In this document: piece after piece, positions 1 through 32,525 of the stretch
Layout of the letters: each line of letters begins with the position of its first letter
How positions within the stretch are numbered: position 1 is the stretch's first letter
NCBI GenBank assembly: GCA_012798565.1
Contig: JAAZMX010000007.1
Span: 1-32,525 of the forward strand
DNA length: 32,525 bases
Source of the DNA: Candidatus Kuenenbacteria bacterium
GTDB lineage: Bacteria; Patescibacteriota; Patescibacteriia; UBA2196; GWA2-42-15
Reading direction: 5' to 3'
Position numbers and translations under genes: made by a program
The notes under the pieces: model-generated
Seen by the model: only the letters and a program-made list of their open reading frames with translations
The model's database searches: none
Told to the model about the DNA's origin: nothing

Positions 1-203
1 GTTTCTTGAATGTCAACATAAGCTTTGGTGCGGGCTTCCCCGCCAACCATGACCAGTCCGGTGGTCGCGTAGCATTCAATGCCGGCATGAGTATCAGGAT
101 CTTGTTTGATCATCGCATCATAAATACCATCAGACAGCTGATCGCAGATCTTGTCTGGATGACCCTCGGTAACCGATTCGGAAGTAAAAATATGTTTCAA
201 CAT
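1..203 (-). CDS. metK: S-adenosylmethionine synthetase, N-terminal part (cut by window edge)
   Basis: The reverse strand from the ATG at 203-201 reads [18 protein letters not shown] and then an [12 protein letters not shown] stretch. This is the hallmark N-terminus of methionine adenosyltransferase, including the TEGHPDK ATP/methionine-binding segment. About 67 residues are visible, ending in [15 protein letters not shown], before the window edge. MetK makes SAM from methionine and ATP in the cytoplasm. No Shine-Dalgarno precedes the ATG, as for nearly all genes here. It follows the SDR gene with a 25-nt gap on the same strand, so it may be the last visible gene of that run. The SAM link to the many methyltransferases and radical SAM enzymes of the window is inference. 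Confidence 0.93.
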
Positions 204-228
204 AATTTTATAGCAGCTAAATTAATAA

Positions 229-1248
229 TTATGACTGATACAGGCGCAAATTTATTTTGGTAAATTCTATTGTGCGTTTAAAACCATCTTCCAGACCAAC
301 CAGCGGGAACCAACCGAGTGTTTCTCTGGCCAGGGTGATATCGGGAATATTATAGGAAGCAATATACCATTCAGGGTTACGATAAATAATCTTGGATTTT
401 GAATCAGTGAGTTTGATCGCCAGTTCGGCCGTGCTTTTAAGGGTGTGTTTTCCATAGTGGCCCAAATTGATCGGAGTAGTAAGAGACGAACCGGCCAATT
501 TGACCAAACCGTCAACAATATCATCAACATAGCAAAAAGTATTTTGGGTATTTTCATCCCCATAAACCACCAGGTCTTCATTGTTGATGGCACTGATGAT
601 AAAATCGGGAACGGAACGACCCTCGTTAAGGGCCATCCGAGGGCCGTAAGTGGTGAAAACACGGGCAATCTTGGCGTCGAGACCAAACTGACGCTGATAA
701 TAACTGACGATGGTTTCAGAAAAACGTTTGCCCTCGTCATAGGCACTGCGCGGACCGATGGGGTTGGTGCAGCCAAAATAATCTTCTTTGATTGGACCTT
801 GATCTTTGGGTATGCCATAAATATGCTGGCTGGAAACGTGAATGAAAGTAGCTTTGTACCTGACAGCGAGGTTGAGCATATTCTGAACACCGGCCGAGTT
901 GGCGCCGATAATTTCCAGGGCATATTTGGCATGATCTTTGGGTGCCGTAGGACAAGCAAGATTAAAAATCTTACTGATACCCTGAACGTTGATCTGAAAT
1001 TTTTTGAGTTCAGGATAATCATCAAGGTCAAGCGGCTCGGTAATGTCATGACGGATGAATTCAAAGTTTGGCAGCTGAAGCAGCTGGTCAATATTTTTCT
1101 CGTCGCCAGTAATAAAATTATCAATGGCAATAACGTTATAGTTTTTTACCAGAGAAGCGGCAAGATTGGAGCCGATAAAGCCGGCGGCACCGGTCAAAAT
1201 AATATTATCGCGGCCGGTAGCAAGAACGGTTCTGTCTTGGATTATCAT
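229..1248 (-). CDS. NAD-dependent epimerase/dehydratase, UDP-glucuronate decarboxylase-like
   Basis: Extended SDR of 339 aa. The Rossmann dinucleotide motif TGAAGFIG lies at residues 19-26 and the catalytic YDEGK at 170-174. The segments NLACPTAP, NPIGPRSAYDEGKR, ARVFTTYGPRM and FCYVDDIVDGLVKL follow the UDP-glucuronic acid decarboxylase (UXS) pattern closely. UXS makes UDP-xylose from UDP-glucuronate, which would suit a glycan locus. The segment normally STSEVYG in UXS and ArnA is here SSQHIYG (139-145), so the catalytic Glu is replaced by His142. The exact reaction is therefore uncertain; it could be a different nucleotide-sugar epimerase or dehydratase. The start is the ATG at 1248, without a Shine-Dalgarno. 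The gene lies 38 nt after the GtrA gene. Confidence 0.85.
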   Translation of the reverse strand: MIIQDRTVLATGRDNIILTGAAGFIGSNLAASLVKNYNVIAIDNFITGDEKNIDQLLQLPNFEFIRHDITEPLDLDDYPELKKFQINVQGISKIFNLACPTAPKDHAKYALEIIGANSAGVQNMLNLAVRYKATFIHVSSQHIYGIPKDQGPIKEDYFGCTNPIGPRSAYDEGKRFSETIVSYYQRQFGLDAKIARVFTTYGPRMALNEGRSVPDFIISAINNEDLVVYGDENTQNTFCYVDDIVDGLVKLAGSSLTTPINLGHYGKHTLKSTAELAIKLTDSKSKIIYRNPEWYIASYNIPDITLARETLGWFPLVGLEDGFKRTIEFTKINLRLYQS

Positions 1249-1286
1249 ACAATTATTATTTTAGATAGTAAGTTGCTAAGTTATAA

Positions 1287-1769
1287 TTATTTGGGGAAAG
1301 GCCCATTTTTTTTAAAAACCCAAATTTTGGTTAAATAATAAGTGAAGCCGGTGACCAGACCCATGGCGATAATTTTGCCGATAATATCATTGACAGTAAA
1401 ATGCTCGACAATGAGGAAAAGGAATAAGCCAGTGAGAATAAAACTTAAAATCAAAACAATAATAAAGCGAAAATATTGATAGTGAGAAGAGCCAGCATTA
1501 TGACGGAAGGTCCATTTTTTATGAAGGAAGAAACGAACAACACTGCCAACAAACATAGATAAGGCATTGGCCCAGAGATAATTTTCGTGCCAGAAATGAG
1601 AGAAACGAGTAAAAATAATATACAGGACAAGATCAAGAAAATTACTAAAATTACCAACGATCGAATATTTTATTAATTCTTTGGAGTCGGGGTAATGGCG
1701 GATAAAAGGCAGATTTCGGAAGCAAATGGCCGTTTTTTCATAAAAGAATTGTAAATATTTTTTAAGCAT
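1287..1769 (-). CDS. GtrA-family membrane protein
   Basis: About 160 aa from the ATG at 1769. A TTG three codons further upstream at 1778 would also be open, but the ATG gives the cleaner start MLKKYLQFF and leaves 11 nt after the preceding stop. Four hydrophobic segments are visible, with the GtrA-type features LIKYSIVGNFSNFLDL near the first membrane span, a basic KKWTF loop and a C-terminal YYLTKIWVFKK. GtrA proteins (PF04138) are small four-helix membrane proteins of polysaccharide loci, thought to help move polyprenyl-phosphate-linked sugars across the membrane. This one may supply a lipid-linked sugar to the membrane glycosyltransferases here (inference). Confidence 0.85.
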   Translation of the reverse strand: MLKKYLQFFYEKTAICFRNLPFIRHYPDSKELIKYSIVGNFSNFLDLVLYIIFTRFSHFWHENYLWANALSMFVGSVVRFFLHKKWTFRHNAGSSHYQYFRFIIVLILSFILTGLFLFLIVEHFTVNDIIGKIIAMGLVTGFTYYLTKIWVFKKNGPFPK

Positions 1770-1780
1770 AAAAAACAAAA

Positions 1781-3955
1781 TTATTTGCCGGCAGAAACCT
1801 TAACGCCGCCCCTAAATTTGGGATCATAGGCCATAAACTGGCCAAGGAGGCCACCGGTACCTCTAAAGATGCGGACGTGGGGACCACCACCCTGACCGGC
1901 ACCCGTGATAAGTTCATCTATCCCATCGCCGTTAATATCTCCTGAAGCCAAATTAACGCCGCCAGTAAATTTTTTATCATAAGCAAGAAACTGATTTTTT
2001 AGAATACCAAGTGAACTGAAAATTTTTATTTGGGGCGAAAGCTGGCTCATAGGAGCGATGGCGTAAGAAAGGCCGGAATCGTCATAATAACCGAAGGCCA
2101 CATTGATACCACCATAGAATTTATCAAAAGCCAGAAATTGTCTAATTAACTGGCCATGATAATTAAAGATTTTGACATAAGCTTGAGCGCCCGGACCGGA
2201 ACCAAGAATAATTTCTTCGAAACTGTCATTATTTACATCGCCAACGGCAATACTCAAGCCACCTTTGAAGAATTGATTAAGGGCCAAAAATTCTGAGAGC
2301 TTTTTGCCAGTTTGATTAAAAATCCTAACTAGCGGCTGATAACCGGCAGCCGGAACGGTAATAATTTCTTTCTGGCCGTCATTATTAACATCAGCAACCC
2401 CGACCCGCACGCCGAATTTCATTTCCTTATCATAGGCTAAAAATTTGGTTTTATAAACACCATTGATATCAAAGATATAAACCCAAGGTTCGGCTCCCTT
2501 TTCCGAGGAAACGATCAGTTCTTCCTGGTTGTCGCCATTGAGATCGCGGCTGGTAATATTGATGCCGTTACGGTTTGTTTTTTCCAGAGCGAAAAATTGA
2601 GAATATTGCTTGCCTTCAAAATAAGTTTTAACCTGAGGGCCACCGGATGGCCCAGGGGCGGTAACTAATTTATCAGTGCGAATTTCCAGTTGACTTAAAG
2701 AGTTTTTGGCGGCCGCCAAAGTGGCATAAACATTTAATTTGCCGTGTCCAAGTTTACCAAGATAGGTAGGGTTCTTGGCCTCAATATTATCAGTATTATT
2801 GAGTAAATAATCACGAATTTCTAAAATAGTTAATTCAGGCTTGAGCGCTTTGAGCAGACCGGCGGCGGCGCTGACTTGAGGAGCGGAAATAGAGGTACCA
2901 GACCAGAGACCGCCGTATTCCTTATCATATTGGGGGTGATTATTTTCTTGGAATAAAGTACTAAAGACACTCACGCCCGGAGTGACCAGGTCAATACATT
3001 TGCCATAGTTCGAAAAACTGGCCAGATGATCGTTGTTGTCAACCGAACCAACTCCGATAACCCAGTTATCCCCGGGGGTGTCACCATCATGACAAACTGG
3101 ATATTGAGGCTTGAAAGTCATATCAATCCCCTGATTGACTTCATTACCAGCCGCAGCCACAATCAGAATACCAGCTTGATAGGCCTTGGCGATGGCAGTT
3201 TTCAGGGTTTGCGATTCGCCCTCACCAACAAAGCTCAAGTTTATAATATGGGCGCCATTCAGGCGAGCATAGTCAATCGCCCTGGCAACGTCCAGAGTAC
3301 TACCGGTGCCTTCACCATTGAGAACTCGTAAAGCCATAATTTTGGCACGCCAATTAATACCAGTGATGCCGATTTTATTATTACCCTCGCCGGCAATCAC
3401 GCCGGCAATAATAGTGCCGTGGTTCATGCCAAGAAAATTATAATTACCATTAAATTTTGGTGAGGGATCCTGATCCTCGCTCAAGAAATCCCAGCCATAA
3501 TAATCATCAATATAACCATTACCATCATCATCAAGCCAATTGCCTGGGACTTCCTTGGTGTTGCGCCAGATATTATTTACGAGATCTGGATGATTTATAT
3601 TCACTCCTGTATCAATCACGGCAATGACCACACTGCTGTTACCAGTGCTGTAATTCCAGGCTTGTGGAACCTTAATCGAGGAAAGATAGGCTAACTGCTG
3701 AGGATAAAAAGTATCGTTGGGATCCAAAACTGAACGATAGAGATAGTTGGGCTCGAGGTATTCAATGGAATCATTATCTTGGCGATCAGAAATAAACTGC
3801 GCCACGGATTCATGGCCAGTATCCAATTGATAAATTTTGTCAGAATTTTTTAATTTGATAAGCACTTGGTTGGCTTGATGGGCTGGCGAACTGTCTATTT
3901 CGAAGTGCGAAGCGCGGATAGGCACACCAATAAAAAACAGGCCGATGATTATCAA
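1781..3955 (-). CDS. Secreted S8 (subtilisin-like) protease with C-terminal FG-GAP-like repeats
   Basis: The uninterrupted frame is 724 codons from a TTG at 3955, but the real start is probably the ATG at 4002 (see separate entry). Residues about 27-75 resemble an I9 propeptide. The subtilase domain spans about 90-415, with Asp115 (AVIDTGV), His179 (NHGTIIAG), oxyanion Asn271 (AAAGNE) and Ser355 (SGTSISAP), so all catalytic residues are present. Residues about 430-724 hold six roughly 48-residue repeats of the pattern GPHVRIF...FLAYD..F.GGV.VA.GD.NGDG.DE. Several carry a DxNxD calcium-loop motif, so a six-bladed beta-propeller is likely. The repeat linker between units 4 and 5 (YYDDSGLS) has lost the loop. 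Such proteins act outside the cell. The gene follows the Wzy-like gene directly. Confidence 0.88.
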   Translation of the reverse strand: MIIIGLFFIGVPIRASHFEIDSSPAHQANQVLIKLKNSDKIYQLDTGHESVAQFISDRQDNDSIEYLEPNYLYRSVLDPNDTFYPQQLAYLSSIKVPQAWNYSTGNSSVVIAVIDTGVNINHPDLVNNIWRNTKEVPGNWLDDDGNGYIDDYYGWDFLSEDQDPSPKFNGNYNFLGMNHGTIIAGVIAGEGNNKIGITGINWRAKIMALRVLNGEGTGSTLDVARAIDYARLNGAHIINLSFVGEGESQTLKTAIAKAYQAGILIVAAAGNEVNQGIDMTFKPQYPVCHDGDTPGDNWVIGVGSVDNNDHLASFSNYGKCIDLVTPGVSVFSTLFQENNHPQYDKEYGGLWSGTSISAPQVSAAAGLLKALKPELTILEIRDYLLNNTDNIEAKNPTYLGKLGHGKLNVYATLAAAKNSLSQLEIRTDKLVTAPGPSGGPQVKTYFEGKQYSQFFALEKTNRNGINITSRDLNGDNQEELIVSSEKGAEPWVYIFDINGVYKTKFLAYDKEMKFGVRVGVADVNNDGQKEIITVPAAGYQPLVRIFNQTGKKLSEFLALNQFFKGGLSIAVGDVNNDSFEEIILGSGPGAQAYVKIFNYHGQLIRQFLAFDKFYGGINVAFGYYDDSGLSYAIAPMSQLSPQIKIFSSLGILKNQFLAYDKKFTGGVNLASGDINGDGIDELITGAGQGGGPHVRIFRGTGGLLGQFMAYDPKFRGGVKVSAGK

Positions 3956-4002
3956 AAAATTAAAATAGCAGCAACTTTATTTTGGAAATAGGAAAAAGTC
4001 AT
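3954..4002 (-). other. Displaced signal-peptide start of the S8 protease: apparent one-base frameshift in a poly-T run
   Basis: On the minus strand an ATG at 4002 opens MTFSYFQNKVAAILIF and then meets TGA after a run of six T (plus-strand A run 3954-3959). With seven T in that run the frame would continue as ILIFLIIIGLFFIGVPIRA directly into the protease, giving a normal basic-plus-hydrophobic signal peptide with an RA cleavage-like end. The ATG lies 3 nt after the stop of the preceding gene, a natural operon spacing. The in-frame alternative, TTG at 3955, lacks the basic N-terminal region. This could be an assembly or read error, a true mutation, or slippage-based control. Confidence 0.75.
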
Positions 4003-4005
4003 AGA

Positions 4006-6228
4006 TTAGGGGTTGGAAATAAGATTATTGACGGTCATGCCTGGATGAGTGGCCAAGAAATCAGTTAATACTTTGTTAAACGAGGTTTGATCGCCGCTGT
4101 TCTGATAGATAGCCGCCAGTTGGCGCCAGTAGTCAATATTTTCGGGCTTGAGGTTAATTAATTTTTGATAAAGACTTATAAGGGTAGGATAATTTTTGGT
4201 TAGGCTATAAAGATTGACCAGGCGTTCAAGATTAACAATATTTTCTGACAACCCCAAATCAATCATAGTATTATACTCACTCGCGGCTTCTTCGTTCTGA
4301 CCAGTAATGATATAGGCCGTCAAGAGGAGCCAGCGGGCGTCAAGGTTTTTGGGGCTGAGAGCAACGCCCTTCTGAAAATAATTAGTGCCTTCCTTAAAAC
4401 TGCCCAGGCTAATAGCGGCTTGACCCATTTCAAAATAAATCTGCGGCCGTGTAGGCGATAATTTCAAGGCCTGCTCGCCCAGACGCAAGACCTGGCTGGG
4501 CAAAGTATGGTCGGTCGGAGTGGCGGCGTTGTACAAAATCATCAGATAAAGATAATTCTGCACATCAATGGGAGATTCGTCAATATTAGCCTTGATGGCC
4601 GAGAAGGCCGTTGCATAATTATCTTTTAATTGTTTTTGACCAGAAATATATTCAGAGCGGTTGAAATTTAAAATATTGTCTGTGAGCTTCTGCCGAATCT
4701 CCGGTGTGTGATAAGTATTAAGAGCTATGGCCTGCTGCATAGTGCTAATACCCTCGCCAATCTGGCCAAGATAGAATTTTTTTAATCCTTCTAGTGCCAG
4801 GGCGTTAGCTTTGGCTGGACGATAATTGAAGATAACAGCGGCTAGGATTAAAAATACCAGACAAGCAGCACTTAAAAAGTATTGGAGGGGCTGATAATTT
4901 TCCTCTGAAAGACCAGACTGGTAAAGACCCTGATGCCTATTAACAATAAAGCAGACGAAAGCTAAGACCATAAAAAGCATGATATAGGTAGGTAGACAAT
5001 CAAAAACAAAAATATTTTGGACAAAATGACCAAACAGAAAAGCGGTTGATAAAAGATAGATGGGCAAATTGGCACGATCCTTGAGGAGGAATTTGAAGAG
5101 ATAAAAAAAGCCCAGACCGAAAATAGCTAAATAGCCGATAAGGCCAAGCAGGCCAGCACTAACCGCGACATCAAAAACCGTATTGTGGGCGCGGTCAAAC
5201 CAAATTTGCGAGCCGTTGTCACGAAAAATTTCCGGATGAAAATATTTGTTGAAGGCAATATTGTAATTGTCCCAGCCATAGCCCAAAAGGAAGCGTTCGC
5301 GCCAACCGCGCCAAGAAGAGTCCCAGGCCAAGATACGTGATTGGGTAGTGATATCCGAGAGAGAAATAGTGGCAACGCGATTGAGAGTATTGGATTTGAC
5401 AATCCAAGAGGAATGACGATTACTCCAGACAAAAATAACAGAAAGCAGCAGAATAGACAAAAGCGATAAGGAAATAACTTTTACCCGACGGCGCGGCCAG
5501 AAAACAGCCAGAGCAATAAAGAGCGGGGGCAAGGTAACAGCCAAAGACAGAATAGCACCGCGTGTTTCAGTCTGCCAAAGAACATAAAGTTCAAAAATAA
5601 TTACCAATCCGGTGATTATTTTGGCCGGTATTTTTTTATATTCAAAAAATAAAAGCAAACTCAACCATAGGTGTCCGAGAGCATAGGCGCCAAGATAGGC
5701 CGGATTGCCCAAAGTAGATGATAGGCGGCCGGTGGCAGCGGAGACAATCCAAGAAATTTGGATATGCTCTTGCGCCAGAGCATATAAACCCACCAAAACA
5801 CTAATAAAAACCGAGGCACTAAAATATGACAGCCACTGACGACGTGAGCGCAGGGTTTGGGATAATAAAAAACAATAAATAATCAAATGAGAAATAGTCA
5901 AAGAACCTTCGCCACGCTCAATAGTACTCCAGAAGCTGCGGTAGGGATTGACACCGGTCAGACTAGTCAGAAGCACGATCAGTCCAAAGACCAGGATGGC
6001 GATGGTGAGTTTATGAAAACGCGGACGATACCAACGACAGAAGATGAGCAAAAGCAGATAGATAAAAAGAGCAAGCTCAATAATAAAGCGAAAATAAAAG
6101 ACTTTGAGCGAGATAAAAGGAAAAAGAAAATTCTCACCGACTAAAAGCGGGGTCAAAAGTGCTAAATATAAGCAAGCCCATAGACTATAGCGCAGATAGC
6201 GAACCAATGGTGAGTTAATATTAAACAT
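4006..6228 (-). CDS. O-antigen ligase / Wzy-type polytopic membrane protein with C-terminal TPR domain
   Basis: 740 aa from an ATG at 6228. Residues 1-465 carry about a dozen hydrophobic segments. The WzyC-type core includes STLGNPAYLGAYALGH (171-186), TETRGA (220-225) and a large extracellular loop of about 300-350 with RILAWDSSWRGW, GYGWDNYN and DRAHNTVFD (His348). These are typical of O-antigen ligases, Wzy polymerases and PglL-type O-oligosaccharyltransferases. Residues about 475-740 form tetratricopeptide-like helical repeats (for example LGQIGEGISTMQQAIALN and LGSFKEGTNYFQKGVALSP), probably outside the membrane. Transfer or polymerisation of a lipid-linked glycan is the likely role; sequence alone does not say whether to lipid, protein or chain end. 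It is divergent from the glycan operon that starts at 6334. Confidence 0.87.
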   Translation of the reverse strand: MFNINSPLVRYLRYSLWACLYLALLTPLLVGENFLFPFISLKVFYFRFIIELALFIYLLLLIFCRWYRPRFHKLTIAILVFGLIVLLTSLTGVNPYRSFWSTIERGEGSLTISHLIIYCFLLSQTLRSRRQWLSYFSASVFISVLVGLYALAQEHIQISWIVSAATGRLSSTLGNPAYLGAYALGHLWLSLLLFFEYKKIPAKIITGLVIIFELYVLWQTETRGAILSLAVTLPPLFIALAVFWPRRRVKVISLSLLSILLLSVIFVWSNRHSSWIVKSNTLNRVATISLSDITTQSRILAWDSSWRGWRERFLLGYGWDNYNIAFNKYFHPEIFRDNGSQIWFDRAHNTVFDVAVSAGLLGLIGYLAIFGLGFFYLFKFLLKDRANLPIYLLSTAFLFGHFVQNIFVFDCLPTYIMLFMVLAFVCFIVNRHQGLYQSGLSEENYQPLQYFLSAACLVFLILAAVIFNYRPAKANALALEGLKKFYLGQIGEGISTMQQAIALNTYHTPEIRQKLTDNILNFNRSEYISGQKQLKDNYATAFSAIKANIDESPIDVQNYLYLMILYNAATPTDHTLPSQVLRLGEQALKLSPTRPQIYFEMGQAAISLGSFKEGTNYFQKGVALSPKNLDARWLLLTAYIITGQNEEAASEYNTMIDLGLSENIVNLERLVNLYSLTKNYPTLISLYQKLINLKPENIDYWRQLAAIYQNSGDQTSFNKVLTDFLATHPGMTVNNLISNP

Positions 6229-6333
6229 ATTGAGTTTATTTTATAATATCTAAGACAAATAAACAAGCTGTATGAAAAACTTGAAAAAAGCGAGTGAATT
6301 GATTATAATAAAAACAAGTAAAATGCCCAAATC
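6229..6333. promoter_or_regulatory. Divergent intergenic promoter region
   Basis: This 105-nt A/T-rich spacer separates the leftward Wzy-like gene from the rightward glycan operon. The rightward promoter is listed separately. Leftward, a weak candidate is TTGTTT (plus-strand 6266-6261) with TATAAA (6245-6240); its 15-nt spacing is short, so it is only tentative. No obvious operator dyad was seen. Confidence 0.55.
6281..6309 (+). promoter_or_regulatory. Sigma70-type promoter of the plus-strand glycan operon
   Basis: The -35 box TTGAAA (6281-6286) and the exact -10 box TATAAT (6304-6309) are separated by 17 nt, the optimal spacing. Transcription would begin near 6316, leaving a leader of only about 18 nt before the ATG at 6334. 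The leader has no Shine-Dalgarno. Confidence 0.75.
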
Positions 6334-7713
6334 ATGATCAGCCCATTGGCTAAAATTAAAAGAATAATTTTATTTTTAGGGGATGTCAGCATCCTTTATT
6401 TTTCGTTATGGTTGACATTGCTCGTGCGCTATCAGAAAATAGTATCTGCTCCCGTTTGGAACAAACACTGGCTCCCCTTTACGCTGGTGTTCGGTTTATG
6501 GATTATCATCTTTTTTATCAATAAACTTTACGAATTAGAGACGGCTAAAAATAGTTTCCAGTTTTACAGCCTGCTCGGCAAAAGCATGCTTTGGTGCGCG
6601 CTAATCGGATTTGTCTTTTTTTATGTCGCCACGACCGGCATCTCGCCCAAAACAATCTTAATTTTGGATTTACTCATTTTCAGTGGCCTGTTTTTTATCT
6701 GGCGGCGTTTTTATAACCAATTAGTGGTTCACAAAAAATTTTTAGAGGAGGCCCTGATGATCGGCTTGACTGCGGAAACAATCAATTTAGCGCAAGAGAT
6801 AAACAGCCAGCCGCAAAAAGGCATTCGGGTAAAAACGCTCGTGCGGCTAGACAACAACCAGGCGCCATTGACGGTTGATCCGTTCTTTGAAGTGCTGGAC
6901 GAAACGGTTAATCTTCAAAATTTGATTATCAAAAACAAAATACGCCTGGTGATTGTCGCCAATAATTTGAATGAACATCAAAAATTGATCAATCACTTGT
7001 ATCAATCACTGGCGCAAAAGATCACGATTTTTGACTTGCCAAAATTTGCCGAGGAATTCACGGGGAAAATCCTGGTAAATACGATCGGTCAATTGTGGTT
7101 TTTGGAAAATATCAAAGAGGGCAATAAAAAGGCCTATGAAACTACCAAGCGCCTAACCGATATCGTCTTGTCTTTGGGTCTTTTGCTGTTGACCATGCCT
7201 TTTTTGCCCCTGATTTATGGCCTAATCAGGCTCGGCAGTCCTGGCCCAGGATTTTTTCAACAGCAGCGAACCGGACGTAATGGCAAAAAATTCATGGCTG
7301 TTAAATTCCGGACGATGAGCGTGGACGCGGAAAAAAACGGGCCGCAATGGGCGCAAAAGAATGATCCGCGCGTTACCCCGGTGGGGAGATTTATGCGCAA
7401 ATCACGAATTGATGAAATTCCGCAACTCGTTAACATCTTGCGAGGCGAAATGAGTTTTATCGGACCCCGGCCGGAAAGACCGGAATTTATTGAAAAATTG
7501 AAGACCACGATCCCCTTTTATGAGACACGCCTGCTCATTAAGCCCGGCTTGACCGGCTGGGCGCAAATTAATTTTCCCTATGGCGCGTCAGAAGCCGACG
7601 CCTTGGAAAAATTACAGTATGATTTGTATTATATCAAAAACCGTTCGCTGACTTTGGACTGGTCAATTATTTTGAAAACAATTAAAACGGTATTGAGCGG
7701 CGGCGGACAGTAA
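6334..7713 (+). CDS. Polyprenyl-phosphate sugar-1-phosphate transferase (initiating glycosylphosphotransferase)
   Basis: 459 aa. Four or five N-terminal membrane helices (about 10-130) are followed by a CoA-binding-like domain (about 135-255), another membrane segment at about 275-300 and the cytoplasmic catalytic domain. The catalytic domain has the bacterial sugar transferase motifs KFRTM (324-328), DPRVTPVGRFMRKSRIDEIPQ with the catalytic Asp-Glu pair at 360-361, GPRPE (377-381) and PGLTGWAQ. The family (PF02397, WbaP/WcaJ-like) transfers a hexose-1-phosphate from a nucleotide sugar to undecaprenyl phosphate and so starts lipid-linked glycan synthesis. As first gene after the strong promoter at 6281-6309 it heads the operon. 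The sugar transferred cannot be told from sequence. Confidence 0.93.
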   Translation: MISPLAKIKRIILFLGDVSILYFSLWLTLLVRYQKIVSAPVWNKHWLPFTLVFGLWIIIFFINKLYELETAKNSFQFYSLLGKSMLWCALIGFVFFYVATTGISPKTILILDLLIFSGLFFIWRRFYNQLVVHKKFLEEALMIGLTAETINLAQEINSQPQKGIRVKTLVRLDNNQAPLTVDPFFEVLDETVNLQNLIIKNKIRLVIVANNLNEHQKLINHLYQSLAQKITIFDLPKFAEEFTGKILVNTIGQLWFLENIKEGNKKAYETTKRLTDIVLSLGLLLLTMPFLPLIYGLIRLGSPGPGFFQQQRTGRNGKKFMAVKFRTMSVDAEKNGPQWAQKNDPRVTPVGRFMRKSRIDEIPQLVNILRGEMSFIGPRPERPEFIEKLKTTIPFYETRLLIKPGLTGWAQINFPYGASEADALEKLQYDLYYIKNRSLTLDWSIILKTIKTVLSGGGQ

Positions 7714-7716
7714 GAT

Positions 7717-7742
7717 GAATTATGAATAGTGAATTATGAATA
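7717..7742 (+). repeat. 12-bp direct repeat GAATTATGAATA spanning a start codon
   Basis: Two exact copies lie at 7717-7728 and 7731-7742. The second contains the ATG (7736) of the next glycosyltransferase. The first has in-frame ATGs that stop after 3-4 codons. Tandem AT-rich words like this fill several small gaps of the window. Confidence 0.7.
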
Positions 7743-8875
7743 ACGGAATAAAACTGAATGACAAAATTTTGGGATTTTTTTTGACAGAGAAAATGAGCTT
7801 GGCCAAATGGGAGCGAGCGGGCATCTTGTCACGAGAAATCGCGCCCTATAATCTTTTGGCAAAACATTTCAAAAAAATATATTTATTCACCTATGATGGC
7901 AAGGAAGAATTGGCCTATCAAAAATATTTGGCGCCGAATATCGAGATTGTTTACAAAAGATGGCGCATGCGAGCTAGGGATTATCGCTGGCTCTTGCCTT
8001 TTTTGAATTGGCGCAAGACACGAGCCTGTGATTTTTGGAAAACTAACCAGTTAAAAGCCCGAGCAGCACTAATCGCCAAAATAATAAAGCCCAAAGGACG
8101 GTTAATACTTAGAACTGGTTGGACACAATCTCTTTTTCAGATAAAACAAAACGGACGAGCCGACAAGGCCATTATACGCTGGGAGAAGATCGCTTATTGG
8201 TTGGCGGACATGGCGCTAGTTACTTCAGAAGGCGACAAAGAATATTTGATCAAAAAATATAAGATTGAACCGAAAAGAATAAAGCTAGTCGCCAATTATA
8301 TTGATACGGATAAATTTTCGCCACAACCAGGGAATAAATATGAAAATCGGATAGTTTATTCTGGTAAAATAGAGGAACAAAAAAATTTAGTAAATTTGGT
8401 AAAGGCGCTAGCGGGAACAGGAATCGGTTTGGATATAATTGGCGGAGCTATGGAGGAAAAGAGCGAGCAATTAAAAAAACAATTGGAAACATTGGCAAAG
8501 GAGCTCCAAGTAAAAGTGACTTTTAGCGGACGCAGACCAAACGATGAGTTGCCAGGGCTTCTGAATAAATATCGAATCTACGTTTTGCCGTCTCTTTATG
8601 AAGGGATGCCAAAGTCACTTTTGGAAGCGATGAGCGTCGGTTTGGCCTGTATCGGCACCAAAGTGGCAGGCACCAAGGAAGTTATTGAAAATAATAAAAC
8701 AGGACTTCTCACCAGCACGACAGTGGAATCGCTCAGAGAGACGATCGCAAAGCTGGTGGACAATCGGGAATGGCAAGAAAAATTGGGTGCGGCGGCGAGA
8801 GAATTTGTGGTAGATAACTTCGCCCTAGCAACCCAAATCAATAAAGAAATAAAGATCTATGAAAGTCTTGTTTAA
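7736..8875 (+). CDS. Glycosyltransferase family 4 (GT-B)
   Basis: 379 aa with the two-domain GT-B layout. The C-terminal donor-binding half begins near residue 203 and shows IVYSGKIEEQKN (206-217), FSGRRPNDELPGLL and the GT4 signature LYEGMPKSLLEAMSVGLACIGT with the E-x7-E pair at 289 and 297. The N-terminal half shows few clear motifs, and ILRTGWTQS (about 124-132) probably lines the acceptor site. It should add a sugar from a nucleotide-sugar donor to the growing lipid-linked glycan on the cytoplasmic side. The start at 7736 lies in a small repeat without a Shine-Dalgarno; Met20 (7793) is a possible alternative. The stop overlaps the next gene by 17 nt. Confidence 0.88.
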   Translation: MNNGIKLNDKILGFFLTEKMSLAKWERAGILSREIAPYNLLAKHFKKIYLFTYDGKEELAYQKYLAPNIEIVYKRWRMRARDYRWLLPFLNWRKTRACDFWKTNQLKARAALIAKIIKPKGRLILRTGWTQSLFQIKQNGRADKAIIRWEKIAYWLADMALVTSEGDKEYLIKKYKIEPKRIKLVANYIDTDKFSPQPGNKYENRIVYSGKIEEQKNLVNLVKALAGTGIGLDIIGGAMEEKSEQLKKQLETLAKELQVKVTFSGRRPNDELPGLLNKYRIYVLPSLYEGMPKSLLEAMSVGLACIGTKVAGTKEVIENNKTGLLTSTTVESLRETIAKLVDNREWQEKLGAAAREFVVDNFALATQINKEIKIYESLV

Positions 8876-9611
8876 TAAGATCAAAAAAAATCTGCAAGAA
8901 AAAGGCTGGAAAAAAACTCTTAAAATTGCCAGGGTAGTACTTGGCACAGTTTTGACGAGTGAAAAGAAAAAAATGCGTCAGCTGGAAAAATATATCAACC
9001 AACACAATCGGACTTACGAGAAAATAACTGGCTTGGCCACGAGCCTCAATAATGGCACGCACCCCAAGCATGAAATAGTAAATTATAGCCAGTTTTTTCT
9101 GGACAATATTGATGAGAACGACAAAATATTGGATGCGGGATCAGGGACAGGCTTGGTGGCTTATAAAATCGCGGAAAAAGCCAAATATGTGCTGGGAGTG
9201 GATTTTAACAAAAAAAGCATTGAAGAAGCTCAAAAAAAATATCAGCGCTCAAATCTGAAATTTATAGTGGCTGATCTCAACGAATACCGGCCGGAAGAAA
9301 AATTTGACAAGATAATTTTGTCAAACGTGCTGGAGCATATTTGTGATCGGAAAAGATTGCTTGAAGCTTTGAAAAATGTAGCACCAATAATATTACTGCG
9401 AGTACCACTAATCACGCGCGATTGGCTCGCGGCTTATAAAAAAGCCAAGGGCTTTGAATACAAGCTGGATCCGACTCATGAGCTTGAATATACCGAGGCG
9501 GAAATAAAAAAAGAAATTGAAGCAACTGGCTGGGTGATAAAAAGTTTTCAGGTGAACTGGGGTGAATGGTGGGGAATAATTAAAAGACAGTATGTTGATT
9601 CACAAGATTAA
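8859..9611 (+). CDS. Class I SAM-dependent methyltransferase
   Basis: 250 aa. A basic N-terminal helix (MKVLFNKIKKNLQEKGWKK) precedes a Rossmann methyltransferase fold: motif I ILDAGSGTGL at 90-99, the acidic end of strand 2 in VLGVDFN near 116, motif II-like VADLNEYRPEEKFDKIILSNVLEHI (about 140-164), then a C-terminal LDPTHELEYTEAEIKKEIEATGW segment. This fits the Methyltransf_11/23 group that often decorates glycans. The substrate is not visible in the sequence. The ATG lies inside the 3' end of the preceding glycosyltransferase (17-nt overlap), which suggests coupled translation. The other in-frame Met, at residue 39, would remove little of the fold but is less likely. Confidence 0.87.
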   Translation: MKVLFNKIKKNLQEKGWKKTLKIARVVLGTVLTSEKKKMRQLEKYINQHNRTYEKITGLATSLNNGTHPKHEIVNYSQFFLDNIDENDKILDAGSGTGLVAYKIAEKAKYVLGVDFNKKSIEEAQKKYQRSNLKFIVADLNEYRPEEKFDKIILSNVLEHICDRKRLLEALKNVAPIILLRVPLITRDWLAAYKKAKGFEYKLDPTHELEYTEAEIKKEIEATGWVIKSFQVNWGEWWGIIKRQYVDSQD

Positions 9612-10665
9612 AAAAGGGTTGGCGTTAATGGGTAAATATTGCTTAAATTCTGTCCCAAACAAATGGGAATTGATTTATATTATCGAAAATGCCAATTGGT
9701 CGACTGACTGGGATGGCTGGCAAATAACACGAGAATTGAACAGGAAAAATTTGCTCAGGGCCAAGACAGACACAATGGCTTGCGGCTATAAAAATAAAAT
9801 TATACATCTGGGATCAATACCAGTGTCTTCAGAGATAAAAAATATAAACCGAGACAATAAAATCGTTCAGACTATTTTTCATATTGGAGATAAACACTGG
9901 CCGCAGATTAAACAGATTAAAAAAAATTTATCTAGGATCAGTTGGCTGCATACTTCCTGTTTGGATACGAAGAGTAAATTGATGTCAGCCGGGGTGCCGG
10001 AATCGAAAATAAAAGTGATTCCATTGGGTATTGATTTGGAGATATTTCAACCAGCTTCACATAACGCAAGGCAAATAATCAGAGAAAAATTAAATCTACC
10101 AAAAAATAAGATTATTATTGGCTCCTTTCAAAAAGATGGCAACGGCTGGGCCGAAGGACGAGAGCCAAAACTGATCAAGGGGCCGGATATTTTCTGCGAT
10201 GTGGTGATAGAGTTGTCAAAAAAATATCCAATCCATGTATTATTGACCGGGCCAGCCCGCGGTTATGTCAAAAAAAGATTGGCAATGGCTGGGGTGACAT
10301 TTGCCCATCAATATTTAAAAAATTATAATGACCTAGTCCCCTATTGGCAAGCTTTGGATTTATATTTAATAACTTCACGTGTCGAGGGAGGTCCCAAGGC
10401 GCTGCTAGAAGCTTGGGCAACCGGAGTACCAATAATTAGCACAAAAGTCGGCATGGTGCCAGATATTGCCGTGGATAATGAGACAGCGATCTTGGTCGAA
10501 GTGGGAGATATACAGGCATTGATAGCTGGGGCAGAAAAAATAATTACTAATCAAGAATTTGGCCAAAGATTGGCAGCCGCTGGCCTAGATGAGATAGAAA
10601 AATACAGCTGGATCAAAATAGCGGAGAGATACTATCAAGAGGTATATCAGCCATTAGACATTTAA
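9592..10665 (+). CDS. Glycosyltransferase family 4 (GT-B)
   Basis: 357 aa. The donor-binding half starts near residue 170 (KNKIIIGSFQKDG). It contains LLTGPARGYVKKRL, the GT4 signature TSRVEGGPKALLEAWATGVPIIST with the E-x7-E pair at 265 and 273, and a C-terminal helix region. The N-terminal half contains WLHTSCLDTKSKLMSAGVP and KVIPLGIDLEIFQP (141-154), the usual hinge motif of GT4 enzymes. It probably extends the lipid-linked glycan. The ATG at 9592 overlaps the previous gene by 20 nt. Met13 at 9628, preceded by AAGGG about 9 nt upstream, is a credible alternative start that would remove the overlap. Confidence 0.87.
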   Translation: MLIHKIKKGLALMGKYCLNSVPNKWELIYIIENANWSTDWDGWQITRELNRKNLLRAKTDTMACGYKNKIIHLGSIPVSSEIKNINRDNKIVQTIFHIGDKHWPQIKQIKKNLSRISWLHTSCLDTKSKLMSAGVPESKIKVIPLGIDLEIFQPASHNARQIIREKLNLPKNKIIIGSFQKDGNGWAEGREPKLIKGPDIFCDVVIELSKKYPIHVLLTGPARGYVKKRLAMAGVTFAHQYLKNYNDLVPYWQALDLYLITSRVEGGPKALLEAWATGVPIISTKVGMVPDIAVDNETAILVEVGDIQALIAGAEKIITNQEFGQRLAAAGLDEIEKYSWIKIAERYYQEVYQPLDI

Positions 10666-10680
10666 TATAAAATATAAAAT

Positions 10681-12498
10681 ATGATTTTAAGAACAATATT
10701 CAATCAAGAGCGAAGGAAATATTTCCAGAAAGCGTGGGCTTTTATTAAGAAATACAGACTATTTTGTTTGGTCATCCTCGTTCTAAGTGTTGCCACGTCT
10801 GTTTTTGATGGTTTTAGCATGGGGGCGATCGCACCTTTTTTCCAAAACCTACTCAATGGTGACGGGAAACAAAATTATATTTTACCTATTTTTAAAGATC
10901 TACAATTAAAATTGTTTGCTGAGCCACAGGCAACGGCAATTTTGAAAATTTTAGTTTTTGCCTTAGTGATGATTATTCTTAAGAACTTATTCAATTACCT
11001 ACGAACTATTTATATAGTCAAAGTCAGTAATCTGATAAAACGTGATTTACAAAGTGAGATGTTTAATGCCATAGCTGATACAAGTTATGATTTTTATGGT
11101 GGTATGAAATCTGGAGGCTTAATAGGTAGTATATCAGTTTACACCAATGGTATCGTAGGTTTTTACTTTGTTTTACTAGACTTACTAGTGAGAATTAGCA
11201 AATCCGGTGTTTATTTATTTATTTTGGTTTTAATCTCATGGAAGGCTACGATAATTTTTATTATATTAGAAATAGCGCTCTCCCCGGTGGTAAAAAAAAT
11301 TTTTGGAATTATAAAAAGCGTCAGCATGCAAACGACAGTAGCGGTAGCTGATTTACATGATCGCATGGTTGAAATATTTAATAATATCCGCTTGATAAAA
11401 ATATCCTCCGCGGAAAACTATGAGAAAGAAAGGTTTGATAAAATTACCACCGATTTGGCAAGGCTAGAATTTGATAATGCAAAATATGATAATTCAATAA
11501 CCCCAATAGCGGAGACCGTTCTCATGTTGGCGATTATCCTGTTTTTCATAGTGGGAATTGAATTTTTTAAAATTGATTTGATTGTTTTTCTGCCAGCGAT
11601 TGTCGCCTATCTATATGTATTTATGAAAATATTTGATGAGATAAATGCTATCTTGAGATCATTTTCTAAAATATTCCAATACATTGAACCCTATAAAGCT
11701 TACGAAAAAATGCTGGCAACGGCCAGGGAAGCAATATTGCCAAACGGTCAGAAACAGTTTCAAACGCTAAAAAAAGGAATTGAATTCAAAAATGTAAGTT
11801 ACGGATACTATAAAGGGCAAACCGTTGTTCAAGATATTAATCTTTTTATCCCAAAAGGAAAATTCATTGCGCTGGTCGGACCAAGTGGAGTAGGCAAAAC
11901 CACCTTGGCTAATCTAGTGGTTGGGCTCTTCTATCCTAAAGAAGGCCAGATATTAATAGATGACGTGGATATCCAGGAATTGGATATACACAGTTGGCGC
12001 AAAAAAATCGGTTATATTTCCCAGGATATTACTATTTTTAATAATTCTGTCGAATATAATATAGCCTACGGTGACCTGGCGGCACCAAAAGAAAAAATAA
12101 TTGAGGCGGCCAAAGCGGCTAATATTTATGACGATATTATGAACTTGCCGAAAAATTTACAAACGTTTTTGGGGGAAAAGGGAGCCAAGCTTTCAGGCGG
12201 ACAGCGACAAAGAATTGCGATTGCGAGAGCGATATTGCGTGATCCGGAAATACTAATTTTGGATGAAGCGACGAGTTCGTTAGATATCGAAACTGAACAA
12301 ATAATCCAAAAAGAGCTACTAGCTATTATGAAAAGTAGAACAGTGATCGCCATCGCCCACCGATTGCCAACCATAAAAATGGCTGATCAGATTGTTGTTT
12401 TAAACCATGGGAAAATAGTAGAAGTAGGTAATCATGCTGAGCTTCTAAAAACCGGCGAGTTTTATAAAAAATATTATGAACAGCAATTTGAAGATTAA
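10681..12498 (+). CDS. ABC exporter (permease-ATPase fusion), lipid-linked glycan flippase-like
   Basis: 605 aa half-transporter. Six membrane helices lie within about 27-325, and the ATPase domain within about 365-600. Walker A is GPSGVGKTT (400-408), the Q-loop is in YISQD, the signature LSGGQ is at 504-508, Walker B with catalytic Glu is ILILDEA (524-530), and the H-loop His is 560. All are intact, so it should be active as a homodimer. The architecture is that of MsbA and of PglK, the ABC flippase for lipid-linked oligosaccharide. The setting, downstream of an initiating phosphotransferase with no Wzx-type flippase in the window, favours a glycan flippase (inference). The start ATG follows a short ATATAAAATATAAAAT spacer without a Shine-Dalgarno. 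Confidence 0.88.
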   Translation: MILRTIFNQERRKYFQKAWAFIKKYRLFCLVILVLSVATSVFDGFSMGAIAPFFQNLLNGDGKQNYILPIFKDLQLKLFAEPQATAILKILVFALVMIILKNLFNYLRTIYIVKVSNLIKRDLQSEMFNAIADTSYDFYGGMKSGGLIGSISVYTNGIVGFYFVLLDLLVRISKSGVYLFILVLISWKATIIFIILEIALSPVVKKIFGIIKSVSMQTTVAVADLHDRMVEIFNNIRLIKISSAENYEKERFDKITTDLARLEFDNAKYDNSITPIAETVLMLAIILFFIVGIEFFKIDLIVFLPAIVAYLYVFMKIFDEINAILRSFSKIFQYIEPYKAYEKMLATAREAILPNGQKQFQTLKKGIEFKNVSYGYYKGQTVVQDINLFIPKGKFIALVGPSGVGKTTLANLVVGLFYPKEGQILIDDVDIQELDIHSWRKKIGYISQDITIFNNSVEYNIAYGDLAAPKEKIIEAAKAANIYDDIMNLPKNLQTFLGEKGAKLSGGQRQRIAIARAILRDPEILILDEATSSLDIETEQIIQKELLAIMKSRTVIAIAHRLPTIKMADQIVVLNHGKIVEVGNHAELLKTGEFYKKYYEQQFED

Positions 12499-14137
12499 AA
12501 TACTATACGATTTCCAAGACGGACCTTGGGGTGGTGGTAACCAATTTTTCCAGGCACTTCGAAATGAATTTCGGAAACTCGGCATTTATGAAGAAGAACT
12601 AGCTAAGGCTAATTGTATCTTATTTTACAGCTATCAAAAATTAGAAGAGGTAATAGCATTAAAAAAGAAATATCCGGAAAAATTTTTTATTCATCGATTG
12701 GGCGAGGTATTCTATTATCACCGTCAAGGGGGTTGGAAAATAATAGACAGAGCGACGGTCATTGCGGCCAATAATTTAGCTGATGGGGTTGTTTTTAATA
12801 GTAAATGGTTGCATCAAGAATTGGCATATCTAGGATTTAGAAATAAAAATTATGCTATTATTGGCAATTGTTTGGACGAGACTTTTTTTAATAATGACCG
12901 GAAAAAACCACCCCAAGGGGAAAAAATAAAACTCATCGCCAGTAGCTGGTCAGATAATCCAAATAAAGGTTACACTTATTACCAATATCTCGATCAACAA
13001 CTGGATTGGTCTAAATATGAAATGACCTTTGTGGGCAATTCACCAATAATTTTTCGAAATATAAAAATGTTGCCACCGCTTCCAAGCGTATTATTGGCTA
13101 AAGAACTTAAAAAGCATGATATCTATATAACGGCTACTAAAAATGATGCTTGTTCTAACGCCATTCTGGAAGCCTTGGCTTGCGGTTTGCCGGTCGTCGC
13201 CTTAGATAGTGGGGGCAACAGAGAAGTAATACGAAATGCCGGTGAGCTATTCACAGACAATCAAAATATGATAAGAACCATTGAGGCGGTGGTAAAAAAT
13301 TACCAGTCATATGTTAATAAAATTGAGTTTAAAGGGGCTGGGGAAATAGCCAGTGAATATATTGAACAAATCGAACAATGGCTAAAAAATAAACCATATC
13401 GATTCAAAGCTATCTCGGCTCATAAAATTCAGATATACATATTCTTTTTCCGCCAAAGACAAAGATATAATCAGGTGATTAAAAAAATCACCCAAATTAA
13501 AAAAAATAGTTATCGGTACTATAAAGCCAGCTGGCATCGAAATATCTTAGAGTGGCTACTCCACGCCAACATTAATTTACTTAAGGGTAAGGTTCTAGAT
13601 ATCGGCTCAAAAAACAGACGCTATGACAAAATGATGAAAGGGGCAGAGGTAACGGCGGTGGACATAGAGGAAAACAAGGAGTTAAACGTTTTATACGGTG
13701 ACATCGAGGTTGGCCTTGATTACTCAGATGACTATTTTGATGCCATACTATGTCTTGAGGTGATGGAATATCTCCAAGGTTTTGACAAAGCAAGCAAAGA
13801 AATATATCGTTTACTCAAACCAGGTGGGGCAGCGATTATCAGTATCCCTTTCTTACAAAACGACCATGATGATAATTTTCGGCCGACTAAAAAATTTGCA
13901 GAAAAAATTTTTCAAGAAGCAACATTTACTCAGATAGCTATACGGACATTTGGTAATGGTTATACAGTGATATGGGATATAGTCAAAAGAAAATGGATGT
14001 GCAATAAATCAGAGCCAGCTCGCAAATTGATTTATTATTTTTTGCTTTGGCCCTGGTTAATAATCTTAAAAATATTTCGAATAGATAAAATCCAAGATCA
14101 ATATTACAGTGGGTTATTCATAATTTTAAAAAAATGA
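12476..14137 (+). CDS. Bifunctional protein: GT4-like glycosyltransferase fused to class I methyltransferase
   Basis: 553 aa in one open frame. Residues about 5-305 form a GT-B glycosyltransferase: the N-terminal ILYDFQDGPWGGGNQFFQ, KLIASSWSDNPNKG (about 152-165), then ITATKNDACSNAILEALACGLPVVALDSGGNREVI (218-252), where Asp and Glu residues stand where GT4 enzymes have E-x7-E. A linker of about 305-355 leads to a methyltransferase with motif I VLDIGSKNRRYD (373-384), AVDIEEN (394-400) and ILCLEVMEYL. The glycine-rich loop GSKNRR is less canonical than GxGxG. A hydrophobic stretch near 517-530 (YYFLLWPWLIILKIF) is unusual for a soluble methyltransferase. A protein that adds a sugar and methylates it, or caps the chain, is plausible. 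The start overlaps the ABC gene by 23 nt. Confidence 0.85.
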   Translation: MNSNLKIKILYDFQDGPWGGGNQFFQALRNEFRKLGIYEEELAKANCILFYSYQKLEEVIALKKKYPEKFFIHRLGEVFYYHRQGGWKIIDRATVIAANNLADGVVFNSKWLHQELAYLGFRNKNYAIIGNCLDETFFNNDRKKPPQGEKIKLIASSWSDNPNKGYTYYQYLDQQLDWSKYEMTFVGNSPIIFRNIKMLPPLPSVLLAKELKKHDIYITATKNDACSNAILEALACGLPVVALDSGGNREVIRNAGELFTDNQNMIRTIEAVVKNYQSYVNKIEFKGAGEIASEYIEQIEQWLKNKPYRFKAISAHKIQIYIFFFRQRQRYNQVIKKITQIKKNSYRYYKASWHRNILEWLLHANINLLKGKVLDIGSKNRRYDKMMKGAEVTAVDIEENKELNVLYGDIEVGLDYSDDYFDAILCLEVMEYLQGFDKASKEIYRLLKPGGAAIISIPFLQNDHDDNFRPTKKFAEKIFQEATFTQIAIRTFGNGYTVIWDIVKRKWMCNKSEPARKLIYYFLLWPWLIILKIFRIDKIQDQYYSGLFIILKK

Positions 14138-14889
14138 AACAATGGCGCATTGATGACATCGGGGCATCAACAAAATATTATAATCAATGGGGCAGACAAA
14201 AATTCTCCTGGCGAGGAATCACTTATTTTTATTTTCCATGGGCTAACTATGGTTTTTTAAAAAGAGTCTGGCCATTCAGGGGCTGGGCCAAGTATGAAGA
14301 GCTAACGGCTGAAGAGTGGCAAAAATATTTAGAAATATTTTATAATAACCAAATAAAACCGATTGTGGCAGTGACAGCTACATGGGTGGATGAAAAATCA
14401 AATTTAATACCTTTCCCAGAAAAATTTCCGGCAGAGGCGGCGACCCTCAAGCAAGCGGCCGATGAGGGGAGAATAACCGTTGCCAACCATGGTCTGACAC
14501 ATTGTCTTGTCGGACGACATCTCCCCCACTTCCGATATTCAAATCGAAAAGCACACCGCGAATTCTGGCCTGACTTGCCAAGTGAATTGCACAGAGAACA
14601 TATTCTAGAATCTCAAAAAATATTGGAAGATTATTTTGCAAGAAAAATAGAAATCTTTGTGCCTTCGGGCAACGTCTGGAGTATAAAAACTTACGAGGCG
14701 CTGAAAGAAACAAATATTAAAAAAGTGATTGCCGCCCGTTATATGCTAGAAACAAACAAGGCAATGGAAGGGATAGAATTTATCCAAGATGATAATTTTG
14801 TGCGTTTGCACGACCGTGATCTCAAATTGCATAATATTAAATGGCTAACTAAAAAGATTAGTTTATATGAAAAAAATAATAAAAGATAG
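14134..14889 (+). CDS. Polysaccharide-deacetylase-like (NodB/CE4-type) protein
   Basis: 251 aa, no signal peptide. The N-terminus WRIDDIGAS gives an Asp7-Asp8 pair like motif 1 of CE4 deacetylases. NHGLTH (118-123) supplies the metal-binding HxxxH, and FVPSGNVWSIKTYEAL resembles the later substrate-groove motif (usually R/FRPPyG). CE4 enzymes remove N- or O-acetyl groups from sugars using a divalent metal. The segment between motifs 1 and 2 is rich in Trp, Tyr and Phe and not typical, so the assignment is to the fold rather than to a substrate. Without a signal peptide it would act on the cytoplasmic, still lipid-linked glycan or a nucleotide sugar. It overlaps the preceding gene by 4 nt (ATGA) and the next by 23 nt. 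Confidence 0.75.
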   Translation: MKQWRIDDIGASTKYYNQWGRQKFSWRGITYFYFPWANYGFLKRVWPFRGWAKYEELTAEEWQKYLEIFYNNQIKPIVAVTATWVDEKSNLIPFPEKFPAEAATLKQAADEGRITVANHGLTHCLVGRHLPHFRYSNRKAHREFWPDLPSELHREHILESQKILEDYFARKIEIFVPSGNVWSIKTYEALKETNIKKVIAARYMLETNKAMEGIEFIQDDNFVRLHDRDLKLHNIKWLTKKISLYEKNNKR

Positions 14890-16183
14890 TATCAAAAAAA
14901 TACTAGGCTGGAGAATAATAAATCTTCTGGCAACCTTGGTATTGCCCGAACAAAAGAAAAGACTCAATAAAATAATGGCGCTAGAGGAAGCTCGGAGAGA
15001 TACAATTAAGCCGAATAGCCGCCCATCAAAAATAACTATAAGTTTAAGTAATTGCTGTAATTTATTGTGCCCGATCTGTTCAATTCACAATCTGCGAAGT
15101 AACGGCATAAGGCGAGCCGTAAATAATATCTCTATAGAAAATATAAAAGTAATGGACGAAATATTTGATAAAGCCAAGAGCGCTAATTTCATGGGTCATA
15201 TAGGTGAATCTATCCTAAATCCTGATTTCATAGAAATTATTAACTATATCAAGCTAAAATATAAATTAGAACTATCAATTTCCACTAATGGCATGGGGTT
15301 AAATGAAAAAATTCAAGATACCATGTTAAAAATCGGATTTGACTCAATAGCTTTTTCGATCCATGCATCCACTCCGGAAACTTACGGTATTTTGCAAGCT
15401 GGGAATTTTGAAATGGTAATCGGTAATTTGACCTCATTGGCTGAAAAGAAAATAAAAGGGAACTACAAAAAGCCCAAAATTAGTATTGTTTACGCACTTA
15501 ACAAGGTCAATGTCGATGAAGCATATAAAATGATTGATCTGGCAAAAAAATTGAGAGTAAACGCATTAAATTTCTGCCGTTACTTGGATTATAACCACAA
15601 GATAAGCAAGGTTATCTTCGATGATATAGAAGAAGCTAATAATAAGATAGACTCATTATATGAATATGCTAGGGAACATGATTCGCTAGAGGCGTTGCCA
15701 AAAGAGCGTCCTTATCTCAAAATAATAGAGGAAAAGTCAAATCGGGAACTTTGTAACTATAATGAAGAAATAAAGTGTACCTTGCCTTGGACGGGCTTAC
15801 AGATGAGGGCAAGTTATTCCCATGATGATTCATACTATCTGGGTTGTTGTAATGTTTTCAATTCTTTTTTATTCAATTATAAAAAGCATATAGATAAATA
15901 TGGGCGAGTCGATTTTGAAAAAATATGGCATCATCCTGTTCTGCAATACTTACGCCAGACAGTAAACGCTGACGGGGGGAGAAGAAATCCTCTGTGCGCT
16001 TATTGCAAGAGTAGCCAACGAGCGCACCTAAAGGCGACAAATAATAAAGAAAATTACCGCATCAAGTTGGAGATGATAGATAAATTTTTTCAAGAATTCT
16101 CCAAGCAATACCAAGAAGTAGAACCAGTTGATGGTTTGGAAATTTTATATACAGAAGATGAGGAGTTACACGCTATGTCTTGA
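14867..16183 (+). CDS. Radical SAM protein with SPASM-like C-terminal cysteines
   Basis: 438 aa. The iron-sulfur/SAM motif is CNLLCPIC (Cys64, Cys68, Cys71; Cx3Cx2C), followed by a radical SAM barrel with MGHIGESILNPDF, LSISTNGMGL and SIAFSIHASTPETY. The C-terminal third holds further cysteines: LCNYNEEIKCTLPW, YYLGCCNV and LCAYCKSS, the arrangement of a SPASM/twitch domain binding auxiliary Fe-S clusters. Family members carry out peptide modifications (sactionine and other crosslinks, anSME) and some sugar reactions. In this operon a sugar or glycan modification is the simplest guess, but no substrate can be read from the sequence. No small precursor-peptide ORF was noticed next to it. The gene is notably A/T-rich and overlaps the deacetylase-like gene by 23 nt. 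Confidence 0.85.
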   Translation: MKKIIKDSIKKILGWRIINLLATLVLPEQKKRLNKIMALEEARRDTIKPNSRPSKITISLSNCCNLLCPICSIHNLRSNGIRRAVNNISIENIKVMDEIFDKAKSANFMGHIGESILNPDFIEIINYIKLKYKLELSISTNGMGLNEKIQDTMLKIGFDSIAFSIHASTPETYGILQAGNFEMVIGNLTSLAEKKIKGNYKKPKISIVYALNKVNVDEAYKMIDLAKKLRVNALNFCRYLDYNHKISKVIFDDIEEANNKIDSLYEYAREHDSLEALPKERPYLKIIEEKSNRELCNYNEEIKCTLPWTGLQMRASYSHDDSYYLGCCNVFNSFLFNYKKHIDKYGRVDFEKIWHHPVLQYLRQTVNADGGRRNPLCAYCKSSQRAHLKATNNKENYRIKLEMIDKFFQEFSKQYQEVEPVDGLEILYTEDEELHAMS

Positions 16184-16202
16184 GCAAATTTAATCTATCA
16201 TT

Positions 16203-17012
16203 ATGGATTTAATAACAATTTTGATCGTCAATTACAATACAACTGATTTCATTCAAAACACTCTGGAATTATTACCAAAAATTACTAAGAATAATTATCG
16301 AGTACATATACTAGATAATGGTTCTAGAGTTGACGATTTTGACAAGTTGGCGGCTATCTCCCGTGAACACCCAGAGGTAATCTTGGAGCGAAATGAGACT
16401 AGCTTACGAGGTAGTCTGGCCCATGGCACGGCGATGAATTATCTGGCTGCCGAAGTGAAAACTCCGTATTTTTGTATTTTGGATTCCGACGCACTTTGGC
16501 TCAAAAAAAACTGGGACGAGATACTGATAAATCAATTAAATAATAAAATAAAGATAGTTGGCACTCAAGCTGACGGCCTTTTAAAACCAAAGGATTTTCC
16601 TGCGGTTTATGCCGCTATTTTGGAAACAAAAGCGTTTAAAGAATTAAATATAGACTTTCGACCCAAAGATATCAGCGAAAGTCAAGATACTGGCTTTGAG
16701 ATGCGGGGGAAATATTTAGCGGCTGGATATAATGGTCAAGTATGGCCGGGGAGAAATACTAGGATATATAAAAATGGCCCCTTTGCTAAGCTGACCGGTG
16801 TGGTAGAATATTATCTTGATAATGACGCGGAGATACTAGCTGTGCATTTTGGCCGGGGTAGCAATTTAGGCACTCAAAAATACAAAAAGGGGTGGAGGCG
16901 TTGGTTTTATAAAATACCTCGAATCGGCCGACATTTCTTGCGTCGGAGAGGCGAGAAAGAAACAGCAGAGTGGCGGCATATCTGTCAGGAGATAGTGGCC
17001 AAGCAAATTTAG
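16203..17012 (+). CDS. Glycosyltransferase family 2 (GT-A)
   Basis: 269 aa. The N-terminus TILIVNYNTTDFIQNTLELL is the standard GT2 opening, and HILDNGSRVDD supplies the nucleotide-binding Asp. The metal-binding DxD is DSD at 94-96 in FCILDSDALWL. The C-terminal part contains SESQDTGFEMRGK and a basic end with WRRWFYK that may touch the membrane. It should transfer a sugar from a nucleotide-sugar donor to the growing chain. It begins 19 nt after the radical SAM gene, with no Shine-Dalgarno. Confidence 0.87.
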   Translation: MDLITILIVNYNTTDFIQNTLELLPKITKNNYRVHILDNGSRVDDFDKLAAISREHPEVILERNETSLRGSLAHGTAMNYLAAEVKTPYFCILDSDALWLKKNWDEILINQLNNKIKIVGTQADGLLKPKDFPAVYAAILETKAFKELNIDFRPKDISESQDTGFEMRGKYLAAGYNGQVWPGRNTRIYKNGPFAKLTGVVEYYLDNDAEILAVHFGRGSNLGTQKYKKGWRRWFYKIPRIGRHFLRRRGEKETAEWRHICQEIVAKQI

Positions 17013-17016
17013 TAAT

Positions 17017-17964
17017 ATGAAAATATCAGTATTAATGTCCGCTTTTAACGCGGAAAAATACATCAGCCAAGCAATCGAGAGTATTTTAAAACAAACTTGC
17101 GATGATTTTGAATTTATTATCCTCAACGATGGATCGACTGATAAAACAAGGGAGATAATTCAAAACTACACCAAACAAGACAAACGGATCAGACTGATTA
17201 ATAATAACAAAAATTTCGGTCTCACAAGGTCGCTCAATATCGGCCTTGAGGAAGCTCGCGGCAAGTATATAGCGCGCATAGACGCTGATGATCTGTCTGA
17301 GCCGGAGAGATTGCAAAAACAATATGAGTTTATGGAGGCCAACCCGGAATACGCTTTGGCTGGTAGCTGGGTAAAAATCATTGATTCGGAAGGACGAGAA
17401 ATGACAGTAAGGAAGCTACCGACAGATATTAAACTAATTAAATTTAATTTTATTTTTGGCAAGCCGTGCCTCTGGCATAGCTCCATATTTTTCCGTAAAG
17501 AAGAGATGGACAAGGTCGGTAATTATGATGAGGAATATAAATATTCACAGGATTTAAATTTGTATGTGCGCTTGCTCAAAACAAAAAAAATAACCAATGT
17601 GCCAGAGTTTTTGATCCAACACCGCTTGCATAGTAATTCTATTGGTAAAAACAATAGCGAGGCACAGCACTCTTTTTATCTCAAAGCCATCCATGAATTG
17701 ATTAATAATTATTACCACATAAGCCGCGAGGAGTTGGAATTGCGCGACAGGGCCAGAAATCAAAAAATCAATAAACTCAAAGATCTAAAAATAGCCCTCA
17801 AAATTGATAAAAAAATATATATAAATTTTTTAGTAAAAGAAAAGCTGGATGAAGAGCAGGTCCGTGAGGCCGAAAAAACTTATAACAGAAAAAAAATTTT
17901 TATAATAAAAGGTTATTTTAAAAATAAATTACCTAAATTATATCAGTGGCTGAAGAACAAATAA
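17017..17964 (+). CDS. Glycosyltransferase family 2 (GT-A)
   Basis: 315 aa with a very typical GT2 domain: ISVLMSAFNAEKYISQAIES at the N-terminus, FIILNDGSTDKTREII (about 34-48), ARIDADD with the metal-binding D89/D91, and WHSSIFFRKE plus YSQDLNLYVRLL in the acceptor region. Residues about 235-315 are a lysine-rich helical tail that could hold the enzyme at the membrane. It starts 4 nt after the previous stop, so the two GT2 genes are probably co-translated. The donor sugar is unknown. Confidence 0.9.
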   Translation: MKISVLMSAFNAEKYISQAIESILKQTCDDFEFIILNDGSTDKTREIIQNYTKQDKRIRLINNNKNFGLTRSLNIGLEEARGKYIARIDADDLSEPERLQKQYEFMEANPEYALAGSWVKIIDSEGREMTVRKLPTDIKLIKFNFIFGKPCLWHSSIFFRKEEMDKVGNYDEEYKYSQDLNLYVRLLKTKKITNVPEFLIQHRLHSNSIGKNNSEAQHSFYLKAIHELINNYYHISREELELRDRARNQKINKLKDLKIALKIDKKIYINFLVKEKLDEEQVREAEKTYNRKKIFIIKGYFKNKLPKLYQWLKNK

Positions 17965-17965
17965 T

Positions 17966-18943
17966 ATGACCAAACAATTTGATGTGCCAATACTTTTGAC
18001 AGTTTATCGGCGCGTAGATACCACCGAAAAGACTCTCAATGCCATTCGGCAGGTCCGGCCAAAACAACTTTTTGTGATTGCTGATGGGGCTAGAAACGCC
18101 GAAGAAAAAATAAAATGCGACGCGGCCAGGGCGGTGGTCGACCAGGTTGACTGGGAGTGCGAAGTGAAAAAGAATTTTTCCGAGATGAATATGAACTGCG
18201 GGCCGAGAATTGCCTCGGGCTTGGAATGGGCCTTCGGACAAGTTGATCGGGCGATAATCCTTGAGGATGACTGCCTGCCAGAGGAGAGCTTTTTTTATTA
18301 TTGCCGAGAGTTATTGGAAAAATATAAGGACAATCCAAAAATAATGCAAATCGCGGGATTGAATACCCAGCAAGGCAATAAAAAATTCCAATGCGCCGAC
18401 AGCTATTATTTTTCACAAGTAGCGCAGACGTGGGGCTGGGCCACTTGGCGCAGGGCTTTTGACAGCTATGAATTTTTTCTAGACAGCTGGCCGGAAATGA
18501 AACGCAATAAAAAACTAGATAAAATCCTCGCCAATTACGCGGTGAGGGAATACTGGAGCAACCTATTTGATAATATCCACGATAATAAGAAAGGACGCGA
18601 CGGCACCTGGGATGTCCAGTGGTTTTATAATGTTTTGATACATGACGGCGTCTCGATCGCGCCCAAAAGAAACCTGATCACCAATATCGGTTTTGGCGAG
18701 GGCGCCGGCTCAACGGTCAATGTCTTAGATCAAAATGCCAATATGCCAAGATACCCCATGGAATTTCCACTACAGCACCCAAGGGAAATAAAATTTAATA
18801 ATCCGCAGGCGGATAATTATACTTTTTGGTATATCTATGATATAAATAAGGGCGCTAGGAAAAAAGTCAAATCATTTTTGCGACATAGTCTGCCTGGACC
18901 GTATAGATGGCTAAAAAAAATATTTAAAAAAAATACCCTCTGA
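17966..18943 (+). CDS. GT-A glycosyltransferase of the HlpA/GNT-I-like type
   Basis: 325 aa. The N-terminus VPILLTVYRRVDTTEKTLNAI and LFVIADGAR resemble nucleotide-diphospho-sugar transferases. The putative metal site is EDD (100-102) in AIILEDDCLPEESFF. The middle carries SQVAQTWGWATWRRAF and WDVQWFYNVLIHDGVSIAP, features of bacterial proteins often annotated as hemolytic protein HlpA or GNT-I-like transferases. It starts 1 nt after the preceding stop and closes the plus-strand operon. Its TGA stop lies inside the terminator stem. Sugar specificity is not evident. Confidence 0.82.
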   Translation: MTKQFDVPILLTVYRRVDTTEKTLNAIRQVRPKQLFVIADGARNAEEKIKCDAARAVVDQVDWECEVKKNFSEMNMNCGPRIASGLEWAFGQVDRAIILEDDCLPEESFFYYCRELLEKYKDNPKIMQIAGLNTQQGNKKFQCADSYYFSQVAQTWGWATWRRAFDSYEFFLDSWPEMKRNKKLDKILANYAVREYWSNLFDNIHDNKKGRDGTWDVQWFYNVLIHDGVSIAPKRNLITNIGFGEGAGSTVNVLDQNANMPRYPMEFPLQHPREIKFNNPQADNYTFWYIYDINKGARKKVKSFLRHSLPGPYRWLKKIFKKNTL

Positions 18944-18958
18944 TCGAGAGGGTATTTT
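18926..18958. terminator. Bidirectional intrinsic terminator between convergent genes
   Basis: A perfect stem pairs AAATACCCTCT (18931-18941) with AGAGGGTATTT (18947-18957) around a GATCG loop. The A run before it (18926-18933) gives a good T-tract for the minus strand, and TTTT after it a shorter one for the plus strand. It serves both the rightward glycan operon and the leftward Rmd-like gene ending at 18970. Confidence 0.9.
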
Positions 18959-18969
18959 AAATATAAAGA

Positions 18970-19941
18970 TTAATTGCCCCGCCAGAAGTCCAGCATGTCG
19001 GGGATTGTTTTTTCTAGAAAATCAATCTCTGGTTGCCAGCCGGTAATATTTTTGAATCTGCTGTTGTCACCAATAATCTGTCCCCCATCAGTCGGCCTCT
19101 TGCCAGCCGGGTCCTTAATTAAAGAAATATTTTTTACCCTTGAAAGTTCCAGCAACTTATTTAGTATTTGTTCAAAGGTGATACCACGACCGGAACAAAT
19201 ATTATAAACTTGGCCCGGTTGGCATTTTTCGGTTGCCAGCCAATAGCCACGAACCACATCGCGCACATCGGTGAAGTCGCGTAAAGCAGTTAAGTCGCGG
19301 ATCTCTATTTCTGGGGCGATAACGCCTTTTTCCATATCGGCGATTTTTTTGGCAAAGTTGGAAACACCAAAAACAGGATCGCGGCCCGGGCCGGTGTGAT
19401 TAAAGGCACGGATTCTGATAATCTTCAGGCTATAGGCTTGGAAATACTGAAAACCCATAAAATCTTGGGCGATTTTGGAAATAGCATAGGGTGATTTGGG
19501 GCGCAATTCGCTTTCTTCACTGAAAGGCGGGAGGCCAATTTCTTGGGCCGGGCCATATTCTTCCGAAGAACAGGCAACCAAAATAACCGGATCAAAGTTG
19601 GCATCACGCAGTTGGCGCACCGCTTCAAATAAATTGCTCTGACCAATAATGTTGGTGTGAAGGGTATTCTCAGGGTTTTCCCAAGAGGAACCAACATAGC
19701 TTTGGGCGGCTAAATGAAAAATAACATCTGGCTTGACCAAGGAGATTAATTCTTTAACTTTTTCTTTGCTATTGATATCACACTCGTGACCGATAAAATT
19801 ATGGTTGTCAAAAATCTGTCGGTCGATATGGGCATTGCTAAAAACCGTGCCGTGAATTTCTGCGGCCGGATAATTTTTGAAAATATAATCATTGAGATAC
19901 TGACCAACAAAACCACCAATACCGGTAATAAGGACTTTCAT
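18970..19941 (-). CDS. GDP-6-deoxy-D-mannose reductase-like SDR (Rmd/Gmd family)
   Basis: 323 aa extended SDR. The cofactor motif TGIGGFVG lies at residues 6-13. Other features are FHLAAQSYVGSSWENP, the catalytic SSEEYG, and the YxxxK motif in SPYAISK, then IRAFNHTGPGR, LTALRDFTDVRDVVRGYWLA and VYNICSGRGITF. The FNHTGPG and AL/AVRDFTDVRD segments match GDP-4-keto-6-deoxy-D-mannose reductase (Rmd), which makes GDP-D-rhamnose, better than GDP-mannose 4,6-dehydratase (Gmd). The two families are close, so some doubt remains. No separate Gmd is in the window, so its substrate must be made elsewhere. It is the last gene of the leftward run and ends at the shared terminator. Confidence 0.82.
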   Translation of the reverse strand: MKVLITGIGGFVGQYLNDYIFKNYPAAEIHGTVFSNAHIDRQIFDNHNFIGHECDINSKEKVKELISLVKPDVIFHLAAQSYVGSSWENPENTLHTNIIGQSNLFEAVRQLRDANFDPVILVACSSEEYGPAQEIGLPPFSEESELRPKSPYAISKIAQDFMGFQYFQAYSLKIIRIRAFNHTGPGRDPVFGVSNFAKKIADMEKGVIAPEIEIRDLTALRDFTDVRDVVRGYWLATEKCQPGQVYNICSGRGITFEQILNKLLELSRVKNISLIKDPAGKRPTDGGQIIGDNSRFKNITGWQPEIDFLEKTIPDMLDFWRGN

Positions 19942-20024
19942 AATTTATTTTTTATCTTTGATTAACTGCTAAATTTTAGCATATCACGAAGAGTCAAAAC
20001 GAGCAATTTCCTCAACCACTTTGT
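19942..20024. other. 83-nt gap with a short dyad
   Basis: The gap between the permease stop and the Rmd-like start contains TGCTAAA-T-TTTAGCA (19967-19981), a perfect 7-bp inverted repeat with a 1-nt centre. It has no T-run on either strand, so it is not a convincing terminator; it might be an operator or simply AT-rich symmetry. Confidence 0.35.
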
Positions 20025-20990
20025 CTACAAAATGAAGTTGAATAAATAACCTGTAAAAATAATGCCTGCCCCAACAACACCAGCAAAAATCAAGATAAAT
20101 TTGATTTTTATTACTCGTTTTAAAATCATAAATTCTGGTAATGATAAGGCGGTAACCGCCATCATAAAAGCCAGCGATGTCCCCATGGCCACACCTTTCT
20201 CGGCCAGAGCCCCGACGAGTGGAATAATTCCTGCAGCATTGGAGTAAAGTGGAATGCCAATAAGGACGGCTAAGGGTACGGCATACCATTTATCCGCCCC
20301 GGCATACTTGGCCAAGAAGTCGGTTGGCACATAACCGTGTATCCAGGCGCCGAGACCGATGCCAATAAAAATATATGGCCAGACTTTCTTGATTATGTCC
20401 CAGGTATAGTTCCGGGCGTAAGAAAGCCGAACAGGCCACTTCGTATTCAATGTTTCTGTTTTTACATTAATTAAATTTTCATACACAGATGATTCTACTA
20501 AGTTCTGTGCTTTCATTTTTCCGATAATAACACCTGACAAAATTGCAATAACCAATCCGCTCACGATATAAATCAGGGCAATCTTCCAGCCAAAAAGACC
20601 GAGTAACAAAACCAGGGCGACTTCATTGATCATGGGAGAAGCTATCAGGAAAGAAAAAGTTACACCAAGGGGAACACCCGCTTGTACAAAGCCCAAAAAC
20701 AGAGGGACGGCCGAGCATGAACAAAACGGAGTAACAATGCCAAGTAGTGAAGCGATAATATGACCGGAATATTGGTGTTTATAAGAAAGAATGGAACGAA
20801 TCTTGGCTGGGGGCAGAAATGAACGGATAACAGCAACGACGAAAATAATAACTGAGAGTAAGATAAGTATTTTGATTGTATCATAAACAAAAAAATTGAC
20901 TGCTTCGGCAATAAGAGTTTTCTGGGGAATGGCAAGAATATTATATGTAAACCAATCAGCTAATAACTTTATCGGAAAAAATATATCCAT
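20025..20990 (-). CDS. Permease of the PF03773 (ArsP/DUF318) family
   Basis: 321 aa with about eight hydrophobic segments. The family signature TPFCSCSAVPLFLGFVQAGVPLG starts near residue 87, with Cys90 and Cys92 in the CSC motif, followed by FSFLIASPMINEVALVLLLG. The second half carries the mirrored PLYSNAAGIIPLVGALAEKG. Members include ArsP, which exports trivalent organoarsenicals, and related permeases of unknown substrate. No arsenic regulator or thioredoxin gene is adjacent, so arsenic is not implied by context. It is the only gene in the leftward run with no link to glycans. It starts 17 nt after the GT4 gene, with a long AT-rich, Shine-Dalgarno-free upstream. Confidence 0.87.
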   Translation of the reverse strand: MDIFFPIKLLADWFTYNILAIPQKTLIAEAVNFFVYDTIKILILLSVIIFVVAVIRSFLPPAKIRSILSYKHQYSGHIIASLLGIVTPFCSCSAVPLFLGFVQAGVPLGVTFSFLIASPMINEVALVLLLGLFGWKIALIYIVSGLVIAILSGVIIGKMKAQNLVESSVYENLINVKTETLNTKWPVRLSYARNYTWDIIKKVWPYIFIGIGLGAWIHGYVPTDFLAKYAGADKWYAVPLAVLIGIPLYSNAAGIIPLVGALAEKGVAMGTSLAFMMAVTALSLPEFMILKRVIKIKFILIFAGVVGAGIIFTGYLFNFIL

Positions 20991-21007
20991 ATAAAAAACT
21001 TACGAAA

Positions 21008-22228
21008 TCATAATAAATTATAATACCATTTTAAAATTTCTTTGATCCACTTGTCTTGGTTAAAATCTGTTTTAATTTTTTGATAACCATGCTCCCCTAG
21101 CGTTTGGGCCACATCTGGCTTTTGCAGGAGATAAATTATTTTTTGGACCAATTCTCGGGTGTCTAGAGGGTTGGCCAGAAAGCCTGTTTTTTGATCTTCA
21201 ACTACTTCCCTACTCCCGCCGAAAACAGTGGCGATAACCGGCCGATGACAGGCCATGGCTTCTAAATTAATAGTAGGAAAAGAATCAAAACAAATTGATG
21301 GCACCACGACCAAATCGCTGAGGTTATAATAATATTTCATTTTGGCTCGACTAACCGCTCCGGCCAAATAAACATAAGACTGATTGTTTTGATAGTTGTT
21401 CTGACTGTCTAGAACCAAAAGCACAGCTTCGGGGATGGCTTTAATAATCTCCTCCATGGCGATCATAATTTGCTTGGTACCCTTGTACCCACTCAGGCGA
21501 CCGGCAAAAAGAATTATTTTTTTGTTGGCCAAGCCTGATTCTTTTTTCAATTTTTCTATTTCCCTTTGGCTCACTTGCCAAGCTGATGCGTCAATGCCGT
21601 TGTGGATGACTTCGATATTTTTAAAACCATTTTGCTCCAGAGCTTTTTTGAGTTCGCCGCTAACACTGAAAATCTTGGCGAGATATTTAAAATAACGGCG
21701 AATAACTAGGTTGCGCCAAGGATTAAAAGCTTTCTTGCTTTGTTTGAATTGTTCCGAAAGCGTAAGGTGATAATTAACTTGATCAATATTTTCTAAATTG
21801 TATTTTTGATCGATAAAATGACTAAGCTTGGTATAGCTAAAAGGCATAACATCATGAGCCGTAAAAAAAACTTTGGGTGAAAATTGGCGGGCTATTTTTA
21901 TCAAAGAAAAAGGAAATTGGTAATAAAGATTATGAAAGTGGATAACTTCTGGGCTAGCTTTGGCCAAAAAATTCTTAAATTCTTTTTCTACTCTAAGATT
22001 TCTAAGACAAAGATAAGAACGCGTAAGCCAGCGAGCTTCTTTGGTTCTGACACGATAAATTTTTAGATTGTTTTCATCCTGCCAGCCGATATCGCCGGCT
22101 GAATTGGCGGCAGTGAAAACAAAAACCTGATGGCCAGCTTTGATTAATAACTTGGCCTGCTCAAAAGCAATAGCAGTAGCACCGCCTTCATGAGAAGAAA
22201 AATGGTTGGAGACGATAACGATTTTCAT
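21008..22228 (-). CDS. Glycosyltransferase family 4 (GT-B)
   Basis: 406 aa from the ATG at 22228 (MKIVIVSNHF). An upstream ATG at 22246 would add six residues (MYICIN) read from repeat sequence and is unlikely. The N-terminal domain has SSHEGGATAIAFEQAKLLIKAGH, typical of GT4 acceptor domains. VIHNGIDASAW marks the hinge. KIILFAGRLSGYKGTKQ (donor domain) and SICFDSFPTINLEAMACHRPVIAT follow, with Asp in place of the first Glu of the usual E-x7-E. GGSREVVEDQKTGFL ends the motif series. It likely adds a sugar to a surface glycan; the donor is unknown. Confidence 0.88.
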   Translation of the reverse strand: MKIVIVSNHFSSHEGGATAIAFEQAKLLIKAGHQVFVFTAANSAGDIGWQDENNLKIYRVRTKEARWLTRSYLCLRNLRVEKEFKNFLAKASPEVIHFHNLYYQFPFSLIKIARQFSPKVFFTAHDVMPFSYTKLSHFIDQKYNLENIDQVNYHLTLSEQFKQSKKAFNPWRNLVIRRYFKYLAKIFSVSGELKKALEQNGFKNIEVIHNGIDASAWQVSQREIEKLKKESGLANKKIILFAGRLSGYKGTKQIMIAMEEIIKAIPEAVLLVLDSQNNYQNNQSYVYLAGAVSRAKMKYYYNLSDLVVVPSICFDSFPTINLEAMACHRPVIATVFGGSREVVEDQKTGFLANPLDTRELVQKIIYLLQKPDVAQTLGEHGYQKIKTDFNQDKWIKEILKWYYNLL

Positions 22229-22283
22229 ATTAATACAAATATACAAATATTATATGAATATACAAATAAATAATTGATAGTGT
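22229..22283. repeat. AT-rich gap with three ATACAAAT words and a possible leftward -10 box
   Basis: ATACAAAT occurs at 22233-22240, 22241-22248 and 22260-22267. On the minus strand TATAAT (22254-22249) lies about 21 nt before the ATG at 22228 and could be a -10 box, but no good -35 precedes it. Related words fill the gap at 26554-26663. Confidence 0.55.
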
Positions 22284-23417
22284 TTATTTGTTATTTTGTT
22301 CATATAGCACAATTATTTCTGCGATTTTATGTTTAATACTATTCTTTTTCGCCCAGGCTATGCAGTCTTCAGCCTTAATCGTGCGTTTATTTAAAACTAG
22401 ATTAATTTTTTCGGCAATATCAATTGGATTCCTGGCCTCAACTAGATAGCCAGTCTCCCCATCGAGAATAGCGTCAACGGCGCCTGATTCTCGAGAACCA
22501 ATGCAAGGCACGCCCTGACTATTGGCCTCAAGATAGACCAGACCAAAACCTTCCAGCCATTTATTATCAATATTGAGCGAGGACATCAAAAATAAATCTG
22601 CTTCTTGATAGGCAGCCAACAGAGCCTCATGGCTCACCCGGCCATGAAAAACAACCTGGCGAGCGAGATCGTGTTCAGCGATAAATTTTTCCAAAATATT
22701 ATAATAAGGGGTACCGGGTTCGGCTTGGCCAATGATATTGAACTGGAACTGATCGGAAAAATCGTTTTTATAGTATGACAGGCCAGCGAGGGCCTCTAAA
22801 ATACCCTTGCCAGATTTGAGACCACCAACAAAAATTATTTTTTTAATTTTATTTTCTTTGGGGATCAAATCGCCGAGCGGGAATGAGGAAAGATCAACGC
22901 CATTATTGACGACTCGGATTTTGCTTTCCAGCTTGGATGAATGGATTTTGCTAAGTAAATAATTTTTTGTAAAAGAGCTAACAGCAATAACCAAATCTAC
23001 TTTTTTATAAACCAGCTTGGCCATGAAACTGGCTAAGGAATGTTTCCAAAAGCTTTTTAGCAGCGCGGGAGAATAAGCATAGGTGCCATGAACGGTAATC
23101 ACAATCTTGGCCCGAGAGAAAGGAGCGCCGAGCAAACAATTGGCATATGGCTCAGTGACGACGTGAATAATATCTGGTTGAAATTTAGTCAAAAGAGAAT
23201 TGACTTTTCTGCCAGTGGAAAAAATCCGCCAGAGGTTCACGAGATAAGCTAGCGGATTATCAAAAACAACCAGCTGTTCCAAGTCAACGGCTGATTTTTT
23301 ATTGACTAAACAGAGCACTTGATGACCGGCGATTTTCAGATTATTAGCCAAATCAAAGGCATAGCGGCTCCAGCCGTCGGTGGCGTCAAGACGATTGGCT
23401 AGAATGGCGATTTTCAT
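22284..23417 (-). CDS. Glycosyltransferase family 4 (GT-B)
   Basis: 377 aa. The N-terminal MKIAILANRLDATDGWSRYAFDLANNL and ITVHGTYAY are GT4 acceptor-domain features. VVNNGVDLSSFP is the hinge, and KIIFVGGLKSGKGILEAL opens the donor domain. FHGRVSHEALLAAYQEADLFLMSS follows. The signature KWLEGFGLVYLEANSQGVPCIGSRESG has an intact E-x7-E pair. It likely acts on the cytoplasmic face of the membrane in glycan assembly. It starts 4 nt after the membrane glycosyltransferase gene, suggesting they are co-transcribed and possibly act on the same glycan. Confidence 0.9.
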   Translation of the reverse strand: MKIAILANRLDATDGWSRYAFDLANNLKIAGHQVLCLVNKKSAVDLEQLVVFDNPLAYLVNLWRIFSTGRKVNSLLTKFQPDIIHVVTEPYANCLLGAPFSRAKIVITVHGTYAYSPALLKSFWKHSLASFMAKLVYKKVDLVIAVSSFTKNYLLSKIHSSKLESKIRVVNNGVDLSSFPLGDLIPKENKIKKIIFVGGLKSGKGILEALAGLSYYKNDFSDQFQFNIIGQAEPGTPYYNILEKFIAEHDLARQVVFHGRVSHEALLAAYQEADLFLMSSLNIDNKWLEGFGLVYLEANSQGVPCIGSRESGAVDAILDGETGYLVEARNPIDIAEKINLVLNKRTIKAEDCIAWAKKNSIKHKIAEIIVLYEQNNK

Positions 23418-23421
23418 ATTG

Positions 23422-25125
23422 CTAATTGTTTTTATTCAACTGGTAGATCTCTACATACGGGCCATAAAATTGGTAGGATCGATAGAGGGAAAATTGGTTG
23501 AAGGTATAATTATTAAAAGGAACCTGGAGCGCGCTTGGATCTGGCCAGAGTTGATCATCGGCGGATGACAATTCGGTGGGATAAAACTTGGCGACTAGTT
23601 TGGCCGCTTTGGACAAAGAGGCGGAATGCTCAGATAATTTATTCTTATCAAAGTTGGACAAAATCAAATAGTCAAAAGACTGATTGTCATCAACCAAGTC
23701 CCGATAATTAACTACAAAATAACTAGGGGCGGGATATCGGTCAGCGGGCAAAGATAATAAATATTTTCTCTGACTGGAATAAAGGGCGGGAAATTTTTCT
23801 TTGACTAGCTGCACTATTGCCTGATTTTCAATCAAAGGCAGTTCCACCCCAAGATGGAAATTTTTGATAGTTGAATCGGCGGGGATGTTTTGTCTCACCC
23901 AGTGATAGGCCAAAACGCGAGTGTCTGTTTTGGTCATTCGAAAATCATATAAAATACTAGAGATGAAACTGAGTAAGCTAAAAATAAAAACCAGAATAAT
24001 CAGGAAGCGCGGCTGGCGCGGAGATATTTTCTGCCAGAAGGAGTAAAGGAGATTGGCCGCCAGAATAGCTAAGAGCGGGATCAGGGGCAAAAGATAGCGC
24101 GTCATAGGATTGGTAAGAGGCGCCAAGAGAAAATAATACAAGACTATCCACGGCACTAAAAAATAAAAGACAATTTTATTCTGGCGCCAGAGCACAATAG
24201 AAGCTGGGATGGCCAAGAGAAAAAGAACCGATTCCTGAAGAAAGCCGTTTTTGAGATAAGCGATCAGGATCTGGAGACTGGCGAGACTGAAAGGGCTGTA
24301 AGATTTGATGGTCGGGGAAGAATCAAAAATCCGGCCGAAATAATTGTTTAATCCGAACGGATTGAGATAATAAACCAAACCAATCATAAGCAACAAAACA
24401 ATATTGGTGAGCCAAAAATTTCTGTTGGCAATAAAAATGCGGCTAAATTTCTGAGACTTATTTTTCAAAAAATGAACCAGCAAAAACCAAAAATAACTGA
24501 TTATGCCAACAAAGTTGATACTAAAAGCCAGGCCGATGAAAATCCCGGCGGACAGATAATCGCGCCAGGTCGTCTGAACCTTGGTTCGCAGATGGACCGA
24601 CCATAATAATACCAAGAGAATAAAAAAAGTTTGGGCGGTCCAGGTCTGACCATAATGAGAATTAGCAACATGGAAAAAGCTGGTGGCTAAAAGCCAGGCT
24701 GAGATGAGACTGATCGGGCGGCAGGCAAAAAGCTTCTCGGCAATGCGATAAATCAAAAAAACCGAGGCTGCGCCAAGCAAGGCTGAGACTACTCTGACAA
24801 CTGATATAAACGCGCCCAGATTGAGCAGGACGGCCTCTTTCATTTCGGCCACGCTGCCAAAGATACCCAAAAGCCGAGTAATAATTAGATAAAAACCCAA
24901 AAAAGGCAGATAAATGTAGGCTAAACCAGCAGGGTAATAATATTGGAACGCATTGGCACGCAGAGACTGAGTGCCGATCATCTTGAGAGCGGCTGACAGG
25001 CCAGGCGTCTCGTCATAAACCAGAGATAGCGGATAGCCATAGAAAATGCCGATAAAACGCAGGATCAAAGCCACAATCAAAATGGCGATGATAAGATAAT
25101 GTTTTTTGAGGAAATTCCAAATCAT
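23422..25125 (-). CDS. GT39-like (ArnT/PMT-type) membrane glycosyltransferase
   Basis: 567 aa. About ten or more hydrophobic segments occupy residues 8-400, followed by a soluble C-terminal region of about 150 residues. After the first helix comes VYDETPGLSAALKM, with the Asp38-Glu39 pair in the first extracytoplasmic loop that is the catalytic hallmark of GT-C enzymes such as ArnT and PMT. FHVANSHYGQTWT in a later loop is typical of PF13231-type members. Such enzymes use polyprenyl-phosphate sugars on the outer face of the membrane. The donor could come from a GtrA-assisted system like the one at 1287-1769 (inference). Confidence 0.85.
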   Translation of the reverse strand: MIWNFLKKHYLIIAILIVALILRFIGIFYGYPLSLVYDETPGLSAALKMIGTQSLRANAFQYYYPAGLAYIYLPFLGFYLIITRLLGIFGSVAEMKEAVLLNLGAFISVVRVVSALLGAASVFLIYRIAEKLFACRPISLISAWLLATSFFHVANSHYGQTWTAQTFFILLVLLWSVHLRTKVQTTWRDYLSAGIFIGLAFSINFVGIISYFWFLLVHFLKNKSQKFSRIFIANRNFWLTNIVLLLMIGLVYYLNPFGLNNYFGRIFDSSPTIKSYSPFSLASLQILIAYLKNGFLQESVLFLLAIPASIVLWRQNKIVFYFLVPWIVLYYFLLAPLTNPMTRYLLPLIPLLAILAANLLYSFWQKISPRQPRFLIILVFIFSLLSFISSILYDFRMTKTDTRVLAYHWVRQNIPADSTIKNFHLGVELPLIENQAIVQLVKEKFPALYSSQRKYLLSLPADRYPAPSYFVVNYRDLVDDNQSFDYLILSNFDKNKLSEHSASLSKAAKLVAKFYPTELSSADDQLWPDPSALQVPFNNYTFNQFSLYRSYQFYGPYVEIYQLNKNN

Positions 25126-25140
25126 GGGTACAAAATAAAA

Positions 25141-26553
25141 TTAGCTAACACCTAGAATATATTTTAAACCAAGGTAATACTGTTTTATTTTGTCCCAGCT
25201 AGTCAAACGCTTGAGGTGCAACCAAAGAAAAGCAGGGTTAAAATAAAAGGAATGATAAGCGCGTTTTTGCATAGCACGCAGTTCTTCGGCGTCTTTATAG
25301 CCAGAGGGAACATAGGTGGCAGTGGTGCGGCCCTCATAAGGAGAGATAATTTGGCCGTGGGCTAGGGCGTCGTCATAAAGCTCTGTCCCCCATTCGGGAA
25401 ATGTCAGGAGAAATTGAGCAAAGGGAATTTTTAATTCTTTGGCAAATTGAATAGTCTTAAAACCTTTGACTGGTGTTTCGCCAGGCAGACCGAGCATAAA
25501 AGAACCGCGGATATCAATATCTAAATCCAGGGTCCACTTAGCAGCTTGACGCGCCTGTTCCAAGGTCGCACCCTTTTTGATGCGCAGCAATAAATCTGCG
25601 TTGCCAGTTTCAAAACCATAAAAAATACACCAGAGGCCTGATTTTTTGGCGCGCTCCAACATAGTTTTGGTGACTGTATTGACTCGGCCACAAGCGGACC
25701 AGGGAATCTTTAAACCGGCCGCATCTAATAAATCGCAAAATTCCGTTACCCAACCTTCATTAATTAAAAAATTATCATCCCAGAAGGTAACTTCGCGGAT
25801 ACCAAAGTTATCGTATAAATTTTTTATTTCCGAAACGACACGCCTCGGACTATGACGGCGATATTTTTGTGAAGCGCGCCCAGATTCAAAACAAAAAGTA
25901 CAGTGTCCCCAAGGACAACCGCGCGAGGTAATAACATTGGCAACGGGTAATTTTTTGTATTGCAAAGGCAAGGGCATATAAATATGGTAATCATACAGCT
26001 CATGAGCTGGCGGTAACAATTCATCAATATTCATCACTGGTTCGGGCGGCGGATTTTGTTGCCAGCGGCCAGTCTCATCTTTGATCCAAATACCCGAGAT
26101 ATCCTTGTCTATGGCGCCAGTATTTTGCAAGGAAGTGACTATTTTTTGAAAGGTCATCTCCCCTTCTCCATAGCAAAGACAATCAACCATGGGAGTAGCC
26201 TCGATAATTTTCTCCGGAAAACAGGTAGCATGAGCCCCGCCAAAAATGATTGGAGTTTGGGGGTTTAAATTTTTGAGATATTTAATCAAACTATAAGCTT
26301 CTTCGGCCGAAGCAGAGAGAGAAGAAATGCCAATAATTTCCGGCTTAAATTCAGCAACTACGCGACCGACATCTTCATTTTGATAATCAAGCGGCGGACA
26401 ATCAACAATCTTCACCTGGTGACCGGCCTTGAGTAAAGGTGCGGCTAAATAACCAACCCCCAGGGGAGGGAAAAAGCCGGCACGCAATTTATGCTTGGAA
26501 CCATAGCCCTTGGCCATCAGGTCATAGGGGGGGAGAACGAAGAGAATCTTCAT
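25141..26553 (-). CDS. B12-binding-domain radical SAM protein
   Basis: 470 aa. Residues about 1-150 form a cobalamin-binding-type Rossmann domain (FVLPPYD, PPLGVGYLAAPLLKAGH, IIGISSLSASAEEA, PIIFGGAHATCFPE). The radical SAM core follows with TSRGCPWGHCTFC (Cys213, Cys218, Cys221), spaced Cx4Cx2C, whereas Cx3Cx2C is usual. VTFWDDNFLI, FYGFETGNADLL and GSFMLGLPGET are typical core segments. No DxHxxG motif was seen in the B12 domain, which is common in this class. These enzymes do methylations, ring contractions and other radical steps on varied substrates. The reaction here is unknown. It follows the DUF6580-like gene after a repeat-filled 110-nt gap. Confidence 0.88.
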   Translation of the reverse strand: MKILFVLPPYDLMAKGYGSKHKLRAGFFPPLGVGYLAAPLLKAGHQVKIVDCPPLDYQNEDVGRVVAEFKPEIIGISSLSASAEEAYSLIKYLKNLNPQTPIIFGGAHATCFPEKIIEATPMVDCLCYGEGEMTFQKIVTSLQNTGAIDKDISGIWIKDETGRWQQNPPPEPVMNIDELLPPAHELYDYHIYMPLPLQYKKLPVANVITSRGCPWGHCTFCFESGRASQKYRRHSPRRVVSEIKNLYDNFGIREVTFWDDNFLINEGWVTEFCDLLDAAGLKIPWSACGRVNTVTKTMLERAKKSGLWCIFYGFETGNADLLLRIKKGATLEQARQAAKWTLDLDIDIRGSFMLGLPGETPVKGFKTIQFAKELKIPFAQFLLTFPEWGTELYDDALAHGQIISPYEGRTTATYVPSGYKDAEELRAMQKRAYHSFYFNPAFLWLHLKRLTSWDKIKQYYLGLKYILGVS

Positions 26554-26663
26554 AATCTACAAATATACGAATCAGTTACGAATTTACAAATATTGGATAA
26601 ATCCCAAATTACAAATCCAAAATCCAAAATAAATTACAAGCACCAAATCTAAAATTTAAAACA
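26554..26663. repeat. AT-rich repeat tract (TACAAAT/TACGAAT and CCAAAT words)
   Basis: The heptamer TACRAAT occurs at 26558, 26566, 26577, 26585 and 26610, followed by overlapping AAATCCAAAATCCAAAAT and CACCAAATCTAAAAT. The tract lies between two same-strand genes and has no hairpin or ORF. Similar low-complexity gap fillers are familiar in CPR genomes (general knowledge). Confidence 0.7.
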
Positions 26664-27188
26664 CTAAGCCCTGGAAATATTTTTAGTTTTCACTCTTTGC
26701 ATATACGGAACTAAACTATAAATCCCAAAGAAAACGGCGGTGAAAAATAAATCGCCGATAAGGGTATTTTTAAAGAAAGGAATAGCCAGAGTAAAGCAGG
26801 AACCGAGACCAGCTAAATCCAAGGAATAAAAACCACCGAAATACCAAAAGGCTAGATTGGTAATAATAAAAAATAATAACGAACCAGCAAAGGCTCCGAG
26901 ACCGACCGCCCACCAGTGATAGTGTTTTTTGAGGTAAAGACCAATAAGACTAATTAAAACAAAACTAAGGTAAACAGAGGCCATCAGGCGCCAGTCATAA
27001 AAACCTAAAAAAATGTCACTCGAGACCAAGATAATAACGGGGATGAGGAAAAAGCGATTACGAGCTAGAAAAAAGCCAGCAAAAATGGCGATGGCGCCAA
27101 GCGGAGAAAAATTTGGTGGATAATCAAACAAGCGACAGATAAAACCGAGAACAACAAGAATACTGGCAATGAGAAGTTTGTTTTTCAT
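26664..27188 (-). CDS. DUF6580-like small integral membrane protein
   Basis: 174 aa with five or six hydrophobic segments. The N-terminal FDYPPNFSPLGAIAIFAGFF, then SSDIFLGFYDW and FIITNLAFWYFGGFY with AIPFFKNTLIGDLFFTAVFFGIY, match the pattern of DUF6580 proteins, whose function is unknown; an ECF-transporter-substrate-subunit-like fold has been suggested for such proteins, but I cannot test it. It begins 3 nt after the methyltransferase stop, so the two are probably one transcript. Confidence 0.75.
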   Translation of the reverse strand: MKNKLLIASILVVLGFICRLFDYPPNFSPLGAIAIFAGFFLARNRFFLIPVIILVSSDIFLGFYDWRLMASVYLSFVLISLIGLYLKKHYHWWAVGLGAFAGSLLFFIITNLAFWYFGGFYSLDLAGLGSCFTLAIPFFKNTLIGDLFFTAVFFGIYSLVPYMQRVKTKNISRA

Positions 27189-27191
27189 AAT

Positions 27192-28046
27192 TTATTTTTT
27201 CTTACCTAAATAATAAAAAGCTAAGGCAATATTTTCAGCGCCAGGAAAGTGAGAGAGTAGAAGATCAAATAATTTCAACGGGCTAAAAATAAATAAAAAA
27301 ATAAGAGACCAAAATTGCTGTAACGGACGCCAACTAAAACTCAAGAGTAAGGCAAAAAATTCTTGAGCGACTACCGCAAAGGCAGAGGCAGGTCCACATC
27401 TAATCCCAATTTCTTTTTCTTCAAAATCAACCAGGAGCGCGCGTAAACCTGATTTTGTCCAGCGCGTATAATCGCCAGGCGAAGAATGAAAATTTTCTAT
27501 AAAAGGAGCAACTAAATAAAGTAGGCCGCCAGGTTTTAAAACTCTTTTTATTTCCGCCAAGGTAGCTTGCGGGTTGGGAACATGTTCTAAAACTAATTCC
27601 GCTACAATGGCATCAACGGTGGTGCTGGCAAAAGGTAAATGATTGATGTCGGCAATAATATCGACATTGGGCAAAGGCAAAAAATCCAGATTAATAATGT
27701 CGGGGCGCAAACGTTTTGGCCCGGAACCAAGATTGATAATCAATTTATCTTCTCCCAAATCAGCCAGGGCCTGTTTGGCACTTTGACCAACAAATAAAGC
27801 ACCGAGCAGATAATAAAAAAAATGATAAAGACTTGATTGATGCTTAAATTTATTTTTTAAACTAACAAGAAGGCTGTCAGAAGGCTGGGGGTTGTTGGCA
27901 CTCTCAAAAGAATAAAAAACTACTGACTTGGCTGAATGGGTATATTTAGTTTGGCAATTAGGGCAAGTTAAATGGCTGGGATTATTTTGTAAAGCCACTA
28001 AACACTGGGGACAAAAAAGATGATTAAGAAGGTCAGAAGTGAACAT
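27192..28046 (-). CDS. Class I methyltransferase with N-terminal zinc ribbon (Trm112-like)
   Basis: 284 aa. Residues 1-45 form a zinc ribbon with Cys12, Cys15, Cys28 and Cys31 (CPQC...CPNC). The methyltransferase domain has motif I LIINLGSGPKRLRPDIINLD (about 102-121), DINHLPFASTTVDAIVAELVLEHV and IKRVLKPGGLLYLVAPF. The usual first Gly-rich loop reads GSGPKR. A hydrophobic C-terminal segment (about 230-265, FSWRPLQQFWSLIFLFIFSPLKLF) suggests membrane association. Small-molecule or glycan methylation is likely; the target is not visible. It follows the two-domain methyltransferase gene by 18 nt. Confidence 0.83.
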   Translation of the reverse strand: MFTSDLLNHLFCPQCLVALQNNPSHLTCPNCQTKYTHSAKSVVFYSFESANNPQPSDSLLVSLKNKFKHQSSLYHFFYYLLGALFVGQSAKQALADLGEDKLIINLGSGPKRLRPDIINLDFLPLPNVDIIADINHLPFASTTVDAIVAELVLEHVPNPQATLAEIKRVLKPGGLLYLVAPFIENFHSSPGDYTRWTKSGLRALLVDFEEKEIGIRCGPASAFAVVAQEFFALLLSFSWRPLQQFWSLIFLFIFSPLKLFDLLLSHFPGAENIALAFYYLGKKK

Positions 28047-28064
28047 TATTTTGAACTTAATATT

Positions 28065-29561
28065 TTAGATCTTTTGACATAGGACAATATAGTGGATGGG
28101 TAGTAAAGAAAAGGGTACCTTCTTGATTTTAATAATCTTTAACTGGCCTCTGATAATCTCCTCAAATACTTTTTGATCCATGAAACGCAGGTGCCATTCG
28201 TCAGTCATGCGAGTGGGTATGCCCTTGAATAAAAGCTGAAGTAAGCCAACCTTATGGAGGATGGCTTTAATTTTATTTAATAAATTTTCATAAGGAAAGG
28301 TAATGACAATCAGGCTTGTTGGCTTGGCGACTGAGGTGATCTGTTCAATCATTTTTTGGGGAGATTTTATATGTTCAATTACTTCACTGGATAAAATTTT
28401 GTCATAGGTTTTGGCCTTAACTTCTGGAGGTAAATCTTCCACATTACCATAAATCAAAGTGACCGGATGGAGAGCTAATTTTTGGCGAGCGATAGCCAAA
28501 AGATAAGGAGATAAATCAACCCCAGTGAGCTGGCCACTTTTTATTTTTAAAAGCATATGGCCAGTGCCACAACCTAAATCCAAAACCTGATCAGCGGGAT
28601 TAATAGCTAATAGCTTTATTATGGCTCGAGTGCGTAGATAGGTAATTAAGTTAATAAACGGATTTTTACTCTGATGATAATGGTCAGGATTATATTTAAC
28701 AGCCATCCGCTCGTTCCAGCTCTCAAAATCGCTAGGAGGCATTGCGGCTTTCTCCTGTTGCTCCTGAGAATAATTATTCTCCGTCGATTCAACCGCCAAT
28801 TTTTGACCAATAACAGTCCAGCTATTACTATTAACGCGATAAATATGTAAATCGGTAATACCTTTTTGCTCGGCCAAAAGAGAAAGTGCTTCTTCCCTAG
28901 TCCAATAATTAGCAACCCTCGGAATCAGCTGATCAAAAACAATACTATGGATATGATAAAATTTAAAAGTAGACAGCTGTTGAAAGTAGGGAGAACCTTG
29001 TGGTTCGATTTTGACCCACAGCCACACGGGGACAGACAAAAAGTAAGCAATTAAGTGCACGAGACTGACTGGTAGACGGGAAGTAAAATTGCGCCGCAAA
29101 AAATTAACCACACGAATTATGCCTTCATTGCCTTCTCGACCATAAACCCAGAGGATAATTTTGCCGCCAGGTTTAGCAGCACGCACCAGATTTTTAACAG
29201 CCAACTCTGGATTTTCCAGATGGTGAATAACGCCAATACTCATCACTAAATCAAAATGATTTTCATAAGTGATACTATAAATATCATTAAACTCTACATT
29301 GACTCCGGGTAGGCCAGCCAAATTATGTCTGGCCGCGGCTACTGATCTTTTATCACAATCAAAAGCCACTACTTCTTTGGCTCCCCATTTACTGGCCCAG
29401 TAACTATTACGACCCATCCCGCAGCCAGCGTCCAAAACACTAGCATTACGAAAATCAGCCTCTGTTAGAGGCGCCACCCATTTCGTAAATTGGAGATAAT
29501 AATTCGGGTCGATTGCAGAGTATTTGGCCCATTCATAACCGAATCTTTCAGAGGAAGACAT
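28065..29561 (-). CDS. Protein with two class I methyltransferase domains
   Basis: 498 aa from the ATG at 29561 (MSSSERFGYEWAKY). An in-frame TTG at 29618 would give 517 aa, but its added residues look like untranslated leader. Domain 1 has VLDAGCGMGRNSYWASKWG (42-60) and IGVIHHLENPELA, then a region with hydrophobic stretches at about 165-185. Domain 2 has QVLDLGCGTGHMLL (325-338), ARQKLALHPVTLIYGNVEDLPPE and SSEVIEHIKSP. Between them, residues about 258-300 are a Glu/Gln/Ser-rich linker. Both glycine loops are intact, so both may be active. Two methylations of one glycan or lipid end are a reasonable guess. It is transcribed away from the plus-strand gene at 29716. Confidence 0.85.
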   Translation of the reverse strand: MSSSERFGYEWAKYSAIDPNYYLQFTKWVAPLTEADFRNASVLDAGCGMGRNSYWASKWGAKEVVAFDCDKRSVAAARHNLAGLPGVNVEFNDIYSITYENHFDLVMSIGVIHHLENPELAVKNLVRAAKPGGKIILWVYGREGNEGIIRVVNFLRRNFTSRLPVSLVHLIAYFLSVPVWLWVKIEPQGSPYFQQLSTFKFYHIHSIVFDQLIPRVANYWTREEALSLLAEQKGITDLHIYRVNSNSWTVIGQKLAVESTENNYSQEQQEKAAMPPSDFESWNERMAVKYNPDHYHQSKNPFINLITYLRTRAIIKLLAINPADQVLDLGCGTGHMLLKIKSGQLTGVDLSPYLLAIARQKLALHPVTLIYGNVEDLPPEVKAKTYDKILSSEVIEHIKSPQKMIEQITSVAKPTSLIVITFPYENLLNKIKAILHKVGLLQLLFKGIPTRMTDEWHLRFMDQKVFEEIIRGQLKIIKIKKVPFSLLPIHYIVLCQKI

Positions 29562-29611
29562 GAAAAAATATTCAGCTTTTACTGCCTTTAGCTTAGCAAT
29601 TTTGAGATGAG

Positions 29612-29640
29612 TTGACAAGACTTGAGTTTGGTGGTTAAAT
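29612..29640 (+). promoter_or_regulatory. Sigma70-type promoter for the plus-strand gene at 29716
   Basis: A perfect -35 TTGACA (29612-29617) lies 17 nt before TTAAAT (29635-29640), a 4-of-6 match to the -10 consensus. Transcription would start near 29647, leaving a leader of about 68 nt that carries a strong Shine-Dalgarno. On the opposite strand this region is the leader of the double methyltransferase gene. Confidence 0.6.
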
Positions 29641-29700
29641 TGAGAGAAATAAAAAGAAAAATCATGAAGTAAAAATAATTCAAAAGGCAGTGAACCTTAG

Positions 29701-29707
29701 CAAGGAG
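29701..29707 (+). promoter_or_regulatory. Canonical Shine-Dalgarno AAGGAGG
   Basis: CAAGGAGG ends at 29707, 8 nt before the ATG at 29716, at ideal spacing. It is the only full consensus ribosome binding site noticed before any start in the window, where most starts have AAT or ATT directly before ATG and no purine run. It fixes the start of this gene. Confidence 0.85.
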
Positions 29708-29715
29708 GCAATACC

Positions 29716-30435
29716 ATGCTAGCTCTTATAACATTAACGCATTTTTTCATAGGGACCGCATTGATCACTATGTTAGGTGGAAACTGGCTGCAGTGCTTGG
29801 CTGCCGGAATTATAACGAGCGTCTCTGACGTCGCGGCGTTCGTGCAGGTGGTAATCGATTCACTAAAAAGAAAGGAACTTTTCTCGCGACAATCAAAGAT
29901 AATGATTGCCGCAAAAGAAATTTCCCACTCCCATTTTCTCTGGGTACTGGCCATTGTCGTTTTAGTGACTTTGTATCCCATGGAGTATGGCGTTTTTGTA
30001 CTCCCCTCGGCACTCCTTGTACTGACTCTAATTCTGGCTGCTATATTAAAGAATGCGTCGGCGGTGATCCGTCAGCTGGTTTCGTGGGTCCTATTATTGA
30101 TGGCAACATTGTTCGCTTTTTTTATAGGGATTGCTTTACACGAATATCCCTATACAATGTGGCCGGCAAGTATCACCCTCATGCTACTGTTGCATTGGAT
30201 AATGGACGGACTGACGCACAGCTGGGGAATAAGCGACGCTCGACGCTCTCTTGATCTATCAAAGGAGGAAGCCGATGTTTCTATGACGTGGCCGCTCGGC
30301 TTCTGGGTTGATTGTGGAATATACGATTACCGTCCGGAAGAGAACACATTGCTATGGAAAATTCTACCGAAGAAAAAATTGGAGGTGGCGGTGTTCGCGG
30401 CAGCTATCGCGATAACCGCCATAAAGATATTATAA
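29716..30435 (+). CDS. Unrecognised polytopic membrane protein, foreign-looking
   Basis: 239 aa with about five or six hydrophobic segments (roughly 1-35, 75-95, 95-115, 120-145, 150-170, 222-239). I do not recognise the family with confidence. LTHFFIGTALITMLGG at the N-terminus and LLLHWIMDGLTHSWGI near 155-170, with the spaced His-Asp-His, faintly recall YdjM/DUF457-type membrane proteins, so a membrane metal-site protein is a weak guess. SMTWPLGFWVDCGIYDYRPEE lies in the last loop. The gene has its own promoter, a consensus Shine-Dalgarno and its own terminator. In the line 30061-30120 I count 29 of 60 G/C against 19 of 60 in 31021-31080. All of this suggests transfer from another genome. 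Confidence 0.8.
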   Translation: MLALITLTHFFIGTALITMLGGNWLQCLAAGIITSVSDVAAFVQVVIDSLKRKELFSRQSKIMIAAKEISHSHFLWVLAIVVLVTLYPMEYGVFVLPSALLVLTLILAAILKNASAVIRQLVSWVLLLMATLFAFFIGIALHEYPYTMWPASITLMLLLHWIMDGLTHSWGISDARRSLDLSKEEADVSMTWPLGFWVDCGIYDYRPEENTLLWKILPKKKLEVAVFAAAIAITAIKIL

Positions 30436-30456
30436 ATTCGTTCCGGAAAGGAAACA

Positions 30457-30497
30457 AAAAGCGGACGTGGAAAATTCCAGGTCCGCTTTTATTTTTT
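30457..30497. terminator. Intrinsic terminator between convergent genes
   Basis: AAAAGCGGAC (30457-30466) pairs with GTCCGCTTTT (30481-30490). An inner G-G mismatch and a TGGA/TCCA extension follow. A T-rich stretch (TTTTATTTTTT) follows on the plus strand, and the A run before the stem gives TTTTT on the minus strand, so it can stop both the gene at 29716-30435 and the leftward gene ending at 30519. Confidence 0.88.
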
Positions 30498-30518
30498 ACA
30501 AATATTTACTTACAAAAA

Positions 30519-32501
30519 TTAATCAGTAAGTCGATAAATCTGGGCGTATTCGGAGCCAGCAGAGGCGGCGTACTCTAATTTGAGAGGTAGCTGCTCCAAA
30601 CACTTCTCGGCCAAGCCAGTGGGCCAATATTGATTAATATAAAGATAATGATAATTTAAAGCGCGCACCGCGGCTAAATCGCAATCTTTTTCCAGAGTTT
30701 GAAAGGTAGTGACAAGCTCTGGGTCAACATCAGTATAAAAATTTTCCACGAATTGGTAACGTGAAGCCAAGCGACCAGTATAGACTATAAACTTGGCATT
30801 GGGTGTCTGGGGAATTTGGGGGTCGCTATAGGTAAGAAAATGATCTTTACCAGTCGTATGTTGTTTGACCCAACTATAAACATCTTTTTCTAAATTCGTA
30901 GGAACGAGATAATATTGGAAAAACGGTGAAAGGTGGTCAGCGGTGCGACCAGCAGGAATAATAATATAGGCAACGAGATAAATAAGGCCACTGGCAACCA
31001 TAATAAGCAGAATGATAAAAGCACCTATTTTAAAATAGATTTTAGGGTAGTGCTCAATAAAATTAAAGATAGCCAAAGCGATAAGCAAAGCCCAGAAGGC
31101 AGAGGTGAGATAAAAAAATCTAGCTAATTCATGATTATGAGCTGGATCAAGCACCACACAGAATGGCACAGCAAAAGCCACAAAAGAAGCGAGGGCAAAT
31201 AAAATGACTTCTTGGCTCAGGGAGGAAAGATGTTGGCGAAATAACCAGACAAGGGCAGGAATAATGAGAATAAACAAAAAGCCAAGTTGAGTAATAAAAA
31301 AAGAACTCCAGGGATAAAGATTGCCGTGGCCAGCCCAAACATAGCGCGGAAAGCTAGAGAAAAAAGAAGGTGCCCAGGTAGCGCTCATACTACCAATACT
31401 ATAACTAGTGAGGACGCCACCTTGATAGCGCACAATAATAGCGCTGATGATAACGGCTGCCAGGGAAATCAAAAAATTTTTAGCAACTACTCCCCTATTT
31501 TGGCCAAGAAGATAAGCAAGAAAAGGATAAACTAAAAAGGAAAATAATAGAACGGCTAAATAAGTTTCCGCAGTGAGACCAAGTAAAGAAACAGAGATTA
31601 CTAAGGTGATGAAAATACCCGGGCGCTGAAGAAAATTGGTCTTACTCGAGGATAACAGGCGGAAGTAGAGAAAAACAGAAACAGTAAATAGAATAAAGGC
31701 CAAAGGGACCCATTCAATATTAAAAATTTTTAGGAACGGACTAAAAAAAGAATTAAAAGAATTGGTGATAAATTTATAGTTCACGGGAACATGCCTAATA
31801 AACTTATCAAAAATTACCGGCAATATTTGGAAAATATTTAGGAAAGCGAGATTGCTGGCCAGTAAAACTACCAGAGAAATAAATAATGATTTTTTAGGCT
31901 GGCGCGTCGCGAAAAATAAGATGGCAAAAATTAGGGTAGAAAAAATAAAAATAAAAATTGCTCGGTGGATATCAGTAATATACCAAATAGGAAGCGTGGT
32001 AATTTTATGAACCGCGGCGGCTAAAAGGAGTGGGGCATAATGGTAACTGAGAGGCGTTGGTGGTCCATCTAGGCGGACAATGGGAAAATTACCCTCACTG
32101 ATAGTGGCGATAGTGGGTAGACTGCCAATAGCTATTTCGTCGCCACTTAAACTGCGCAGTCCGATCACTAAAACAAATAGAGAAATAGCCAAAAAGATCA
32201 AGAATATTTTTGAGTATGAATAAGACTGACGATGATTTGTTGGCTTGTTAATGGTCCGCGGAGTAAAGATTAAGAGGATCACCCCGACTAAACCGTAAAA
32301 AATTGTTAGGGTTGGAAATAAGCTAGTGATGGGGAAAAAATAACCAAAAATATTCAAAGTAAAGAGATAGAAGGTCGTGCCGATAATAGGGGCTAGAGGA
32401 ATAAGAAACTCTGACCGTTGTTCTTTGAGCACTAGCTTGCTAAATTGCCAGCCAAAAAGACACAGGGACAACCAAAATAAAAACAGTAGGATAATACTCA
32501 T
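30519..32501 (-). CDS. Large polytopic membrane protein, GT-C glycosyltransferase-like
   Basis: 660 aa from the ATG at 32501. About fourteen hydrophobic segments fill residues 1-510, then a soluble C-terminal region of about 150 residues with YLYINQYWPTGLAEKCLEQL. After a membrane helix ending at about 114 comes LRSLSGDEIAIGSLPTIATISEGNFP, with Asp121-Glu122 placed like the catalytic acidic pair of GT-C enzymes, and PTPLSYHYAPLLLAAAVHK in the same loop. This suggests a polyprenyl-phosphate-sugar-dependent transferase of the outer membrane face; family-level assignment was not possible. A second acidic motif, LDPAHNHELARFFYL, sits in a later loop. It converges on the foreign-looking gene at 29716. 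Confidence 0.75.
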   Translation of the reverse strand: MSIILLFLFWLSLCLFGWQFSKLVLKEQRSEFLIPLAPIIGTTFYLFTLNIFGYFFPITSLFPTLTIFYGLVGVILLIFTPRTINKPTNHRQSYSYSKIFLIFLAISLFVLVIGLRSLSGDEIAIGSLPTIATISEGNFPIVRLDGPPTPLSYHYAPLLLAAAVHKITTLPIWYITDIHRAIFIFIFSTLIFAILFFATRQPKKSLFISLVVLLASNLAFLNIFQILPVIFDKFIRHVPVNYKFITNSFNSFFSPFLKIFNIEWVPLAFILFTVSVFLYFRLLSSSKTNFLQRPGIFITLVISVSLLGLTAETYLAVLLFSFLVYPFLAYLLGQNRGVVAKNFLISLAAVIISAIIVRYQGGVLTSYSIGSMSATWAPSFFSSFPRYVWAGHGNLYPWSSFFITQLGFLFILIIPALVWLFRQHLSSLSQEVILFALASFVAFAVPFCVVLDPAHNHELARFFYLTSAFWALLIALAIFNFIEHYPKIYFKIGAFIILLIMVASGLIYLVAYIIIPAGRTADHLSPFFQYYLVPTNLEKDVYSWVKQHTTGKDHFLTYSDPQIPQTPNAKFIVYTGRLASRYQFVENFYTDVDPELVTTFQTLEKDCDLAAVRALNYHYLYINQYWPTGLAEKCLEQLPLKLEYAASAGSEYAQIYRLTD

Positions 32502-32525
32502 AGAATTGGTTTTTTATCTAGTGAA

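Follow-up and report, generated by a model that had tools for sequence, protein, structure and literature searches.

A probably foreign membrane-protein gene with its own Shine-Dalgarno sequence in the surface-glycan cluster of a reduced-genome bacterium

Single imported genes are common. YdjM proteins (PF04307), the described family that comes nearest to the product discussed below, are inner-membrane putative metal-dependent hydrolases. Single-gene transfers have been documented in Patescibacteria (PMC12455944). In Bacteroidia, such as Flavobacterium johnsoniae, native genes lack a Shine-Dalgarno (SD) sequence while the anti-SD is kept (PMC6847099, PMC9976891). The window analysed here, 32,525 nucleotides in length, corresponds to the entire contig C16 of a Candidatus Kuenenbacteria bacterium, whose draft genome comprises 1.06 Mb in 75 contigs with an estimated contamination of 1.1%, and its content is a surface-glycan gene cluster. 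Within this cluster lies an orphan gene resembling the individually transferred Patescibacteria genes (PMC12455944), in that a single gene would have been imported into a reduced genome. It differs from them in having no identifiable donor and in carrying an SD, which the native genes of its host do not. The host is, in turn, similar to the Bacteroidia in its SD-less native genes and in the anti-SD of the 16S of its family, whereas its few SD genes are mainly codon-atypical and absent from a sister genome of the same genus (G001).

The orphan ORF stands alone on its strand, with a double methyltransferase on one side and a 660-aa protein on the other, both encoded on the minus strand (Table 1). 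An earlier note, made from the sequence alone, had described it as a cassette with its own promoter, SD and terminator, and these signals differ in how well they hold. The AAGGAGG motif does stand at good spacing from the start codon, and the orphan is the only gene of the window with a strong SD, the leaders of the remaining called genes being A/T-rich; the observation that the other genes lack an SD is, thus, correct for strong SDs among the window's called genes. TTGACA at 29612, followed 18 nt further down by TAAATT, is the top promoter-like site of positions 26001-32525. In total, however, the scan returned 19 sites against 15.2 +/- 3.8 expected, with no clear excess, so that the promoter evidence is weak and a promoter belonging to the gene is plausible. 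A 12-nt inverted repeat (92%; 29578-29589 and 29683-29694) brackets this promoter-like region and may be due to chance. Downstream, a strong hairpin is indeed present; since it is T-tailed both ways, it could just as well serve as terminator of the converging minus-strand gene, whose end is at 30519, and is not clearly the orphan's own. Strict T-tailed hairpins are, moreover, frequent genome-wide (49 in 0.93 Mb). Given this frequency and the bidirectionality of the hairpin, the terminator was rejected as a sign of foreign origin.

Table 1. Features in and around the orphan gene (positions are those of the window)
Feature	Positions	Strand	Basis or remark
Fused double methyltransferase, native flank	28065-29562, likely ATG 29562 (region given to 29618)	-	start inferred from sequence
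Divergent A/T-rich intergenic region, methyltransferase to orphan gene	29563-29715	.	G+C 0.32
Promoter-like TTGACA-18-TAAATT, 10/12	29612-29641	+	consensus match only
Shine-Dalgarno AAGGAGG	29702-29708	+	direct reading; 7 nt 5' of ATG
239-aa orphan, predicted 7-TM membrane protein	29716-30435	+	ATG start; codon outlier; topology; no homologue
Strong hairpin, T tails on both strands (bidirectional terminator)	30457-30490	.	region MFE -26.6 kcal/mol, z = -6.1
660-aa multi-pass membrane protein, glycosyltransferase-like, native flank	30519-32501	-	33-35% identity to sister copy

The G+C content of the orphan ORF had also been put forward as visibly higher than that of its neighbours. This is true locally (46% versus 38-41% in the flanks) but unremarkable across the genome, where ORFs average 42.8% (sd 4.6%) and 24% of them exceed the 46.0% of the orphan; G+C was, therefore, discarded as proof of foreignness. 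The 3-mer distance of the ORF from the genome was not unusual either. Codon usage gave a different result: the ORF ranks second most atypical among 756 ORFs and first among 608 once G+C is corrected for, with z = -6.3 relative to simulated genes that follow the native codon table. A composition no different from the genome mean had been named beforehand as an outcome that would count against transfer, and the orphan lies within the normal spread for G+C but outside it for codon usage. Its codons are used almost uniformly and are not optimised (log L -283 under a uniform table versus -301 under the genome table). This argues against a native, fast-evolving or lineage-specific orphan, or a de novo gene, whose SD and codons would stem from selection on expression. 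Such an origin would agree with the lack of a homologue in the collections searched and with the native-type, A/T-rich intergenic DNA on both sides of the gene (G+C 0.32-0.34), but the sister lacks the SD genes as a class, as detailed below, and the well-formed seven-helix topology speaks against de novo emergence. We consider a native origin improbable.

Contig C22 of the sister G001 carries counterparts of almost all window genes in the same order, and none for the orphan ORF. The gene was likewise not found in 92 further relatives (94 genomes searched, including its own and the sister), so that orthologues at the same locus across the lineage, which would have opposed a recent arrival, were not encountered. 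Elsewhere in this otherwise collinear cluster, a glycosyltransferase (16203-17012) has no sister homologue, and a permease (20025-20990) has its best sister match on a different contig. At the junction itself, the sister shows a methyltransferase reduced to the C-terminal half, a glycosyltransferase-like gene and a second methyltransferase, whereas the window shows the glycosyltransferase-like gene, the orphan ORF, the fused methyltransferase and the second methyltransferase. The fusion joins two domains, and the sister's C-terminal half is a separate gene of 227 aa, situated on the opposite side of the glycosyltransferase-like gene. Because gene order at the junction is rearranged relative to the sister, there is no clean empty site. 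No integrase, hallmark genes or clear target-site repeats were seen at the site, which holds a lone gene, short of a prophage or mobile element. The surroundings also bear on whether DNA of another organism was wrongly joined into the contig during assembly. The contig number and the contamination estimate of the draft would allow for it, but for such a chimera the assembly must have erred twice in 0.9 kb, each time in intergenic DNA that is as A/T-rich as native DNA of this kind, and both flanking genes have counterparts in one sister cluster, which makes it highly improbable.

Profile and homology searches, which the earlier note had proposed as a check, retrieved no homologue in the databases or genomes searched. 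Pfam, NCBIfam, PHROGs, PADLOC and PDB yielded nothing beyond weak, chance-level matches to the orphan protein, and 380 genomes of the phylum yielded two weak matches only (E 0.005 per genome), as chance predicts. Collections of phages, plasmids, viral contigs and genome contigs likewise gave no homologue at the sensitivity applied; the contig collections were searched with short exact peptide patterns, which detect close relatives only. A scan of genome contigs for HWxxDxxTHSW returned 31 matches, mostly very short or unrelated frames, with no relative among them, and the lone motif match in viral contigs was a chance frame. No closer homologue that could point to a donor was found in a distant organism within the collections searched. 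That neither donor nor homologue was found weakens the phylogenetic case for transfer.

The 239-aa product was described at the outset as a membrane protein, and its seven hydrophobic helices agree with this. All 15 K/R residues of the loops fall after TM2, 4 and 6 and none after TM1, 3 and 5, a perfect positive-inside pattern. This is strong support for a genuine membrane protein whose N-terminus faces inwards, and the product is almost certainly a membrane protein. In the predicted topology, helices 1, 2, 3 and 6 carry H9, D38, H71/H73 and H160/D164/H168 at or near their cytoplasmic ends. These positions recall YdjM proteins, which are also multi-pass, with TH near the N-terminus, an Asp in TM2, [ST]HS at the start of TM3, and HxxxDxxT ending a later helix, followed by WP and a final helix. 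The conserved residues of the family run in the order TH, PDxD, HRx[LIF][ST]HS, HxxxDxxT and WP. The orphan retains TH, one D, SHS, HxxxDxxT and WP in the YdjM order, but lacks PDxD (it reads SDVA) and the HR of HRxxTHS; in addition, its HxxxDxxT helix is preceded by further sequence that amounts to about two helices, and is followed by an insertion. A signature chosen after the alignment had been seen, TH..[ST]H[SAG]..HxxxDxxT..WP (signature A), matches the orphan, 13 out of 30 YdjM proteins of the phylum and no other host ORF. Among shuffles of the query, it was matched by 0 of 100,000 and the looser signature C by 35 of 100,000, in a test that was partly post hoc.

Profile comparisons did not reach significance. 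A Pfam search gave no PF04307 match even at E 1, a home-made YdjM profile scored the orphan at the level of shuffled sequences, and HMM and HHalign comparisons with YdjM were not significant. A single-sequence AlphaFold model, built with no alignment, had a pLDDT of 48.7 and was not usable, and Foldseek searches with that model returned no match below E 2.8. Considering the profile and HHalign results, the loss of PDxD and HR, and the post hoc character of the signature, we describe the orphan as a protein that may function in the manner of YdjM, without assigning it to the family; a YdjM-like function is conceivable, if somewhat doubtful. The foreign gene may instead have an unrelated function and encode, for example, a membrane protein of a phage or plasmid (for superinfection exclusion or immunity, or holin-like) or a transporter fragment, with the YdjM likeness due to chance. 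The YdjM profile scores and the stand-alone, cargo-like layout fit this, as does the best match, a weak one over residues 2-80 to phrog_37384 (E 0.003), a phage family with no assigned function. The complete lack of the ordered His/Asp signature among 100,000 shuffles goes against it, as does the lack of matches in phages, plasmids, viral contigs and PADLOC, and we regard it as a tentative possibility. No link was made between phrog_37384 and YdjM, because YdjM proteins match phrog_27171 and phrog_20744 instead. A search with phrog_37384 itself matched no genome of the phylum and not the control either, so that its negative result carries no weight.

To place the SD of the orphan in its genomic context, ORFs of at least 450 bases were surveyed; genes were called mechanically as the longest ORFs, so start sites are approximate. 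A strong SD precedes 25 out of 608 host ORFs, a set in which some genes may sit on contaminant contigs. As a class, these 25 genes are codon-atypical (Mann-Whitney p = 6e-10; p = 9e-9 after G+C correction), and 19 of them are missing from the sister, versus 150 out of 583 SD-less genes (Fisher p = 4e-7). In the reverse comparison, the 24 SD-bearing ORFs of the sister are codon-atypical as well (p = 7e-8), with a weak signal once G+C is corrected for (p = 0.012), and 16 of the 24 are absent from the host, compared with 167 out of 590 others (p = 1.5e-4). Since SD genes are codon-atypical and mostly absent from the sister, and the pattern is repeated in the sister, a strong SD seems to be a sign of import in this lineage, where SDs are rare. 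The 16S of three genomes of the family ends in GGATCACCTCCTTTCT, indicating that the anti-SD is kept; the 16S gene was not found in the host assembly.

Two further loci of the host draw attention. On contig C44 (G000, L054; 209-8806, minus strand), a run of strong-SD, codon-atypical genes includes Cas6 (PADLOC E 1e-34) and a DEAD helicase. All five SD-bearing ORFs of the run are absent from the sister, and the run probably represents a defence locus, CRISPR-Cas or related, that was imported. CRISPR-Cas is typically a mobile kind of system; no CRISPR array was found on the 20 kb of C44 examined. On C51 (G000, L061; 2790-4448), a codon-atypical gene with an SD encodes a type IX secretion sorting domain, which is odd for the lineage and points to either an import or a contaminant contig.

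Taken on codon usage (z = -6.3), the start signal and absence from relatives, the proposal of a recently transferred cargo gene is supported, although its G+C argument fails, and the orphan is very probably foreign, acquired by transfer rather than native. A function unrelated to glycan synthesis, also suggested in the earlier note, is plausible, because the protein has no resemblance to known glycan enzymes and its gene stands alone on the opposite strand. The reading that we favour, and consider likely as a whole, is that of a single foreign gene in a junction of the glycan cluster, with its own SD and possibly encoding a divergent YdjM-like membrane metal hydrolase. The gene would have entered a lineage-variable junction of the surface-glycan cluster of a reduced-genome bacterium, bringing its SD along. 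Its product would be an inner-membrane protein of about seven helices with the N-terminus inside, possibly a YdjM-like metal-binding hydrolase whose substrate, a lipid or another membrane compound, would be attacked from the cytoplasmic side. Expression could be autonomous, with initiation depending on the SD; the host's own genes start on leaders that are A/T-rich and have no SD, but its family keeps the anti-SD. A stronger version, in which an SD alone marks recent imports in SD-poor Patescibacteria-like lineages and the orphan, as one such import, is the first of a new membrane metal hydrolase family, with SD-dependent initiation of its translation in an otherwise SD-independent host, seems to us rather unlikely.

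Within the literature searched, we found no paper that uses the SD as a marker of import. Going by the two genomes of one genus compared here, the SD would point out recent arrivals even where G+C fails to, and would do so in uncultured organisms whose donors have not been sampled. A further question is whether an SD-independent lineage with a retained anti-SD has ribosomes that can still use it for newcomers.
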